Assembly (NCBI RefSeq): GCF_001592755.1
Contig: NZ_LUKF01000002.1
Location: 1-64,000 of the forward strand
Direction of reading: 5' to 3'
Length of the DNA stretch: 64,000 nucleotides
Source: Bdellovibrio bacteriovorus
GTDB lineage: Bacteria > Bdellovibrionota > Bdellovibrionia > Bdellovibrionales > Bdellovibrionaceae
How positions within the stretch are numbered: position 1 is the stretch's first letter; each line of letters starts with the position of its first letter. Position numbers and translations under genes: made by a program. This document shows, piece after piece, positions 1 to 64,000 of this stretch. A model generated the notes under the pieces. That model saw nothing but the letters and a program-made list of their open reading frames with translations. It was not told where the DNA came from and ran no database searches.

Positions 1-60
1 GCAGGCTGCGAAGCTAGTCGCTACAACTGACGCAAGAAGAGTGCGCATTACATTTTTCAT
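1..60 (-). CDS. Small exported protein or lipoprotein, N-terminus only (cut by window edge)
   Basis: An ATG at 60 on the minus strand is preceded by a strong AGGAGG ribosome-binding site (69-74). The 20 visible codons encode a basic start, a hydrophobic stretch and an Ala-Ala-Cys end, as expected of a secretion signal; the Cys could be a lipobox cysteine, although Phe at -3 is not ideal. The gene lies 48 bp downstream of the S8 protease stop codon and is probably in the same operon. The rest is outside the window, so no function can be given. Confidence 0.55.
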   Translation of the reverse strand, partial: MKNVMRTLLASVVATSFAAC

Positions 61-108
61 TTGTGGTTCCTCCTATGTGTTTTCGTCCCTATATGTGTTT
101 TGTATTTA

Positions 109-3100
109 CTAATACGTCAAATTAACTCTGAGTAACTTGTCTCCGCAGTAGTAGTCGAAAGAGTGAGCCCCTTTCGCTCCATCGAAGACAGGTGTCTCCA
201 TCGAACGGCATCCCGAAGACTTAAACCTTAAGCGCGCCGGTGACACCAGTTCGATCGCAGATCCATCCTTTGCAAAAACCGGTACCAACATTTTGACACC
301 ACGGCTGAGGCCAGCACTTTCCGTAGTAAAGATCCCCGGGATCTTCGTTGCTGCATTGCGCGCATCACGTAAAGTTAAGGGGATGTACAGACTGATAAAG
401 AGGTTGTCTGGGAAGAACGTATAACGGTCTAAACTCTTGCTCCAAACCTGACCTGAAAGCAGGTCATGGTACTGAATTTCAGAATTTGTAAGAACGAAAG
501 CCCCCTTGCGTTGCTGACCGGCGAAGACCGCACGAACACGCAAAGCGGAGTCAAATTGGGACCGCTGAGCCCCCAACTGACGATCCAAGAGGTCAAAGTC
601 CTTGTTATCGAAAAGGGTCAAGCGCTGCTTACGGCTTAAGCCTTCACCGAACCAGAAGCTTCCCGCGAACTCGTCCTTGTTGTAATCAAGGTTCTGAATT
701 TTATCCACGCGGGTGTCTAAGATGTTTCGGTAAACATTGGAGTCATGGAATAAATCAAGCTCCATGAAGTTCTCAATCTTCCCGTTAACCACTTCAGCGA
801 CGGCGAAGTCATATAAATAAGAGGGCTTGGCTTCCGTCCCTTGATTCTTCGCCAAAAGAATCGCAATGCGACCGGCTTCTACCTGATCTTGACGAGGTTG
901 AATGACATCGACGATTTGATAGTCTTCGTGATCACGCAAAGCTTTCAGCTGATTCTTTTCATTTAAGAAGTAAAGACGAAGTTTGGATTGCTCATAGTTA
1001 TCTGGATTTTCCCAGTAATCTTTAAGATCACGCTTACGATCCGGGTCTTTTCCACCACCCAACCAAGTGGGACGTTTTGTACCACCAATAGACTGCCAGT
1101 ATATTTGCGATGCATCCACGGGCATCGGCGCCATCACACCGTCATACTTAAAGCTATCGACTAATTTCAACGAAGAATCAAAAACGAAGAACGATGTTGG
1201 TGAACCCTTGTAGTCTTCTTCCTCAGTTTTATCTTCCAATACGCCCAAGACGTATTCACTGCGACCGTCGCCGTTCATATCCATGCGAGCCGTAACTTTA
1301 TCAAGAAGGTTGTCGCTTTTTCCTTCAATTTGAATTTTCGTACCACCGGAAGCTTTGTAGGTGCCGTTGCCAGCGTCCGCCACTAAATAAAGCTGCCAGG
1401 TGTTTTTGTTTTCAATCAATGCCAAATAGTCACGTTGGTTCGTATCAGCATCTAAGTTTTGATCTAACGGAATGAAAGAGAAGCGACCTTTCGGCATGCC
1501 TACGATCGGGAAAGTTTGAATATCACTTCCCGCTAAGTTCGCATTCACTTCCACTGTCACTTCGCTTTCTAAAACGTAGCGACGAGCTTCTTGGCCGTTC
1601 ACCGAAACGTCCACGGTCAGATCAAGTTCACTTGGGATACGGGACTGCGAAGGGTCCGCCGCATCCACGATCGTCATAGCCACCGTATACTTACGAACTT
1701 CTCCCGTTTTCCATAGAACCGCGTAAGGAGCAATTTCTTTAATCGAAGTCACCCACGGACGAGCCGCTTCTGGATGAGGCTTTAAGAAATTAGCAGTCAT
1801 GCGCACTTGAGAGATATCTACCGGCGCCCACTTATTCACAAAAGAAATTTCGAAGTTAAGATCTTTACTTTTACGATCCCAGACGATTTCGGCTTTTTCT
1901 TTGTTGGCGATAGTGATGAGTGGTTGGGCAGGAACTTTCAGAGCGCGTTCCACGTCCATATTTCCACCCACGGAATATTTCTTATAGATTTCTTTTTCAG
2001 GTGATAACACACGTCCTTGTTCATGCGAGCCACCCGACACCAACGATAAATTCGAAAGCAACGGACGAGATCCCAAAACCAAACGAGCATACACTTCATT
2101 CACTGGCACACCACGAGCCAAAAGTTCCGCCACGGCGGCTGCCACATACGGAGACGCCTGAGAGGTTCCCGAAAGGTATTCATAACCTAATGTCGAACGG
2201 AAACGCACGGGACGACGACCTTCAGGGTATGTGCTTAAAATATTTAATCCGGGAGCCACGATATCAACGCCACTGCCGAAGTTAGAAAAATGCGCCATCG
2301 CGCCGTCGGGGCCCGCCGCTCCTACGCAAATCACGTTAGGGTAAGCACAAGGTCTTAAAAGGGCCCGAGTGGAGTCATTCCCCGCGGCCGCAACGATGAT
2401 GATGCCGCGAGCTTGAGCTTCCTCAATCACCTTGCGCATGAATTCAGAATCCGAAGTCTGTGGCCAACCCATAGAGAAGTTGATCACTTGAGCGCCCGAG
2501 TGCATCGCATAGATCACACCGCGAGCAACAACATCACCCAGACTCTTTTTGATGTTTTCGCGACCCTCTTCAGAAGGAGAATCATAGATGGATAAAGGCT
2601 TAATCGGTTCACTGGGTTGAACGCCGATAACTTGCACTGGTAGGATTTCAACGTTTTCGCTTAAACCACGAATGCCGATGTTGTTGCCCACTTCCGCGGC
2701 GATAATACCGGCGACATGCGTTCCGTGACCTTGATCATCTCCAAAATCAGGGCGACCCATGATTTTATTCGTTGGATTCACCGCGCCTAAAAGACTCCAG
2801 CCCTGACAATCTAAGGGATAACCATTTTTATCCATATCGACTTCAGGATTTTTTAGATCCATCCATTTTGCTTCACACTCTTTGCGATCTTTGTCTTCTA
2901 AGCATGCATTGAACTTCGCTAAAGCACGGCATTCGGTTTCGTTACGGTGAATGACGTTTTTAAGATCTGGATGATCTTTCTGAATACCCGTATCTAAGAC
3001 GGCAACAAGCACTTTCTTTTTGGCTTTCTGTGGAGCCGGTAAGCGCACGTCTTCCTGCGCGCGCGCGGGCACCTTGTAAGTGTGCAAAGGATCCAAGTCC

Positions 3101-3213
3101 ACCGTTTGCGGTTGGCCTTGGTTGTTAATCCCCCACTGGTAGATAGCAAAGGGGTCTGCCGCCAATGCGGAAACAGCTCCTAATGTCAGCAAAACAAATA
3201 ATGCGTTTCTCAT
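109..3213 (-). CDS. Exported subtilisin-like serine protease (peptidase family S8), 1034 aa
   Basis: A signal peptide (about residues 1-18, ending ALAA) leads into a complete S8 catalytic domain. The triad is visible: Asp74 in AVLDTG, His163 in GHGTHVAG and Ser351 in SGTSQASP, with oxyanion Asn279 in AAAGND. An acidic, Cys-containing insertion (about 90-140) sits between Asp and His. The catalytic domain ends near residue 370. The remaining 650 residues are beta-rich and include DxNxDxR-type calcium-loop sequences (for example DMNGDGR), resembling FG-GAP/VCBS repeats. The ATG overlaps the stop of the upstream 1136-aa gene by 4 bp, so the two are probably translated together. An outer-membrane, periplasmic or secreted location is likely; the substrate is unknown. 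The protease call is firm, but a role in predation is only a guess. Confidence 0.95.
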   Translation of the reverse strand: MRNALFVLLTLGAVSALAADPFAIYQWGINNQGQPQTVDLDPLHTYKVPARAQEDVRLPAPQKAKKKVLVAVLDTGIQKDHPDLKNVIHRNETECRALAKFNACLEDKDRKECEAKWMDLKNPEVDMDKNGYPLDCQGWSLLGAVNPTNKIMGRPDFGDDQGHGTHVAGIIAAEVGNNIGIRGLSENVEILPVQVIGVQPSEPIKPLSIYDSPSEEGRENIKKSLGDVVARGVIYAMHSGAQVINFSMGWPQTSDSEFMRKVIEEAQARGIIIVAAAGNDSTRALLRPCAYPNVICVGAAGPDGAMAHFSNFGSGVDIVAPGLNILSTYPEGRRPVRFRSTLGYEYLSGTSQASPYVAAAVAELLARGVPVNEVYARLVLGSRPLLSNLSLVSGGSHEQGRVLSPEKEIYKKYSVGGNMDVERALKVPAQPLITIANKEKAEIVWDRKSKDLNFEISFVNKWAPVDISQVRMTANFLKPHPEAARPWVTSIKEIAPYAVLWKTGEVRKYTVAMTIVDAADPSQSRIPSELDLTVDVSVNGQEARRYVLESEVTVEVNANLAGSDIQTFPIVGMPKGRFSFIPLDQNLDADTNQRDYLALIENKNTWQLYLVADAGNGTYKASGGTKIQIEGKSDNLLDKVTARMDMNGDGRSEYVLGVLEDKTEEEDYKGSPTSFFVFDSSLKLVDSFKYDGVMAPMPVDASQIYWQSIGGTKRPTWLGGGKDPDRKRDLKDYWENPDNYEQSKLRLYFLNEKNQLKALRDHEDYQIVDVIQPRQDQVEAGRIAILLAKNQGTEAKPSYLYDFAVAEVVNGKIENFMELDLFHDSNVYRNILDTRVDKIQNLDYNKDEFAGSFWFGEGLSRKQRLTLFDNKDFDLLDRQLGAQRSQFDSALRVRAVFAGQQRKGAFVLTNSEIQYHDLLSGQVWSKSLDRYTFFPDNLFISLYIPLTLRDARNAATKIPGIFTTESAGLSRGVKMLVPVFAKDGSAIELVSPARLRFKSSGCRSMETPVFDGAKGAHSFDYYCGDKLLRVNLTY

Positions 3214-6200
3214 CGGAAGCTTCCTTGTGAACGATCTAACTCAATCGGAGAAATACGTGTCTTATTGGCAAACATCGCAATCAAGCCGCTGGCGTAATCC
3301 ATGTTTTTCTTAGGATCACCCAAAGTATTTGAGAAATACTCTAAGTCCCCGTCTTCATCACCACTGCGGAAACCATTGATACGAACAAAGAAGACGTAGT
3401 TTTCTTCACCTAAGAACTTTAAAAGCTGTGGAAGAGGAATTTCTTCTTCCAAGATATAAAGAACATTCGTCATCCACTGCGTCTGAGACTTTTTGTCTTT
3501 AGGATAACTAGCCGAAGCCTTCAAAAGCTTTTCCATCCAAGGAATCATACAGTCGTAGTTTGTGCCATTGAGCCAAGCTGATGTCGGTGTGTTCTGCGCG
3601 CTGTCGTTCTTGCCGCCACCATGACGATTTTCATGGTACTCGTAGCAGGCTGCCATATAACGATTCTTACCGGCGTTGTAGTTGCCATTGCCTAGAACTT
3701 TCAACATGTCGTCGAACATTTCTTTATCGTTAGCGCGCGCCTTACGGCCCATTTTTTCACTGAGCCTTTGGAAAACGCCGCTGATAAATTTCGAACGTTT
3801 GACGGACTTTCCATTCGCATCTGGTTGAAGAATCAAATCACGCACTTTATCTAGGCCACCCGGCAAGATCGAAAGATTCGCCGTGATCCGATAGAAATCC
3901 ACGGCCGTCACCGTTGAGAAAGCCTCAGGCTCGATCAAGCGGTAAGACATCAAAGGAGCTCCATTTAATTCTTGTTGCACTTCATCTAGAAGCTTGAAGA
4001 ATTTTTTGCGGTTTAAATGCCATCCACCCCACACGTGTTGAATCACGGCAACGGAAGGATATTGAGTGCCCTTCACCGTCAGATCGGCCTCTGTAGTGAC
4101 TGTTCTCCAGTAAGCTTTACCGAAAGGAGTATTGGCTGGATTTGGATCGTTCGATTCGGCCAAATCAATTCGGTTGTCAGGCTTCCACTTATTTAAAATC
4201 CCTTTGATCCAGTCTGTTGCGAAACCTAAAAGATCACGGCCTTTCAATTCGCCGCGCTTATTAGCAAACAGAGTCACTTCAGATTCTTTTGGATCTAAAT
4301 CGGGAGCTTCTGAAGAACGTGGGTAACGGATTTTCAAAAGATGATCTTCCGTGAAAGAATTCATGCGGATCGCAAAAACCTTCGTACGCATCTCTTTTGT
4401 TTTAAGTTGGTGGTCTATCTCAAACTTCTTGTGTGCAAAGTTCGCATAGAGAAGTTCCGGGTCATTGCTCTTAAATAAAGAACGCAAAGCCGGCTTTAAG
4501 TTATTACGAGTAGCTAAAAAGTCTTTCACGAATTTCGCATCTGCATTTTCAGTATCTAGAAGCTCTGCGTATTCTGGATTGTAATCAATGACGAAAGCAT
4601 CTGTATTAAGATCTGTCCACGTCGTGCTTGCGCGAACACGCATCAAGTTAATGAAGTAGTTCACGTCTAAGCTCATTCCCAAGGCACTGGCCTTTTGGTT
4701 ACGAACGTAAACTTGAATGCCTTCTTTCGTACGCATAAAGCTTGTTTGGCGAAGAATCGCGCGCGAGCCATCCGCACCAACAGAGATGGAGTTAATAAAG
4801 CTGAGCGGCGTGATTCCCATCAAAACATCTAAAGACGATGTCAATTGCGCGTAAGCCGAGAGCGCTACGGAGTCCGTGATCGTGAATACTTCACCCTCAC
4901 GAAGCTCTGCCAAGAAAGCGTCTAGAGGCTGCTGCTTCTTGCCATCTTCCGAAGTGATAAGGTCTTTTTCCGCTAAGACTTTAGAAAGATTGTTCATGTA
5001 ACGGGGAAGCAAGATATTCTTCCAAGGTACTTTGGCGCCTTCGGTGATGGAAAGAAGAGGACGAACGTGAGTGTAATCGCGCATCACCATCACATTGGCA
5101 CCCGCAAAAGGCACCACATCAGGAACGCCATCCAAAGTCATGAAGTAACCTAAACGACCCGCAACACTCATATTGTCGACAAGCTGAATCGCCGCCGAAC
5201 TTCCATAGTACGTGCCTGTAGAAACGTGGCGAGTCGCCGCTAAATTAAATCCACCGACAGGTCCACCCCAAGCTTCCACCTGTTGGTAAAGAGGCTCGTT
5301 CGGTTTTGTGCGGATGTGATCCATGATACGATTGGTGATCTCTTCACGGCGGTTGGCATAAAGGTCATTCACCTTAAGTAAATCCAACTTCTCATTCAAG
5401 TAGTTGATCACAGTTCCAATGGCCATGGTTTTAGAACGGATCCCCAGGTAACGCTCAAGATCGCCATCCTGGAATGGTGATTGACGGTCCCCGTGCGCAA
5501 AACGTTGCGGGTAACCTGGAACGAATTCCTTCATCACTTTTCCATTTTGGATCAATCCACTTTTCGTCGTGATATCCAAACGAGGCAAAGTCCAGTTCGC
5601 CGCCCCTTTTAGATTGAAAAGCTCTAAAGCATTGTGAGCACGGTGAATCAGTTTTGCTAAAACAAGTTCTTCCAATTCAGCAGGAAAAGCTCCGGCTTTC
5701 ACGATGTCTTGGAAATCTTGATAACGAAGCTGCGCCAAACGACGAACCAACCAACGAGCATCTTCGTAGGTACATGCCGAAAAAGATTCCGCCGAAGGAT
5801 GCGTCAACACCACGTGACCGGAAAGAACCGAACCCAACTTCGGAGAGAAACGATTGATACTTTCAGGAACATCCACCAAAGAGAATGGAAGAATCAACGC
5901 ACGGTAAGCACGGTAACGAGAAAATCTTTGCACCGTCGGCAACTGATCTGGATTGTTTGGATCTGGAGCATAACCCCATTGAATATCGAAGTACTCCGCA
6001 ACAGCAGGCTCAAGAACCGCGTCAGAGAAAACCACGCTGTGATTTGTTTTGTTATTTTCAGTGACCCATCCCCGACTTTCAAAGTCAGAGATCATGGATT
6101 CTTGGGCGTTCTTTAAGAAAGCTTCTTTTTCTTCTTCACTCGCGAACTGAACGCGCAGGTTGCGATAATACTTTGGAGACGGAACGTAATAACCGAGTTT

Positions 6201-6620
6201 TCTTAAAAGGGCTGCTCTCATCAAAGTGGTGTGAGAGTAACGGCTGAGGCTCAAACGATAAAAGAGCCCTGGGCTTTCAATGGATTGAACGCGAGACATG
6301 TAAGTAAAGGGCAAAGCGGCTTCTTCGGATAGGAATTGCACACCGCGAGCCGCCGCAGGATAAGCGCCAGGAACGTTTTCCACCGCATCGTAAATACGGT
6401 TTTGCCACATCTTGTTTTCGATAGGATTGAAGGTGCTGAGGTCCGTACCTTGATTAGCTAGGGCTGCGGCCTGCCCGACGTCTAAAGGGCTGCCAGAGCG
6501 GTTTAGAAGGTCCGCGGAGGGCTTTTTGACTGACTTTAGCGGTAGTGACACACTCTCCGCACTCGCGATAGAGAGCATCATCAGGCATAAAGCGCAGACA
6601 ATAACTATTCTTAAAGACAT
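3210..6620 (-). CDS. Large exported protein of unknown function, 1136 aa, paired with S8 protease
   Basis: The protein starts with a clear signal peptide (about residues 1-21, ending SIASA). I recognise no catalytic family. It has no transmembrane helix after the signal, no obvious repeats, and a largely mixed alpha/beta composition. A segment near the C-terminus contains CYEYHENRHGGGKND, with clustered His/Glu/Asn that could bind metal, but no standard HExxH motif is present. Its last codons overlap the protease start (ATGA), which strongly suggests one transcript and possibly a partner, substrate or chaperone relationship. The start is the first in-frame ATG and fits the signal peptide. Function unknown. 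Confidence 0.88.
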   Translation of the reverse strand: MSLRIVIVCALCLMMLSIASAESVSLPLKSVKKPSADLLNRSGSPLDVGQAAALANQGTDLSTFNPIENKMWQNRIYDAVENVPGAYPAAARGVQFLSEEAALPFTYMSRVQSIESPGLFYRLSLSRYSHTTLMRAALLRKLGYYVPSPKYYRNLRVQFASEEEKEAFLKNAQESMISDFESRGWVTENNKTNHSVVFSDAVLEPAVAEYFDIQWGYAPDPNNPDQLPTVQRFSRYRAYRALILPFSLVDVPESINRFSPKLGSVLSGHVVLTHPSAESFSACTYEDARWLVRRLAQLRYQDFQDIVKAGAFPAELEELVLAKLIHRAHNALELFNLKGAANWTLPRLDITTKSGLIQNGKVMKEFVPGYPQRFAHGDRQSPFQDGDLERYLGIRSKTMAIGTVINYLNEKLDLLKVNDLYANRREEITNRIMDHIRTKPNEPLYQQVEAWGGPVGGFNLAATRHVSTGTYYGSSAAIQLVDNMSVAGRLGYFMTLDGVPDVVPFAGANVMVMRDYTHVRPLLSITEGAKVPWKNILLPRYMNNLSKVLAEKDLITSEDGKKQQPLDAFLAELREGEVFTITDSVALSAYAQLTSSLDVLMGITPLSFINSISVGADGSRAILRQTSFMRTKEGIQVYVRNQKASALGMSLDVNYFINLMRVRASTTWTDLNTDAFVIDYNPEYAELLDTENADAKFVKDFLATRNNLKPALRSLFKSNDPELLYANFAHKKFEIDHQLKTKEMRTKVFAIRMNSFTEDHLLKIRYPRSSEAPDLDPKESEVTLFANKRGELKGRDLLGFATDWIKGILNKWKPDNRIDLAESNDPNPANTPFGKAYWRTVTTEADLTVKGTQYPSVAVIQHVWGGWHLNRKKFFKLLDEVQQELNGAPLMSYRLIEPEAFSTVTAVDFYRITANLSILPGGLDKVRDLILQPDANGKSVKRSKFISGVFQRLSEKMGRKARANDKEMFDDMLKVLGNGNYNAGKNRYMAACYEYHENRHGGGKNDSAQNTPTSAWLNGTNYDCMIPWMEKLLKASASYPKDKKSQTQWMTNVLYILEEEIPLPQLLKFLGEENYVFFVRINGFRSGDEDGDLEYFSNTLGDPKKNMDYASGLIAMFANKTRISPIELDRSQGSFR

Positions 6621-6749
6621 TCACGCCCCCTTTTGGGTAGGGTCAAAAATTCGTGTTCTAGCACCGTCCGCGAATTTAGCAATTAGCGGGCCAGTAAGAT
6701 GGTTTCGTTTTGATTCCAAAATTATTTAAAAAGCCCTCACCCAAGATCA

Positions 6750-6770
6750 GTCCCTGAGGACTTCAGGGAC
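6750..6770 (-). terminator. Possible transcription terminator hairpin after the 6799-7806 gene
   Basis: An 8-bp perfect stem (GTCCCTGA / TCAGGGAC) with a 5-nt loop lies 29 bp past the stop codon of the minus-strand gene. On the minus strand a run of five T follows only about 17 nt after the stem, so termination efficiency is uncertain. Confidence 0.4.
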
Positions 6771-6798
6771 CTGAGAACTTTTTATAGGTCTGTTCTGT

Positions 6799-7806
6799 TT
6801 ATCTACATTGACCCTTGTAGTGCGCTAGCATCGCTTTTTCCAAAGGTGCGCGCTCTTCTTCGCTCACGATGAATGCGCCGACAGGACGAGAAGCATTCTG
6901 GTAAACGAAGCCGCCAACGATGGACGGAGAGTAAAACTGTCCACTTGTGCCATCGAAGTAAAGAATGACGTCACGAGATGGCTGATTTGAATCATACACC
7001 GTGAATTCATAGACATTGCTTTTTGTTTTCTTATAAGACTTCACCATCACCACGTGTTGGATGGTTCTTTCCACGCGAAGATTCATCAAAGTCAAACGCT
7101 TGCCATTGAGGTTTTTAAGAAGTTGCGCCATGGTTGCCCAGTTGGCTTTCACTGAGCGCTCACCGCTTTTGAATGTCATGCCCAAATTACCGAAGCGGAA
7201 GAAACGATTGGCTTGATTGGCTTCGATCTCGTCTGTGAAGTTACGGCGCACGCGAGCTCCGCTAATCCATTGATCATAACCGTCACGCATTTCTGCCCAC
7301 AGACCGTTATATGTGTTTGTCGCTTTCAGAGTGTTTCCTTCAACCGCGAAAGTGGAATAGGAAGCAGGTCTTGTATCGTAAGGGGCATTGGAGTTGTCTC
7401 TCGTATTTTCAACCAGTTTATTTCCGCGCACCATATCCAAAATCACGGGAACGCGAACACTCATCGCTTGCGCCCCCACGGTGTTATAACGAGCTAAGTA
7501 AGAGACCATACGTTGAGTGCTCGAAAGGGCCCAGCACCCCGCAATTGTCGCAAGACCGCTTTTGAAAGGCCAATTGGTAACGGGCATATTTCTTTCTTCA
7601 GAAAACGCATCTGCGCGAATGGCTTTATAAATATTGTCTACTGAAAGAGTTGAACAACGCAGGTTTTCAACTAATGAGTCATTGATCACACGAGACTGTG
7701 TCGACTTCGAAATATTTTTAGTTTGCGCGAAAGCTTGCTCCGCAGAAACCACGAGTGATGAAAACAATCCCACAATAAAGAGGAAGAACAGCATAAGTGC
7801 TCGCAT
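6799..7806 (-). CDS. Exported papain/C39-like cysteine peptidase candidate, 335 aa
   Basis: A signal peptide (about 1-28, ending AFAQ) precedes a protein with the order of motifs seen in papain-fold enzymes. Cys91 sits in AGCWALSSTQR at the start of a helix, His251 in QHVVMVKSY on a beta strand, and Asp272/Asn274 in FTVYDSNQP on the next strand. This resembles the C39/BtrH-like arrangement Cys...His...Asp, and CWA is a common papain-family context. The 160-residue gap between Cys and His is long for C39 peptidases, so family assignment is uncertain and it may be a non-peptidase relative (transglutaminase-like or acyl-transfer). It is a single gene on the minus strand with its own promoter region upstream. 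Confidence 0.85.
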   Translation of the reverse strand: MRALMLFFLFIVGLFSSLVVSAEQAFAQTKNISKSTQSRVINDSLVENLRCSTLSVDNIYKAIRADAFSEERNMPVTNWPFKSGLATIAGCWALSSTQRMVSYLARYNTVGAQAMSVRVPVILDMVRGNKLVENTRDNSNAPYDTRPASYSTFAVEGNTLKATNTYNGLWAEMRDGYDQWISGARVRRNFTDEIEANQANRFFRFGNLGMTFKSGERSVKANWATMAQLLKNLNGKRLTLMNLRVERTIQHVVMVKSYKKTKSNVYEFTVYDSNQPSRDVILYFDGTSGQFYSPSIVGGFVYQNASRPVGAFIVSEEERAPLEKAMLAHYKGQCR

Positions 7807-7944
7807 TTGACGTTCCTTTCATGACAACGATTGGGACATAAGCAAATCCCTGTCCACCGAGAGAACCGATAAAGACGTTTACAGCTGTCAAAGACCTAAA
7901 CAGGTGACATTTCTGCGGGGCTCTTAGCTTTTAGGCAAAAAAAA

Positions 7945-7969
7945 AGAACACCTGGAAGCCAGGTGTTCT
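7945..7969 (-). terminator. Rho-independent terminator of the 7999-10056 gene
   Basis: A perfect 11-bp stem (AGAACACCTGG / CCAGGTGTTCT) with a 3-nt loop is followed on the minus strand by a T tract (the A run at 7937-7944). Confidence 0.9.
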
Positions 7970-7998
7970 TTGAATTTCCGTAATGTTCTCGATACTTA

Positions 7999-10056
7999 TT
8001 AGAAGTTGATACCTAAGCCGACGGTCCCATAGAAAGTGTTCAACTCGGCTTTTTGATTCAACGATGAGTCTGTGAAGCCGTAGCGTTTGATACCAAATCC
8101 CGCTTCACCGAAGTAGCGGTCCGACCACAATACCTTACCGTGGAAGTTTAGAGACATAGACGAGTTCAGCTCCACATTTGAATCCATCGAGTTCATGTAA
8201 TAGATGAATTCCATATCCACCCATTTCGGATAGCGAAGAAGTGGAAGTAGGTTGAAAAGATCGTCAAATACCTTCGGCATTGAACGCGCCCAGAAAGCCC
8301 CTACACCTAGCATTGGTGCCTTCAATTGATCAAAGGTCACGCTTTGGTAAGAAAGCATTCCACCCACTGTCTCGTCACGACCCCATAGACCTGGAGTCGC
8401 ACGGTACTTCAAATCCACTGTCATCACGCTTAATGGAGCTGTATTACCCGCATCATCCACTTTCAATTGATTGAAAGATTGGAAGTACTTTGCACTAAAA
8501 CCCCAACGCTGACGAGAAAGCCAATAGTTCGTCCAACCAAAAAGATCTTCAAACCATTGATTGTACGCGACTTCGCCCATGATGATGAACTCACCCGAAG
8601 CTTGAACACCGGTGAAGCGTCCTGAAAGCTCACGCGGGAAGCCTTTATAGATTTCATAGAAAGACTTATAAGTCTTTCCGTCCATCGTTACATTTAAGTA
8701 CGAACGATTGATCGCGCCACGCTCTGTGGCTTTAAAATTCCAAACGAAAGAGGCTGGATCTTTATCACTGACTGTGACTGAGTTCTGTTCTGAAGAAATA
8801 TCTGCAACAGGTTGTTTGCGCCCCTCTAACTTGATGCCGTCAATATAAGTTCCTGTCGGAGCACGTTTATTTAAATAAACACGAGCCTGCGCGCGAGGGA
8901 TTTCTGAAAGCTCAAAACGTTGTTTGAAAACGCCACCGCCCTGACCTGGAAGATAAATTTTTGGATCATTCTTAGCTACGGCCGCCGCCCAGAATTTTCT
9001 TGGATCCCCGATCGTGGATTCAAAACCCAAAAGCTTCGTCAAAGCACTGTATTGATCTGGATTCAAGATCACGGAACGACCTACGGGACGCGTGTCGTAA
9101 CCCACGATACGAAGCACCGTTGGTTTTTTCGTGTCAGAGATATCCATCAGCTGAAGCTTATTCGGCAAAGTCACAAATTCATACGACTCACCACTTGCAA
9201 GCTCGGCAAAGAAAGCGGCTGGCATATCCGCGCCGACAGCAACGGAGTTCTTCAATGGAGCTTCTTCATTTTGAACAAGCACACGCGCGGGTGTTGGGTC
9301 CATACGAACTTTTCCCATCACCACGTTTTGACCTGAAGATTTCGTACCGTAACGTTGCGAACACATTTTTGTCGAGTTACGACCGTCTGATTGAGTCACA
9401 CAGAAACGGAAAGATTCTTTCTGTCCCCAAAAAGGCGCATTTGCGGCTCTAGCATCTAAACCAAACTGCGTTCCGAAAATTCCTGCACGACCGATTTGTT
9501 TTGCTTCAACACCTTTTCCAATAAGGTCCTTGCGCCACTCTTCGAGTTGTTTGATCCATTTATCATGATCCGCTTCCGTGAAAGTATGGCTCCAAAGAAC
9601 TGTTCCCGTTCTAGAGATCATCTCGATCGTTCCGTGAGTCATTAACTTGTCCGGCCAAGACATCAACAGCATGACTTTATTGGCATCACCACCGCTTAAC
9701 ACCTGATTGATTTGCGAATGAGTCTTACCCAGAGGCAAAAGTGCAAAGAAAAAGTTCTTCTCATGCAGGGCTACGTTTCCGATTTTCAATTGCTTTCCAT
9801 TCGCGCCCGTTAAGTCGTACTCCAGCTCCAAAGGAGGCAGAATGACGCCGTTATCCAACTGATCGAAGTAAAGGGCTTTGTTGAACTCCCGCGTCGCTGC
9901 TGTTTTAAGCAGGGATCTTTGTGGAGCAGGAATCTCTTCCTGAGTTTCTGCGGGGGGCTGAGAGGCGGCCTCTTGAGGAGCCGGAGTCTCTTGAGCCTGC
10001 GCGAACGTTGTAAAAGACAAGACAAGGGATAAGACCAGATGCTGCGCAATATTCAC
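7999..10056 (-). CDS. Exported protein with outer-membrane-like C-terminus, 685 aa, unknown function
   Basis: A signal peptide (about 1-21, ending FAQA) is followed by a Pro/Ala/Glu-rich linker (22-46) and then a beta-rich protein. The last 200 residues have alternating hydrophobic and polar strands and end in GTVGLGINF, with a terminal Phe as in many outer-membrane beta-barrel proteins. That suggests a periplasmic N-terminal half fused to a small barrel of about 8-10 strands. I do not recognise a named family. It is monocistronic, with a strong terminator downstream and a divergent promoter region shared with the flavoprotein gene at 10181. Confidence 0.88.
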   Translation of the reverse strand: MNIAQHLVLSLVLSFTTFAQAQETPAPQEAASQPPAETQEEIPAPQRSLLKTAATREFNKALYFDQLDNGVILPPLELEYDLTGANGKQLKIGNVALHEKNFFFALLPLGKTHSQINQVLSGGDANKVMLLMSWPDKLMTHGTIEMISRTGTVLWSHTFTEADHDKWIKQLEEWRKDLIGKGVEAKQIGRAGIFGTQFGLDARAANAPFWGQKESFRFCVTQSDGRNSTKMCSQRYGTKSSGQNVVMGKVRMDPTPARVLVQNEEAPLKNSVAVGADMPAAFFAELASGESYEFVTLPNKLQLMDISDTKKPTVLRIVGYDTRPVGRSVILNPDQYSALTKLLGFESTIGDPRKFWAAAVAKNDPKIYLPGQGGGVFKQRFELSEIPRAQARVYLNKRAPTGTYIDGIKLEGRKQPVADISSEQNSVTVSDKDPASFVWNFKATERGAINRSYLNVTMDGKTYKSFYEIYKGFPRELSGRFTGVQASGEFIIMGEVAYNQWFEDLFGWTNYWLSRQRWGFSAKYFQSFNQLKVDDAGNTAPLSVMTVDLKYRATPGLWGRDETVGGMLSYQSVTFDQLKAPMLGVGAFWARSMPKVFDDLFNLLPLLRYPKWVDMEFIYYMNSMDSNVELNSSMSLNFHGKVLWSDRYFGEAGFGIKRYGFTDSSLNQKAELNTFYGTVGLGINF

Positions 10057-10180
10057 GTAGATACCTCATTGCTGTGTTACTTATTGAATTTTATTGAATG
10101 CGAGGTTTTGTAACAAGCTAAAATATTGGACTGTCTGGGATTTTCGGATTATTAAGACCTTTTAAAACTGAAGGAGCCTT

Positions 10181-10903
10181 ATGTCTTCCGCTCGCAAAGT
10201 CTATCACATGAGAGTCACAGAAATTATCGATCACACTCCGACCGTGCGAGAACTGGTGCTAAAAACCGAGGAACCGGGGGAATTCACCTTTAAAGCGGGT
10301 CAATTCGTGATGCTAAATGTGCCGCAAGGGGAAGCAAAACCGATTTTAAGAGCTTATTCCATCGCCTCTGACGACAGAATCAAGAACGGTTTCCGTTTGC
10401 TTTTCAAGTTCGTCGAAAATGGCGTGGCCTCGACATTTGTATGGGCTCTTAAAGGTGGTGAGCTCATCAACTTCACGGGTCCTTTCGGAAAAGTCTTCTT
10501 CCAAGAGCCGCCGACAGAGCAAATCGTGTTCTTGAATACGGGCACAGGACTTTCTCAGCATATCTGCTATTTGCTTTCTAAAAAAGAACAGTATCCAAAT
10601 CTTCGCTATCGCATGCTCTTTGGGGTGCGCTCTGAAAAGGATATGTACTACCAAAAAGAAGTCGAAGCTTTGATGAAAGAGCTTCCTGATTTCAAATTTG
10701 AATTTGTCTTAAGCCGCCCTAGCGAAGAATGGAAAGGCAAAAAAGGTTACGTGCAGAACTTCATTTCAGAGTTTGATTATAAAAACATTCCAACGACGTT
10801 CTATCTGTGTGGTAACGGCGGAATGATCAAGGAAGTGAAACATCAACTTCTTGAGGTCGACGGCTTCGATAAAACTCGCATCTGGTCCGAAGCGTTTGAC
10901 TAA
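10181..10903 (+). CDS. Ferredoxin-NADP reductase-like FAD/NAD(P)-binding oxidoreductase, 240 aa
   Basis: The N-terminal beta-barrel carries the FAD motif RAYSIAS (residues 57-63, RxYSxxS type), and the C-terminal half has the NAD(P)-binding GTGLSQHICYLL segment and YLCGNGGMI near the end, as in flavodoxin/ferredoxin-NADP reductases. It has no extra iron-sulfur domain, so it probably passes electrons between NAD(P)H and a separate ferredoxin or flavodoxin. The length is typical for a minimal FNR. An AAGGAG Shine-Dalgarno lies just before ATG 10181. The 3' end overlaps the likely start of the EamA transporter gene, so they may be co-expressed, although the functions show no clear link. Confidence 0.92.
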   Translation: MSSARKVYHMRVTEIIDHTPTVRELVLKTEEPGEFTFKAGQFVMLNVPQGEAKPILRAYSIASDDRIKNGFRLLFKFVENGVASTFVWALKGGELINFTGPFGKVFFQEPPTEQIVFLNTGTGLSQHICYLLSKKEQYPNLRYRMLFGVRSEKDMYYQKEVEALMKELPDFKFEFVLSRPSEEWKGKKGYVQNFISEFDYKNIPTTFYLCGNGGMIKEVKHQLLEVDGFDKTRIWSEAFD

Positions 10904-11801
10904 AAATCGCGCGGCGCTTGAGCTGATTTTTGCCGGAGTCCTTTGGGGCTTCGGCTTTATCGCCACCGTATGGGCGTTGCGGGCCTTTACGCCCACTGAA
11001 ACCCTGGTTTTTCGTTTTATCATCGCCGCGATCGTCGGTGAAATTCTTTATCTGCTTGCGAAGGGACCAAACTTCACGACTATTCGTGAAGAACTCTTTC
11101 GCGCCCTGCCCGCCGGACTTCTTTTAGGCGGAATGCTCTTACTGCAAACCATCGGTCTGAAATACACAACCGCGACGAAGAGTGGATTTTTAACCAGTCT
11201 TTACGTCATCATCGTGCCTTTGCTGAATGCTTGGTTCTTCAAAGCGCCTTCGACATTGAAAAACTATTTGATCGTGGGCTTGGCCTTGGCAGGCACTTTT
11301 ATTTTGGTGGACGCGAATCTTTCCGGCATCAATGTCGGTGATTTGTGGACCATTGGCTGCTCGGTGTTTGCCGCTTTTCACATTATTTACATCGGGAAGA
11401 TTTCAAACCGTGTTGGAAATGCCTTTCGCTTTAATAACTTCCAATCGTTTTGGTGTCTATTAGCTTTAATGCCTTTGTATATCACTCAAGAGCGAAGCCC
11501 GATGCCTGAAGATTGGACTCCGTGGCTGGGTGTTCTTTGTCTGGGATTGGGTTCCAGTATTATCGCGTTTTATTTGCAGGTGCGAACTCAAAGAGTGCTT
11601 TCGGATTCCACGGCCAGCATGCTTTTTCTTTTAGAATCCCCGTTTGCAGCGGTCTTCGGTTTCTTGATTCTCAACGAAAGACTTTCATTGTTTCAAACCC
11701 TTGGAGCGATCACGATCATGATTGCTTCTGTGTTGCAGATCTGGCTTGATCCTTCCAATAAAGAAGCCGCCGTTTCAGAAAATAAAAAAGGCTCTGTTTA
11801 A
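10896..11801 (+). CDS. EamA/DMT-superfamily transporter, 10 TM helices
   Basis: About 301 aa with ten hydrophobic helices arranged as two EamA repeats, each beginning with a glutamate- or tryptophan-bearing first helix (for example LELIFAGVLWGFGF and later DLWTIGCSVFAAF). The family exports metabolites such as amino acids or nucleobases from the cytoplasm; the substrate cannot be predicted. An upstream TTG at 10851 is in frame, but it lies deep in the FNR-like gene. I prefer TTG 10896, which overlaps the previous stop by 8 bp and directly precedes the first membrane helix. The stop codon lies inside a terminator hairpin. Confidence 0.88.
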   Translation: MTKNRAALELIFAGVLWGFGFIATVWALRAFTPTETLVFRFIIAAIVGEILYLLAKGPNFTTIREELFRALPAGLLLGGMLLLQTIGLKYTTATKSGFLTSLYVIIVPLLNAWFFKAPSTLKNYLIVGLALAGTFILVDANLSGINVGDLWTIGCSVFAAFHIIYIGKISNRVGNAFRFNNFQSFWCLLALMPLYITQERSPMPEDWTPWLGVLCLGLGSSIIAFYLQVRTQRVLSDSTASMLFLLESPFAAVFGFLILNERLSLFQTLGAITIMIASVLQIWLDPSNKEAAVSENKKGSV

Positions 11802-11812
11802 GAGCCTTTTTT
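11784..11812. terminator. Bidirectional terminator between convergent genes
   Basis: Stem AAAAAAGGCTCT / AGAGCCTTTTTT with the 5-nt loop GTTTA overlaps the stop of the EamA gene. It has T tracts in both directions and also serves the minus-strand DUF475 gene that ends at 11818. Confidence 0.85.
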
Positions 11813-11817
11813 ATTAC

Positions 11818-12852
11818 CTAGTGAGCTTTAAGCTGTTTTTCGTTTTTCTTTAAAGACCAGATGAATGAAGTCACGATGATGACTCCACCGCTCAGTCCTG
11901 TGATCCACTCTGGAATGTGCAGGAACGGATCTGACAACATGATCATGGCTAATAAACCAATCGCGTAAAAGGCGCCATGCTCTAAGAATGCAAACTTCGT
12001 TAATGCTTCTTTTTCTACGAACATGATCGTCAAGCTACGTACGAAGAAAGCACCGATACTTAAACCAATCATGATAATGAAAAGATTGTGCGTGATCGCG
12101 AAGGCACCGACAACACCGTCAAAACTGAAAGAGGCATCTAGAACTTCCAGGTACAAGAACATACCGGCACTTGCCTTATGCACGTCCTTCATTTGATCGT
12201 CTGAAGCTTCAAGCCAGGAACCAATACCATCCACGATCACGTAAGTGATAAGACCCGCCATGCCGGCTTTGATAAAGCGCAAAGATTCATCATCAGGAAG
12301 GAACTGAGAAATGATCGCCAAGATGATAAGACTTAACGCCACTTCAATCGCTTCGACTTTACTCCCCAAATAAGCTGTCGGCTTTTCAATCACTGGGATC
12401 CAGTGCAAGTCTTTGCTTTCATCATAGAAGTACTTCAATGCCACCATTAAAAGGAAAGCGCCACCAAAGGCTGCCACTTCCAAATGCGCCCCTAACATCA
12501 ATTGAGCGTAATCATCGGGTCTTGTTGCCGCCATGACCAAGGCTTCCCAAGGGCTGACGTGCGCCATGAAGGTCACGATCAAAAGTGGGAACACCAAACG
12601 CATACCGAAAACAGCAATCAACATCCCCCACGTCAAAAAGCGATGACGCCATACCGGAGTCATTTCTTTAAGGACGACGGCGTTAACAATCGCGTTATCG
12701 AAAGAAAGAGAGATTTCAAGAATAGCCAAAATGAAAGCGATGAACAGAGCGCTTAAACCTGCGCCCACCGTTCCACCGTAATAATGACCAACAAAATAGG
12801 ACGCAATAAGTCCCAGAATCGTAAATGCAAAGGAGCCTGTGAAGTATTTCAT
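11818..12852 (-). CDS. DUF475/TerC-like integral membrane protein
   Basis: About 344 aa with 9-10 hydrophobic helices. The segment ILEISLSFDNAIVNAVVLKEM (near residue 40) is the acidic SFDNA signature of TerC-type and DUF475 membrane proteins, and a second copy, VLDASFSFDGVVGAFAIT, occurs near residue 240. Such proteins are linked to metal ion (manganese) handling in other bacteria, but DUF475 members are little studied. An upstream TTG at 12888 is possible; ATG 12852 is preferred, though GGAG is only 1 nt away, so the start is not certain. The gene lies 39 bp downstream of uvrA on the same strand. Confidence 0.85.
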   Translation of the reverse strand: MKYFTGSFAFTILGLIASYFVGHYYGGTVGAGLSALFIAFILAILEISLSFDNAIVNAVVLKEMTPVWRHRFLTWGMLIAVFGMRLVFPLLIVTFMAHVSPWEALVMAATRPDDYAQLMLGAHLEVAAFGGAFLLMVALKYFYDESKDLHWIPVIEKPTAYLGSKVEAIEVALSLIILAIISQFLPDDESLRFIKAGMAGLITYVIVDGIGSWLEASDDQMKDVHKASAGMFLYLEVLDASFSFDGVVGAFAITHNLFIIMIGLSIGAFFVRSLTIMFVEKEALTKFAFLEHGAFYAIGLLAMIMLSDPFLHIPEWITGLSGGVIIVTSFIWSLKKNEKQLKAH

Positions 12853-12891
12853 GCTCCAAAAATTCGTCGATTCTGGGCGAAGAATCAAGCC

Positions 12892-15495
12892 TTATTTAAG
12901 AACCGGTTTTAGGAATTTCCCGGTCTCGCTGCCAGAAACTTTGGCAACCTGTTCAGGTGTCCCGGTCGCGACAATCAAACCGCCGCCTTTACCACCATCC
13001 GGTCCCAAATCAATCACGTGATCGGCCGTTTTAACGACTTCCATATTGTGTTCGATGACCAGCACCGTATTGCCAGCATCCGCCAGCTCTTGAATCAATT
13101 CAACAAGCTTACGAACATCGTCGAAGTGAAGACCTGTCGTAGGCTCATCTAGAATATACAGTGTCTTTCCTGTCCCGCGACGAGAAAGCTCTTTTGACAG
13201 CTTCACACGTTGCGCTTCACCGCCAGAAAGAGTCGTCGAGCTTTGTCCTAAGGTCATGTAATCCAAACCTACGCGATGCAAGGTTTCTAGCTTGCGATAG
13301 ATTTGCGTGTGGTTGCGGAAAAACTCTAAAGCTTCGGCCACACTCATTTCCAAAACGTCGGCGATGGATTTGTTTTTATATTTAATATTCAAAGTCTCGC
13401 GGTTGTAACGGCGTCCTTGGCACGTATCACAGGTCACGAACACATCACTTAGGAAGTGCATCTCGACACGGATTTGCCCATGACCCATACAGGTTTCGCA
13501 ACGTCCACCCTTCACGTTAAAACTAAAGCGGCCCGGTTCATACCCGCGCAACTTAGAATCAGGAAGATTGGCAAACAGATCGCGAATCATCGGGAATAAA
13601 CCGACGTACGTCGCTGGTGTTGAACGAGGCGTTCGACCAATCGGACGTTGATTGATATCAATGACTTTATCAATTTTATCTAAACCTTCGATTTTTTTAT
13701 ACGGCGACGGTTGCGCCAACGCTTTATAAAAGTGCTGCGCTAAAATTTTATAAAGAGTGTCGATGATCAAAGTACTTTTGCCTGATCCAGAAACTCCGGT
13801 GACCGCCGTGAAAGTTCCCAAAGGAATGGAAAGATCCACGTTGCGAAGATTATTCCCTGTAGCGCCCGTGATTTTTAAAAAATCACCATTCCCTTTACGG
13901 CGCTCTTTAGGAATGGGGATGCGCACATCTCCTTTAAGGTATTTACCCGTTAAAGAGTTCGGATTTTTTTCCAACTCTTGCGGAGTCCCTTGCGCCATCA
14001 TCTGACCGCCCAAAACTCCCGCACGAGGCCCTAGATCGACAACGAAGTCAGCATAGCGGATGGTGTCTTCGTCATGCTCAACCAGTAAGATTGTATTTCC
14101 ACGATCTTTAAGTTCGCCGATAATATCTAATAAACGATGGTGGTCCCGCGGATGAAGACCGATACTCGGTTCGTCCATCACGTACAAGACACCGATCAAT
14201 GAAGAGCCCACTTGAGTCGCTAGACGAATACGCTGTGCTTCCCCGCCCGACAAAGTTCGCGCCGGTCGACTTAAGGAAAGATAAGACGTTCCCACTCGCA
14301 CAAGATAATCTAAGCGCGACACGATTTGTTTTACGATTTTTTCGGCGATCAATTGATCTTTGGATTTCCATTTGATTTTAGAAATCCACTCGCGCAATTC
14401 CACCGAGCTTAAATCGGCAAGTTCTGCGATAGTTTTTTCACCGACCCGGATGTTAAGCGCCTCTTGCTTTAAACGCGTTCCCTTGCAATCAGGGCACGCA
14501 TTCAAAACCATTTCTTCGCCTTCTTCATCATCCTCGTCAGAAGTCTTTTTACCTTTGTATTTATAAACGACCTTATCAAGCTTCTTGCCACCGACCTCAG
14601 AATCAGAAAACTGTTCTTCTTCTTCCAAATCCAAAGTGCCTAAGCCGTTGCAAGTCTCACAGGCTCCGCGAGGATTGTTGAAGCTGAAAATACGCGGTTC
14701 AATTTCCGGGAAGCTGTATCCACACTGAGGACAGGCCGAGTGCAAGGAATACGCTGTGCGCTCTCCATCTAAAGTTTCAATAATCACGCGGCCATTGGCC
14801 ATGCCCAGTGACGTATTGATACTTTCAGCTAAACGAAGCTTCAGGGTGTCTTTCAAGATCAACTGATCGACCACCAAATCAATATCATGGGTTTTGGTTT
14901 TCGCTAATTTCGTGGCTTTATCAAGGTCGATCATCTTTCCATCGACCTTGGCTTTCACGAAACCTTTTTTTGCCCAACGTTGGAACTCGGCTAAGAACTC
15001 CCCTTTTTTTCCAGAGGCCATGGGAGCTAGAACATAGAACTTTGTGCCCATGCTCTTTTTCATCACGTCTTCAATAATCTGCTGCGGCGTTTGGCTGCTG
15101 ACCGGAATATGATGAATAGGACATTCAGGAATACCTACTTTTGCATAAAGCAAACGAAGATAGTCGTAAATCTCTGTCACGGTTCCAACAGTCGATCGAG
15201 GATTTGTGCTGACGGATTTTTGATCGATAGCAATAGCGGGAGACAATCCCGAGATAGAGTCCACTTCGGGTTTTTTTAACTGTTCAAGGAAGTTTCGCGC
15301 ATAGGCCGAAAGACTTTCCACATAACGGCGCTGTCCTTCAGCGTAGACCGTGTCAAAAGCCAGGGACGACTTTCCACTGCCACTGAGGCCCGTGAAGACA
15401 GTGATCTTATTTCGGGGAATAGTCACACTGACATTCTTGAGGTTATGTTCCTTGGCGCCTTTTACTATGATTCCGTCTTCTTCAGCATGCGACAT
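12892..15495 (-). CDS. uvrA: Excinuclease ABC subunit A (UvrA), short form, 867 aa
   Basis: The damage-recognition ATPase of nucleotide excision repair, acting with UvrB and UvrC. Both ABC modules are intact: Walker A GLSGSGKSS (36-44) and GVSGSGKST (about 567), and two LSGGEAQR signatures. Zinc-binding pairs are seen at CPQCG and CETCNG in the middle, NACPDCKG, and the C-terminal CETC...CDTC module. The canonical protein is about 940 aa. Here the region between CETCNGLG and CPDCKG is only about 45 residues, very acidic (DLEEEEQF, DEDDEEGEE), instead of over 100 structured residues, so the insertion in the first module is reduced. A hairpin at 15499-15518 includes the likely ribosome-binding site. 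Confidence 0.96.
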   Translation of the reverse strand: MSHAEEDGIIVKGAKEHNLKNVSVTIPRNKITVFTGLSGSGKSSLAFDTVYAEGQRRYVESLSAYARNFLEQLKKPEVDSISGLSPAIAIDQKSVSTNPRSTVGTVTEIYDYLRLLYAKVGIPECPIHHIPVSSQTPQQIIEDVMKKSMGTKFYVLAPMASGKKGEFLAEFQRWAKKGFVKAKVDGKMIDLDKATKLAKTKTHDIDLVVDQLILKDTLKLRLAESINTSLGMANGRVIIETLDGERTAYSLHSACPQCGYSFPEIEPRIFSFNNPRGACETCNGLGTLDLEEEEQFSDSEVGGKKLDKVVYKYKGKKTSDEDDEEGEEMVLNACPDCKGTRLKQEALNIRVGEKTIAELADLSSVELREWISKIKWKSKDQLIAEKIVKQIVSRLDYLVRVGTSYLSLSRPARTLSGGEAQRIRLATQVGSSLIGVLYVMDEPSIGLHPRDHHRLLDIIGELKDRGNTILLVEHDEDTIRYADFVVDLGPRAGVLGGQMMAQGTPQELEKNPNSLTGKYLKGDVRIPIPKERRKGNGDFLKITGATGNNLRNVDLSIPLGTFTAVTGVSGSGKSTLIIDTLYKILAQHFYKALAQPSPYKKIEGLDKIDKVIDINQRPIGRTPRSTPATYVGLFPMIRDLFANLPDSKLRGYEPGRFSFNVKGGRCETCMGHGQIRVEMHFLSDVFVTCDTCQGRRYNRETLNIKYKNKSIADVLEMSVAEALEFFRNHTQIYRKLETLHRVGLDYMTLGQSSTTLSGGEAQRVKLSKELSRRGTGKTLYILDEPTTGLHFDDVRKLVELIQELADAGNTVLVIEHNMEVVKTADHVIDLGPDGGKGGGLIVATGTPEQVAKVSGSETGKFLKPVLK

Positions 15496-15498
15496 AAG

Positions 15499-15518
15499 CC
15501 CTCATTCTAGGATGAGGG
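15499..15518 (-). promoter_or_regulatory. Hairpin enclosing the uvrA ribosome-binding site
   Basis: A 7-bp perfect stem (CCCTCAT / ATGAGGG) with a 6-nt loop lies 3 nt before the uvrA ATG. On the mRNA the GAGGG of the 3' arm is the only Shine-Dalgarno candidate, so folding would hide it. Confidence 0.5.
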
Positions 15519-15561
15519 GTGAAGAACAGCAAGGGCCAGTCGTTGAAATGCAGTGCTTCTA

Positions 15562-16833
15562 TTATAAGCCAAACCCACATTTGCGCTTGATATAAGCGTC
15601 AAAATCAGAGTCCGAGAAGTATTTAAAGCGAGCCGAGGAGCTGCTGGATTGATCAGGCCACAAATCCACCACGGGTACTTTGCAGGACCGACCTTGTTTG
15701 CTAATTGTCGCAGTGCCATTGCGTTGAAGGCGCGGTTCTTCGCCTACGCGATCCACACGAACCATCACACCGTTACCGCTGTAAGAGATCTTTGCGGGAT
15801 TCAAGGCTTTTCCTCCCGAGGTCAAGGCCCCGGTCTCTGAAAGCACACCACCAATAACTTCTTTAGTTTGAGTATTGAATGTCACTGTTTCACCGGTAGG
15901 TAACGTGACGATTTGCTTATTTCCTTCCACACGGATGTGCGGCAAAGTTTTTCGCGGCAAAAGCACGATATAACTTTCTTGTGTCTGACTGATAGTGGAG
16001 TTTGGCATATCACTGATCGAAAAACCCAGGCTTTGACGAGCCCCGGCTTCAAAATCAAAACTCCACTCACGCATGCGCGATTCACCACTGCTCACGATTT
16101 TATTCGGTCCGCGATTATAGAATTTAAATTTACCCGGAGTCGGATCGTCGCCGTAAGAGCAAACGTCGTAACCACCCTGCTTGGATGAGCAGCGCACCGA
16201 ACGCAAGCCATAAGGATTCACCGTGCGTGTGGGCGGGTTGATCACCGGAGAATCCTGTGTCGGCTTTGCCGTCCAATTGACGAGGCCTTCCGGAGCCCCG
16301 ATAGGAGTGACGGATTCTCCTCGCGAAGTCAGTTGCGCGACTTCACAATCTGAACAAGGTCCGCCCGCTTTTCCCTGCTCTTGCACGACACGATTGGCTT
16401 GAGAGACATTTTCGATCACTTTTTCTGCCGTCTCCGTAGCGGGAACACGCAGCGCTGGCGTTTCCTTTGTCGTCTTCACTTGCGTCGCTACTTCTACAGT
16501 TTCCGTCGAAGCATTCTGCTTCATCTCTTCTTCGCTCGGATACAGTTTCATCGATGGATTTGCAGTGTTGTAGTAAACCCAGACGGACTCACCCTTATGA
16601 GGGCCAGATGTCAGCTCCACTTTCAAACCGTAATTTCCAGAATTAAACTTTTTAGTTTCTTCGATACGCGCACGCGTTCCCGGCGGCATCACAAATTTTA
16701 CGTTTTTTGTGGATTTTAGAAAATTCGCAGAGTAACGAGCATTGAAATATCCTTCAAGCTCAACGATATCCCCACCCTTGAAACCAAGACAAAACACGAC
16801 AAATAAAATAAGGGCTTGTTTCGGAAATCGCAT
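15562..16833 (-). CDS. Exported protein with SH3-like domain, unknown function
   Basis: About 423 aa from ATG 16833, which has a TAGGAC ribosome-binding site; a longer reading from 16875 lacks support. A short signal peptide (MRFPKQALILFVVFCLG) precedes an SH3-like beta domain (about residues 25-105) with the typical GTRARIEE, KVELTSGPHKGESVWVYY pattern. A Thr/Glu-rich linker (110-160), then a Cys-containing segment (GGPCSDCEVAQ) and a beta-rich C-terminal region follow, ending with several cysteines (VRCSSKQGGYDVCSYG, KRKCGFGL) that could form disulfides. SH3-like domains in exported proteins often bind peptidoglycan. Function unknown. Confidence 0.85.
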   Translation of the reverse strand: MRFPKQALILFVVFCLGFKGGDIVELEGYFNARYSANFLKSTKNVKFVMPPGTRARIEETKKFNSGNYGLKVELTSGPHKGESVWVYYNTANPSMKLYPSEEEMKQNASTETVEVATQVKTTKETPALRVPATETAEKVIENVSQANRVVQEQGKAGGPCSDCEVAQLTSRGESVTPIGAPEGLVNWTAKPTQDSPVINPPTRTVNPYGLRSVRCSSKQGGYDVCSYGDDPTPGKFKFYNRGPNKIVSSGESRMREWSFDFEAGARQSLGFSISDMPNSTISQTQESYIVLLPRKTLPHIRVEGNKQIVTLPTGETVTFNTQTKEVIGGVLSETGALTSGGKALNPAKISYSGNGVMVRVDRVGEEPRLQRNGTATISKQGRSCKVPVVDLWPDQSSSSSARFKYFSDSDFDAYIKRKCGFGL

Positions 16834-16951
16834 CAAAAGTCCTATCGGACTTTCGGAAACACTTCGCAACCCCAACCCATAAAATTATTGAAGTTTCCCT
16901 AAGATAGCAGCGGTAATTCTCAAATTGAGACGACAATATTACGAAACGAAA

Positions 16952-16973
16952 AAGGACCGATTTCTCGGTCCTT
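16952..16973 (-). terminator. Terminator of the Fur-family gene
   Basis: Stem AAGGACCGA / TCGGTCCTT with loop TTTC, 6 bp past the stop codon, followed on the minus strand by TTTTCGTTTCG. Confidence 0.8.
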
Positions 16974-16978
16974 CAGGA

Positions 16979-17473
16979 TTACACCTTCGTTTGGCAAGAG
17001 GGGCAGACGCCGTATAACTCTAGGATATGGTGAGTCAGCTTAAAGCCGAACTGATGCGCGACTTTTTCTTGAAGGCCTTCGATCGCTTTGTTTTCAAACT
17101 CGCAGATCTTTCCGCACTTCACGCATGTTAAGTGGTCATGGTGACCTTTGGGAGTCAGTTCGTAGCGCGCTGGCAATCCGCCCATACGCACTTCCGTCAC
17201 GAAACTACCCTCTGTCAGAGTGCGAAGGAAGCGATACACTGTCGCAAAACCAATATCTGGATGATCTTTATTGAGCTTTTCGTAAAGCTCTTGAGCCGTC
17301 ACGTGGCGACGTCCATCGTGCAAAGCTTTAAGAATCGCCATACGTTGAGTTGTTACTTTTAGATTCAAGGCACGGATAATACGTTTGAGCTCGGGCTCAT
17401 CAAATTGTTCCGTATGAACTACGATGTCTTCGTCATGTTGTCTTGGAAGAAAGGGAACTGCGTCTTTACCCAT
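16979..17473 (-). CDS. Fur-family metalloregulator (Fur or Zur)
   Basis: 164 aa from ATG 17473, which has a GAGGTG ribosome-binding site; an in-frame extension to 17536 would run into the inverted repeat upstream and is rejected. A winged-helix DNA-binding domain (about 25-100, with TTQRMAILKAL and FATVYRFLRTL) is followed by the metal-binding dimerisation domain with HHDH (111-114), CVKC (117-120) and CPSC (157-160), the structural zinc pairs. Sequence alone does not separate Fur, Zur and PerR. The direct neighbour upstream is folE2, a gene typically under Zur control, which favours a zinc role. A 13-bp perfect inverted repeat at 17523-17556 is a likely operator. Confidence 0.93.
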   Translation of the reverse strand: MGKDAVPFLPRQHDEDIVVHTEQFDEPELKRIIRALNLKVTTQRMAILKALHDGRRHVTAQELYEKLNKDHPDIGFATVYRFLRTLTEGSFVTEVRMGGLPARYELTPKGHHDHLTCVKCGKICEFENKAIEGLQEKVAHQFGFKLTHHILELYGVCPSCQTKV

Positions 17474-17522
17474 AGGCACCTCGAACGACCATTTATAGGA
17501 GAAGTGCCCGCGGAAGTCCAAA

Positions 17523-17556
17523 TAATTAAGAATCATTTTCAGTTGATTCTTAATTA
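17523..17556 (-). promoter_or_regulatory. Probable operator: 13-bp perfect inverted repeat upstream of the Fur-family gene
   Basis: TAATTAAGAATCA (17523-17535) and its exact reverse complement (17544-17556) are separated by 8 bp. The site is AT-rich, without a GC stem or T tract, so it is more like a dimer-binding operator than a terminator. It lies 50 bp upstream of the regulator's start and 34 bp past the folE2 stop. Autoregulation is inferred. Confidence 0.6.
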
Positions 17557-17590
17557 CCTGGCAGTTTTTTCAAGGAAATCAACCTAAGTA

Positions 17591-18502
17591 CTAGAAAGTA
17601 CGAAGATTTTTGCCTTTAGATATATGAGAAACGGCGTTATGTGGATGCAGGCTTTCGACGTGACTGAACTCAGCCACGTAATCCAGGATTTCCGCTTTGG
17701 CATCCAAAGCTTCTTTCACCCGGCGAGCCGCATCTTCACAGAACATCAGGTTTTGGCCATTGCGAAGAGCGAACTCTTGCTCGTCTTCCCTTTTCACCGC
17801 ACCTTGCACGGCTGTTTGCAAAGCCTCTTCCACTACGTCGATTAAATCGCCGTAGTTAAAGTTCGGCCCCACTTCAGCTTTCACTCTGGCAAAACTTCGT
17901 TGTGCATGCGGAGTTGCGACAATCCCTTGCGGAGTGCCCAACCACGAATGAACAACATCGAAATCCAAAGAGCGCTCTTCAAATTGTTGCTTGAAACTAT
18001 CTTGGATTAATTGACGAGACAAAGCAGCCGAAGCAGGACAAGTGCTTGAATAAGTCACCACCACTTCGACGAAATAATTCTTTACGCCCTCTTTATTGAA
18101 AGAAGAAAGAATCACTGGGTAAGAGCGCCAAGCTTGGTTCGCGCTCTTCAAAGCTTTACGTACCAAAGGCGCTTCAAACTGCACTTGCACTAAAGCTTGG
18201 GTCGAAAGATCTTCGTGCGTACGCAGGAACTCATCCGTCGTCTGACCTAAGAGGCCTAAGGACATTTCATTCTTCGACAAAGTTTCTTGAGTGATAAGAT
18301 ACAAACGCGACATGTGAATGCCACGTGAAGGAGTTTTATCTAAGCTGACTTTTGCATCCACACGAGCCGGAATGCGATACACGCCATCAGATTGACGAAG
18401 CAATAAAGGCAATTCAATCGAGCCCATTCCTACCCAGTCAATCGGAGCGTATTTTTCAGCGTGAGTTTCTTTAGCCACATCGGGCAGAGTTTTTTTAGTC
18501 AT
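17591..18502 (-). CDS. folE2: GTP cyclohydrolase IB (FolE2), 303 aa
   Basis: Converts GTP to 7,8-dihydroneopterin triphosphate, the first step toward folate and queuosine-type pterins. The family signature YSSTCPASAALSRQL (151-165) holds the conserved catalytic Cys155, and RNGQNLMFCEDAARR (about 248-262) and the C-terminal HPHNAVS also match FolE2. The length fits the family. Unlike FolE (type IA), FolE2 does not depend strictly on zinc and is often induced by Zur under zinc shortage. The Fur-family gene follows directly on the same strand, consistent with a zinc-responsive unit; no other folate gene is nearby. Confidence 0.93.
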   Translation of the reverse strand: MTKKTLPDVAKETHAEKYAPIDWVGMGSIELPLLLRQSDGVYRIPARVDAKVSLDKTPSRGIHMSRLYLITQETLSKNEMSLGLLGQTTDEFLRTHEDLSTQALVQVQFEAPLVRKALKSANQAWRSYPVILSSFNKEGVKNYFVEVVVTYSSTCPASAALSRQLIQDSFKQQFEERSLDFDVVHSWLGTPQGIVATPHAQRSFARVKAEVGPNFNYGDLIDVVEEALQTAVQGAVKREDEQEFALRNGQNLMFCEDAARRVKEALDAKAEILDYVAEFSHVESLHPHNAVSHISKGKNLRTF

Positions 18503-18520
18503 ACAATTCTTCAGTTCTCT

Positions 18521-18543
18521 TCTGGAAATCAGGTTATTCCAGA
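18521..18543. promoter_or_regulatory. Inverted repeat between folE2 and maf, possible operator
   Basis: TCTGGAA and TTCCAGA, exact inverted copies separated by 9 bp, lie 18 bp upstream of the folE2 start in the divergent folE2/maf region. The sequence differs from the repeat upstream of the Fur-family gene. Which protein binds it, if any, is unknown. Confidence 0.35.
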
Positions 18544-18625
18544 GACCCTCTGTTTACCCCAATTTCGTGGCGTTGGCTCTTAAATTATAGTTTTTACAGC
18601 TATTTTGACATATAGTTGAAGCCCT

Positions 18626-19195
18626 ATGGCAGAAAAACAATTGATCCTCGCAAGTACATCGAAATACCGCCAAGAGCTGCTTTCTCGTTTGGCTTACAAA
18701 TTCACCGCCACCGCCCCTTTGATTGATGAAGAAAAAGAGAAGGATCCTAGCCTTTCTCCTCAACATCTTGCAGAAAAGTTGGCGATGTTGAAAGCCGGCA
18801 GCCTGAAAGGGGCCGGCCGCGTTGTGATCGGCGGCGACCAACTGGTGGCCTTTGAAGGTCGGATTCTTGGCAAGTCGCACACGCCCGAAAAAGCCGTTGA
18901 ACAGCTTTATTCCATGCAGGGAAAGACGCATGAGTTGATCACAGCGATCTGCGTGTTTGATGATGACAAGATGATTCCCTATACTGACATCACGCGCATG
19001 CATATGAAAAAACTTTCGCGCGAACAGATCGAGCGCTATGTCCAACTGGATATGCCGACGGATTGCGCTGGCAGTTATAAGATTGAAAAACACGGCATCA
19101 TGCTTTTTGATAAAATTGAAAGCCAGGATTTCACCGCCATTCAAGGTTTACCCTTGATCGCACTCAGCAAAATATTAGAGAATTTAGGACTATGA
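18626..19195 (+). CDS. maf: Maf-family nucleotide pyrophosphatase, 189 aa
   Basis: The N-terminus ILASTSKYRQELLSRL is the Maf signature, followed by GGDQLVAFEGRILGKSHTPEKA and DCAGSYKIEKHGIMLFDKIE. These proteins are dNTP/UTP/m7GTP pyrophosphatases thought to remove non-canonical nucleotides, and overexpression blocks septation in some bacteria. In the Maf subgroups the residue pattern sets specificity; I cannot assign a subgroup by eye (YhdE versus YceF). Its stop overlaps the cytidine deaminase start by 4 bp (ATGA), so a nucleotide-metabolism operon is likely. A long open frame on the opposite strand is an artefact of composition. Confidence 0.93.
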   Translation: MAEKQLILASTSKYRQELLSRLAYKFTATAPLIDEEKEKDPSLSPQHLAEKLAMLKAGSLKGAGRVVIGGDQLVAFEGRILGKSHTPEKAVEQLYSMQGKTHELITAICVFDDDKMIPYTDITRMHMKKLSREQIERYVQLDMPTDCAGSYKIEKHGIMLFDKIESQDFTAIQGLPLIALSKILENLGL

Positions 19196-19596
19196 CAGAG
19201 ATTCAAAAAAAACTTTTCGACGCCGCTTGTGATGCTCAAAAAAGAGCTCACGCCCCTTACTCTAGCGCCTTTATCGGTGCCGCTGTTTTAATGGCAGATG
19301 GCTCTATTTATTCTGGATGCAATGTTGAAAACGCTTCTTTCGGTGGAACTGTGTGCGCTGAGCGCGTGGCCATTTTTAAAGCTGTCAGCGAAGGCGCTCC
19401 GAAACAAGTGAAAGAAGTTTTGGTCGTCAGCGACGCTGAAAAGCCGTGGCCTCCGTGTGGATTCTGCCGTCAAGTCATCGCCGAATTCGCCACAGAACAA
19501 ACCCTGATTCACACCGCGAACCTTCAAGGAAAAATGAAGACCTTCGCCTTCCCAGAAATCTTCCCAGAGGCCTTCACGCCAAAACACCTCGACTAG
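19192..19596 (+). CDS. cdd: Cytidine deaminase, 134 aa
   Basis: Deaminates cytidine and deoxycytidine to uridine and deoxyuridine in pyrimidine salvage. The zinc site is complete: CAE with Cys55 and catalytic Glu57, and PCGFCRQ with Cys89 and Cys92. The substrate-binding segment GCNVENASFGGT (42-53) is typical of the small tetrameric class, which matches the 134-aa length. It overlaps maf by 4 bp and is translated from an ATGA junction. Confidence 0.96.
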   Translation: MTEIQKKLFDAACDAQKRAHAPYSSAFIGAAVLMADGSIYSGCNVENASFGGTVCAERVAIFKAVSEGAPKQVKEVLVVSDAEKPWPPCGFCRQVIAEFATEQTLIHTANLQGKMKTFAFPEIFPEAFTPKHLD

Positions 19597-19618
19597 AGGT
19601 GCCTCTAAGCAGGCACCT
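19597..19618. terminator. Possible weak bidirectional terminator
   Basis: Stem AGGTGCCT / AGGCACCT with a 6-nt loop lies between the convergent cdd and EEP-family genes and overlaps the latter's stop codon. There is no clear T tract immediately after it. Confidence 0.4.
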
Positions 19619-20699
19619 ATCGGAATTTTTCGAAGTAGGTGTTGAATGTGCCTTGGCGGTTTTTTAGTTGGGTTGAAAGTTCGTTGATCATTTGGGCGTA
19701 GCCTTCGAATTCTTTGGCGTCTTCTTGTTGAAGGATGTAGCTCGCTACGGCCAAAGTTTCTAGGGCTTCGGTGCGGCGTCTTTCGATGTCGCTTGCTTCA
19801 ACCACAGACGTCGTTGGTTCGACGGAAAACTTCACGCGAACACCGAAGTGGTCGGACCATGGTTTGCGTGGAGTCCCGCGCATGTTCACTTCGCCCTCAA
19901 GAGCTTTTAAAGTCGTTCCTGAATTTCCGACGTTGGAAAAAAAGATATAATCAAATGTGTGATCGCTCAGCATCCAGCCCAAGGGGTTTCCGGTGCAGTA
20001 GGTGCAGAAGGATTTTGGATACGCTCCGCCGAAATATTCTTCCATAGAGTCATGAGCACCCAATGTTAGCATCAGGAATTTTCTTTCGACGCTATCGATG
20101 TCGGCATTGAAATCACCAGATAAAACTAACTTTTCATTTTGGTGTTTTAATCTCCAACGCAAGATATCTAGGATTTGCGTCAGGCGCACGGCAGGAGAGG
20201 TAGGATGAAGATGTGTGTTTAAGAAAAAGAAATCTTCATCGATACCGAAAAATCCGGCACGAACGACGTGATAGGCTTTTTTGACATTAAAGGCGACACG
20301 CACTGAATCCAGAACGCCGCCCTCATTATTGACTTGGAAGTCTTCAGTCTGACTCCCCTTGACGTCCGCCATGAAAAGCGACATCAAACCGATGCGGGAT
20401 TTTTTGTTGGGAGCGCTGATTTCGTATTGGCGATGCAAATTGTTTTCGATTTGTTGAATATGGCCTTCATTCCAAACTTCTTGTAAATGAACCACGTCAC
20501 ATTTAGGGATGGATTGAAGAAAGCCTGTCATGCGTTCCGTGCGCTCTTCGACCTTGGAAGCATAGATCGGACCGTAAGCATTGAAGTTTTGCAGGCAGAA
20601 TCGCGGAGGATTCGGATCGGCAGAAAAGTACATTTCCGCACGCGCACTTTGAGCACCTAAAACAAGCAAACCCAGAGTTAACATCTTTGAAAGAGTCAT
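19617..20699 (-). CDS. Exported endonuclease/exonuclease/phosphatase (EEP) family protein, 360 aa
   Basis: Start ATG 20699 has a GAGGAA ribosome-binding site and gives a signal peptide MTLSKMLTLGLLVLGAQSARAEM; an earlier start at 20717 is unsupported. The EEP fold is shown by NFNAYG (strand 1 Asn), HLQEVW (metal-binding Glu), NTHLHP, LSGDFNADID and SDHFGVRVKF (catalytic SDH). Such exported enzymes include DNases, sphingomyelinase-like phosphodiesterases and phosphatases. The substrate is not evident here: a sphingomyelinase-like or DNase role in degrading prey molecules is possible but unsupported. The last 60 residues form an alpha-helical tail unlike the family core. Confidence 0.9.
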   Translation of the reverse strand: MTLSKMLTLGLLVLGAQSARAEMYFSADPNPPRFCLQNFNAYGPIYASKVEERTERMTGFLQSIPKCDVVHLQEVWNEGHIQQIENNLHRQYEISAPNKKSRIGLMSLFMADVKGSQTEDFQVNNEGGVLDSVRVAFNVKKAYHVVRAGFFGIDEDFFFLNTHLHPTSPAVRLTQILDILRWRLKHQNEKLVLSGDFNADIDSVERKFLMLTLGAHDSMEEYFGGAYPKSFCTYCTGNPLGWMLSDHTFDYIFFSNVGNSGTTLKALEGEVNMRGTPRKPWSDHFGVRVKFSVEPTTSVVEASDIERRRTEALETLAVASYILQQEDAKEFEGYAQMINELSTQLKNRQGTFNTYFEKFR

Positions 20700-20843
20700 C
20701 ACGTTCCTCGCAGACAAAAAGTCTTATGGTCCTTTATTCAAGTTCCATACAAAGGCGAGCAGCTTTTTAATTTGAAAGCGGCTGTCTAACTTTGAGACAG
20801 GGCGACTAATTGGCAGATTTCTTCGCGGAAAACGCAAGCTTCC

Positions 20844-21491
20844 TTAGGGAAGGATAAGACTGTGCCCAGAAGTTAAAAATTCTATTTTCACCTGTTCCAG
20901 GAAACTCTGCGAAGGAAGCCTTTTCCCCACCCACGAATCCACCTCTTTGAAGAAATCCTCAGAGGTTTTTTGCGACGCAGATTTCAATAGTTTAAAGCCT
21001 TCATGGCGATAGTCGTCTTGATTGATGCCGTTCTTGCTATCATGTTTCCAAATGAAGTTTATTTTTAAAAGTTCAAACTTACCGTCGAGAGGTAAAGACT
21101 CAAGATAGTGAGCGTAAGAAAATCGAGCCTGCAGCAAAGTTTGCGTCGTATCCCAAGAAAAACTCCAGTGGCGTTCCTCTCGGAAGTTCAAGCTATAGAG
21201 TTTTACTTGAGCCGCATCGGCTTTTTGGGAAAGAAAATTTCTGGACTCCGCAAGAAGGGAGGCCCATGTCGGATTCAGAATTTCTGTTTCAGCCATCCAG
21301 GTTTTGGACTCTAAATGACTTTTCAGTTCACCTAGCCACTTATCAACCAAAACCAAATCTGCTGACATGCCAGAAAGCGGATCTATCGGCGCTTGAAATC
21401 CCGCGGACACATAAAACAAGAAACCCCGTCGTGCTGACAGGGCTCCTTCGATAACTATGCTTATTGGAATTTCACGAACAAAGCTGAGCAT
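20844..21491 (-). CDS. Unknown protein, 215 aa, distant 6-pyruvoyltetrahydropterin-synthase-like pattern
   Basis: A cytoplasmic protein with no signal peptide. Residues 10-60 read as beta strand, APIDPLSGMSADLVLVDKWL, then helix, which resembles the QueD/PTPS pattern DPxTGMVxDFxxLK. The usual zinc-binding histidines (HGHNY and the N-terminal His) are absent, so it would not be an active member. The rest has a second beta-rich half with WDTTQTLLQARFSYAHYLESL. It overlaps the upstream PpiD-like gene by 1 bp, so the two are co-transcribed. Function not assigned; the resemblance is by eye only. Confidence 0.8.
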   Translation of the reverse strand: MLSFVREIPISIVIEGALSARRGFLFYVSAGFQAPIDPLSGMSADLVLVDKWLGELKSHLESKTWMAETEILNPTWASLLAESRNFLSQKADAAQVKLYSLNFREERHWSFSWDTTQTLLQARFSYAHYLESLPLDGKFELLKINFIWKHDSKNGINQDDYRHEGFKLLKSASQKTSEDFFKEVDSWVGKRLPSQSFLEQVKIEFLTSGHSLILP

Positions 21492-22528
21492 TAGTTCAAC
21501 TGCAAAGCTTGTGTGTTCATAGTCACGTGAGACTTAGAACGGAATTGGTTCACCCAGGCTTCAAACATACCGTCACCGCGGCGTTTTTGCAGCATTTCTG
21601 GAGCCATTGGCTCAAGGGCAGAAACTTGTTCTACTTTTGTCTCTTTTAGTTTCAATACGTACTTCGCGTTGCCATCACGAACCAGGCGTTTCAACAAAGG
21701 CTCTGTCTTCTTAAGTTCAAAAACGGCCTCTGTCGCTACAGAGCTTGTGATTTTTGGGAAGGTTTCAGCACTGAGTTCAACAAATCCTGTTTCTTCCCAA
21801 GTCGCTTTCAACTCTTTAAGTTGCGCATTCACTGCCGCTTCGTCGCCTTTCGCCAAGGCTTCGTCCAAGGCTTTTACGGCTGCATCAGCTTTTTCTTTAG
21901 AAAGAGCTTTTGTCGCCGCCTCAGAATCTACGCGAGCAAACAAGACATTGATTTTTTGAGATTTCAACTCTTGGATCTTTTTAAGTTCTACAGCGGTTGG
22001 TTTTGCAGCCAACTCAAACATCTGACGCGTGCGCACGTTTGCGATATCTTTACGCACTTTGTTTTCGAAATCGCCCGGAGTCGAACGAGTGGACTCAAGG
22101 TAACGGCTGTAGAATTCACGTTGGAACTGACCATTTTGTTGGAAGAATGGAATATCCTTCACGATGAAGTTCGCTACTTCCGCGTCTGTTGTCAGAATGC
22201 CATTTTTCTGTGCAGCTTGAGACACAAGCTCCATGCGCACTAGGTTTTCCAAAGCTTGCTGACGAAGCAGTTGACGCTGAGAGCTAAAATCCATCTGACT
22301 GCCGAAGAGGTTTTGGTAGTACTGCTGAATGCGGTTTTCCTCTTGCTGGAAGTCAGCAACAGAGATCAGGCTGTTGTTCACACGCGCTACTGATCCGACA
22401 CCTGCGCCCATAGGGCCCGGCAATCCGAAAAACACGAATACCAGAATGATCGCGCCGAAGAGAATGATAGCTGTCACACTCTTACCAGAGAGTTTTCTCT
22501 TCATTTTATCAGCCATATTTTCGCTCAT
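21491..22528 (-). CDS. Membrane-anchored SurA_N/PpiD-like periplasmic chaperone, 345 aa
   Basis: A short cytoplasmic Lys-rich N-terminus, one membrane helix (about 19-36, SVTAIILFGAIILVFVFFGL), and a periplasmic SurA_N-type chaperone region (about 45-180) with INDADFQ-like VNNSLISVADFQQEENRIQQYY and later QQALENLVRMELVSQAAQKNGI. This layout matches PpiD. PpiD from enterobacteria is about 620 aa and carries a parvulin domain; here I see no parvulin domain, and the remaining part is Lys/Ala/Glu-rich with a helical insert. So it is probably a chaperone without isomerase activity that helps outer-membrane or exported proteins leave the translocon. An AAGGA/GGAT ribosome-binding site precedes the start. 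Confidence 0.88.
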   Translation of the reverse strand: MSENMADKMKRKLSGKSVTAIILFGAIILVFVFFGLPGPMGAGVGSVARVNNSLISVADFQQEENRIQQYYQNLFGSQMDFSSQRQLLRQQALENLVRMELVSQAAQKNGILTTDAEVANFIVKDIPFFQQNGQFQREFYSRYLESTRSTPGDFENKVRKDIANVRTRQMFELAAKPTAVELKKIQELKSQKINVLFARVDSEAATKALSKEKADAAVKALDEALAKGDEAAVNAQLKELKATWEETGFVELSAETFPKITSSVATEAVFELKKTEPLLKRLVRDGNAKYVLKLKETKVEQVSALEPMAPEMLQKRRGDGMFEAWVNQFRSKSHVTMNTQALQLN

Positions 22529-22703
22529 AACTTTTATCCTTCCTTAAACATCTTTTGAGAGCGGTTCCATTACCCAACGAATTTTGCATTTTTTCAAGGG
22601 GAAATTGTTGAAATAATTGGTTCTTTTGACTAGCGTTTGAATATTACCACGAGGACGCACTTTCAGAAATCGCGGTAACCATACACAGCATAGAGGGGAA
22701 CCT

Positions 22704-23747
22704 TTGAACTTTTTCAACTTTGATCTCAAGAAACTTGTGATGATCGGGATTGTTTTGGCTTTGCCACTGATCTCTATCAACATGCAGCAAAGACCTCAGG
22801 AATCAAACTGGCTTTCGAAACCATTTACGATGTTGGCTAGCGCCGTGTCGGAAACTTTTTACGGCTTCAGTCATGGTGTCACTGATACAACCGCCATGTA
22901 CGTCAATCTTATCAATATCAAAAAACACAGTGAAGAATTGAAAAGCACGAACAACGAGTTGCAAGCGCGTTTAGAAAAAATGAACGAACTTCTGCTCGAG
23001 AACGATCGTCTTCGCGGTTTGCTGACATTTAAAGAGCAAACGAAAATGAGCTTGATGGCGGCCCAAGTGATTGGTCGCGACTTGGTTATCGATCACAACA
23101 CGGTCACCATCAACAAGGGAACTAACGACGGATTGAAAGCGGGTCAAGCCGTCATCACCACCGGTGGTGTTCTAGGTTACATCTTTAAACCAGAGCCTTT
23201 CACTTCTCACGTCATGTTGATCACTGATCGTTACGCGGTTGTGGATGGCTTGATTCAAAGAACACGCGCACGCGGTATCGTCGAAGGTAAAAGCCAATAC
23301 ACTAGCACCTTGCAGTTGAAATACGTAGAGCGCACTGAAGACGTACAAGAAGGCGACATGGTCGTCACGGGTGGCTTAGATAATATCTTCCCAAAAGGTT
23401 TCCCGGTGGCGATTGTTGAATCCGTCGAAAAGAAAACTTTCAGTGTGAGTTTGAAAGTGGATCTGCGTCCAGTTGTCGACCCTTATAAGGTCGAAGAGGT
23501 TTTTGTCGTTCTTTCTGCCGCGGCTGAAGATTTCGGAGACAAGTACGCTCCTCAAGCCGCCACCGAAGGCGAAACGGCTGAGCCTAATGCGGCAACGGCA
23601 GCTCCAGCAGCAAGCCCTGCGGCGACAGCAAAACCGACGCCCGCTGCAAGTCCGGCAGTAAAACCCGCAGCAACGCCTGCGGTGAAACCTTCTGTGGCGG
23701 CAACTCCGGCACAAGCTCCGAAAAAGCCAGAGGAGAAACCACAGTGA
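22704..23747 (+). CDS. mreC: Rod-shape protein MreC, 347 aa, with long Ala/Pro tail
   Basis: A periplasmic scaffold of the elongasome linking MreB and MreD to PBP2. One N-terminal membrane helix (about 10-28), a coiled coil (about 70-105, LKSTNNELQARLEKMNELLLENDRL) and two beta-barrel domains (about 110-275) match MreC. After residue about 285 there is a 60-residue Ala/Pro/Thr/Lys tail with repeated AATPAVKP units, not seen in most MreC proteins. The start is TTG 22704, with GAGGGGA before it. It begins a tight run mreC-mreD-mrdA-rodA, with 4-bp GTGA and ATGA overlaps. No mreB is upstream; a PpiD-like gene is divergent. Confidence 0.95.
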   Translation: MNFFNFDLKKLVMIGIVLALPLISINMQQRPQESNWLSKPFTMLASAVSETFYGFSHGVTDTTAMYVNLINIKKHSEELKSTNNELQARLEKMNELLLENDRLRGLLTFKEQTKMSLMAAQVIGRDLVIDHNTVTINKGTNDGLKAGQAVITTGGVLGYIFKPEPFTSHVMLITDRYAVVDGLIQRTRARGIVEGKSQYTSTLQLKYVERTEDVQEGDMVVTGGLDNIFPKGFPVAIVESVEKKTFSVSLKVDLRPVVDPYKVEEVFVVLSAAAEDFGDKYAPQAATEGETAEPNAATAAPAASPAATAKPTPAASPAVKPAATPAVKPSVAATPAQAPKKPEEKPQ

Positions 23748-24280
23748 AGATCCGCTGGAATGCTATTCTGAATTTTCTCGTATTATTTGCGGTTTTAATT
23801 TTGGTAGCGGGATTACAAACAACTTTCTGGTTTGAACTTTTTGGGAATGTCCCTTCCCCTCTACTTTGGTTGAACTTGATCGTATATGTGATCCTTTATC
23901 GCAAACCGTTCCCGGCCATCCTCACCGTTTACGCGATGGGCTTCATTTTGCTGTCGTTCACAGCAATGCCTTTAAAGATGATGTGGATTAGTTCCGTCAT
24001 CCTCTTCACTTTGGTCTATGCCATCAAAACACGCGTCTTTTGGAGTGGCTCCGGATACTATACAATCATGTGCGGATTCTCAGCCGTCGCCTATCACCTG
24101 ATTTACTTCTTCTCTTCGATGGTGTTAGAAAAAAATCCTGCGAGTTTCGAGATTGTTGATCGCTTGGTACAGATTGTTCTTACTCCTTCATTTGCCTTTC
24201 CGATGTACTGGATCTTAGCAAAAATCGACAAGATCACTCAGGATGAATTGATGCACGAGCCTGGGGGATTGGAGTTATGA
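23744..24280 (+). CDS. mreD: Rod-shape protein MreD, 178 aa
   Basis: Five or so hydrophobic helices, high Phe/Leu content, and position between mreC and mrdA identify MreD, an inner-membrane part of the elongasome that regulates PBP2/RodA with MreC. The sequence is poorly conserved in the family, so the call rests partly on context. The GTG start overlaps the mreC stop by 4 bp, and its stop overlaps mrdA by 4 bp. Confidence 0.88.
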   Translation: MKIRWNAILNFLVLFAVLILVAGLQTTFWFELFGNVPSPLLWLNLIVYVILYRKPFPAILTVYAMGFILLSFTAMPLKMMWISSVILFTLVYAIKTRVFWSGSGYYTIMCGFSAVAYHLIYFFSSMVLEKNPASFEIVDRLVQIVLTPSFAFPMYWILAKIDKITQDELMHEPGGLEL

Positions 24281-26268
24281 GTACTTACGTAAGTAATCCG
24301 GATGAGGCAAAAGAGTACCACAGCCGGTATAAAATCTTTTACATCGCTATTGCGTTTGCTCTGACTATTTTCTCGATCCGCTTGTGGTATTTGCAAGTGA
24401 TCTCAGGAAATGAGTTGCGTGAGTTCTCGGAAAAAAATCGTATCAAACAGAACAAGATCACCGCTCCCCGCGGATTGATGTTGGACCGTGACGGAAAAGT
24501 TCTGGTGGAAAACCTGCCAGGCTTTGAAGCGATTCTTTCTCCTCAATATATTGAGAACCTGGAAGAGCTTTCTAAAACTGTCGGCCCCGTGCTAGGCATG
24601 GAGCCTGACAAAGTCGTTTTGAAAGTGACAAAAAGCCGTCGTCAAAACGGACCGTTTGCACAAATTCGTTTGAAAGAAAACTTAAGCCGCGAAGAAGTCT
24701 TCCGTCTTAAACGCATGCGTTTGGATACGCCGGGCCTTGAGATCCGCGAATCCATCGTGCGCTACTACCCTCTTAAAGATAATGGCGCACAACTTTTCGG
24801 CTACGTCGGTGAGATCTCTAAACGTCAGCTTCCCGTTTTGAACGAGCTTTACAAAGGCACGCTGCTCTTTGAACAAGGTGATATCATCGGTAAGAGTGGT
24901 TTGGAAGAGACCCTGGAAAAAGACATTCGCGGCGCAGATGGTGTCAGCTTTATTCAAGTCGATGCCCACGGACGTGAAACTGTCACCCAGACTCCGAATA
25001 TTTACGGTGAACAAATCAAAGACTTGATTCCGGTTCACGGTAATAACGCTGTCCTGACTATTGACCGCGATATTCAAGAAGCCGCTTTCAAATCTTTCAT
25101 GGCTTTGAATCGTATCGGTGCGGTCGTCGCGATGAGAACCAATGGCGAAATTTTGGCGTGGGTCAGCACTCCGTCTTTTGATCCGAATGAGTTCTCGACA
25201 GGGATTTCGGCTCAGACTTGGTCGCGTTTGATCAACGATCCGTTTAAACCCTTACGTAACAAAGTTATTCAAGATCACAACTCTCCAGGTTCGACATTTA
25301 AGCCTTTGGTGGCGGTGCCGGCACTTCAAGAAAAAGTGATCACTCCGACAACGATCGTGAGCGCACCGGGTGTATTCTACTTTGGACGCCGTCCTTACCA
25401 TGACCACTTAAAAGGCGGTCATGGTAACATCACGGTGTATGAAGCTCTGGAAAGATCTTCGAACGTCTTCTTCTATAAGATGGGTATCGCGCTGGGCGTA
25501 GACAAAATGTATGACTACATCAGCCTTTTAGGTATCGGTCAAAAAACTGGCATTGAACTTTCTCGTGAAGTGTCTGGAACTATGCCGAACTCTGCGTGGA
25601 AAAAAGCCACGGTCGGTGAAGAATGGCAACCGGGTGAAAACTTAAGTACCGCGATCGGACAAGGTTTCGTGAATGTGACACCTTTGTCGATGGCGATTGC
25701 TTACAACTCAATCGGCACTGAAGGAAAAGTTGTTAAGCCATTCTTAGTTCGTAAGATCATCGATCAGGATGGAAAAGTCTTGCGCGAAAATTTCCCCCAA
25801 GTGGTGCGCGATCTTCAACAAACTCAGCCAAATGGCGTGCATATTTCTCCAGAGACTTTCAAAGTCGTGAAAGAAGGTATGCGTCGCGTGGCCAACGGTG
25901 ATCGCGGAACGGCGAAACACTGGAAAGTTCCGGGCGTGCAGATGGCTGGTAAAACAGGCACGGCGCAGGTCATGGGCTTTTCGGCAGATCAAATCTATGC
26001 AAAGTGCGAAAGCCGCCCGATTCACATGCGCCATCATGGTTGGTTCGTAGCGTTCGCTCCGGCAGACAATCCAGAAATTACGATTGCCGCTTTAGCAGAA
26101 CACTCTTGTCACGGAAGTACGGGAGCGGCTCCGATTGTTCGCGATATCGTGCAAGCTTACTTTGAAAAATATCATCCTGAGGTGATTGAAGCCGCGCTGA
26201 AAGCCAAAGGGCAAAAACGCGCCACAGCTCCAACCGGCCCCATCCCTGAACCTGCAGAAGGAGAATAA
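24277..26268 (+). CDS. mrdA: Penicillin-binding protein 2 (peptidoglycan transpeptidase), 663 aa
   Basis: Elongation-specific class B PBP that crosslinks peptidoglycan together with RodA. One N-terminal membrane helix (about 22-42) is followed by the non-catalytic pedestal (about 60-240) and the transpeptidase domain. The active-site motifs are all present: STFK with nucleophile Ser339 and Lys342, SSN at 394-396, and KTG at 559-561. Length and motif spacing agree with PBP2. Start and stop overlap or abut mreD and rodA within 4 bp. An Ala/Pro/Gly-rich short tail ends the protein. Confidence 0.96.
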   Translation: MSTYVSNPDEAKEYHSRYKIFYIAIAFALTIFSIRLWYLQVISGNELREFSEKNRIKQNKITAPRGLMLDRDGKVLVENLPGFEAILSPQYIENLEELSKTVGPVLGMEPDKVVLKVTKSRRQNGPFAQIRLKENLSREEVFRLKRMRLDTPGLEIRESIVRYYPLKDNGAQLFGYVGEISKRQLPVLNELYKGTLLFEQGDIIGKSGLEETLEKDIRGADGVSFIQVDAHGRETVTQTPNIYGEQIKDLIPVHGNNAVLTIDRDIQEAAFKSFMALNRIGAVVAMRTNGEILAWVSTPSFDPNEFSTGISAQTWSRLINDPFKPLRNKVIQDHNSPGSTFKPLVAVPALQEKVITPTTIVSAPGVFYFGRRPYHDHLKGGHGNITVYEALERSSNVFFYKMGIALGVDKMYDYISLLGIGQKTGIELSREVSGTMPNSAWKKATVGEEWQPGENLSTAIGQGFVNVTPLSMAIAYNSIGTEGKVVKPFLVRKIIDQDGKVLRENFPQVVRDLQQTQPNGVHISPETFKVVKEGMRRVANGDRGTAKHWKVPGVQMAGKTGTAQVMGFSADQIYAKCESRPIHMRHHGWFVAFAPADNPEITIAALAEHSCHGSTGAAPIVRDIVQAYFEKYHPEVIEAALKAKGQKRATAPTGPIPEPAEGE

Positions 26269-26270
26269 GG

Positions 26271-27395
26271 GTGTTTACGTCGTTACACGTTGAAGAGAGA
26301 ACTCTCTTCAAAAAATTAGATATCAACTTAATCATCGTCATCTTGGCGTTGAATGTGATCGGCCTTATCAACCTGTACAGTGCGACCCATGGCCCCACGA
26401 CGGTAGACGTGGCCTCGCTGTTCATCTCGCAAATCATGTGGTTGGCGGTAGGTTGGACTGTGTTCTTGGTCGTGACATTATTAGATTATTCCGTCGTCAG
26501 CAGGATCGCGCTGGTCGTTTACGTATTCAATCTTGGAGCCATCCTCTATGTAACCTTCTTCGGTAAAGTCGCCTTAGGAGCTCAACGTTGGATTGACCTT
26601 GGATTCTTCCGCTATCAGCCTTCAGAAACCATGAAGTTAGCATTGATCATGTTGATGGCCAAAATCCTAGCTACCAGAAACACTCATGGCCCCGGCATGG
26701 GACTGAAAGAGTTGATCGGACCTTTGATAGCCCTTTTAATCCCGTTCGGCTTGGTCGTTGAACAACCTGACTTAGGAACCGCGATGATGCTAGCCGCGAT
26801 CGGCGGATCGATGCTGATCTTTGCAAAAATCAGAAAGAGCATCCTAGCCACAATCATCGTCCTAGGAATCATTGCCTTGCCTATCGCATGGAAGTTCGTC
26901 CTGCACGACTACCAAAAAAATCGTATCTTCACATTCCTGTCTCCAGCCAGTGACCCCAGAGGAACAGGATACAACAGCATCCAATCCAAAATCGCCGTAG
27001 GCTCCGGCCGCTTCTTCGGAAAAGGCTTCATGAAAGGAACTCAATCCCAACTAGAATTCCTTCCTGAACGTCACACCGATTTCATTTACTCAGTACTAAG
27101 CGAAGAACACGGCTTCGTAGGAAGTATCGCCGTCATAGGCCTCTTCGCCTTCCTCTTCATAACAGGAATAAGAATAGCAACAAACGCCCGCGACAAATTC
27201 GGCGCCCTCTTAACCGTCGGCGTCCTGTGCTACATCTTCTGGCACATGTTCGTAAACATAGGAATGGTCATAGGCCTCCTCCCCATCGTAGGCGTCCCCT
27301 TACCACTCCTCAGCTACGGAGGCTCCTCCATGCTAACCACAATGGCCGGCCTAGGAATAGTCAGCAGCGTAGCCTACCGAAGATATCTATTCTAA
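26271..27395 (+). CDS. rodA: RodA peptidoglycan glycosyltransferase (SEDS family), 374 aa
   Basis: Polymerises lipid II glycan strands as partner of PBP2. Ten hydrophobic helices, the SEDS signature GVPLPLLSYGGSSMLTTMAGLGIV near the C-terminus, and ALGAQRWIDLG in the periplasmic loop identify RodA. The GTG start at 26271 lies 2 bp after the mrdA stop. The last roughly 400 bp have unusual codon choice for this window: many ATA and CTA codons, few third-position T, and G-poor plus-strand DNA, continuing into the intergenic region beyond. The encoded protein stays a normal SEDS sequence, so the gene is probably intact. Confidence 0.96.
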   Translation: MFTSLHVEERTLFKKLDINLIIVILALNVIGLINLYSATHGPTTVDVASLFISQIMWLAVGWTVFLVVTLLDYSVVSRIALVVYVFNLGAILYVTFFGKVALGAQRWIDLGFFRYQPSETMKLALIMLMAKILATRNTHGPGMGLKELIGPLIALLIPFGLVVEQPDLGTAMMLAAIGGSMLIFAKIRKSILATIIVLGIIALPIAWKFVLHDYQKNRIFTFLSPASDPRGTGYNSIQSKIAVGSGRFFGKGFMKGTQSQLEFLPERHTDFIYSVLSEEHGFVGSIAVIGLFAFLFITGIRIATNARDKFGALLTVGVLCYIFWHMFVNIGMVIGLLPIVGVPLPLLSYGGSSMLTTMAGLGIVSSVAYRRYLF

Positions 27396-27404
27396 AAAGA
27401 AAAC

Positions 27405-27435
27405 AAAAAAGCCCTTCAACAGAAGGGCTTTTTTT
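27405..27435 (+). terminator. Terminator of the mreC-mreD-mrdA-rodA operon
   Basis: Stem AAAAAAGCCCTTC / GAAGGGCTTTTTTT with loop AACA, 10 bp after the rodA stop. Confidence 0.92.
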
Positions 27436-27679
27436 ATTTCCAAAACGAACCGCGCTGAACAACAAAAAACATCTTCCGTTTTCATCTCAACATCTCCGTT
27501 AAGCCTTTCAACATCGACCACCCTAGCTTTCATTTTTCCAATTCCAAGAACACGAATTAAAATTCGTTCAAGCTTCAAATCCACAACCAATAAAAACGCG
27601 CTGACCAACTAGTCAAATAAGCAATCTCAATCAAACAATCTTCAAGAGCTTTCGAAGCGATGACATTTGCATCAGCACA
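27436..27679. other. Noncoding stretch between rodA and the REP-like element
   Basis: No convincing gene. The plus strand is C/A-rich and G-poor, continuing the unusual composition of the rodA 3' end. Minus-strand frames at 27387-27608 (73 codons) and in 27575-27922 read as weakly protein-like (for example LLVVDLKLERILIRVLGIGKM) but are in different frames, and one runs through the palindrome, so any gene here would be decayed. Confidence 0.5.
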
Positions 27680-27836
27680 GCTTTGGGTTGTGGGAGGGGC
27701 TTGCTGGATGTCGTCCGAAGCGAGGCCTTCGCCGGCGCAGGATGCGCGAACCGCACAAAGTGCGGCGGCGATTGAGCCCGGATGGCGTGCCTCGCGAAGA
27801 GACGATAGCCAGCAAGCCCCTCCCACAACCCAAAGC
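27680..27836. repeat. 157-bp palindromic REP-like (BIME or MITE-like) element
   Basis: The ends are exact 28-bp inverted repeats (27680-27707 and 27809-27836) containing TTGTGGGAGGGGCTTGC. This resembles the REP repeats common in Pseudomonas, in my recollection. Inside, pairing continues imperfectly (TCGTC and GCGAGGC at 27711-27726 pair with 27789-27806), and two small hairpins stand out: GCGCA-GGA-TGCGC (27735-27747) and CCGCAC-AAA-GTGCGG (27751-27765). The GC content is far above that of the flanks. No transposase is present. A structured RNA is an alternative. Confidence 0.75.
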
Positions 27837-28080
27837 CGTCGCCCGAAGCGAACCCCACGGCAAACGAAGCGTCTCACCAAGAACGCCTCGAAAAGAGAAT
27901 TCGTCCTAGAACGACTAACCAATGATCAGACACCGTCAACACATTGGTTGACACCCCTCTAAGCCAGCTCAAACCAATCAACTCTAATAGGTGCTTCATT
28001 CTAAGAACCCAAGAAAAACAAAAGCTTACACCGACGGCATGACCCTTGAACTTACCTACTTACATCAGGAGGTAGCGGTT
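27837..28080. other. Noncoding region upstream of the Slt gene
   Basis: No gene seen. It contains an 8-bp inverted repeat AACCAATG / CATTGGTT (27917-27924 and 27942-27949), with a nested GTCAAC / GTTGAC (27936-27941 and 27947-27952). It must hold the promoter of the transglycosylase gene, whose AGGAGG ribosome-binding site lies just before 28081, but I cannot place a convincing -10/-35 pair. Confidence 0.4.
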
Positions 28081-28800
28081 ATGAAAACGAAACATCTCAA
28101 TACAGGAAAAGTGATAGCAGCCGCAACGCTCACGTTGGTTCTTTTTAATAACTTCGATTTCGTTCAATGGCCTGCCGTGAACAAGATCGGTATCGAAAGC
28201 GTGAATGAAGCTTCTCGCATTTCGCACGCGAAAGAACTTTTAGGTTCAGACTATAAAGGTAGCAGCGCTCAAAAAGTAGAAGGCACTGCGACTTTAAATG
28301 AAATGATTTACGATAAAGTGCAAAGCTCTTTGGCTCCGCGCTGGAAAGGCCAAGCACGCAATATCTCTCGCACTGTTATTACTGAAGCAGCGAAACACAA
28401 TTTAGACCCTGTGTTTGTTCTGGCAGTGATCAAAACAGAAAGTAAATTTAATCCGTTGGCTTTGGGTCGCTTTGGTGAAATCGGTTTGATGCAAATCAAA
28501 CCGGATACAGCAGAGTGGATTGCGAAAAAGTTCAAACTTCCTTGGAATGGCAAGAAGACATTGGAAAATCCTTCTGCCAACATCCGCATCGGTCTGGCTT
28601 ACATGAGCTACCTTCGTGGAAAGTTTGACAAAAAAGCGGTTAAATACGTGAGCGCCTATAACATGGGACCACTGAATGTACGCCGTCTTCTTGCGAAAAA
28701 CATGAAGCCTGCAGAATACAACTCTCGCGTGATGAAAAACTACGGCGAGATCTATGCAAAGCTTTCTAATAGCGCAAACATGGTTGTCGCATCCAACTAA
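28081..28800 (+). CDS. Slt-type lytic transglycosylase, 239 aa
   Basis: Cleaves the MurNAc-GlcNAc bond of peptidoglycan. The Slt/GEWL domain (about 95-230) has the catalytic Glu in VIKTESKFNP, then GEIGLMQIKPDTA, NPSANIRIGLAYMSYL and VSAYNMGPLNVRRL, in the usual order. A single N-terminal hydrophobic segment (about 10-26) acts as a membrane anchor or signal. Start ATG 28081 has a strong AGGAGG site; an upstream in-frame start at 27991 has none. The gene stands alone between a long noncoding stretch and its own terminator. Confidence 0.94.
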   Translation: MKTKHLNTGKVIAAATLTLVLFNNFDFVQWPAVNKIGIESVNEASRISHAKELLGSDYKGSSAQKVEGTATLNEMIYDKVQSSLAPRWKGQARNISRTVITEAAKHNLDPVFVLAVIKTESKFNPLALGRFGEIGLMQIKPDTAEWIAKKFKLPWNGKKTLENPSANIRIGLAYMSYLRGKFDKKAVKYVSAYNMGPLNVRRLLAKNMKPAEYNSRVMKNYGEIYAKLSNSANMVVASN

Positions 28801-28810
28801 TGTTCTAACT

Positions 28811-28838
28811 TAGGAGAGAAAAGCGGTTTTCTCTCCTA
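28811..28838 (+). terminator. Terminator of the Slt gene
   Basis: Perfect 12-bp stem TAGGAGAGAAAA / TTTTCTCTCCTA with loop GCGG, then TTTTT five bases on. Confidence 0.8.
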
Positions 28839-28875
28839 ATACTTTTTGAAAATTTCCATTTTTCATACGCACCAA

Positions 28876-28905
28876 TTAAGTACGGAAACATTAAATTTAA
28901 GTACG
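28876..28905 (+). promoter_or_regulatory. Direct repeats TTAAGTACG, probable regulator-binding sites
   Basis: Two exact copies (28876-28884 and 28897-28905) start 21 bp apart, two helical turns, 73-102 bp upstream of the acyltransferase-like gene. Tandem same-face repeats of this kind are typical of response-regulator or other dimeric activator sites. No regulator gene is adjacent. Confidence 0.5.
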
Positions 28906-28977
28906 TATCAAATTCACTCTTCAAAGAAAATTAGGATCTCCCGAAAAGTTTCTATCTGCACATTTTGGGGGAATTTC

Positions 28978-29652
28978 ATGAAGTATCAGTACTATCTGTT
29001 CAACCCGCGCATCTTGACTGACGAAACAGCGAAACTCACCAATCAGGTATATGAAACTTGGAAACAAGTTTATGACGGAATCTTTGAGTCTTTGCACACG
29101 GATGACTTCTATCGCAATGAGGTCATCACCTGCCTAAAAGATATGGAAACGGACGAGGTCTTAGCCTTCCATATGTACAGCGTGTTCGACGATCGCGCGA
29201 GCTCGCACTTAGAACATCGATATATGGAGCCCTTCACGCCTGAACTTGTTAAAAAGTTTCAGGCCGAAGGAGCCCACACCTATATGTCGCTGGAGTACTT
29301 GGGAGTGAACACCTCCTATCAACTCAGCAAGCCGGGCTTTAAAGTCGCTGACATCATTAGCGCCTTAAGTATGAAAGCTTTTGAGGCCTCACCATGGGAT
29401 GGCCTGCTCGCCGTCGCCCGCATGGATTATAAAATTCATGAAAAAGCCCAGCGCTTCGGTATGCGTCCGATGGGAGAAATCATGCGCGGGAAATACCCGT
29501 GTCAGCTATTGTTCCTTAAAAAACACGAAACCAAAGAACTTTCGGATCCTTTTTTAGCCAAAATGGTGACCGAGCTTTGGAATGCAAAAATCAACTACAC
29601 TGATCTCATCAGTGATCAGCCTGTTAAAAAACGCCATTTAAAAATTGCTTAG
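28978..29652 (+). CDS. GNAT/FeeM/LuxI-like acyltransferase candidate, 224 aa
   Basis: The sequence has no signal peptide or membrane helix. The C-terminal half reads like an acyl-CoA N-acyltransferase core: a beta strand (TYMSLEYLGVNTSYQ, 101-115), a loop and helix (FKVADIISALSMKAFEASP, 121-139), a strand (WDGLLAVAR), helix and GMRPMGE, then a last strand (CQLLFLKK). That order matches GNAT beta4-alpha3-beta5-alpha4-beta6, as also used by N-acyl amino acid synthases and LuxI-type autoinducer synthases. I see no exact family signature, so the call is tentative. Start ATG 28978 is favoured; the longer frame from 28846 crosses the direct repeats. The diiron gene follows after 32 bp, probably co-transcribed. 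Confidence 0.82.
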   Translation: MKYQYYLFNPRILTDETAKLTNQVYETWKQVYDGIFESLHTDDFYRNEVITCLKDMETDEVLAFHMYSVFDDRASSHLEHRYMEPFTPELVKKFQAEGAHTYMSLEYLGVNTSYQLSKPGFKVADIISALSMKAFEASPWDGLLAVARMDYKIHEKAQRFGMRPMGEIMRGKYPCQLLFLKKHETKELSDPFLAKMVTELWNAKINYTDLISDQPVKKRHLKIA

Positions 29653-29684
29653 TTATTTTTCAACTTAAACCAAATGAGGGACGT

Positions 29685-30329
29685 ATGGAGAAAAAACAGT
29701 TAGCTACGATCATGGATCGCGAAATCAAAGCCTTGGGTGACAAAATCATGGACTGCCCGTGGGATAATCCAGAGTTTTATAAAAACTGGTTAGCGCAGAC
29801 TTATTATCTGATTCGCCACACGACAAAATTTTTAGCTCTGTCGGCAGCTCGCCTTCCAGTGGATGATCGGGATCACCACTATGCCATGCTTCATCACATC
29901 CAAGAGGAGCTGAACCATGACTTCATGCCTTTAAAGGATTTAGAAAACATGGGCGGTAAACTTGCACAGTATCCCGAACTGCCAGAGACTGAAATGATTC
30001 GTCAATTGCAGTATTATTGGATCGAGTTTGAAAATCCACTTTCGCTCTGCGGGTATGCTTTCTTACTTGAAGGGGCGGCCAAATTTCATGGACCGCAGCT
30101 TTTAGAGGTGCTTGAGAAACACTACGGAAAAAAAGCGACGGTGCACTTAAGAGTGCATGCGGTCGTCGATCAGGATCACTATGAAGAGGGTCAGAAATTC
30201 TTAGAGCTATTAAGCGAAAAAGACTGCGACTATATCGCGAAGAACATGCTGCAATCGGCGGTTCTTTACTCTCGCATGGTGGAAAGAATGGCAGAGCAAT
30301 GTAAATCGAAAGCGCGTAAAGCGGCTTAA
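29685..30329 (+). CDS. Heme-oxygenase-like diiron oxidase (HDO; iron-containing redox enzyme family), 214 aa
   Basis: An all-helical protein with the six metal ligands expected for HDO-fold enzymes: Glu75 and His78 in QEELNHD, Glu129 in FLLEGAA, and His158-x3-Asp162-x2-His165 in HAVVDQDH. The HxxxDxxH spacing is that of CADD- and UndA-type enzymes, which activate dioxygen on a diiron centre for C-C or N-oxygenation or decarboxylation chemistry. This separates it from heme-binding heme oxygenase and from TenA/PqqC, which lack the set. The partner is the upstream acyltransferase-like protein. The substrate is unknown. Strong terminator downstream. Confidence 0.9.
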   Translation: MEKKQLATIMDREIKALGDKIMDCPWDNPEFYKNWLAQTYYLIRHTTKFLALSAARLPVDDRDHHYAMLHHIQEELNHDFMPLKDLENMGGKLAQYPELPETEMIRQLQYYWIEFENPLSLCGYAFLLEGAAKFHGPQLLEVLEKHYGKKATVHLRVHAVVDQDHYEEGQKFLELLSEKDCDYIAKNMLQSAVLYSRMVERMAEQCKSKARKAA

Positions 30330-30353
30330 GCTGACTTCATAAGCTTGAAATAA

Positions 30354-30378
30354 AAAAGGCACCCATCGGGTGCCTTTT
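30354..30378. terminator. Bidirectional terminator between convergent genes
   Basis: Perfect 11-bp stem AAAAGGCACCC / GGGTGCCTTTT with loop ATC, ending both the diiron gene (plus) and the 30403 gene (minus). Confidence 0.92.
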
Positions 30379-30402
30379 CTTTTCTAAATTAAAACTTAAG
30401 AA

Positions 30403-31074
30403 CTAGTTGTTAACGGGTTCTGCGGTCTCAATCACCAACAAACCTTCAACACGTCTGTTGCGCTTCAAAGGACTGATCAACTTCACTTGTTGCATGAATG
30501 ATTGTCCGTCTTCTTTCACTTCTTTTAGAAGATGCGGCTCGATATCAGGAGTATAGCTATCAGGAATTTCACCTGTGGCTACTTTGACACCCAGATCGAA
30601 AATCTTCATCGTCATTGCAGCATTGCGCTCGTAAAGATTCCACCACTCGACAGAGTAAAGTTCTTCCAAAGTGTAAGAGCAGCATTCAAAGAATTTGAAA
30701 TTGCGATAAAGCTGTTTGTTATCCACCGAATAGATCTCGACAAGATTTTCATCCGTCATGTGATTGAAAACATCTGCGCGCGGAACGAAGTCCAGTTTAC
30801 GGAAAGCTCTCCACACGAAGCTCGAGTTGTCCTTCAACTTGTAACCTTCAGCAATTTGTTCTTCGCAAAGTTCTTTGAAGAAAGTGATGCTAGTCACGAT
30901 CTCTTGCATTTTTTCGTAAGAGCATGCTCGGAAATGAGGCAACCCATCGATATAGGGTTTTCTGTAGACTCCTTCAGTAGCAAACATCATACAGATTTTT
31001 TGAGATGCAGCTTTGAACTTCTCAACGAGTAAAGCCACATCTTGCTGGCGAACTTCAACAACTTCAATAGACAT
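30403..31074 (-). CDS. Unknown cytoplasmic protein, 223 aa, paralogue of the 62072-62728 protein
   Basis: ATG 31074, with AGGGG upstream, is preferred over 31089. No signal or membrane helix. It is clearly related along its length to the protein at 62072-62728. Shared blocks include KFKxxSxxxC...EGxxxxPYxxxxLPxFR in the first third, SxFVRKA/WRA, LxEIYxxxNxQLxRxFxxFxxxSYTxEExY and W-x-LYER in the middle, and an acidic E-P-H-L-L/E-E-H-L-L segment near the end. I recognise no domain; it may be a sensory or signalling fold, being rich in aromatic and Cys residues. The convergent gene upstream of its terminator is the diiron oxidase. Confidence 0.86.
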   Translation of the reverse strand: MSIEVVEVRQQDVALLVEKFKAASQKICMMFATEGVYRKPYIDGLPHFRACSYEKMQEIVTSITFFKELCEEQIAEGYKLKDNSSFVWRAFRKLDFVPRADVFNHMTDENLVEIYSVDNKQLYRNFKFFECCSYTLEELYSVEWWNLYERNAAMTMKIFDLGVKVATGEIPDSYTPDIEPHLLKEVKEDGQSFMQQVKLISPLKRNRRVEGLLVIETAEPVNN

Positions 31075-31224
31075 TTCTAACCCCTGCATACTCTCACCTT
31101 ATGTGAGTACTTCAAAGATAGCCAGCATTTTGCCTTTTGTCCAATTGGACGGCTCAGCAAGTTAAATCTTACCAAGATGCAATGGTTGCGGACATTAGGG
31201 GAAATTTAACGAGGTTTTAACATA

Positions 31225-31257
31225 AAAAAACCCCGCTTTTTTACAAGCAGGGTTTTT
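31225..31257 (-). terminator. Terminator of the thioredoxin gene
   Basis: Stem AAAAAACCC-C-GCTT / AAGC-A-GGGTTTTT with one mismatch; on the minus strand a run of seven T follows. It lies 26 bp after the thioredoxin stop. Confidence 0.85.
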
Positions 31258-31282
31258 GTTTACTTCACTCTGTAAAAGGAAA

Positions 31283-31609
31283 TTAAACGTTCTTGTTCAA
31301 GAAATCCAAGATCGCATCTTTAGGGTGGTTGCCAACAAGTTGACCTACTTCACTGCCACCTTTGAAAAGCAACATTGCCGGAATCCCGCGGATTCCATAT
31401 TTACCTGGAGTCCCTGGGTTCTCATCAACGTTCACCTTTACGATCTTTACTTTTTGACCCAACTCTTGTGCGACTTCTTCAAGCTTTGGAGCTAGTGCAC
31501 GACAAGGTCCGCACCACTCAGCCCAGAAATCTACTAGGACGGGAGTTGACGAGTTAAGTACTTCTGTTTCAAATGAACTGTCAGTGACAGGTTTCGTAAA
31601 TGTGCCCAT
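31283..31609 (-). CDS. trxA: Thioredoxin, 108 aa
   Basis: Disulfide reductase with the active site WAEWCGPCRALAPKLEE and cis-proline segment GIRGIPAMLLF. The length is the family norm. Start ATG 31609 has a GGAGG site; the in-frame extension to 31681 has none and adds an unlikely Arg-rich N-terminus. No signal peptide, so cytoplasmic. The pseudo-receiver gene lies 72 bp upstream on the same strand. Confidence 0.95.
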   Translation of the reverse strand: MGTFTKPVTDSSFETEVLNSSTPVLVDFWAEWCGPCRALAPKLEEVAQELGQKVKIVKVNVDENPGTPGKYGIRGIPAMLLFKGGSEVGQLVGNHPKDAILDFLNKNV

Positions 31610-31681
31610 GAATGGCCTCCGTAATATTCTCTTACTAATTTGAACATCAAAAGGTCTATCGTCAAGGTATGCGCGGGGCAA

Positions 31682-32728
31682 TTACTTTTTAAACAGCGCT
31701 TTGGCAAACTCTTGGCGTAACTTATCGAGATCGCTCAGATTTTGGCCATCCCAATGAGTGGCAAGCTCTCTTTGGCGTCGACGCGCCTCAACTCGGGTCA
31801 CCGTACTTTTCGGAGAGACCTTCACATCCGCAACGATATTGCTGTATTTAGAGACACGGTCCTTCAGGCCTTCTTCTGCTTTTTGCAGGTCGGCTTTAGC
31901 TTTAGCTTGAATTTCAGGATCTACATCCGCAGAGCCCGACACCGCCACACTGTCTTCTTGCGCCGTTGTGTTATCAAGAACATCAACGCGCTCAACTTCG
32001 GGCGCTCCTCCGCCTAAAAGCTCTCGCTCTAACGCTTTCAGATCGACATCGGGGAACGCCGATTCTTCACTGCTTGCCGACGTCTTTTCAGAGGAGGCTT
32101 CCGACATGCGATCGCCGAACTTAAAAGAGAATTTTTTTGTCTCTTCTTCGGGACTTAGCGGAAACTGTTGAGACTCTTCCTGAATTCTTTCTGACTGCAA
32201 AGAGGCATCGCTAGAGCCTTCGGGGGCCGCATCCGGAACAACGCCTTTGACGTAAATAGCTTCATTTTCAGTCCCGGTTTTACCGCCGACAACACTGCTG
32301 CCGCCAGTCTTCTGCGGGCTTTCCACATGCATGGCTTTATTCAAGCGCTCTAAGAGAACGGCTTCATCATGCCCCAAGATTTTTCCAATCACTTGGACAA
32401 GTCTTAAAGGTGCCACGGGCGCTTCAAGAATCATATCCACGCGAATGCGGATCAACTCTTGAGGATTGGGTTTGAAGTTTGCGGGAAAAATAAGCACTGA
32501 CTTTCCCTGCCAGCGCGTCATCTCTTTCAAGCGTTTGCCAACACCCAAAGAGCTGACCTTTCCGCCCTTGCCGTTTCCAACAACAAGATCCGGATTGAAT
32601 GCGAGCATCTGTTCTGCGATGGCATACTCACTGGAAAGACCAATGACATCAAAGCCCACTTTTTTCAAAGTCGACTCAACAGACATAAGATCTGCGTAAT
32701 CCTCGTACACCAAAAGAATCTTGTTCAT
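31682..32728 (-). CDS. Degenerate receiver-domain protein with long acidic tail, 348 aa
   Basis: The first 125 residues have the CheY-like receiver fold: ILLVYEDYADLMSVESTLKKVGFDV, then NPDLVVGNGKGG, VLIFPAN and a last helix. The phosphorylated Asp is replaced by Asn52 (PDLVVGN), and the conserved Thr and Lys positions are also changed (FPAN, LEAPV), so it should not take part in normal phosphotransfer. A low-complexity Ser/Glu-rich region (about 140-275) and a Lys/Arg-rich helical C-terminus (about 280-348, with TRVEARRRQRELATHWDGQ) follow. It may be a scaffold or regulator of protein location. Divergent from lptF, with an inverted-repeat element between them. Confidence 0.86.
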   Translation of the reverse strand: MNKILLVYEDYADLMSVESTLKKVGFDVIGLSSEYAIAEQMLAFNPDLVVGNGKGGKVSSLGVGKRLKEMTRWQGKSVLIFPANFKPNPQELIRIRVDMILEAPVAPLRLVQVIGKILGHDEAVLLERLNKAMHVESPQKTGGSSVVGGKTGTENEAIYVKGVVPDAAPEGSSDASLQSERIQEESQQFPLSPEEETKKFSFKFGDRMSEASSEKTSASSEESAFPDVDLKALERELLGGGAPEVERVDVLDNTTAQEDSVAVSGSADVDPEIQAKAKADLQKAEEGLKDRVSKYSNIVADVKVSPKSTVTRVEARRRQRELATHWDGQNLSDLDKLRQEFAKALFKK

Positions 32729-32790
32729 ACATCTATTGTCGGATATGCAATGGATCGGGTCAATATCGCAGAGACAAACAGCCTCAAGTG

Positions 32791-32892
32791 GTACAGTTCT
32801 AGGATTAGTTTATACAAGGCGCACCGACGAAGGCGTATTGCTAATACGTCGAGGAGGCTGCAACGCAGTAGAAACTAATCCTAGAACTGTAC
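32791..32892. repeat. 102-bp inverted-repeat element (MITE- or REP-like) upstream of lptF
   Basis: The ends are exact 21-bp inverted repeats (32791-32811 and 32872-32892, beginning GTACAGTTCTAGG). The centre has a further hairpin CGTATT-GCT-AATACG (32834-32848), and flanks of it also pair partly. No transposase. Related short elements with TACAAGGCG...GCAACGCAGTAG cores occur in other Gram-negatives in my recollection. It is between the divergent genes at 32728 and 32961 and could affect their expression. Confidence 0.7.
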
Positions 32893-32960
32893 TAGACGAT
32901 GGACGCGATGACTCCTTTAATTCGGCGGACTACAATGGGACTTCACAACGGAGACTGCTT

Positions 32961-34064
32961 TTGAGTATCTTTCACGGGAAAAAAGCTGCGCAGTACATTT
33001 TTTTTGAGATGCTTCCCAGCTTCATTTTAGGACTGATGGTCTTTATTTCGATCATCCTCATGTTTCAGGTTTTACGTCTGACCGAATTCGCCCTCGTCCA
33101 CGGTGTGACTCTGAAAACTATCGCGGAAATTATCGGCTACGTCGTGATCTCGCTTTTACCGGTGCTCTTCCCTATGGCTCTTCTGTTTTCGGTGCTATTA
33201 ACGTATGGAAGATTAAGCCAAGACTCTGAAATCGTCGCTATGAAAGCATCCGGTCTCCCGATGGGAACCCTGCTTTTGCCAGCGATTGTGTTATCTCTTT
33301 TTGTCGGAGCTATCTCTGCTCAAATGTCCTTCAACATTGCCCCCTGGGGGAATCGTCAATTTGAAGTTTTGTACTCGCGCCTTGCCAACACCAAAGCCGG
33401 CGCGGTGATCAAAGAAGGAACCTTTTCTGAAGGTTTTTTTGACATGGTCGTTTACGCGAACGAAGTGAATTCAGATAAGGGCCTTCTGAAAAACGTCTTT
33501 ATTTACGACGAAAAAACCGGTGATGTGCCTTTGACGATTATTTCTAAAGAGGGCGAGATCGTCCCCGACAAAGAACGTCCTGGCCACGACATCCTTTTGC
33601 GCCTCAAAGACGGAGAAATTCATCGTCAGGCAAAAACTCACACGAAGATCAGCTTTGACACTTACGACGTCCGATTTTCTGAGCCCTTGAATATCGAAGA
33701 GAAAAAGAAATCTCCACAGTCTTTAACTTTAAACGAAGTTCGCAGTCGCCTTAAAGAAGATCTTAAAGACGAAGAGCTGGAGCGCACATTGCGCACGGAA
33801 TATCACAAACGCTTGGCCATTACTTTTTTGTGCGTGGTCTTTGCGATGATTGGCGTGGGGCTTGGTACGACCACCAACCGTCGTGCGGCGAAAGCCGGGG
33901 GAATGATTCTTTGTATCGGCCTTATCATTCTTTATTGGACGTTGTACGTCGCGGCTGAAGGTATGGCGCGCTCAGGAAGTTTACCTGTGCCAGTGGCGAT
34001 CTGGGCTCCGAATTTTATTTTTGCTCTTTTAGGTATGGAAGCTTTAAGAAGAAATTGGAATTAG
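32961..34064 (+). CDS. lptF: LPS export permease LptF (YjgP/YjgQ family), about 367 aa
   Basis: Inner-membrane permease of the LptBFG complex that extracts LPS for transport to the outer membrane. Three N-terminal and three C-terminal membrane helices flank a periplasmic beta-jellyroll-type domain (about 125-245). Segments AMKASGLPMGTLLLPAIVLSL and the C-terminal TNRRAAKAGG match the family. LptF and LptG are hard to tell apart; LptF is preferred. The TTG start at 32961 has a GGAG site and immediately precedes the first helix; the longer frame from 32721 reads through the inverted-repeat element and is rejected. Confidence 0.9.
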   Translation: MSIFHGKKAAQYIFFEMLPSFILGLMVFISIILMFQVLRLTEFALVHGVTLKTIAEIIGYVVISLLPVLFPMALLFSVLLTYGRLSQDSEIVAMKASGLPMGTLLLPAIVLSLFVGAISAQMSFNIAPWGNRQFEVLYSRLANTKAGAVIKEGTFSEGFFDMVVYANEVNSDKGLLKNVFIYDEKTGDVPLTIISKEGEIVPDKERPGHDILLRLKDGEIHRQAKTHTKISFDTYDVRFSEPLNIEEKKKSPQSLTLNEVRSRLKEDLKDEELERTLRTEYHKRLAITFLCVVFAMIGVGLGTTTNRRAAKAGGMILCIGLIILYWTLYVAAEGMARSGSLPVPVAIWAPNFIFALLGMEALRRNWN

Positions 34065-34236
34065 GGCTGCGGTCGAAAATTAGAGCGATGCAGTAGCATC
34101 CATACTACCACGGTCATCCTTGACCACATCGCCCCTCCCTTAAATCAAATGGTAGGGGCATTCCCTCGACCTTGCAAAAGATTTTTTTAGATCATTTCAT
34201 TTTTTTCTGAACAATTTTGGCAACTTAGACGACATA
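34065..34236. other. Noncoding, structured region between convergent lptF and dprA
   Basis: No gene. GATG-CAGTAG-CATC (34086-34099), GGTCA-TCCT-TGACC (about 34110-34123) and outer GCGATG...CATCGC pairing suggest stem-loops. A T-rich tract at 34177-34210 follows. It could be a terminator region or a small RNA; evidence is weak. Confidence 0.3.
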
Positions 34237-35184
34237 CTACCGGTAGTGGTGGGTGTTTTCAGGCTCTGCTATCGGTGCCGACGGCAACTTTGAATTCCCG
34301 ATTTCTACGCCAAAGTGCATGGATAAATCATGAGCATCGCGGACTAACAATGCACCGTCCACTAACAATTCCAGGCTCCCCGCAAAGTGCGGATCTAAGG
34401 GGTGTCCAGGCACCACCCATACGGGACGCCCCAACTGCAAAGACTGTTGCGCCGTAATCAGTGTTCCACTGCGCTTTTTGGCCTCAACCAACAAAGTCGC
34501 GCGACCTAGTGCCGCGATCAAACGATTGCGATGATGGAAAAGATGCTTATGCATTTTCTGTTCATAGGCGTATTCACTGACGAAACAACCTCCGCGATTT
34601 AAAATCGGCGAAAGCCACTCTTGTAAGTTTGCAGGGTACAGATTTCCCAAGCCAGATGGCAAAACGACGACCGTTGTCGTGTCTTTGCGCAAAGCTGTCG
34701 AGTGAGATTTTTGATCAATACCGCGCGCGCCTCCACTCACTATGCACGGTTTTTCTTTTTCACAAAAAGGCGCAAACTCTTTTTCCATCCACTGCATCGA
34801 CTCAAAAGTCGGCTCACGACTGCCTACGACGGCCAAGGTGCGCTCGTTAAGCCAGGCCGGTGATCCGATAAAGCTTAAGGTTAATGGTGGCTCTTCCATC
34901 CAATAACAAGAAGAAGGATAAAGAGCTTCACCGTAACAAACCATCTGCACACCCTGCATTTTTAACTTCACCGTTTCTTCGCAATGATTTTTAAAAAGCG
35001 TGTGATTCTTTTGTAAGGCCGTAAAGAGCTCTGGCGAAAGAAGCTTTAACTCCTCCATCAAGGTTTCGGCATCCAGGCGCCCCGTGCCACCTAAAGTGCG
35101 ATAAAGATGCAAAATAGAATCTTTTTGAAGAGTGTAAAGAGGATGAGACTTAATGATTTGCGATAAAGAATAAAGATCGTTCAT
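34237..35184 (-). CDS. dprA: DNA-processing protein DprA, 315 aa
   Basis: Loads RecA on incoming single-stranded DNA in natural transformation. The Rossmann-like core is complete: TLAVVGSREPT, IVSGGARGIDQKSHSTAL, VVVLPSGLGNLYPAN, GCFVSEYAYEQ, HRNRLIAALGRATLLVEAKKRSGTLITAQQSLQLGRPVWVVPGHPLDP. An N-terminal helical region (1-100) precedes it; the C-terminal winged-helix domain of longer DprA proteins is not visible. The ATG lies directly next to a terminator hairpin, and no good ribosome-binding site is present, so expression may be low. The comEC-like pair is 2.5 kb away. Confidence 0.94.
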   Translation of the reverse strand: MNDLYSLSQIIKSHPLYTLQKDSILHLYRTLGGTGRLDAETLMEELKLLSPELFTALQKNHTLFKNHCEETVKLKMQGVQMVCYGEALYPSSCYWMEEPPLTLSFIGSPAWLNERTLAVVGSREPTFESMQWMEKEFAPFCEKEKPCIVSGGARGIDQKSHSTALRKDTTTVVVLPSGLGNLYPANLQEWLSPILNRGGCFVSEYAYEQKMHKHLFHHRNRLIAALGRATLLVEAKKRSGTLITAQQSLQLGRPVWVVPGHPLDPHFAGSLELLVDGALLVRDAHDLSMHFGVEIGNSKLPSAPIAEPENTHHYR

Positions 35185-35187
35185 AAG

Positions 35188-35219
35188 AAAAAAGCCCCTG
35201 CAATCTGCAGAGGCTTTTT
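35188..35219 (-). terminator. Terminator of the LysM gene, touching the dprA start
   Basis: Stem AAAAAGCC-C-CTGCA / TGCAG-A-GGCTTTTT, one mismatch and a 3-nt loop, followed on the minus strand by TTTTTT and the dprA ATG (35184). Confidence 0.85.
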
Positions 35220-35226
35220 AACTTCG

Positions 35227-36852
35227 CTATAATTCAAGGTCCAAGTCGTCGCTTCCGGAATCCGGTGAGCCTTCTGGTGTCGCTGCCGGGGCATCTTCAA
35301 AATCTTTTTCGAAATCTTGATCCACTGCCGGTTCAGTTTGGCTAGGTGCCGCGACAGGCTCCGTATAATTCGTCGCGTGCGACGTGGCACTTCCCACATA
35401 GTCACCTAACAAAATATCCTCAGAAGCTTTTGTGATATAAGCTGTCGCGAAGTTTCCAGATACTTTCACAATCTTCGCTGTGCCGATCACGCGGTCGTTC
35501 GTTAAGGCCTCATTCTTTTTATTGCGAACACGCTCATCCGCGAAGATCGCCAAAGTTTGGCCTTCCTGCAACCCTTGATTGGTGCCTGCATCTAAGAACA
35601 CCAAAGAGTTTGAACCAAAAAGTTTTCTTTTCGCCTCGAAGTGACCACCCATGATTTTTGCACCCACGCCCGAGCTCACCGCTCCAGGAGAAGGATCAAT
35701 CACAGGCAGCTTTCCGGGCGTTAAAATCGCGCCGACTTGCACCGGCTGCAGAGATCTTTTAACGATCGCGCGATAAATATTTTTCTGATCATTCACGCGC
35801 TCAAGAATTTCAATCTCGCCTTGAATTTCAACCATGTGACCCATGCGACCTTTTTGCGCTGGATCTGGGACTGTACCGACATTTCTTTGTGCAACGTATT
35901 CTTTCGCCCCACCACCATTTTCAAGTTGGACGAAGACGTATTGGTGTTCACCCGCCGTTTTCATATCAAGCTCTGCCGCGGTCACCACACCCGCGCCGTA
36001 AGCGGGCGTGTCTTGAATATAATACTCAAGATTTTCTAGGGCCGTGGGGAACTGAGTCTTTGGCAGCTCCACTTGCAGCTGAACTTTTGCTGCGCCTAAA
36101 GCACCCATACGATATTGAGGTAAACTTTGCGGAAGGGTTTTTAAAAGCGGCGTTCTTTTACGTGCGCGTGGGATTGTCGCGCCGGCCGTTGTCGAACCCG
36201 AAGCTGCGGCCTCCGCATTTCCGTTACTTGCTTTTTGATCGATGACAGTGGTTTCGCCAACATCCAAAGTCGGCGCATCATCCATGCTGCCAGGGAAGAA
36301 TTGAACGCTCATTCCCGGATCGATCTCGTGAGGATTTAAAATCTGCCCTTTATTCAAAGACCAAATTTTTGGCCAGAACAACGGGTCCCCAAAGAAAGTT
36401 GTCGAGATGCCCGAAAGCGTATCCCCTTTTTGAACTTGGTAGGTTTCTGATTCACGAGCACCGACGGCTTTTTCCCAAGCTTCTACCGGCGTCGGTTGTT
36501 CATTGTAGGTTTTGTAAATGCGGTGGAACTCGGCTTCGCGAGAGTAATCTGGTTCACTTGTTCCAAAAGTGGTTGGCGCTGAATCCGGAGTTGCAGGTGG
36601 CAAATCCGTTGCTGCTGGCGTAGAAATGTCTTCAGCAGGAATATCCGGCGCCGGAGTGTCGGCAGATTGTCCAGACTCATCAATTTCTTTAAACTCAGGA
36701 ACTGTCGGTTCCACTGTTTCTTGTGGTTGTTGAGGTTCTAACACATCCAAAGGATCTGACTCCCAAGTAGTGTCAGGGGGAGTGTCTTGCGCCTGTGCAA
36801 CAAGCGCACAAAAAATCATAGCTAAAAGAACCGAGAACTTTTTTTTCATCAC
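35227..36852 (-). CDS. Exported LysM-domain protein, 541 aa
   Basis: A signal peptide (about 1-21, ending LVAQAQ) is followed by a Pro/Thr/Glu-rich linker (22-120) and one LysM domain (about 137-195) with TYQVQKGDTLSGISTTFFGDPLFWPKIWSLNKGQILNPHEIDPGMSVQF, a fold that binds peptidoglycan glycan strands. The C-terminal 300 residues are mixed beta, and the last 45 are very acidic (FEKDFEDAPAA, SGSDDLDLEL). Start MMKKK gives a Lys-rich signal. The TPR gene at 36879 lies 26 bp upstream on the same strand and probably shares the transcript. A structural envelope role is likely. Confidence 0.9.
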   Translation of the reverse strand: MMKKKFSVLLAMIFCALVAQAQDTPPDTTWESDPLDVLEPQQPQETVEPTVPEFKEIDESGQSADTPAPDIPAEDISTPAATDLPPATPDSAPTTFGTSEPDYSREAEFHRIYKTYNEQPTPVEAWEKAVGARESETYQVQKGDTLSGISTTFFGDPLFWPKIWSLNKGQILNPHEIDPGMSVQFFPGSMDDAPTLDVGETTVIDQKASNGNAEAAASGSTTAGATIPRARKRTPLLKTLPQSLPQYRMGALGAAKVQLQVELPKTQFPTALENLEYYIQDTPAYGAGVVTAAELDMKTAGEHQYVFVQLENGGGAKEYVAQRNVGTVPDPAQKGRMGHMVEIQGEIEILERVNDQKNIYRAIVKRSLQPVQVGAILTPGKLPVIDPSPGAVSSGVGAKIMGGHFEAKRKLFGSNSLVFLDAGTNQGLQEGQTLAIFADERVRNKKNEALTNDRVIGTAKIVKVSGNFATAYITKASEDILLGDYVGSATSHATNYTEPVAAPSQTEPAVDQDFEKDFEDAPAATPEGSPDSGSDDLDLEL

Positions 36853-36878
36853 TTTTGCGTCCTTGCGAAGTGAATTTC

Positions 36879-37406
36879 TTATTTCGTCATTCTGATTTCA
36901 GCGTCAGCACGGAAAGATTCCGGACTGCCAGGATACTTCGTGCGCACTTCTTTCAAAGTCATCAGCGCATATTCCGGCAAGTTCATGCGCTTGTACGTCA
37001 TGGCCTTTGCGAATTTCGCCGCCGCCACTTTATTGCTGAGAGGATATTCTTTTTCGATGCGAGCGAAATACTTCACCGCTTCCGCAAAATTGTTGTGATC
37101 TACGGCCATGCGACCCGCTAAAAACAGAGCGTTGTCCGCGTAAGAACTTTGCGGAAATCTTGAAAGCAAGCTTTGCAAACGACTCTTAAATGCAATTTCA
37201 TCATCGTTCTGGTAAGCGCTTACCATTTCAGCATAGAGTGTGATGTCATTTTCTTTAGAAATGTCTTTTCCTGTCAGCTCCACCAGCAAAGACTCTTGCT
37301 GAAGTTCTTTCGCTGAAAGCTTTTGGGAAGATGCTCCAGGCTTTGCTAATACTGTCAAAGGAAGGGTCGCAAGGACCGTTGCTGCTAATAGTCTAAGTTG
37401 CTTCAT
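36879..37406 (-). CDS. Exported tetratricopeptide-repeat protein (CpoB/BamD-like), 175 aa
   Basis: A signal peptide (about 1-21, ending LPLTVLAK) precedes three TPR-like helical repeats. Repeats include RLQSLLSRFPQSSYADNALFLAGRMAVDHNNFAEAVKYFARIEKEYPLSNKVAAAKFAKAMTYKRMNLPEYALMTLKEVRTKYPGS, the pattern seen in YbgF/CpoB and BamD. BamD needs a lipoprotein cysteine and about 240 residues, neither of which is present, so CpoB-like is closer. It is upstream of, and likely co-transcribed with, the LysM gene. Probably part of a periplasmic envelope assembly. Confidence 0.88.
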   Translation of the reverse strand: MKQLRLLAATVLATLPLTVLAKPGASSQKLSAKELQQESLLVELTGKDISKENDITLYAEMVSAYQNDDEIAFKSRLQSLLSRFPQSSYADNALFLAGRMAVDHNNFAEAVKYFARIEKEYPLSNKVAAAKFAKAMTYKRMNLPEYALMTLKEVRTKYPGSPESFRADAEIRMTK

Positions 37407-37721
37407 CTCTCGACACCTCGTGATCTTTCATCAGTATGACACGCATTGAGAAGTGCAAACAAGCAGGAGTTATCCACATAAAATGTTGAGTTATTGTAAT
37501 GCTAGACCTTGGACCTGTTCATTTTCAAGGGTTTCAGCGAAATGCACACTCCTTAAGCATGACTTAAATACATGATAATACTAATTAAAATACGATTACA
37601 GCGACGTAATTAAGCCTGTAAATTTCAGATCTTAAAATCCGACCTCAGGAGACGCGCGGACCCAATGACAGAACATTTTAGAAATTAGGTGCGTCATTAA
37701 ATTTGCTAACTACTTGTAACC
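37407..37721. promoter_or_regulatory. Divergent promoter region with one DnaA-box-like site
   Basis: About 315 bp without a gene, between the minus-strand TPR gene and the plus-strand comEC-type gene. It contains one perfect TTATCCACA (37470-37478) and an AT-rich tract (37550-37600), but no second box, so not an origin by itself. The comEC-type gene's ATG at 37722 has no clear ribosome-binding site. Confidence 0.4.
37470..37478. promoter_or_regulatory. Single DnaA-box-like sequence
   Basis: TTATCCACA matches the E. coli DnaA box consensus exactly. One copy by itself in 315 bp could occur by chance. Confidence 0.25.
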
Positions 37722-38624
37722 ATGATTGTTCTTCTTCTTCTTGCTTTGAGCTTAAGCACACCACTTCCAACCACTTTGCTAACGAACACATCAATTTTCA
37801 GTGAAGAAATTCAGACAAAATGTTCACAGAATCTTCCGAAAGACTCACAACACTTCAATGCACTGAACTCTCTTGTTTGTGGCGAAAAAATCACAGACAA
37901 AGATTTGCGCGAAAATTTGCGCAAGACTTCACTCATTCACATCTTCGTTGTCTCTGGTTCTCACCTGCTTTTACTTGATGAACTCTTAAGCATTTTGCGA
38001 ATTCCATTCTATGTAAGATTTTTCTTTATGAGTTTTTACTCCATCGTTATTGGTTGGCAGGCGCCGGCCGTGCGTGCGCTTTTAGGCATGTGCAGTCGTC
38101 GTCTTCTTCAGCGCTCTCGCATCTTTCTTCCTAAAGACCTCTGCGTGCTCCTAGCAGGGTTTCTGGCGCTGATACTATTCCCCGCTTGGTGGAAGTCTTT
38201 GTCTTTCCTGATGAGCTGGTGCGCGGCTTTGGCGCTGACGGCTCCTGATGTGCTGCGTGTTAGGAATTCTTGGGCGCGCGGATTTTTAACACAGTTTTCG
38301 ATTTTCTTTTTTATGAGTGCGCCACTTTGGGGCATAGGCAGTCTTCATCCTTTGAGCATTCTTTATAATTTATTTTTAGCGCCTGTCGTTTCCTACATTC
38401 TTCTGCCTCTGAGTTTTCTGGTTTCGGTGTTTTCGTCATTGGTATTTCTGTTTGATTTTTTTATGGATCACTTTCATTCCGTTCTTTTTGTGCTGTCAGA
38501 GCCGATTGAGTTCGCAACACGCACGACTCCTGATATTCGTCTTCTGTGGTGTTGGATTTTATTTTGGCATGTCGCCTTTCATTTTCTGCGTCTGCATCTT
38601 TGGCAGGGAAAGGATCTGACGTGA
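37722..38624 (+). CDS. ComEC/Rec2 transmembrane (Competence) domain protein, 300 aa
   Basis: Inner-membrane channel for DNA uptake. About seven or eight hydrophobic helices; LIHIFVVSGSHLLLLDELLSIL matches the ComEC HLLAISGLH signature, and WQAPAVRALLGMCSRRLLQRSRI matches the helix that carries the conserved arginines. The usual ComEC is a single 700-800 residue protein with N-terminal OB-like domain, membrane core and C-terminal MBL domain. Here the membrane part is alone, and the MBL part is a separate gene that overlaps by 4 bp. The N-terminal OB domain is absent or very short. Confidence 0.85.
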   Translation: MIVLLLLALSLSTPLPTTLLTNTSIFSEEIQTKCSQNLPKDSQHFNALNSLVCGEKITDKDLRENLRKTSLIHIFVVSGSHLLLLDELLSILRIPFYVRFFFMSFYSIVIGWQAPAVRALLGMCSRRLLQRSRIFLPKDLCVLLAGFLALILFPAWWKSLSFLMSWCAALALTAPDVLRVRNSWARGFLTQFSIFFFMSAPLWGIGSLHPLSILYNLFLAPVVSYILLPLSFLVSVFSSLVFLFDFFMDHFHSVLFVLSEPIEFATRTTPDIRLLWCWILFWHVAFHFLRLHLWQGKDLT

Positions 38625-39337
38625 AAGGCTTCATCTTCTTTTTAATTTTAGGAAGTGCCAGCCTTACCCAAGATTTTCCCGCGCGATCGTATTTCATTGT
38701 TTGGAATGTGGGACAGGGGCAATGGTTAACAGCCGTAACGCCCAGTGAGTGTCATCACTTCGATATGGGTGGAGAGTTCTTTCCTTGGCCGAAAGTTCTT
38801 CACCAGTGCGCGAATAAAGACAATCGCGCTTACTTAAGTCATTGGGATTGGGATCACGTGGGGGCTTTAAGTAAAACCGCGAAGATCGCGCGCTTTGAAA
38901 ACTTCTGTATTCAATTAAAGCCACAAGGAAAAAGTTCGCGCGGGAAAATGCAGATGTTGGCGAAATATTCGGAGTGCCCTTCCCGCCCAGAGCTTCCTTT
39001 GTGGTCCCCGAAAGCCGCAAAGAATTCAAACGAACTGAGCCATGTCGTTGCCTTCAAAGAATATTTGATTCCCGGAGATTCGACCTCGAAGCAGGAAAGG
39101 GTGTGGAGTTCTTTAAAAGCTTTTAGAAAAAGCCATGTGTTGATTCTAGGACATCACGGCAGTCACACTTCCACTTCAGAAAAACTTTTAAGCTCATTAC
39201 CTGAATTGCGTATAGGAGTAGCGTCCGCGCGATGGTCCCGCTATCACCATCCTCATAGCGAAGTGCAATGGCGACTGCTGAAAAGAAAAATCCCCCTTCT
39301 TCGCACGGAAGATTGGGGGAATATTTGGTTTGAGTGA
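38621..39337 (+). CDS. ComEC-type metallo-beta-lactamase domain protein, 238 aa
   Basis: Exported or membrane-associated MBL-fold protein: residues 1-20 are hydrophobic, then IVWNVGQGQW (the ComEC NVGQGD-like motif), LSHWDWDHVGAL with the metal-binding HxDxDH, and LGHHGSHTSTSEKLL. These are the landmarks of the ComEC C-terminal nuclease-like domain. The GTG start overlaps the stop of the membrane gene (GTGA), giving a two-gene ComEC; a start further upstream at 38546 would overlap more than 75 bp. DNA-strand degradation during uptake is the inferred role. Confidence 0.85.
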   Translation: MKGFIFFLILGSASLTQDFPARSYFIVWNVGQGQWLTAVTPSECHHFDMGGEFFPWPKVLHQCANKDNRAYLSHWDWDHVGALSKTAKIARFENFCIQLKPQGKSSRGKMQMLAKYSECPSRPELPLWSPKAAKNSNELSHVVAFKEYLIPGDSTSKQERVWSSLKAFRKSHVLILGHHGSHTSTSEKLLSSLPELRIGVASARWSRYHHPHSEVQWRLLKRKIPLLRTEDWGNIWFE

Positions 39338-39349
39338 TTTTTTGAATAA

Positions 39350-40354
39350 TTAAGGTGCAATGGTTTGAAGCATTTTCTTTAATGCCTGCATTTGCTTTCC
39401 GGATTTTGTCATGTAGTCAGCTCCGGTGAAACCAAACCAATCCCAGCACGCATACGGATTGTCTTTTGAAATTTTAGCGGACTGGGGATACAGAACGATG
39501 ATGCTATTTGTTTCAGCCCACTCGTTGTACCCTGCTAATGTGGCAAACTTGTCTTGAATAAAATCAGGATTCATTTGACAGCCGTGAAGTGCGATATGCA
39601 GACGACACTTTTCACCTTGTTCGCAGTTTGCCGGAATATAGACCCACCCTTCTCTATATAAGGGTGTAGTTTCATCGCCGAAATCTTTTTGCGAAAATTT
39701 GTGCAGATGTTTTACGTCGGCGACTCCTCGAGCCTGCAAAGTTCCATAGGCTGAATTTAAAATTTCCCCGGCAAGATCAAAGTTGCATTTTAAAAGCCAT
39801 GGCAGAAATCCCATTTGGCAGGGATTGCCAGAATTCAAAGTGGGAAAGCCATGAGCAGCCTCGATACCTTTTTCGACGAGGATTTGCGATGCCGGTACAA
39901 AAGCGCGATAAAACTCTTCTAGCTTTTCTCCATTGCCTGGATGAATAACGGCATCTTTGGGACTGGCAAAAATGTAAACTTTTTGGCGTTGCATATTTGC
40001 GACGGGGTCCACGACTCCCGTCTGCGCGAGCTTTCGCACTTCATTCACTTGAACTTCGGATTGAATATTGTCGGGATGTTTCATGCACCAGGATTGTGTT
40101 TTTTGTGAATCCCCTTCGGTACACCAGTATATTCCACCGGCCACGCTCGCGACCGAGGCAAAGTCTTTAGAAAAGGCCACACCTAATTGCACTGCCATAA
40201 AGCCACCGGAAGAAACTCCGGAAACAGAGATCGCACTCTTGTCAATATTGTAGGCCTTTAGTGACTCTGCTTGTGGAGTTGGTGGCTCCGCTTGGAAGGC
40301 CTTCGCCAAAGAAAACTGAACAAGTATTACCAGAAAAAATAGAGATACTTTCAT
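39350..40354 (-). CDS. Exported short-chain-length PHA depolymerase-like esterase (type 2), 334 aa
   Basis: A signal peptide (about 1-19, ending SLAKA) precedes an alpha/beta-hydrolase with the lipase-box-like SVSGVSSGGFMAVQLGVAF (GxSxG with nucleophile Ser in SGVSSGG). The family-typical segments YWCTEGDSQ, HGCQMNP and YACWDWFGFTGADYMTKSG are present. Type 2 enzymes split polyhydroxybutyrate or related esters outside the cytoplasm. Cys residues fit periplasmic folding. No PHA gene is near. A nutritional use on prey polymer is possible. Confidence 0.88.
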   Translation of the reverse strand: MKVSLFFLVILVQFSLAKAFQAEPPTPQAESLKAYNIDKSAISVSGVSSGGFMAVQLGVAFSKDFASVASVAGGIYWCTEGDSQKTQSWCMKHPDNIQSEVQVNEVRKLAQTGVVDPVANMQRQKVYIFASPKDAVIHPGNGEKLEEFYRAFVPASQILVEKGIEAAHGFPTLNSGNPCQMGFLPWLLKCNFDLAGEILNSAYGTLQARGVADVKHLHKFSQKDFGDETTPLYREGWVYIPANCEQGEKCRLHIALHGCQMNPDFIQDKFATLAGYNEWAETNSIIVLYPQSAKISKDNPYACWDWFGFTGADYMTKSGKQMQALKKMLQTIAP

Positions 40355-40556
40355 GGGAATCTCCTTACGCTTCGAGTGTTCGTGTTCCGCGAGATCTTGT
40401 CAATTAAGGACAACTTGAGTGGACGATGTTTGCTCACAAGATTTGTCACTTTTATTTTAGCTTTAGACGAATTCGTGGTGAAAATGCGCTTTAAAGGATT
40501 TGAGCAAGGACTCAAGTTTGCACCAACACTCACGGCACTTCAGATTTGGAGGAAGA

Positions 40557-40901
40557 ATGAAAGCTCTAGTTACGTTTTTAGCAATGACTCTGTCGTTCTC
40601 TTCGGCCTTTGCGGATGGGACTATTTACTGTACAGCCATTGATCAGGACAACGGGCAAAGACAAGACGTGCTTTTGTTAGAGCCTGAAGACATGTATCTG
40701 TTAACAGTCGCCAAAGCGGATCAGTATCTTACTTCACGTCGAGAAACTAACGACGAATGGATTTTTGGAAATTCTAAGTATCTAGTGACGCTCAATCACC
40801 CGAACAAAACGCTGACTCAGCAAGAAAAAGCCTCTGGGGCCTCGAAGGTCTACACGGAAGTGAAATGCCGCTATAACGGCGAGCCGGATGAAGGATGGTA
40901 G
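40557..40901 (+). CDS. Small exported protein of unknown function, 114 aa
   Basis: ATG 40557 with a strong GGAGGA site gives a signal peptide MKALVTFLAMTLSFSSAFAD followed by about 95 residues, mixed beta with two cysteines (TIYCTAID, VKCRYNGE) that could pair. The longer frame from 40500 lacks support. No family recognised. Bidirectional terminator follows. Confidence 0.85.
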   Translation: MKALVTFLAMTLSFSSAFADGTIYCTAIDQDNGQRQDVLLLEPEDMYLLTVAKADQYLTSRRETNDEWIFGNSKYLVTLNHPNKTLTQQEKASGASKVYTEVKCRYNGEPDEGW

Positions 40902-40906
40902 AAATA

Positions 40907-40935
40907 AAAAAGCCCAGCACAAAGCTGGGCTTTTT
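40907..40935. terminator. Bidirectional terminator between the small exported protein and ald
   Basis: Stem AAAAAGCCCAGC / GCTGGGCTTTTT with loop ACAAA. Confidence 0.9.
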
Positions 40936-40956
40936 AGTTTTAGGCAGAGCTAGGAA

Positions 40957-42063
40957 TTAACCTTTGTAAGGTCTGTATTCCATGTGAAGATCTTTTGCCA
41001 CCGGCTCGTAACATACGTAACCGCCGTAAGTGTTAAGACCTTTCATCAATGCTGGAGACTTCGCCACAGCATCTTCTACACCCATCGCTGCTAGCATTGA
41101 ACCGTAACGAGAAGTCACGTTTGTTAGAGCGTAAGTAGAAGTTCTTGGCACCACGCCTGGCATATTAGGTACACAGTAATGGATAACGCCATCAACTTCA
41201 TAAGTTGGGTTTTGGTGGGACGTTGGACGGCAAGTTTCGATACAACCACCTTGGTCTACCGCTACGTCAACAACCACAGAACCTTTAGCCATTGAAGAGA
41301 TCATGTCTTTAGAAACTAGAGTTGGAGCTTTGTGACCTGTGATCAAAACGCCACCGATAACTAGATCAGAATCTTTTACTGAATCTTCGATGTTTTTCGC
41401 GTTCGAGAACAAAGTCATGCAACGACCTTGGAAAATATCATCAAGGTACTCAAGGCGAGCTGTGTTGACGTCAAGGATCGTCACTGAAGCGCCAAGGCCG
41501 ACAGCCATTTTCGCTGCGTTCGTACCTACAACACCACCACCGATGATTGTGACTTTACCAGGTTTAACACCTGTCACACCACCAAGAAGGATGCCTTTAC
41601 CAGCGTGGTCTTTTTGAAGATAGAAAGCACCAATTTGAGTCGCCATACGACCTGCAACTTCAGACATAGGAGTCAAAAGAGGCAAAGAACCGTTATCCAA
41701 TTGGATAGTTTCGTAAGCGATCGCTTTCACTTTGCGTTCACAAAGAACTTTCGTCAATTTTGCTTCTGCAGCCAAGTGAAGGTAAGTGTAAAGGATTTGA
41801 TTTTCCTTCATCAATTCGTATTCGTCTGGAAGTGGCTCTTTCACTTTTTGGATCATGTCCGCTTTCGCGTACACTTCTTTTTTAGTGTCGATGATTTTCG
41901 CGCCGGCTTTTTCGTATTGTTCGTTTGAAATACCAGAACCAACACCCGCATCTTTTTCAACGATAACAGTGTGGCCTTCTTTCACGTACTGGCGTACGCC
42001 TGCTTCTGTGATACCAACACGGTTCTCAGAAATTTTAATTTCCTTCGGAATACCGATAATCAT
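40957..42063 (-). CDS. ald: Alanine dehydrogenase, 368 aa
   Basis: Reversible oxidative deamination of L-alanine to pyruvate with NAD+. The sequence fits the family throughout: [23 protein letters not shown] at the N-terminus, [20 protein letters not shown], the NAD-binding [30 protein letters not shown] and the C-terminal [18 protein letters not shown]. Length is typical. Amino acids are a main carbon source of predatory bacteria, so a catabolic role is likely. Its own promoter region (42064-42336) is shared with the divergent exported protein gene. Confidence 0.97.
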
Positions 42064-42336
42064 ATTTGCTCCTGTGGGGTGACATTGAAATCCCCCTCAT
42101 TTTTGTCTTTTATGATGACTCCGGAACTATGCCAGAACGGTAATAAAATGCAAGCGAGCTAGGGGAAGGTTTAGGTGTCACATTGCGTAAAGAACTTCGA
42201 CATCTTAGACTGTCATTTTGCGGCTTTTTCCCAGTGAAATCACAGCCAAATCGAAATAAATCCAACTCCACGCCTAAAAATGTGGCAAAGGAGTTGCTCT
42301 AGTACTTTTTGGATCAAAACCGTATTGGAGTGTTTT

Positions 42337-43992
42337 ATGAAATTTCTCGGGGCTTTCTCGTTGGTAGTTCTCGCCTCTTTGACTGGACATGCTCAGTCAA
42401 ACACAACCCCGTGGCGCATTACGCAGCCGACGTGGACTGAAAACCATGAGCGCCAATTCGGTGAATTTGTCACGCGCATCGGTGAAGCCGTCGAAAAACG
42501 CCAGTGCTGGAAAGTAGATACCTGCTTACAAAGTACAGCGAATCCCTATTTTGGTTCTGATCCAGCCGGCTTGAAATATTACGCGGATTGTGCGGATCTT
42601 CCCTATTACCTTCGCGCTTATTTCTCTTGGAAAAACGGTCTTCCTTTTTCAATCGCCAGCGAAGTGAAACCTAATATCGGTCCTCAAGATGATCCTACGA
42701 AAAAAGTGGATGCTCGCTACTCAACAATGGGTAACTACATCACGAAACGTTATGACGTTATTACGAAGAACGGCGTTTTCAAAAACACTCACGTAAACGC
42801 CTTTGATGTTTTGAATAATATCGTTCCCGGTTTGACGTTTTCGGGTTCCTTCCGCATGCAGGGAAATGAAGATGCAGAGCTTTTCACTGACTTTTACCCC
42901 GTGAAAATCAACCGCGAAGCGATTCGTCCCGGCACCGTTATCTATGATCCGAACGGTCACGTGGCTATCATTTACAAAGTCGCGGATGACGGTCGTATTT
43001 TCTATATTGATGCTCATCCCGACAACTCTTTGACGATGGGGATGTACACGCCTAAGTTCGTGCGCAGTAATCCTGCCCAAGGTGCGGGCTTTAAAAACTT
43101 CCGTCCTTTGGCTTTAGTTGACGCCAAAGTCGATTCTTCAGGCTCTTATGCTGGAGGAAAGATCGTCGCGGCGATGAACTATCAGTTGCCGAACTATGGC
43201 TTGGAACAATTCTATGGAACAGAGCCTGACTCTTCAGGCTGGAGCAAAGGGAAATTCTCGATCCGCGGTCAGCAAGTTCCTTATTATGACTATGTTCGTA
43301 TGAGCCTCATGCAAGGTGAAGTGCATATTGATCCGTTGAAAGACATGGCGCAATTGACAGATGATATTTGCGTGAGCTTGAAAGACCGGGTTGAAGCCGT
43401 GGAAGCCGCTCGCACATCGGGTGTTTATTTAAAAGCTCATCCTGAAAGATTGCCTGTGAATATCTATGGCGCTGAAGGCGAATGGGAAAACTTTGCGACA
43501 CCTTCGCGCGATGCTCGTTTGAAAGTGGCTTTTGCTGATCTTCTTGTATCGACGAAAGCAAATATCGAACGCTATAAAAAACGTGATCCCGCTATTAAAT
43601 ATAATGGCGGAAATTTAGCCGCAGATTTATTCGCCGTTTATGCGCAAAAAGCTCAAGCATGTCAGTTTACTTACACAACGACGAACGGTCTGACAGTGAA
43701 AATGAATCTTGAGGCCGCTCGTCAAAGACTTTTCAATATGAGCTTTGATCCTTATCACTGTATTGAACATCGCTGGGGAGCTCGTTTAGAACAAGAGCTT
43801 GCAGCTTGTACGGATGATGAAAACAAACGCGCGTGGTATGAAGCAGAAAAATGGCTTCGTTATCAATCGGAACGTCGTTATGATGCTCGCATGGACTATT
43901 CGTTAGACCAATTGACGGGGCCATTGCCTGGCGCCGGAGTCGCAGCACCTGCGGATGTCGACATCGTAGGTTACTTGAAATCTCAGAGATAA
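42337..43992 (+). CDS. Exported NlpC/P60-like cysteine hydrolase candidate, 551 aa
   Basis: ATG 42337 with a GGAG site gives a signal peptide (about 1-19, ending GHAQ). The middle part carries a papain/NlpC-type set: Cys85 in YYADCADLPYYLRAYF, His208 in GTVIYDPNGHVAIIY, and Asp225 or His227 in IFYIDAHPDNS. Cys at the start of a helix, His on a strand in GHVAIIY, and a polar third residue on the next strand match peptidoglycan amidases and endopeptidases of the NlpC/P60 or CHAP group. The C-terminal 300 residues are helical and not recognised. Function in wall hydrolysis is inferred. Confidence 0.88.
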   Translation: MKFLGAFSLVVLASLTGHAQSNTTPWRITQPTWTENHERQFGEFVTRIGEAVEKRQCWKVDTCLQSTANPYFGSDPAGLKYYADCADLPYYLRAYFSWKNGLPFSIASEVKPNIGPQDDPTKKVDARYSTMGNYITKRYDVITKNGVFKNTHVNAFDVLNNIVPGLTFSGSFRMQGNEDAELFTDFYPVKINREAIRPGTVIYDPNGHVAIIYKVADDGRIFYIDAHPDNSLTMGMYTPKFVRSNPAQGAGFKNFRPLALVDAKVDSSGSYAGGKIVAAMNYQLPNYGLEQFYGTEPDSSGWSKGKFSIRGQQVPYYDYVRMSLMQGEVHIDPLKDMAQLTDDICVSLKDRVEAVEAARTSGVYLKAHPERLPVNIYGAEGEWENFATPSRDARLKVAFADLLVSTKANIERYKKRDPAIKYNGGNLAADLFAVYAQKAQACQFTYTTTNGLTVKMNLEAARQRLFNMSFDPYHCIEHRWGARLEQELAACTDDENKRAWYEAEKWLRYQSERRYDARMDYSLDQLTGPLPGAGVAAPADVDIVGYLKSQR

Positions 43993-43997
43993 TCTTT

Positions 43998-44029
43998 AAA
44001 ACGCCGAAGCACAGAAACTTCGGCGTTTT
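43998..44029. terminator. Bidirectional terminator after the 42337-43992 gene
   Basis: Perfect 12-bp stem AAAACGCCGAAG / CTTCGGCGTTTT with an 8-nt loop, between convergent genes. Confidence 0.9.
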
Positions 44030-44044
44030 CATTTTAAAAACACA

Positions 44045-44767
44045 TCAAAGTCTATCAAGCTTTGCGCAAATCCACTCGGGATACAGATGAGAAAGAACTT
44101 CTGAGCTGACGATTTTTCCATCGCCACCACTCTGTTCAAACTTTATCGGCGGAAGCCCCCACTTTGCGGCCATGATGCTGTAATAGCTTTCTTTTGATGG
44201 ATGAAAAGGTGTTACCGCATTTACCCTAGGCACTACGGTAGTGCCTTCCCCTAAATCATAAATGATGCGAATCAGATCTTCTCGATGAATTAAGTTTACG
44301 GGTGCCAAACCATGTTGAACTAAGCCCCGGCCCGCAATTTGGAAAACAGGATGTCTGCTTCCACCGATCAAGCCCCCTGCTCGAACGATCACACACTTTT
44401 CGGAATATCTTTTTTGAAGCGCTTGCTCAACGGCGTAGAGCCATTGTCCTGATTCCGAATTGGGCCGTGGCTCTGTAGCTTCGGTGACTTCACCTGAAAC
44501 ATCTCCGTAGACAGAAATAGAACTTACAAAAATAATTTTTTTAAAAGAGTTCTCTGGAATCTTGCCAACGAAATCGGAAGGCGACAGGGTCTTTAATGGC
44601 GGCACATTGATTAAAAGAACGTCGCAGAATTCATCCGGAAAAAAATCCTTCTCCCAACTAAAAGAAGATCTGTGGGTACCCCAGTATTTCTGATTTTTCT
44701 CGGTAAGGTAGTTTGCGAATTCCGCTCCCAACCATCCTAGACCGATAATTCCCCAAACTTGACTCAT
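44045..44767 (-). CDS. NAD(P)-dependent epimerase/dehydratase-like Rossmann protein, about 240 aa
   Basis: Start ATG 44767 with GGCGGATC upstream. The N-terminus VWGIIGLGWLGAEFANYL is a nucleotide-binding GxGxxG variant. KKIIFVSSISVYGD and WLYAVEQAL resemble the SDR Ser and Tyr/Lys site, but the usual YxxxK is not cleanly present (YAVEQ), so catalytic activity is uncertain. It resembles the YeeZ group of short epimerase-like proteins. Function unknown. Confidence 0.82.
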   Translation of the reverse strand: MSQVWGIIGLGWLGAEFANYLTEKNQKYWGTHRSSFSWEKDFFPDEFCDVLLINVPPLKTLSPSDFVGKIPENSFKKIIFVSSISVYGDVSGEVTEATEPRPNSESGQWLYAVEQALQKRYSEKCVIVRAGGLIGGSRHPVFQIAGRGLVQHGLAPVNLIHREDLIRIIYDLGEGTTVVPRVNAVTPFHPSKESYYSIMAAKWGLPPIKFEQSGGDGKIVSSEVLSHLYPEWICAKLDRL

Positions 44768-44937
44768 AGATCCGCCAATAACCACTTTCGTGGTGCCCCG
44801 CTTTTGTCATACAGGCTGATTTCAAAACCTGGAACCCTTATAGATTTGCAGTTCCACATAGTCTACTAAAATGCGTTGTTCTGGTTTTTGGTTGCTTGGA
44901 AAATAAGCTTAGGACTTTTTTTGAAAGGGGTTTTTCC

Positions 44938-45348
44938 ATGTTGAAGGTGATCGCGGAGAATTCTCAACACAAGTACATCGAAATTTTGGTGGATGGCGAC
45001 ATTAATAAAGATTCTGTGGCTGCACTGTTAAGTTTAATGCAGCAACGAATTTCCGAGTGGGGTGAAGTCAATGTCCTTGAAGAGGTTCGCGATATCGGAA
45101 AAGTGGAACTTGCCGCATTCTGGAAGGATCTTCGTTTCGGAATTAAAAACATGGATAAATTTCCGCGAGCTGCTATCGTCACGGATATTCACTGGGTGAA
45201 AAATATTTCTAACTTTTTGGATCCGATTGTTTCTATGGATATTGAGGTGTTTGCGCGCAAGGATATCGACCGCGCTCGCAATTGGTTATCGGGAATTGAA
45301 CCCGCAACCCCTTCTCCGACTCCGGAAGACCTTCCACCTTCACCTTAA
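44938..45348 (+). CDS. SpoIIAA-like (STAS-fold) protein, 136 aa
   Basis: ATG 44938 follows GGGG-rich sequence and gives a protein matching the SpoIIAA-like family: residues 10-115 read HKYIEILVDGDINKD..., VNVLEEVRDIGKVELAAFWKDLRFGIKNMDKFPRAAIVTDIHWVKNISN. The family has an STAS-like fold, is found in many bacteria, and is thought to bind lipids or act in signalling; no precise role is known. The C-terminal tail is Pro-rich (PATPSPTPEDLPPSP). Adjacent genes do not indicate a partner. Confidence 0.85.
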   Translation: MLKVIAENSQHKYIEILVDGDINKDSVAALLSLMQQRISEWGEVNVLEEVRDIGKVELAAFWKDLRFGIKNMDKFPRAAIVTDIHWVKNISNFLDPIVSMDIEVFARKDIDRARNWLSGIEPATPSPTPEDLPPSP

Positions 45349-45358
45349 AATTTTTAAG

Positions 45359-45387
45359 AAATGGGGAAAGGCGCTTTCCCCATTTTT
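45359..45387. terminator. Bidirectional terminator between the SpoIIAA-like gene and the histidine kinase
   Basis: Perfect 12-bp stem AAATGGGGAAAG / CTTTCCCCATTT with loop GCG, with T tract. Confidence 0.9.
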
Positions 45388-45390
45388 GTG

Positions 45391-48300
45391 TCAGGCGGAT
45401 TGATCCTTGATAAGACGACGGATCGCGTTCACGAGTTTTCTAGTTTCAATAGGTTTAGGAACATACATCTCAAAACCAGCATCCAAAGCTCTTGATTCGG
45501 TTACTTTAGACGTAAAAGCTGTCAAAGCCAAAGCAGGAATATGATGATCGGCTGTTTCAAGACCGCGCACGGTGCGTATGAACTCGATACCGTTTTTACC
45601 CGGAAGACCAATGTCACTTACGATAGCGTCCGGCTTCATCTGTTTTAAGAGTTCTTGCGCTTGATCTGCATTTTCGGCAGCGACAACTTCAACACCGTAC
45701 TTTTTTAAAATGAGCTTAATCATTCGCAGTGCATCGGGCTCATCCTCGACCACCAAAATGCGACGGCCGCGTAATTCTCGCACGTCAAAGTTTTCAGCTG
45801 CAGCCTCGGGCGTTGCATCCTGTCCGTGATAAAGGGGAAATTGCAGAAGAACTTTTGTGCCTTTTCCTTCCCCCTCGCTTTCAATTTTCACTTCGCCACC
45901 GTGAAGATCAACCAGGTGTTTCACAATGGAAAGTCCCAGGCCTAATCCCCCATATTTACGGGTGAAGCTGCCATCTTGCTGTCGAAATCGATCAAAAATA
46001 TAAGGTAAGAATTCGGGCTTAATGCCAACACCACTATCCGTGATCTCGACATAAAGATGCTGGTCATCTTTGCGAGAACGCACTTCGATGCGCCCGTGCT
46101 CGGGCGTGAATTTCACAGCATTAGAAAGAATGTTCCATAGAATTTGCGTGAGTCGCACCGAATCCGCCCACAGCGGTGCTTCGGTCAATTGAGCTGAGAC
46201 CTGTATATCTTTCGCACGCGCCATATTTTCGATGGATTCTAAGGCGTCACCAAGGATCTCTGAAAATTCGAGTTTGTGGGGATCCAGGGAGATTTTACCG
46301 GTGATGCTTTTCGAAAGATTCACCAAGTCCTCGACCAAACGAAGTTGAATCGCCGCATTTCTTTGAATAGCCGAAAGGGCCTGAAAGGCCGTCTCGTTTT
46401 TACGATCCATTTCTTCAGATAGAATCTCAGCATATCCAAATATAATGCTAATCGGAGTTCGTAATTCATGGGACAGTGTCGCTAAAAACTCGTCCTTCAA
46501 ACGACTGAGTTCTTGCAGTTCCGTATTTTTATCCGCTAAAAGACGCGCCATTTTTTCAAGGTCATCTCCTTTTACTTCAAGTGCTTGTTCAATCACTTGT
46601 CGAGCACGATAAGCTTTGGCGTGATTGCGCACGCGAGCCAATAACTCGACTGCTTGAAAAGGTTTGGTGACGTAGTCTTGCACGCCTTTATTCAAAAGCT
46701 TCGCACGAAGGGCATCATCGGCTTTCGCCGTCAAAATTACGACCGGGATAGCCTGCAAAGTTGCGTCAGCCATGACTTGGTCAACAAGGAATTCGCCGCT
46801 GTAGTTAGGCATCATCAAATCACTTAAAATTAAATCCGGCTTTACGGCCCGCGCTTTTTCATAACCTTCTTTGCCATCCGAAGCCGTCACACAGCGGAAC
46901 TCTTCAGACAGAACTTCCACAATAAATTTTTGCAAGTCCGGGCTGTCCTCCACGACCAGTACCAAAGGTGCTTCAGCCCCCGCCTTAGTAGGTTCCGGTT
47001 TCGCCTGGGCGCTGAGGGAGTGGGCCTCTTTCAGCTGGTCTACCAATCCCTGCTCTACCAAGCGGAGGTTTTTATTTTCGCCCATAGAAGGACTGACCTG
47101 CACATCTTCGCCGGCAAACTGAGGTAGCAGAACTTCAAAAAGGGCGCCGCCTTCGGGAGCTTTTTTTACCTCCACCTTCCCATGCATAAGCTCCACAAAG
47201 TCTTTTACAATGGAAAGGCCCAATCCCGTTCCGCCTTTTTCTCTGTTCATGCTGTCTTGAATCTGAAAAAAGCGTTCAAAAATATTTTTTCGCATGTTTT
47301 TAGGGATACCGGGGCCACTGTCCGCGACTTGCAATTTGATCTGGGGGTCTTTTGTATTCTGCAATAAGGAAAGACTGCAACGGACCTCCCCATTTTGCGG
47401 AGTGAACTTAAAAGCATTACTTAAAAGATTTAATAGAATGCGCAGAAACTTTTCAGGATCAGTTTCCATATTAAGACGATCCGGAGTTTCAATTTTAAAG
47501 CGATACCCTTTTTCTTCGGCCAAAACAGAAAAGTTGTCGGCACTTTGTTTGACCAAAGAGGCGGCATCGACTGAAACATAGTGAGCCGTCATTTCCTGCG
47601 CATCAAATTTTGCGACATCTAAAAGATCATTCACCTGGCGCAAAAGAATCTGACTGTTTCTTTTTACGAGTTCTAAGTAATTCCTTTGCGATGCCGTAAG
47701 GCTGTTATCGCCTAAAAGCTTCTCTACGGGTCCTAAAATTAATGAAACCGGAGTTCGCAGTTCGTGACTGACGTTGGCGAAAAAGTGCGTGCGCTGCTTA
47801 TCTAAGATCGCCAATTGTTCGTTGGCTTCTCGCAGCTCTTTTTCACGAAGTTCCAGGGATTTATTTAGAGCTTCCAATTTTTTGTTCGTGACCTGAATTT
47901 CTTGAGCCCGCTCCAGAACATCAGACTCCATCAACCCGACTTGATTTTTAAGCTCTTCGTTGATTTTACTTTGTTCTTGTTCGTGCTTACGCATGTTTAC
48001 AAACTCGGTGACGTCTTCCACCTTGTGGATGATATAGATGAGCTCCCCTTCCTTATTAAAAAAAGGAAGATTGATGGGACTCCAGTAACGCTCCTCATAG
48101 GTGCCATCGGGACGACGGATATCATATTTTTGTACGGCCATTGTGGAGGCTTGTTTTGTATCCACGACTTGTTGAAATGAAGCACGAACATTGTTCTTTC
48201 CCGTCGCGGCTTCTTCGGAAGGATTTTCTGGAAACACATCAAACATGTATTTTCCAATGACCTCTTCACGCTTGAGGAATGTGGACTTCGCGTAGGCGTC

Positions 48301-48399
48301 GCTCATCGCGACCATGTGAAAATCAGGTGTCAGCACTAAATAGAGGCCAGGGATGCCTTCAAAAAGAGCGCGAAAATCTGGTTCATTCTGTCTTGCCAT
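45391..48399 (-). CDS. Hybrid sensor histidine kinase with two kinase modules and two receivers, 1002 aa
   Basis: Domains in order: PAS (about 5-130), coiled coil (130-205), HisKA with His212 (SHELRTP) and HATPase with KGGTGLGLS (about 280-425), receiver 1 with Asp527 (LILSDLMMP) and Lys579, a second HisKA with His644 and HATPase with GGLGLGLSIV (about 640-860), and receiver 2 with Asp929 (AIVSDIGLP). Both kinase modules keep N-box residues (NLLSNAFKF, NILSNAVKF). No membrane helix is visible, so it is soluble. The start at 48399 has a GGAG site; 48411 has none. No output domain or partner regulator is adjacent; signals may pass through a phosphotransfer protein elsewhere. Confidence 0.95.
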   Translation of the reverse strand: MARQNEPDFRALFEGIPGLYLVLTPDFHMVAMSDAYAKSTFLKREEVIGKYMFDVFPENPSEEAATGKNNVRASFQQVVDTKQASTMAVQKYDIRRPDGTYEERYWSPINLPFFNKEGELIYIIHKVEDVTEFVNMRKHEQEQSKINEELKNQVGLMESDVLERAQEIQVTNKKLEALNKSLELREKELREANEQLAILDKQRTHFFANVSHELRTPVSLILGPVEKLLGDNSLTASQRNYLELVKRNSQILLRQVNDLLDVAKFDAQEMTAHYVSVDAASLVKQSADNFSVLAEEKGYRFKIETPDRLNMETDPEKFLRILLNLLSNAFKFTPQNGEVRCSLSLLQNTKDPQIKLQVADSGPGIPKNMRKNIFERFFQIQDSMNREKGGTGLGLSIVKDFVELMHGKVEVKKAPEGGALFEVLLPQFAGEDVQVSPSMGENKNLRLVEQGLVDQLKEAHSLSAQAKPEPTKAGAEAPLVLVVEDSPDLQKFIVEVLSEEFRCVTASDGKEGYEKARAVKPDLILSDLMMPNYSGEFLVDQVMADATLQAIPVVILTAKADDALRAKLLNKGVQDYVTKPFQAVELLARVRNHAKAYRARQVIEQALEVKGDDLEKMARLLADKNTELQELSRLKDEFLATLSHELRTPISIIFGYAEILSEEMDRKNETAFQALSAIQRNAAIQLRLVEDLVNLSKSITGKISLDPHKLEFSEILGDALESIENMARAKDIQVSAQLTEAPLWADSVRLTQILWNILSNAVKFTPEHGRIEVRSRKDDQHLYVEITDSGVGIKPEFLPYIFDRFRQQDGSFTRKYGGLGLGLSIVKHLVDLHGGEVKIESEGEGKGTKVLLQFPLYHGQDATPEAAAENFDVRELRGRRILVVEDEPDALRMIKLILKKYGVEVVAAENADQAQELLKQMKPDAIVSDIGLPGKNGIEFIRTVRGLETADHHIPALALTAFTSKVTESRALDAGFEMYVPKPIETRKLVNAIRRLIKDQSA

Positions 48400-48501
48400 C
48401 TTGGACTCCATCGCAACAAGAACAAAAATCTGTTTGCTCTTTTGAGTGTAATGCGACGGATATTCTGTACGATGAAATTAAATAGGATTTGCAATTTTAC
48501 A

Positions 48502-49410
48502 TTAAAGAGGAACGGTCCATCCCGAATAACGCTGCACTTCTTCGGAAATATCCGCGCCCAGCTCTACGTGGCGATAGCTTGTGGGCGAGTCCCATACTTT
48601 TTTCACGAGTTTATTCATAATGTCGTGACCCGCTTTATAAAGAACCACATGCCCCATCAACGGCATTTCCAAAGTCACAAGGTCCCCTAAAGCATCCAAA
48701 GCCTTGTGACGAACGAATTCGTCTTCCCAGCGCAGGCCTTCAGGGTTGATGATTTCAGCGTGATCTAAGACGATACAGTTATCTAAGCTTCCGCCCTTCG
48801 CCAAACCGCGGGACTTCAAAGCCTCGACATCTTTCATAAAACCAAAGGTGCGAGCATTCGCCACATCACGTCCAAAGGATTGTTCGTTGATGTCGATGTC
48901 AATTGTCTGCTTCCCGATTTTGGGATGAGGAAAGTCAATCGTCACGGTCAAACGAAGTCCATGATAAGGAACGACGTAAGCGTGCTTTTCACCTTCACTA
49001 AAATAAATCGGTTCTGTGATATAGCAATATTTGCGTGGCTGATCTTGTTCAACAATCCCGACAGCAAGCAAGGCTTGCAGAAAATCACGGGCACTGCCAT
49101 CCCCGATTGGAATTTCTGGTCCGTCTAATTCGATAAATAAATTATCTATGCGCAAAGCCGACAAGGCAGATAAGCAGTGCTCAATAGTCGCTACAGAAAA
49201 AGCGGCGCCACCAATAGTCGTCTGGTGAGAAGTCGCTTGCACATTGCGTGCGGTGACTTTCAAAGAAGGATTTCCTGGAAGATCTGTGCGAATAAAGTAA
49301 ACGCCCGTATCCGGAGGTGCCGGTCTGAAAGTCAAAGTGCAGGAATCACCTGAGTGAATCCCGATACCATTTACCACCGTTTTTTTACGAATCGTTTTTT
49401 GTAAGAACAT
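48502..49410 (-). CDS. lpxC: UDP-3-O-acyl-N-acetylglucosamine deacetylase LpxC, 302 aa
   Basis: Committed zinc-dependent step of lipid A synthesis. Family landmarks: NGIGIHSGDSCTLTFRPAPPDTGVYFIRTDL, TTIGGAAFSVATIEHCLSALSALRIDNL (with the metal-binding His in EHCLSAL), and the second and third metal ligands in RHKALDALGDL. The length matches. The ATG has no Shine-Dalgarno; the preceding 24 nt form a hairpin covering the asparaginase stop, so expression probably depends on translational coupling. It is the last gene of ruvC-ruvA-ruvB-asparaginase-lpxC. Confidence 0.97.
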   Translation of the reverse strand: MFLQKTIRKKTVVNGIGIHSGDSCTLTFRPAPPDTGVYFIRTDLPGNPSLKVTARNVQATSHQTTIGGAAFSVATIEHCLSALSALRIDNLFIELDGPEIPIGDGSARDFLQALLAVGIVEQDQPRKYCYITEPIYFSEGEKHAYVVPYHGLRLTVTIDFPHPKIGKQTIDIDINEQSFGRDVANARTFGFMKDVEALKSRGLAKGGSLDNCIVLDHAEIINPEGLRWEDEFVRHKALDALGDLVTLEMPLMGHVVLYKAGHDIMNKLVKKVWDSPTSYRHVELGADISEEVQRYSGWTVPL

Positions 49411-49411
49411 A

Positions 49412-49435
49412 CTAGTTAGACATTACTCTAACTAG
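49412..49435 (-). promoter_or_regulatory. Hairpin spanning asparaginase stop and lpxC start
   Basis: CTAGTTAGA and TCTAACTAG are exact inverted 9-bp arms separated by 6 nt. The arms include the asparaginase TAG and end 1 nt before the lpxC ATG, leaving no free ribosome-binding site. In-frame TAA blocks any longer lpxC reading. Confidence 0.6.
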
Positions 49436-50436
49436 CGACCCTTCGCAATGCGGATTTGGCCAACAACATCACCGTTCCAGTTAGTGACCGAAGGTAGAGT
49501 GTGTTTTGCTAGGGATTTGAACTCGGCTTCGTTAAGACCCCCAAGCTGCAATAGTAAAGACGCTGTCGCCGCCTGAGCCGCACGAGAAGCGCCATCACAG
49601 GCTTTCACTGCAAAAGCGAGGCGTTTTTCAGGAAGAACCCCACAGAAAACACCTTCTGCCCCGCCCTTCACAATCGCACGACCTTGTGACTTTTCAATCA
49701 CAGCTGTGGCGAAATTGTCACTGCCGGAAAGATAGAACGGAAAATTCTTAACTGCACGCAAAAGGCGTTCTGCCGCGGCTTTGCGGGCCGGTGTTTCTTT
49801 CGGATTGATCAAGGCCGACATGCCTGTCGCCATCGACTGCAAGGGAACAGCATACGTGGGAATACCGCAACCATCTACACCGTGCGGAACTTTAGAGTGA
49901 TCAATCTTCATTGTCTCAGTCAGAACTTTGCGCAAACGTTTCTGCGCATTGTGTTCGTACTTTTCATAACCCGTGGGATCTTCGCCAAGATGCAGACATG
50001 TTGTGATGATTGCCGAGTGTTTTCCGGCACAGTTATTACAAAGCACTGAAGGCTTCTGCCCACGACGAGTGAAATCACTTGCAGAGGCTTCATCATAAGG
50101 CATGTGCGGAGCACAGACGTAAGCACCTTCTTTGATTTGCACCTTTTCCATCCACTGACTTAAAGCCGCAAGATGGTCTTTTTCGCCACGATGAGAGGAG
50201 CAGGCTAGCGCAATGTGCTTGTCTTCAAGTTCGTACTTATCAGCAGCCCCTGACTCAATGAGAGGTAAAGCCTGAAGCATTTTGATCGCACTACGGGGCA
50301 TCGTCAGAAACTGCGGATTTCCCCAATAGTTTGTCACGCTTCCAATCTCGTTTGTTACAACGATCATCACCTGGTGCAAGCTTTCCACGACGGGACCTCT
50401 TAACACCTCAACCACTAATGGTTGTCTCAATGCCAT
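49432..50436 (-). CDS. L-asparaginase, AnsA/thermolabile-type (asparaginase II family PF06089-like), 334 aa
   Basis: Hydrolyses L-asparagine to aspartate and ammonia. The sequence matches the family of short bacterial/rhizobial-type asparaginases: RGPVVESLHQVMIVVTNEIGSV, FLTMPRSAIKMLQALPLIESGAADKY, ACSSHRGEKDHL, LCNNCAGKHSAIITTCLHLGEDP and DGCGIPTYAVPLQ. Note conserved CSSHRGE and NCAGKHSA segments. No signal peptide, so cytoplasmic. It starts 2 bp after the ruvB stop. The link with DNA repair genes is probably only genomic. Confidence 0.88.
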   Translation of the reverse strand: MALRQPLVVEVLRGPVVESLHQVMIVVTNEIGSVTNYWGNPQFLTMPRSAIKMLQALPLIESGAADKYELEDKHIALACSSHRGEKDHLAALSQWMEKVQIKEGAYVCAPHMPYDEASASDFTRRGQKPSVLCNNCAGKHSAIITTCLHLGEDPTGYEKYEHNAQKRLRKVLTETMKIDHSKVPHGVDGCGIPTYAVPLQSMATGMSALINPKETPARKAAAERLLRAVKNFPFYLSGSDNFATAVIEKSQGRAIVKGGAEGVFCGVLPEKRLAFAVKACDGASRAAQAATASLLLQLGGLNEAEFKSLAKHTLPSVTNWNGDVVGQIRIAKGR

Positions 50437-50438
50437 AG

Positions 50439-51428
50439 CTACTTCTCCGATAGTACCGAATTTTTTGCAAACTCTGTGATCACGCGACCACGAGGTGTTT
50501 TTTGAATGAATCCTTCTTGGATCAAGAAAGGCTCATAGACCTCTTCTAGAGTGTCTCGCTCTTCACTGAGCGCAGCAGCCATTGTATCAATTCCTACGGG
50601 CCCCCCGTTATATTTTTCTTGGATCAGACTCAAAATACGACGGTCCATAAGGTCCAGTCCAAATTGATCCACTCCAAGCTGGTTCAGGGCGTAGACAGCA
50701 ATGTCTTTCGAGATATTTCCATTACCTTTGACCTGGGCATAGTCGCGAACACGTTTTAAAAGACGATTCGCCACACGAGGTGTCCCGCGCGAACGGCGCG
50801 CGATTTCTTCAGCGCCTTCTTCATCGATTTTCACTTTGAGAATTTCAGCCGATCGGATCAGGATTTTTTGAAGCGCGTTTTTATCATAAAACTGCAGACG
50901 CTCGACAATTCCGAAACGGTCTCGGAATGGCGGATTTAAAAGCCCCGCTCGTGTCGTCGCCCCCACCAAAGTAAATGGCGCCAACTGAAACTTCATTGAA
51001 CGTGCACCCAAGCCGTCGCCTGTGACGATGTCGATGTAGTAGTCTTCCATTGCGGTGTAAAGATACTCTTCGACGTGACGACTTAAACGATGAATTTCAT
51101 CAATGAACAAAACAGAGTGCGGCTTTAATGAAGTCAGAACCGCCGCCAAATCGCCTTTTTTATCGATCGCCGGAGCCGATGTCATTTTGATCTCAGCACC
51201 CATGTCGTTCGCGATAATTTTTGAAAGCGTGGTTTTACCTAACCCCGGAGGGCCGCACAACAAAACGTGATCCAAAGATTCACCACGATGTTTTGCCGCC
51301 GCGACGAAAACTTTTAATTTTTCTTTGACGTCTTCTTGGCCCGGAAAATCTTCAAAGTGCTGGGGGCGAAGTTCGTTTTCCCAACTCTTTTCACCTTCTA
51401 CCGGATCCCCTTCTAGGATGCGACTCAT
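50439..51428 (-). CDS. ruvB: Holliday junction helicase motor RuvB, 329 aa
   Basis: Hexameric AAA+ motor that drives branch migration on RuvA-bound junctions. Walker [10 protein letters not shown], Walker [30 protein letters not shown] (sensor/arginine finger region) and the C-terminal winged helix with [27 protein letters not shown]. Length and motifs fit the family. The ATG overlaps ruvA's stop by 4 bp. Confidence 0.97.
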
Positions 51429-52006
51429 GATAAGCTCCCAGATAATGTCTGAAGACCTTTACGAACGCCGTCTTCCAAAGAAATATCTGTCGGAAGTGAC
51501 GAAACGAACTGATCCACCAACTGAGATTTGTAACCCAGGTTTAAAAGAGCCGACGTGATTTGCGTATGGCTTTCTGATTTACCTTTGATGGTTTCTTCGA
51601 TCGATACAAGTTTGCCTTTTAACGTCAGGATAATTTGTTCTGCGGTTTTTTTACCCACTTTCGGAAGACCCGAAAGAGCTTTGGCATTCCCCGCTTCGAT
51701 CATCTCTTGAATTTGGGCGGGACGCCCCCCAGATAAAATACTTAAAGCCATCTTAGGACCGACGCCATTGACTTTCAAAAGTGACAAGAAAAGATTTTTT
51801 TCGTCTTTGGAATGAAACCCAAAAAGTTGCAAAGCATCTTCGCGCACGTGCGTATGCACCCAAATGATGATGTCTTTACCCATCAGAGTTTGCAAATCGC
51901 CTAAAGTATTTGATGAGGCATGAACTTCATAGCCCACCCCTTGCACATCAATCAAAGCGGAGTCATTTAAGACTTCAATAATTTTTCCACGTAAATAACC
52001 GATCAT
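51425..52006 (-). CDS. ruvA: Holliday junction DNA-binding subunit RuvA, 193 aa
   Basis: Tetramer that holds the four-way junction for RuvB. The N-terminal OB domain ([12 protein letters not shown]) with helix-hairpin-helix segments ([39 protein letters not shown]) and a C-terminal domain III (about 150-193) are all present. It overlaps both ruvC and ruvB by 4 bp. Confidence 0.97.
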
Positions 52007-52509
52007 AAACTCACCGCTCTTTGCAGGATGGATTTCTTTTTAATTTCAAAAGCATGGTGGCAGGCCATAGCCAAAGCATCGGACGCGTCAATACGATTGA
52101 TCACTTTGATGTTTAAAATGGCTTTGAGAATCGCCTGCACGTCTTCTTTGCTGGCGCCCCCGGTTCCGGTGACACCTTTTTTTACCACGCGTGTGGCATA
52201 CTCAAACACATCAGATCCACCCAAACCGGCTTCATACATGACAACGCCACGGGCATGACCTAACTTGAACGCGCTATCGGCGTTTTTTCCCAGGAAGATT
52301 TTTTCAATCACGACTTGATCTGGTTGATACTTCGTCATGACTTCGCGAAAGGCCGAACCCAATTCTTTCATGCGATAGGGAAAAGCCTGATCGGCGTCCA
52401 ATAAAATCACGCCGTGATTGATATGCTCAATCCGACCGTTTTCCACTCGGATAACTCCGAATCCTGTAATGCGAGATCCCGGATCCACTCCGAGGATTGT
52501 CACTGACAT
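52003..52509 (-). CDS. ruvC: Holliday junction resolvase RuvC, 168 aa
   Basis: Cleaves Holliday junctions at specific sites with acidic residues: Asp in GVDPGSR, Glu in VIEKIFLG, and the Asp pair in DASDALAMACHHA, the normal set. ATG 52509 is preferred over GTG 52518. First gene of the ruvC-ruvA-ruvB run. Confidence 0.96.
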   Translation of the reverse strand: MSVTILGVDPGSRITGFGVIRVENGRIEHINHGVILLDADQAFPYRMKELGSAFREVMTKYQPDQVVIEKIFLGKNADSAFKLGHARGVVMYEAGLGGSDVFEYATRVVKKGVTGTGGASKEDVQAILKAILNIKVINRIDASDALAMACHHAFEIKKKSILQRAVSL

Positions 52510-52664
52510 TTCCACCACCGCTAAAATTGTGCACTTTTATTCTTGGAACAATAGAATTGAGCACTTATTGAGGATTTTAGTTAGAAGTATTGCGTAGTCA
52601 ATAAATCTGAAATACTATTTCTCTAGAGAGACCTTTAATTTTTTGCGAATTGGATCGAGCATTG

Positions 52665-53480
52665 ATGAAAATAGATGCAAGCACCATTGAAAAGTACCAG
52701 CAGATTCTTGAGAAAGATCCGAATTCTCAGGTTTTCGCTCCGCTGGCGGAAGCTTATCGCGAAATGGGTCTTCTTCCTGAAGCCAAAAAAACTGTGACTG
52801 CCGGCGTTCAACGCCACCCGCAATTTGTCGGCGGCCTTGTCACGTACACCAAAGTCATGCGCGATCTTGGAGAGCTGAACAAGGCCCTGGATGCGGCAAA
52901 GCGCGCGACGTCACTTTCTCCTGAAAATATTTTGGCGCATCAGCTTTTGGCTGAAGTTCAACTAGCCAGCAAAAATCCGAAGGAAGCTCTTAAAGCTTTC
53001 AAGATGGTTTTATTCTTAAATCCAAATTCGAAGTCAGCACAAAAAGCCGTGCAAAAATTAGAATCTTTGACTGCGGACGAATACGACGAAGAAGTTTTTG
53101 CGATGACAAAGCTTCCGGAAGTTCGCTTGAATGAAGCTCCTCCGCCTGTCGCAAAAAAGGAAGAGGCTTTGATTGCAAAACCTCTGACGCCGGCATCACC
53201 AAGCAAAGCCATGGAACGCATGCTTTCTTTGATTGATGCCTTTATTGTGCGCAATGATCTGGAAAAAGCTCATGCTCTTTTAAAAGACACGCGCGTGGAG
53301 TTTGGTGATCATCCGGAAATTCAAAGACGAATGAAGACTCTTCAAGTTCGTTATAATGATTCTGACGAAGCAACTCCTTTAAGACCTTTGATGCCGCGAG
53401 AACAACTCGTGCGCGAGCGTAAGCTGGAAGTTCTTCAAATGATGCTTCGCAAAATTGAAGAGTATCGCCTGCAGACTTAG
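52665..53480 (+). CDS. Tetratricopeptide-repeat protein, 271 aa, unknown function
   Basis: ATG 52665 (an in-frame TTG start at 52650 is less likely). About three TPR repeats (residues 5-125), for example LEKDPNSQVFAPLAEAYREMGLLPEAKKTVTAGVQRHPQFVGG and NPKEALKAFKMVLFLNPNSKSAQKAV. A linker (130-185) and helical C-terminal domain with AHALLKDTRVEFGDHPEIQRRMKTL and a Lys/Arg-rich end follow. No signal peptide, so cytoplasmic. TPRs mediate protein contacts; partner unknown. Confidence 0.88.
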   Translation: MKIDASTIEKYQQILEKDPNSQVFAPLAEAYREMGLLPEAKKTVTAGVQRHPQFVGGLVTYTKVMRDLGELNKALDAAKRATSLSPENILAHQLLAEVQLASKNPKEALKAFKMVLFLNPNSKSAQKAVQKLESLTADEYDEEVFAMTKLPEVRLNEAPPPVAKKEEALIAKPLTPASPSKAMERMLSLIDAFIVRNDLEKAHALLKDTRVEFGDHPEIQRRMKTLQVRYNDSDEATPLRPLMPREQLVRERKLEVLQMMLRKIEEYRLQT

Positions 53481-53516
53481 CACTCACAACACCATGACGC
53501 ACAAAGACCTCCACGC

Positions 53517-53544
53517 TGGAAAATGGCGATAGACTCGTTTTCCA
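53517..53544 (+). terminator. Weak hairpin after the TPR gene
   Basis: TGGAAAA / TTTTCCA 7-bp inverted repeat with a 14-nt loop. No GC-rich stem or T run, so termination is doubtful. Confidence 0.25.
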
Positions 53545-53556
53545 AAGGAGTGACTG

Positions 53557-53586
53557 TTGACCAAATACAGGCACTTAGGAGAATAT
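53557..53586 (+). promoter_or_regulatory. Candidate sigma-70-type promoter for efp
   Basis: TTGACC (53557-53562) and GAATAT (53581-53586) with an 18-bp spacer, 36 bp upstream of the efp start. Confidence 0.45.
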
Positions 53587-53621
53587 GGCCCCTCTGCATT
53601 TACAATTTAAAAGGATCAAAC

Positions 53622-54188
53622 ATGTACGAAACGTCCGATTTTAAAAAAGGTCTTAAAATCATGATCGAGGGCAAGCCCTACGTAGTCGTTGATTTCCAAC
53701 ACGTTAAACCAGGAAAAGGAAATCAGTTCACACGCACGAAACTGCGTAACATGCTGACGGGCCAAAACTTGGAATCTACTTTCAAGTCTGGTGAAAAGTT
53801 CGAAGTACCGAACGTTGAAAACAAAGAGATGACTTTCCTTTACAAAGACGACTCTGGTTACAACTTCATGTCTCCTGAATCTTATGAACAAATCGCGATG
53901 TCTGAAGAAGACTTGGGCGAATCTAAGTACTACCTGACTGAAAACTTGAAAGTCGTTATCTTGTTCTACAACGAAAAAGCTGTTGCTTGTGACGTACCAA
54001 AAGCCGTGAACTTGATGGTCGCGAAAGCGGATCCAGGCATTAAAGGTGACCGCGTTACTGGCGCGACGAAGCCTGCTATCATGGAAACAGGCCTTTCTGT
54101 GAACGTTCCATTGCACATCAATGAAGGCGATGTTCTTCGTATTGATACCGCTTCTGGCGAATACGTAGAGCGTGTCACTCAAAAATAG
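53622..54188 (+). CDS. efp: Elongation factor P, 188 aa
   Basis: Relieves ribosome stalling at polyproline. All three beta domains are present: N-terminal KOW-like (MYETSDFKKGLKIMIEGKPYVVVDFQHVKPGKGNQF), OB domain and C-terminal NVPLHINEGDVLRIDTASGEYVERV. Lys32 in PGKGNQF is the site modified by EpmA-type lysylation in other bacteria; no epmA or epmB is in this window. ATG 53622 with an AAAGGA site is preferred over 53523. It matters here because several exported proteins have Pro-rich segments. Confidence 0.97.
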   Translation: MYETSDFKKGLKIMIEGKPYVVVDFQHVKPGKGNQFTRTKLRNMLTGQNLESTFKSGEKFEVPNVENKEMTFLYKDDSGYNFMSPESYEQIAMSEEDLGESKYYLTENLKVVILFYNEKAVACDVPKAVNLMVAKADPGIKGDRVTGATKPAIMETGLSVNVPLHINEGDVLRIDTASGEYVERVTQK

Positions 54189-54265
54189 CTAACGCCTAGT
54201 ATTAAGTCTCCGCAACCACTCGTTTTTATCGCAAAATAAGAGGGATTCGGTCGCGGAGGCTATTC

Positions 54266-55315
54266 TTGTCCACATACGTTGAACTTGAAATTCAAAATTT
54301 GCTTAATGAAGGCACTGACCTTCAACAAGCTTCCGAACGTCTGATTCAAAATTTAGAGTCCTCTTCTGAAGGCCTCACCCTTGATAACGTCACGGCCTTA
54401 GCAAAGTTTTTAATTCACGCTGAGCAGCCTCACTTGTTGATCGAATTTATTTTGCGTTACATCGACAATGAATCTTTTCCGATCCCTTGGCCTTACTTCT
54501 TGGAAGCCTTAGGTGCCGTCAGTGCGGAGCTTGACGAAAAAACTATCAAAGCTTTGTTAGAAGGAATTGCTGAAGACGGCGCGGAATCCGAAGCGGGCCG
54601 TTCCTTGGCGTTAAAAGATCTGATTCCTGAATTAGGTGAATGGCGTGGGAATCGAAAATACCAGATTCACAAAGACTACCTGAACAACAAGCGACAGCTA
54701 TTAGATCAATTGATCACGTTGCGCACGCAACAGCTTTACGAACAAGAAAAACATCTTCTACAGCGTTTGCAAAAACTTTATCCCGGCGATGCTGACATCC
54801 GCAGTGAAGTGAATGAGCACAAGCAGCGTTACGCTCTTGAGATTTTACAACGTCGCACGCCGAAAGCTCGCACCGTCAAACCGGAAGATTTTTCTCCCAA
54901 AGATCCTGAAGTTGAAAAAGCCATGAGTGCCTTAATGCAAAGTCTGCATGAGCACGCGGCACAAAATCCTGATATGGCTTTTGATTTTGCCGTGGCGGCT
55001 TTCATGATGGAAAATTACGAAGCTTCATTGTCGTTATTGGGTTTGAGTGAAGAATCCGACTCGCTTCTTTGGTTCCGATTGGAAGTGTTGTTGAAGTGCC
55101 GTCGCTTTGTCGAACTATTGAATGAACTTTCTCAGACCGAAATTATTTTTGCACACGAACCAGAAACTTTTTTTGCGACGGCCTATTTACGCGCGCAAGC
55201 TCTTTGGGGACTTGGACAGAAACACACCGCTATTGAAGTGATGGAAGGCTTGCTTGCTTCTCGCCCCCACTATCGCGCTGCCAGCGCTCTGCTGAGTATC
55301 TGGAGTGGTCAGTGA
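54266..55315 (+). CDS. Unknown cytoplasmic helical protein, 349 aa, first gene of the tamB operon
   Basis: TTG 54266 with a strong GGAGG site begins a helical protein without signal peptide. It contains repeat-like helical pairs and an acidic first half; TPR-like turns in MEGLLASRPHYRAASALLSIWSG near the end, but no clear family. Its last codons overlap tamB (GTGA), so it is probably translated with tamB and TamA-like genes. A structural or assembly role is a guess based on context. Confidence 0.85.
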   Translation: MSTYVELEIQNLLNEGTDLQQASERLIQNLESSSEGLTLDNVTALAKFLIHAEQPHLLIEFILRYIDNESFPIPWPYFLEALGAVSAELDEKTIKALLEGIAEDGAESEAGRSLALKDLIPELGEWRGNRKYQIHKDYLNNKRQLLDQLITLRTQQLYEQEKHLLQRLQKLYPGDADIRSEVNEHKQRYALEILQRRTPKARTVKPEDFSPKDPEVEKAMSALMQSLHEHAAQNPDMAFDFAVAAFMMENYEASLSLLGLSEESDSLLWFRLEVLLKCRRFVELLNELSQTEIIFAHEPETFFATAYLRAQALWGLGQKHTAIEVMEGLLASRPHYRAASALLSIWSGQ

Positions 55316-58300
55316 AAAGAGCGTTTTGGATTTTAATCACGCCCTTAGCAGGCTTTCTGGTTTTGTGGTTGATCGGCTCGATGCTGATCGCACCTAAACT
55401 TGAAGCTTGGGCGTTGGATAAAATTCAAACTTATTCAGACTCTTCTTTGCCGGTAAAAATCCGCGCGGAAAAATTGCAGCTAAAACTTTTTAAGCCCTCT
55501 TTGGCATTGGAAGGCATTGATGTCGAAGCTAAAGGAGAGCTCGCCGAAGCGTTGAAACCTATTCGCGTGAGCAGTGTTCGGGTTTTCATCGACTTCTTTC
55601 ACCTGCTCAGTGGTCGTGTGACTTTGTCGGCCGTCGTTGTGGATTCTCCCGATGTGGAGATCAACATCGATCCTTTTTTGAAAAGTGACGGTCCTCCGAA
55701 AGAACTTCCCCTCGACGCTTTATTTAATCAACTGGATCAACTGCCGCTGAATCGCCTGTTTATTCAGAACCTGCATCTGAAAGTCACTTCGAAAGATTTA
55801 AAACTGAATGGTGAAATTCAAAGTGGCGATCTTCTGGCTACGAACATGGGTAAACACCTGACGGCCAAAGCCAATGTCCCACAACTGAATTTAAATCTTG
55901 AAAAGATCGGAAGCTTCCAAGGGTCTTTGGACACTCATCTTTATCTGACAAGACAAAGTCTGCGCATTATTCAAATGGGTGTGCGCCTGGATCAATCCGA
56001 AGTTTTGCTTCGTGGTGAACTCACGCAATTTCATCGCGTCACGATCAAACCTTCAGGTCTTTTGGATGTCTCTGCCCGTCTGCACTTAAGTGACCTCTAC
56101 ACCGAACTTCAGAAAATCCGTCCGGACTTGAAACTGCCGACCTTCAGTGGCGAAGTGAACCTGGATGCAGAAGCCCGCTTCAACGGCCTCGAGGACGTGC
56201 GCGGCAAAGCGGATATTAAAACTCGCGCATTGACGGTTGATAAATTTGAGTTGGGCGATGCGCGCATCCAAGGTGAATACCGCGATAAAAAAATCAGTCT
56301 TTCTGAAATTCGCGTGCAACACCCTGCCGGCGAAGCCGTGATGACAAACACACAGATGTCGATAGGTCAAAACTTTGACTTTAAGACTCACGTCGCTGTT
56401 CACGACCTGGATCTGCAAAAACTTTTTATCAGCTTGAATCTGAATAACGTCCCGGTCGGTGTCGGTATTCAAGGTGATCTGCCTTGCGAAGGACACATTC
56501 AACCAAGCTTCGAGTTCACGTGTTCAAATGCTTCCTTAAAAGCGGAGCAACTATGGGTGCGATCCTCGTTAGCGCCTAAGGCCACAGCGATCTTAGACAT
56601 CAATACGATGAGTGCTCAAGGACAAGTGAAAGTCACCACAGAGGCCGTGACATATGCCGCTGGGGTTTCTATTGGTGATAGCACCGGCCAAAGTGATGGT
56701 GTGATTGATTTTGCCAAAGGTTTTAAAATCAATTTTAAAACAGACAAACTTGATTTTAAAAATGTGAAGAACTTGGCGAACCTGAAAATGGAAGGTTCTG
56801 CCAGCATGGAAGGCTCAACATCCGGAGATTCTAACGCCGCGATCTTTGACATGAAGGTCAATGCTCGCGAATTCACCTTTGAAGATTTTTATTTAGGAAA
56901 TTTGATTTCGAACTTAAAGTACCGCGGGGGGCGCCTGATTTTCGAAGACGTCGCAGGCGCGATTCGTAAAACTCAGTACTTGGGTGATCTGGAAGTGAAT
57001 TTAGATAAAAACACTTTAACAGGTGACTTCAGTATTCCAACGGCAGAGCTTCCCGACGTTGCCGCCGTTTTCACTCGTATTTATAAATTCCCGGTCGATG
57101 TTCAAGGTCAAGGCTCTGCGAAAGCATCTGTGCGCGGTCCCTTAAACTTCTGGAAGATGAACTATGAACTGCAGTCGGCTTTTAAAAATGTGAGCATTGG
57201 ACCTGAGACTTTTGATTCTTTGAATTTCAATGTCACAGCTCGTGATGGCAATATCAACGCGGATAAGGTCACGTTACAAAGAGCGGGATCGATTGTTCTT
57301 GTTCAAGGCGGAATCAGCTCGTCGCAAGTTTTAAACCTCAATGCCGATGGAAAAAACTTTAAACTTGAAGAATCCGACACCATCAGCAAAATCAACTCGA
57401 GCATCGCGGGGAATCTGAACTTCGCGGCCGAATTAACCGGACCCGTTAAAAACCCGCAGGTCTTAGTCAAAGGAGCCGTGACTGACTCCTTCTTCGAAGA
57501 TCAGGAAATTCCGAATTCTAATTTCATCGTGCGTTTGAATTTAGACACGATCTTTACTCAACTCAGCCTTTTTGGTGGCAAGGTTCAAGGGGAATTCCAA
57601 CTGCCGTTTGAAAAGGGCCGCGCGCCTTTAATGGTGAAAATGCAGACACGAGAGTGGAACTACTCCACTCTTCTTGGGTTGGTTGGTGGAGCTAACCTTG
57701 CCAGTGAGTACACGTCATCTCTGACCTCGACGGTGGATCTGCGCTCTGAAAGTGGTGATATCTTTAAATCCTCGGGCAAAGTTCATATCGACAACTTAGA
57801 GCTTCGCCGCGGCACTTTGAGTTTAAAAAATCCTCAACCCATTGATATCGTGACCGACAACGGTGTGGCCTCGATTAGAAACTTCCGATTGGAAGGGCCC
57901 AATACGGATATGGCCATTCGTGGCGAAAACTTTACGGCGCAAAATTTAAATATCGCTGTAAATATGAATTCAGATCTTCGTCTTTTACACATCTTCATGC
58001 CCTTTCTTGAAGACTTGGGCGGACCGATCAAGCTTTCGACGAATCTGACGGGTTCCGTGACCAAACCCCAAATCATGGGAACACTGAATGCTCATAATAC
58101 CTATATCAAAATCAAAGGTTTCCCTCACCCGCTAGAGCGTCTGAATGTCGACGTGGTGTTTTCACAAAGTCGTGTGATGGTGAACTCGATCCGCGGAAAT
58201 ATTGCGGGCGGTACGCTGACTGGCGATGGTGGTATCTTAATCAACGAGATCAAAGATATTCCAACCACAATCCGCTTGCGTTTAGACAACGTCACCTTAA

Positions 58301-59277
58301 ACGTTCCTGAAAAAGTTCGCACCAATGGAAATGCGGAACTTGTTTTCTCGGGCCGTTGGTTTCCGTTCACATTGTCTGGAACTTACACGGTGAACAGTGC
58401 GCTCGTAGAAAAAGAATTCACCGAGGACTCTGGCGGTGTTGCGGGTGTAAAACAAAGTCTTTATCTTCCCAAAGTAATTCGCGAAAGCCGCTTTGAACCG
58501 GTGTTGCTCGATATCAACATTCTTATGAATCGCAACATCATCGTGAAGAACTCTCTTTTAGATGGCGCGGTCAGTGGAAACCTGCAAGTTAAAGGACCCC
58601 CGACAAATCCAGTGCTTTTAGGACGCATCAACGCCGAAAAGAATTCAAAACTGATCTTTAAAGACAAAATCTTTCTTATTCAAAGTGGAACTATTGATTT
58701 CACAGATCCTGATGAGATCAACCCGAGTCTTTATATTTCTGCGGAATCGCGTATTAACGAATACGACATCACGTTGTTAGCGCAAGGTACGGCGAAGAAC
58801 CTGACGATTCACTTAAACAGTATTCCGCCTCTTCAAGAACAAGACATCATTTCTCTGATTGCGTTGGGCGTAACCACGTCCGCCATGGATCAGAACGTTC
58901 AATCGCGTGAACAGGCACAGCAGTTAGGCGCAGAAATTGGTGGCGCGGTGTTAGCAAAACCGATTAACAAAACAATTGAAGCCACGGGCTTTAGCTTAGC
59001 GGTGACTTCAGAATACGACTCCACTCGCAATATCAGCGTGCCTAAGATCACTCTTAGCCGCAGCCTTTCGACCCGCGTGAAAGTTTCAGGCAGCCGTCCG
59101 GTCGGAGACTCGCAATCCTATGACTTAAAACTTGAATACCTCATCAACAGCAACTTCACCGCCGTCGGCTCTTTTGAAAGCCGCGGGAATGAGGATGATA
59201 CCACCTTGCAAACAACGCAGCCGGCAAGCCAAAGTATTTTCGGTCTGGATCTAGAGTTCAAAAGGGAGTTTAAATAA
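55312..59277 (+). CDS. tamB: TamB translocation-assembly protein (DUF490/AsmA-like), 1321 aa
   Basis: Large periplasm-spanning protein anchored by one N-terminal helix (about 5-27), thought to bridge inner and outer membranes for phospholipid transport and outer-membrane protein insertion. The first 250 residues resemble AsmA-like beta-strand repeats (for example VDSPDVEINIDPFL), and the C-terminal 300 residues hold the DUF490/TamB domain with conserved GTIDFTDPDEINPSLYISAESRINEYDITLLAQGTAKNLTIHLNSIPPLQEQDIISLIALGV. GTG start overlapping the upstream stop by 4 bp. It is 1 bp from the following Omp85 gene. Length is normal. Confidence 0.93.
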   Translation: MKRAFWILITPLAGFLVLWLIGSMLIAPKLEAWALDKIQTYSDSSLPVKIRAEKLQLKLFKPSLALEGIDVEAKGELAEALKPIRVSSVRVFIDFFHLLSGRVTLSAVVVDSPDVEINIDPFLKSDGPPKELPLDALFNQLDQLPLNRLFIQNLHLKVTSKDLKLNGEIQSGDLLATNMGKHLTAKANVPQLNLNLEKIGSFQGSLDTHLYLTRQSLRIIQMGVRLDQSEVLLRGELTQFHRVTIKPSGLLDVSARLHLSDLYTELQKIRPDLKLPTFSGEVNLDAEARFNGLEDVRGKADIKTRALTVDKFELGDARIQGEYRDKKISLSEIRVQHPAGEAVMTNTQMSIGQNFDFKTHVAVHDLDLQKLFISLNLNNVPVGVGIQGDLPCEGHIQPSFEFTCSNASLKAEQLWVRSSLAPKATAILDINTMSAQGQVKVTTEAVTYAAGVSIGDSTGQSDGVIDFAKGFKINFKTDKLDFKNVKNLANLKMEGSASMEGSTSGDSNAAIFDMKVNAREFTFEDFYLGNLISNLKYRGGRLIFEDVAGAIRKTQYLGDLEVNLDKNTLTGDFSIPTAELPDVAAVFTRIYKFPVDVQGQGSAKASVRGPLNFWKMNYELQSAFKNVSIGPETFDSLNFNVTARDGNINADKVTLQRAGSIVLVQGGISSSQVLNLNADGKNFKLEESDTISKINSSIAGNLNFAAELTGPVKNPQVLVKGAVTDSFFEDQEIPNSNFIVRLNLDTIFTQLSLFGGKVQGEFQLPFEKGRAPLMVKMQTREWNYSTLLGLVGGANLASEYTSSLTSTVDLRSESGDIFKSSGKVHIDNLELRRGTLSLKNPQPIDIVTDNGVASIRNFRLEGPNTDMAIRGENFTAQNLNIAVNMNSDLRLLHIFMPFLEDLGGPIKLSTNLTGSVTKPQIMGTLNAHNTYIKIKGFPHPLERLNVDVVFSQSRVMVNSIRGNIAGGTLTGDGGILINEIKDIPTTIRLRLDNVTLNVPEKVRTNGNAELVFSGRWFPFTLSGTYTVNSALVEKEFTEDSGGVAGVKQSLYLPKVIRESRFEPVLLDINILMNRNIIVKNSLLDGAVSGNLQVKGPPTNPVLLGRINAEKNSKLIFKDKIFLIQSGTIDFTDPDEINPSLYISAESRINEYDITLLAQGTAKNLTIHLNSIPPLQEQDIISLIALGVTTSAMDQNVQSREQAQQLGAEIGGAVLAKPINKTIEATGFSLAVTSEYDSTRNISVPKITLSRSLSTRVKVSGSRPVGDSQSYDLKLEYLINSNFTAVGSFESRGNEDDTTLQTTQPASQSIFGLDLEFKREFK

Positions 59278-62075
59278 TGCTTCCTGCAAAGACTCTCTTG
59301 TCTCTTTTAGTCTTAATTCTTCTATGTACGTCGTCCCTAGCTCAAGCTAAGAAAAATCTTCGCTATGACACGCTTCCGGCCGAGGTTCAATCCGATCTGG
59401 TTAAAAGATTCCCGCAGATTGAAAAAGAGGCCCTGAATTTAGAACAACTCGACGAAGTGATTCGTTATCTTCAGTTGAAGCCCGAGTTTGAAAACGTTCG
59501 GATTTTAGATGATGGCAACGGCTCCCCTTACCGTCTGGATTTTCAGCGCACCCGAATTATTTCAAAAGTCTCGATTGATGGAATTTCAAATATTTCTGAA
59601 AGCGAGGCTGGAAGCACTTTTGGTGTGAAAGCCGGTGACGTCTTTGATCAACAGAATCTGATTGAAGGCGCGGAAAAGATTCGTCAGCTTTATGCCGAGC
59701 GTGGCTACCTAAATGCGGTGGTCGATATCGCGATGCCACCAGAAGGTGCCGACCAAGTTGGTGTTGAAATCAAAGTCACTGAAAACAAACAGACGCGCGT
59801 ACGAAATATTCTTATTCAAAGTTCGAATGAAGCACTCAATCGTGAGCTTTCAAAACATCTTAAAGGCTTTCATAAAGATCCTTTTACCGATGCGACTTTA
59901 AATGAGATTCAAAAAGACGCCAGAGACTATTTGAAAGAAAAGCGTTATGTGCGCGCAGATCTCAGCGGACCGACTACGGATTTTAGTTCGGATGAGTCTG
60001 AAGTTTCTTTGATTTATCGGGTGGAAAAAACCGAGCGCTATACATTTGAGTATGAAGGTGTTCGTCTTTTAGGGACTCGCGAAATTGAAAAAGCCTTGGA
60101 CCTGGATAACTACTATTCAGCAAGTCCCACCATTGGTTCGGAGCTCGCGCAAAAGATTCGCAACTATTATCTCTCTAAAGGGCATGCCCGTGCGGAAGTG
60201 CGTGCGGAAGAACATGAAGGCCGTGATCCTCTTCATCGTCGTATCGTCTTTAAAATCGATGAAGGTCCGCAGATTAAGATTCAAGCCGTAAATATCACGG
60301 GACGTATTAGCAAGCGCCCAAGATACTATGTGAATTTCATTGAAGAGCACAGTTCTAAAGTCGTCGACAAGGGTCTTTATAATAAGGAAGATTTCGACAC
60401 CGGTGTACAGAATCTGATTTTGGAGTTGCAAAACAATGGTTACTTGCAAGCCAAACTGATCTCGACTCGCACACAATACAACCGAGAACGCGACGCCGTC
60501 ACTTTGCATGTCAACTTAGATGAAGGACCACTGACTCAGATTGAAGAAGTGGATTTTAGCGGGAATAAAGACTTCTCTGACGAGGAACTTGTCGGCGTCA
60601 CCGGCTTAAAGCCCGGAGCTTTACGCTTAGGACAAATTGAAACCGCCATTGCTCGCCTGAAAGAGTTTTATCACGACCGCGGTTATATTGAGATGCTGCT
60701 GTTAAATGAAAAGCAGGATCTGGTGACTTACGACGAAACGAACACCAAGGCCTCTTTGCATTTTAAAATTTTAGAAGGCCCGCAAGTCCGTGTGGCCTCC
60801 ATTGTTCTTGAAGGCAACACCTTTACGAAAGACTACGTTCTGTTAAAAGAACTGGAGTTTGCTGAAGGCGATCTGGTCACACCTTATAAGGTCCAAGAAT
60901 CTGTCGCCCGCTTGCAAAGAACAGGTTTTTTTGGCACCGTCGACATCCGCACTTTGGAAGAAAAAACCAATGTTGCCAACCGCACCGTGGTTGTCAAAGT
61001 CACCGAGCGTGATCCAGGTCTTTTGACCTTTGGGGCCGGCGCCACGAATGAACGAAAACTGACTTTACGTGGATATGCTGGGGTCGCTTATCGCAACATC
61101 ATGGGCACCGGTCGTGGAGCTTCGTTGCGCTTAGAGGGTAACTACAACATCGCAGATCTGAAGTACCTTGAGCACAAAGTGGTCTTCGGATATCTGGAGC
61201 CTTATCTTTTCGGAACGCGTTTACGCGGTCGTATTAACATCACTCGCTCTACCACAGTGACAGACTATGAAATCCATCAGGCTTCTGAAGTGAACTCGAC
61301 GACTTATTCTGTCGAAAAAGACTTCACGTCTCACGTCCTAGGTGTTTGGGATATCTGGTCCTTGGCAACAATCCGCGACTTCGGTATCGACGACGTCTAC
61401 CCGTTCCCTGAAGATGAACAGAACATCGCGACGACGGGACCTACTCTTGATTTAGATTTCCGTGACAATCCTTTCAACCCGACAAAAGGAAATTTCACGC
61501 GTTGGAATGCCGAGTATTCAGCCCCTTTCATGGGCAGCACAGGCACCATAGAATACTGGAAGACGACCTTAAGCTTCACTCACTATGCCTCTGTTTTTGA
61601 ATTGCAAAAGCAACCTGTTGTTTGGGCGAATCAAGTGCGTGGTGGTTATATCAAAAATCTTAGCACGCGTGATGATGGCGGAGTCCCCTGGGATAAAAAA
61701 GGTTTTACTCTTGGAGGCCAATCCACCATTCGCGGTTATGAAGCCGGAACCCAAGAAGTCTTCCCGAACCGTGAGGACTTGGGACTTTCTGAAAGTGAAA
61801 AGACGTACTATTTAAAAACGGAAGCCGTCATGTATCTGGTCAAATCAGAAGTGCGTTTCCCCGTTTATGGAAACTTGGGTGGCGCCGTATTTTACGACGG
61901 CGGTTACGTGAAGATTCAAGATTTGAGTTTTGAAGATTACTATCGTGACTCTGCAGGATTCGGTATCCGCTACAACACTCCAGTAGGTCCTTTAAGTCTG
62001 GAATGGGCGTGGAAACTGGATGCGCGCCCTAGCGAAGAGCCTTGGCGCTTCCATCTATCCATCGGGACTTTCTAA
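59277..62075 (+). CDS. TamA/BamA-type Omp85 protein with about six POTRA domains, 932 aa
   Basis: Outer-membrane assembly partner of TamB. A signal peptide (about 1-24, ending SLAQA) is followed by six POTRA-like units at about 80-160, 165-245, 250-330, 332-415, 417-500 and 501-580, each beginning with a beta strand such as ISKVSIDGI or QIEEVDFSGN and ending in DEGP- or EGPQ-type turns. The C-terminal 350 residues form the 16-strand barrel, ending in HLSIGTF with terminal Phe. TamA usually has three POTRA and BamA five; six is unusual. TamB linkage (ATG overlaps stop by 1 bp) favours a TamA role; BamA cannot be excluded. The barrel contains the expected RGYE segment (IRGYEAGTQE). Confidence 0.92.
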   Translation: MLPAKTLLSLLVLILLCTSSLAQAKKNLRYDTLPAEVQSDLVKRFPQIEKEALNLEQLDEVIRYLQLKPEFENVRILDDGNGSPYRLDFQRTRIISKVSIDGISNISESEAGSTFGVKAGDVFDQQNLIEGAEKIRQLYAERGYLNAVVDIAMPPEGADQVGVEIKVTENKQTRVRNILIQSSNEALNRELSKHLKGFHKDPFTDATLNEIQKDARDYLKEKRYVRADLSGPTTDFSSDESEVSLIYRVEKTERYTFEYEGVRLLGTREIEKALDLDNYYSASPTIGSELAQKIRNYYLSKGHARAEVRAEEHEGRDPLHRRIVFKIDEGPQIKIQAVNITGRISKRPRYYVNFIEEHSSKVVDKGLYNKEDFDTGVQNLILELQNNGYLQAKLISTRTQYNRERDAVTLHVNLDEGPLTQIEEVDFSGNKDFSDEELVGVTGLKPGALRLGQIETAIARLKEFYHDRGYIEMLLLNEKQDLVTYDETNTKASLHFKILEGPQVRVASIVLEGNTFTKDYVLLKELEFAEGDLVTPYKVQESVARLQRTGFFGTVDIRTLEEKTNVANRTVVVKVTERDPGLLTFGAGATNERKLTLRGYAGVAYRNIMGTGRGASLRLEGNYNIADLKYLEHKVVFGYLEPYLFGTRLRGRINITRSTTVTDYEIHQASEVNSTTYSVEKDFTSHVLGVWDIWSLATIRDFGIDDVYPFPEDEQNIATTGPTLDLDFRDNPFNPTKGNFTRWNAEYSAPFMGSTGTIEYWKTTLSFTHYASVFELQKQPVVWANQVRGGYIKNLSTRDDGGVPWDKKGFTLGGQSTIRGYEAGTQEVFPNREDLGLSESEKTYYLKTEAVMYLVKSEVRFPVYGNLGGAVFYDGGYVKIQDLSFEDYYRDSAGFGIRYNTPVGPLSLEWAWKLDARPSEEPWRFHLSIGTF

Positions 62076-62728
62076 TTTAAAATGGGCTTGCAACGGGCAA
62101 CAACCAGATAGGCATCGGTTTTGCCCTCTTTCAAAAGTGGCAATGCGTACAACACGCGAACGCTGACGGCCAACCTTTCCAAAGAAGCTTTTTCAATCAG
62201 AAGATGCTCTTCCACGTCGATTTCCATGCTTTTCTTTTCGCCTGTAATAATCGAGGTCAATGTGGTGACAAGCTTAGCCGTCACCTGCGGATCCCGCTCA
62301 TACAAGTGAATCCAGGGACGCGTATAAATATCCTCAACTGTGTAGCTAGCGTATTGGAAATAACTGAAAGTTCTAAAAAGTTGGATGTTGGCCAGATTAT
62401 AGATTTCGGTCAGGTACTCGTCTTGAATCAACTCCAAAACTTTTGCATCGTACTGGTAACCGTAAAACTCCAAGGCCTTCCTTACAAATAGTGAGGCATC
62501 CTTGATTTTGCCGCCCGCTTCGTGAACGGAATCGCAAATCTTGATGTAGTTTTCAAGATTTTCAACCGCACTTTGCTGCTCAGCTTCAGAAAGCTGACGG
62601 AAGTACGGCAAAGAATCCTGGCTGTAAGGGCGAATCACGAAGCCCTCTTGTTCAATAAGCTCACATAATTCTTCACTAAGAACTTTGAATTTGGCGATGG
62701 TGGTAGATGACGCTTGTAATGAATCCAT
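62072..62728 (-). CDS. Unknown cytoplasmic protein, about 218 aa, paralogue of the 30403-31074 protein
   Basis: Convergent with and overlapping the Omp85 gene's last 4 bp. ATG 62728 is chosen; an earlier start at 62779 lies inside a terminator and is rejected. It shares the blocks EGFVIRPYSQDSLPYFR, SLFVRKA, LTEIYNLANIQLFRTFSYFQYASYTVEDIY, WIHLYERDP and VEEHLL with the 30403 protein. No domain recognised. The local duplication, 31 kb apart, indicates a family active in this lineage. Confidence 0.85.
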   Translation of the reverse strand: MDSLQASSTTIAKFKVLSEELCELIEQEGFVIRPYSQDSLPYFRQLSEAEQQSAVENLENYIKICDSVHEAGGKIKDASLFVRKALEFYGYQYDAKVLELIQDEYLTEIYNLANIQLFRTFSYFQYASYTVEDIYTRPWIHLYERDPQVTAKLVTTLTSIITGEKKSMEIDVEEHLLIEKASLERLAVSVRVLYALPLLKEGKTDAYLVVARCKPILN

Positions 62729-62767
62729 ACAGAACGAACCAGAATCTATCGTAAACGACTTTAAAAG

Positions 62768-62793
62768 AAAAGACCCCATGCGCGGGGTCTTTT
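62768..62793 (-). terminator. Terminator of the XRE gene
   Basis: Perfect 10-bp stem AAAAGACCCC / GGGGTCTTTT with a 6-nt loop, 31 bp after the XRE stop. Confidence 0.88.
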
Positions 62794-62824
62794 TATCACT
62801 AACAAAACTTTAAAAAAAGAATTC

Positions 62825-63103
62825 TTAGCGCGCTTTGCTGCCCGCGAATTTGCGGCGTAGATCTTGAGTAACCTCTTGAATAGTTGCATTCAAAGTCACT
62901 TCGAAAAGATCGTCAGCAGACACTTTGTAAAGCTCGCCCAATTTTTTAAGAGCGTTGATTGGTGGGTGAGAAACACCACGTTCCCAGTTCGAGATAAATT
63001 GAGGAGTAGAGTATCCCAATTTATCTGCCACATCTCTTTGAGAAAGCCCTGCCGATACACGTTTTTGTTTTAGAAAGTCTGCAAGCATATTTTTTTGTCT
63101 CAT
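62825..63103 (-). CDS. XRE-family helix-turn-helix transcriptional regulator, 92 aa
   Basis: ATG 63103 with an AGGTGG site; the frame from 63139 has no support. The HTH_3 domain reads FLKQKRVSAGLSQRDVADKLGYSTPQFISNWERGVSHPPINALKKLGELYKVSADDLFEV, a Cro/CI-type fold, followed by a short Arg/Lys-rich tail (TQDLRRKFAGSKAR). No effector domain, so it probably acts as a small repressor. Inverted repeats with TATACTGT at 63146-63189 are its likely autoregulatory sites. Confidence 0.93.
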   Translation of the reverse strand: MRQKNMLADFLKQKRVSAGLSQRDVADKLGYSTPQFISNWERGVSHPPINALKKLGELYKVSADDLFEVTLNATIQEVTQDLRRKFAGSKAR

Positions 63104-63145
63104 GTGATTTCCACCTAGCGATAGGATTAGCTTAAACACAAAGGA

Positions 63146-63189
63146 TATACTGTGACAAGTATATTTAGTCCGTAAACAAATACAGTATA
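63146..63189. promoter_or_regulatory. Repeated operator-like sites upstream of the XRE gene
   Basis: TATACT-6 bp-AGTATA (63146-63163) plus an inverted copy ACAGTATA (63182-63189) of TATACTGT (63146-63153). The sites lie 43-86 bp upstream of the XRE start, in the divergent region with the thioesterase gene, so both could be controlled. Confidence 0.55.
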
Positions 63190-63289
63190 CATTGTTTGGA
63201 GTAAATTACTTGGTGTTTTTTTACAAAATCTTCCTTTGAGATCAAAGTAATTTCATGTTTTCATTTCCATCGACGAATAGGAAATAGCC

Positions 63290-64000
63290 GTGACAGACAA
63301 GACGCAACATAGCCTCTGGACAGAAAAGTACCACATTACAAGTTTGCTAGTGAACCCCTTGGGTCGCTTGGGACTTTATGGCGCCCTCAATTTATTGCAA
63401 GAGACCGCGTGGATGCACGCCGAAAATTTAGGCTTCGGCATGAACGATATGGAAAAAGAGGGCATGTTCTGGGTTCTCACTCGTCAGTGTTTAACGATGA
63501 AAAAATGGCCTCATTTTGGCGAGAACATCCGCGTGCAAACCTGGCTGCGCCCGCCGGAGGGAGCCTTTGTTTCCCGTGAGTTCGCCTTTATCAATGAACA
63601 AGATGAAGAAATCGGTCTTTGCACGACAAGTTGGCTGGCCTTGGATCGTCAGACGAAAAAGATTCTTCCCTCTCAAAATCTGCGAGATTGGAACGCCCTC
63701 ACCCACTCTCGTGCAACCGGCTTAACGGCCGAAAAAATTCCTGTGGCCGGAGAATACCAGAAGCTGGCTAAATACCGCGTGCGCAATTCTGACTTGGATA
63801 TTAATCAGCACGTCAACAACACCAAATACGCTCAGTGGATTCTGGATGCGATCCCCTATGATCTGCATAGAACTCTTTTATTAAAGTCCTATTCCGTCAA
63901 CTTTCTGGCTGAAACTCACTTGGGTGACGAAGTTCAAATCGACGTCAGTTGCAGCTCGCCCACGGCGGAAACGGCCTCACAAGGAAGCACCGCCTATCGC
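63290..64000 (+). CDS. Acyl-ACP thioesterase (FatA-like), cut by window end
   Basis: GTG 63290 begins an open frame running off the window (237 codons visible). It has the hotdog fold of acyl-ACP thioesterases: YGALNLLQETAWMHAENLGF, MFWVLTRQCLTMKKWP, RVQTWLRPPEGAFVSREF, CTTSWLALDRQTKKI, then the second domain with the catalytic-type segment RVRNSDLDINQHVNNTKYAQWILDAIP. Such enzymes release fatty acids from acyl carrier protein. Start support is moderate: an ATAGGAAATAG stretch precedes the GTG. Confidence 0.88.
   Translation, partial: MTDKTQHSLWTEKYHITSLLVNPLGRLGLYGALNLLQETAWMHAENLGFGMNDMEKEGMFWVLTRQCLTMKKWPHFGENIRVQTWLRPPEGAFVSREFAFINEQDEEIGLCTTSWLALDRQTKKILPSQNLRDWNALTHSRATGLTAEKIPVAGEYQKLAKYRVRNSDLDINQHVNNTKYAQWILDAIPYDLHRTLLLKSYSVNFLAETHLGDEVQIDVSCSSPTAETASQGSTAYR

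Follow-up and report, generated by a model that had tools for sequence, protein, structure and literature searches.

The locus examined here lies in a stretch of 64,000 nucleotides from Bdellovibrio bacteriovorus (contig NZ_LUKF01000002.1, positions 1 to 64,000), which we call the window. Two forward-strand genes, A and B, stand in tandem with 32 bp from the stop of A to the start of B, exactly at the coordinates given by a first-pass annotation made from the sequence. That annotation overlooked a third gene, C, which is convergent with B (30403-31089, reverse strand), as well as a paralogue of C paired with a small regulator gene, D (62072-63139, reverse strand). The features discussed in the text are as follows.

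28810-28839, forward: terminator-like hairpin that follows the SLT transglycosylase gene (PF01464) lying upstream and separates that gene from A
28876-28905, forward: direct repeat TTAAGTACG upstream of A, two copies, at 28876 and 28897, 21 bp apart
28978-29652, forward: gene A, 224 amino acids, putative acyl(amide) synthase with a GNAT/FeeM/LuxI-like predicted fold
29632-29649, forward: C-terminal tail of A (RHLKIA-COOH), at the low-confidence end of the A model
29685-30329, forward: gene B, 214 amino acids, predicted heme-oxygenase-like dimetal oxidase (HDO), from PF14518, ligand set, and predicted fold
30309-30326, forward: C-terminal tail of B (KARKAA-COOH), matching the tail pattern
30354-30378, no strand assigned: intrinsic terminator in the gap between the converging genes B and C; an A-run precedes it and a T-run follows
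30403-31089, reverse: gene C, 228 amino acids, putative sensor with a PAS-like C-terminal half, convergent with B
62072-62779, reverse: C paralogue, 235 amino acids, the second of the two C genes of this genome (profile match, E 1.5e-56)
62825-63139, reverse: gene D, encoding a small XRE/HTH_3 regulator, next to the C paralogue on its upstream side

The DNA that flanks A and B had been read as giving the pair its own transcript, with a private terminator and a direct-repeat operator. The stem between B and C is a genuine terminator. However, the A-run before it and the T-run after it also suit C, so the terminator could work in both directions and is shared with the convergent gene. The direct repeat upstream of A exists, but it is neither conserved nor rare: it is not intact in a relative (G008) whose A is 90% identical, and the window contains 19 exact direct repeats of 9-mers at comparable spacing. 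A role as operator is thus unsupported. Farther upstream, at 27575-27962, overlapping ORFs on opposite strands give near-identical peptides (LWVVGGACW...QQAPPTTQS on both), which indicates that a long inverted repeat lies between the transglycosylase gene and the rodA-like one.

Gene A matched no Pfam or NCBIfam family by sequence, either with the window protein or with 22 homologues. No match to Autoind_synth (PF00765) was found at E≤10 for the window protein or at E≤1 for the 22 homologues, and the A profile found no relative among PDB sequences. Identification of A by sequence as a LuxI, a FeeM, or any Pfam/NCBIfam acetyltransferase was therefore rejected, even from 22 homologues; for FeeM, this covers both the family searches and the comparison of the A profile with PDB sequences. 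Since A has no sequence match to the LuxI, FeeM, and GNAT Pfam families, any acyl donor or acceptor proposed for it is a guess.

The fold of A was predicted with AlphaFold2 from six diverse sequences. The model has a pLDDT of 89 and a pTM of 0.86, with low pLDDT over the last 11 residues (214-224). In a Foldseek search against the PDB, 193 chains matched at E≤0.001, GNATs were among the matches listed, and EsaI, RpaI, and FeeM were within the top 50. On realignment with VIA, 903 of 999 chains reached Z≥8. FeeM (2g0b) came top with Z 15.6 over 173 residues at 10% identity, and the acyl-homoserine lactone (AHL) synthases BjaI (5w8g), RpaI, MesI, and LasI scored 15.6, 15.4, 14.7, and 14.1, where rows within 1 Z count as tied. 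FeeM and the AHL synthases align over 171-191 residues of A, compared with 136-167 for most other listed GNATs. A is thus predicted with high confidence to adopt a GNAT fold that is most fully matched by members of the acyl-synthase type, which is not to say that it is a LuxI. The GNAT/FeeM/LuxI-like order of strands and helices noticed in the first-pass annotation, whose proposal depended on a GNAT-like fold, is seen in this model, and FeeM and the LuxI-type synthases are its best structural matches.

Gene B passes the Pfam model PF14518 with 43.4 bits (cut-off 28.9). The complete HDO ligand set claimed for it, E75, H78, E129, H158, D162, and H165, is exact to the residue, and none of the six columns varies in an alignment of 24 diverse homologues, in which the other members are 33-71% identical to B. 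This 3H/3C set is that of most HDOs (PMC13108848). The AlphaFold2 model of B is all-helical with a pLDDT of 90 and, together with PF14518, conforms to the seven-helix heme-oxygenase-like fold. Its VIA matches include 3dde (Z 22.3), UndA (19.7), CADD (19.6), and HrmI (19.2). Among PDB sequences, the B profile is nearest to 3dde (E 1e-18), followed by the acetylenase MboA (E 1.7e-5). The closest solved relative of B, 3dde, is a Shewanella protein of unknown function.

The two genes are neighbors well beyond this window. In single-sequence searches, 54 of 79 A places had a B no more than 300 bp away in the same orientation. Profile searches across 144 genomes of the class located A at 123 places and B at 116. 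They form 97 pairs in 82 genomes, and 97 of the 116 B places adjoin an A. Rare adjacency, which the first-pass annotation had named as grounds for rejecting the pair, is therefore not what is seen. Tandem arrangement is seen in 92 of these pairs (85 with A then B, 7 with B then A), and the remaining 5 have the genes on opposite strands. Natural A-B fusions occur in two genomes of different families, each as one ORF with no internal stops (G098, locus L063, 4920-6287, 455 amino acids; G007, locus L103, 5859-7235). Beside two seemingly unpaired B genes lie divergent proteins with 42% mutual identity, and the A profile matches one of them (2e-4). With an A-like protein beside a seemingly unpaired B, the count of A-B pairing is probably an underestimate.

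A is also found in other classes of the phylum, in 112 of 320 genomes sampled from it. A scan of genome contigs with a one-peptide pattern gave only 5 loci, all in Bdellovibrionota. With the single window sequence as query, no relatives of A were found on plasmids; the Bdellovibrio plasmid pBdHM1 bears a complete D-A-B-C set. Across the 144 genomes, A and B co-occur with a phi of 0.60, uncorrected for phylogeny. Mirror-tree correlations of A, B, and C (r 0.35-0.43) are not separated from the species phylogeny and are given no weight here.

For 39 of 46 A-B pairs, a homologue of C is found no more than 4 kb away, on either side and in varying orientation. A and C co-occur with a phi of 0.82 (88 genomes with both, 5 with A only, 7 with C only; 144 genomes, or 143 in one of the searches behind these co-occurrence values, phylogeny uncorrected). 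The A-B pair is genuine, but the two-gene unit that had been proposed is too small, since A is tied more closely to C (0.82) than to B (0.60) and B is replaceable. The C-terminal half of C gave a weak match to a PAS alignment from its own genome (hhalign E 1.6e-4, probability 51%). PAS_9 matches were found in 3 of 29 members (best E 0.005), with none for the window C alone. Together, these comparisons are suggestive of a resemblance between the C-terminal half of C and PAS domains. In the genus Bdellovibrio, there are 2-8 C genes and 1-3 A genes per genome, and this excess indicates that C also works without A. This PAS-like family is thus expanded in the genus, with up to eight C paralogues in one genome (seen across G001, G009, G011, G021, and G022).

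D belongs to the XRE/HTH_3 regulators. It scores 53.4 bits against PF01381 (cut-off 23) and carries the motif QFISNWERG, and its translation more likely begins at an internal ATG, at 63103. D homologues are near 24 of the 46 A-B pairs, and in many relatives they adjoin C and A. In this genome, which has two C genes and two D genes in total, the D of the window stands beside the second C, 32 kb from A, B, and C. This C-D pair at 62072-63139 is apart from any A or B of the genome and may be a response half of the same system.

Where loci with A but no B were inspected one gene at a time, A and C are usually kept, often with D, and another redox enzyme adjoins them. Among the 63 A genes that were looked at, B accompanies 47, a desaturase in the absence of B accompanies 8, and an FAD_binding_4 oxidase accompanies 3, in one case as a fusion with A. 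A fatty-acid desaturase (FA_desaturase, PF00487) takes the place of B in L146, L147 (twice), L148, L150, L151, and L096. The FAD_binding_4 oxidase (PF01565) does so in L144 and L095, and in L100 it forms with A a single 770-residue ORF (3565-5877, genome G275). A B12-radical SAM protein lies beside A in L145 and an FAD enzyme in L149. The enzymes of L096, L095, and L148 were assigned by profile or inspection. Six further modules contain B and a desaturase together. Separately, the genus Bdellovibrio has a solo second A paralogue (four cases, L140-L143) with no C or B neighbors and no basic tail, one of them with D nearby.

Since a desaturase or FAD oxidase takes over where B is missing, we infer that B uses O2 to oxidize the fatty-acyl moiety of the product of A. 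UndA, an HDO that acts on fatty acids, offers a precedent for such a role. The same exchange bears on a different reading of the locus, in which it would be a redox-stress module with B as an oxygen or oxidative-stress protein and A as a protein or polyamine acetyltransferase. Arylalkylamine and polyamine acetyltransferases do match the A model, and DtpC, an HDO-domain protein of Acinetobacter, has a protective role (PMC13232832). However, replacement of B by a desaturase or an FAD oxidase fits substrate tailoring better, and the FeeM and LuxI matches span more of A than ordinary GNATs do. We regard a redox-stress module as very unlikely.

The enzymes of the module also have a short C-terminal tail in common. 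In a first set, the pattern [K/R]-x-[A/V]-A ends 71% of A proteins and 63% of B proteins, compared with 4.5% of C proteins and 7.8% of 244 other genes. The enrichment over other genes (Fisher p 6e-20 for A and 8e-16 for B) is indicative only, as homologues are non-independent. In a larger set, the tail was present in 40 of 62 A proteins, 32 of 54 B proteins, 10 of 16 desaturases, and 3 of 58 C proteins. A scan of neighboring genes added further enzymes lying no more than 1 kb from A: two homologous methyltransferases (44% identical; L074 and L144) and an FAD enzyme, that of L149. The agreement between unrelated families is a stronger point for a common tail than the p-values. If non-homologous enzymes of a single pathway do carry a common tail, that would be unusual on its own, and the last four residues could be used to spot further tailoring enzymes.

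C-terminal degrons recognized by ClpX include LAA-COOH and RRKKAI-COOH (PMC7857536). The tail of the module resembles them as a short basic-plus-alanine C-terminus; it differs in that its consensus, [K/R]-x-[A/V]-A, recurs across enzymes of a single pathway. A ClpXP-type degron is the explanation that we lean toward, with slightly better than even confidence. The tail, which C mostly lacks, would then allow a quick shutdown of synthesis. A shared tag for docking or assembly of the enzymes is the alternative, and a less probable one.

The tail and the gene fusions also bear on the possibility that A alone makes a signal for C, while B and the other oxidases are neighboring functions under independent selection. 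The tighter association of A with C than with B speaks for it, as does the occurrence of A and C without B. Yet A is fused to B in two genomes and to an FAD oxidase in one, 92 of the 97 A-B pairs are in tandem, and A and B end in the common tail. That the oxidases stand outside the pathway is accordingly improbable in our estimation.

We favor, at somewhat beyond an even chance, a reading in which the locus forms the core, for both synthesis and sensing, of a modular acyl-small-molecule system, whose product would most likely be a signal used between cells or for self-sensing. First, A would move an acyl group from acyl-ACP or acyl-CoA to an amine-bearing acceptor in the manner of FeeM and LuxI-type enzymes, a reaction suggested by the predicted fold. 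Second, B would build an Fe/Fe or Fe/Mn site and use O2 for the desaturation, hydroxylation, or cleavage of the acylated product, its presumed substrate. The equivalent role would fall to a membrane fatty-acid desaturase or an FAD oxidase in the sister modules. Third, C may bind or report the product and, together with the DNA-binding XRE protein D, alter transcription. The first-pass annotation had supposed that the pair makes or modifies an acylated small molecule, possibly a signal. That the two are a biosynthetic pair working on an acylated molecule has good support, and a signal is plausible; the pair itself was an incomplete version of the unit.

A and B might instead produce a metabolite that is not a signal, such as an N-acyl lipid, a membrane component, or an anti-prey agent, with C and D as local feedback or stress regulators. 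FeeM, the fold relative of A, makes N-acyl amino acids, HDOs usually serve natural-product pathways (PMC13108848, PMC13185094), and methyltransferase and FAD enzymes are part of the module in some genomes. In the loci read, however, no recurrent transporter, NRPS, or other cluster gene was present, and the constant partners of the synthase are sensor-like and DNA-binding, as in synthase/receptor signaling systems. We consider a non-signal product rather unlikely.

If the signal reading is extended to the whole phylum, the module may tentatively be regarded as an undescribed class of acyl-signal system, widespread in Bdellovibrionota. A constant pair, the LuxI/FeeM-fold synthase and the PAS-like sensor, would work with interchangeable tailoring enzymes (HDO, membrane desaturase, FAD oxidase, and methyltransferase), giving lineage-specific chemical "dialects", and one C-terminal tag would serve the co-regulated destruction or assembly of the enzymes. 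Such a class, if real, would provide a testable candidate for cell-cell or life-cycle signaling in predatory bacteria, together with a biosynthesis module that is combinatorial by nature and a defined family of oxidized acyl products. Our literature search found no paper describing an A-B-C-D system of this kind. It also found none on HDOs with FeeM or autoinducers, although most subscription journals lay outside its coverage and an earlier description is possible.

Several known systems resemble parts of the module. A phage-defense reading was rejected: A and B have no PADLOC match, and D matches a generic HTH. In gammaproteobacteria, a compact, biosynthesis-like operon (T_hemolysin (PF12261)-AMP ligase-HDO-SDR-TPR) contains a B-related HDO, and no A, C, or D was found there. 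The HDOs of this operon are the relatives of B outside Bdellovibrionota in the plasmid collection. The operon is carried on the gammaproteobacterial plasmids L108, L109, and L111-L114, and its ligase and HDO are seemingly fused in L109 and L112. A relationship between A and T_hemolysin was rejected, as hhalign gave a probability of 0.1% and no profile similarity. With UndA, CADD, BesC, MboA, and HrmI, B shares the fold and the 3H/3C ligands; the partner genes differ. FeeM, an N-acyl amino acid synthase, is the top structural match of A, with no detectable sequence relationship.

LuxI autoinducer synthases make acyl-homoserine lactones from SAM and acyl-ACP or acyl-CoA. A differs from them in having no Autoind_synth match and in belonging to a module that includes an oxidase. 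The putative sensor C differs from LuxR in being PAS-like without a recognized DNA-binding domain, the regulator being a separate XRE protein. On the other hand, A is like the LuxI-type synthases BjaI, RpaI, MesI, LasI, and EsaI in both fold and match length (Z 14-15.6 over 171-191 residues). As in LuxI/LuxR systems, a small synthase gene lies beside a putative sensor or regulator, and the modules are diverse and paralogous.
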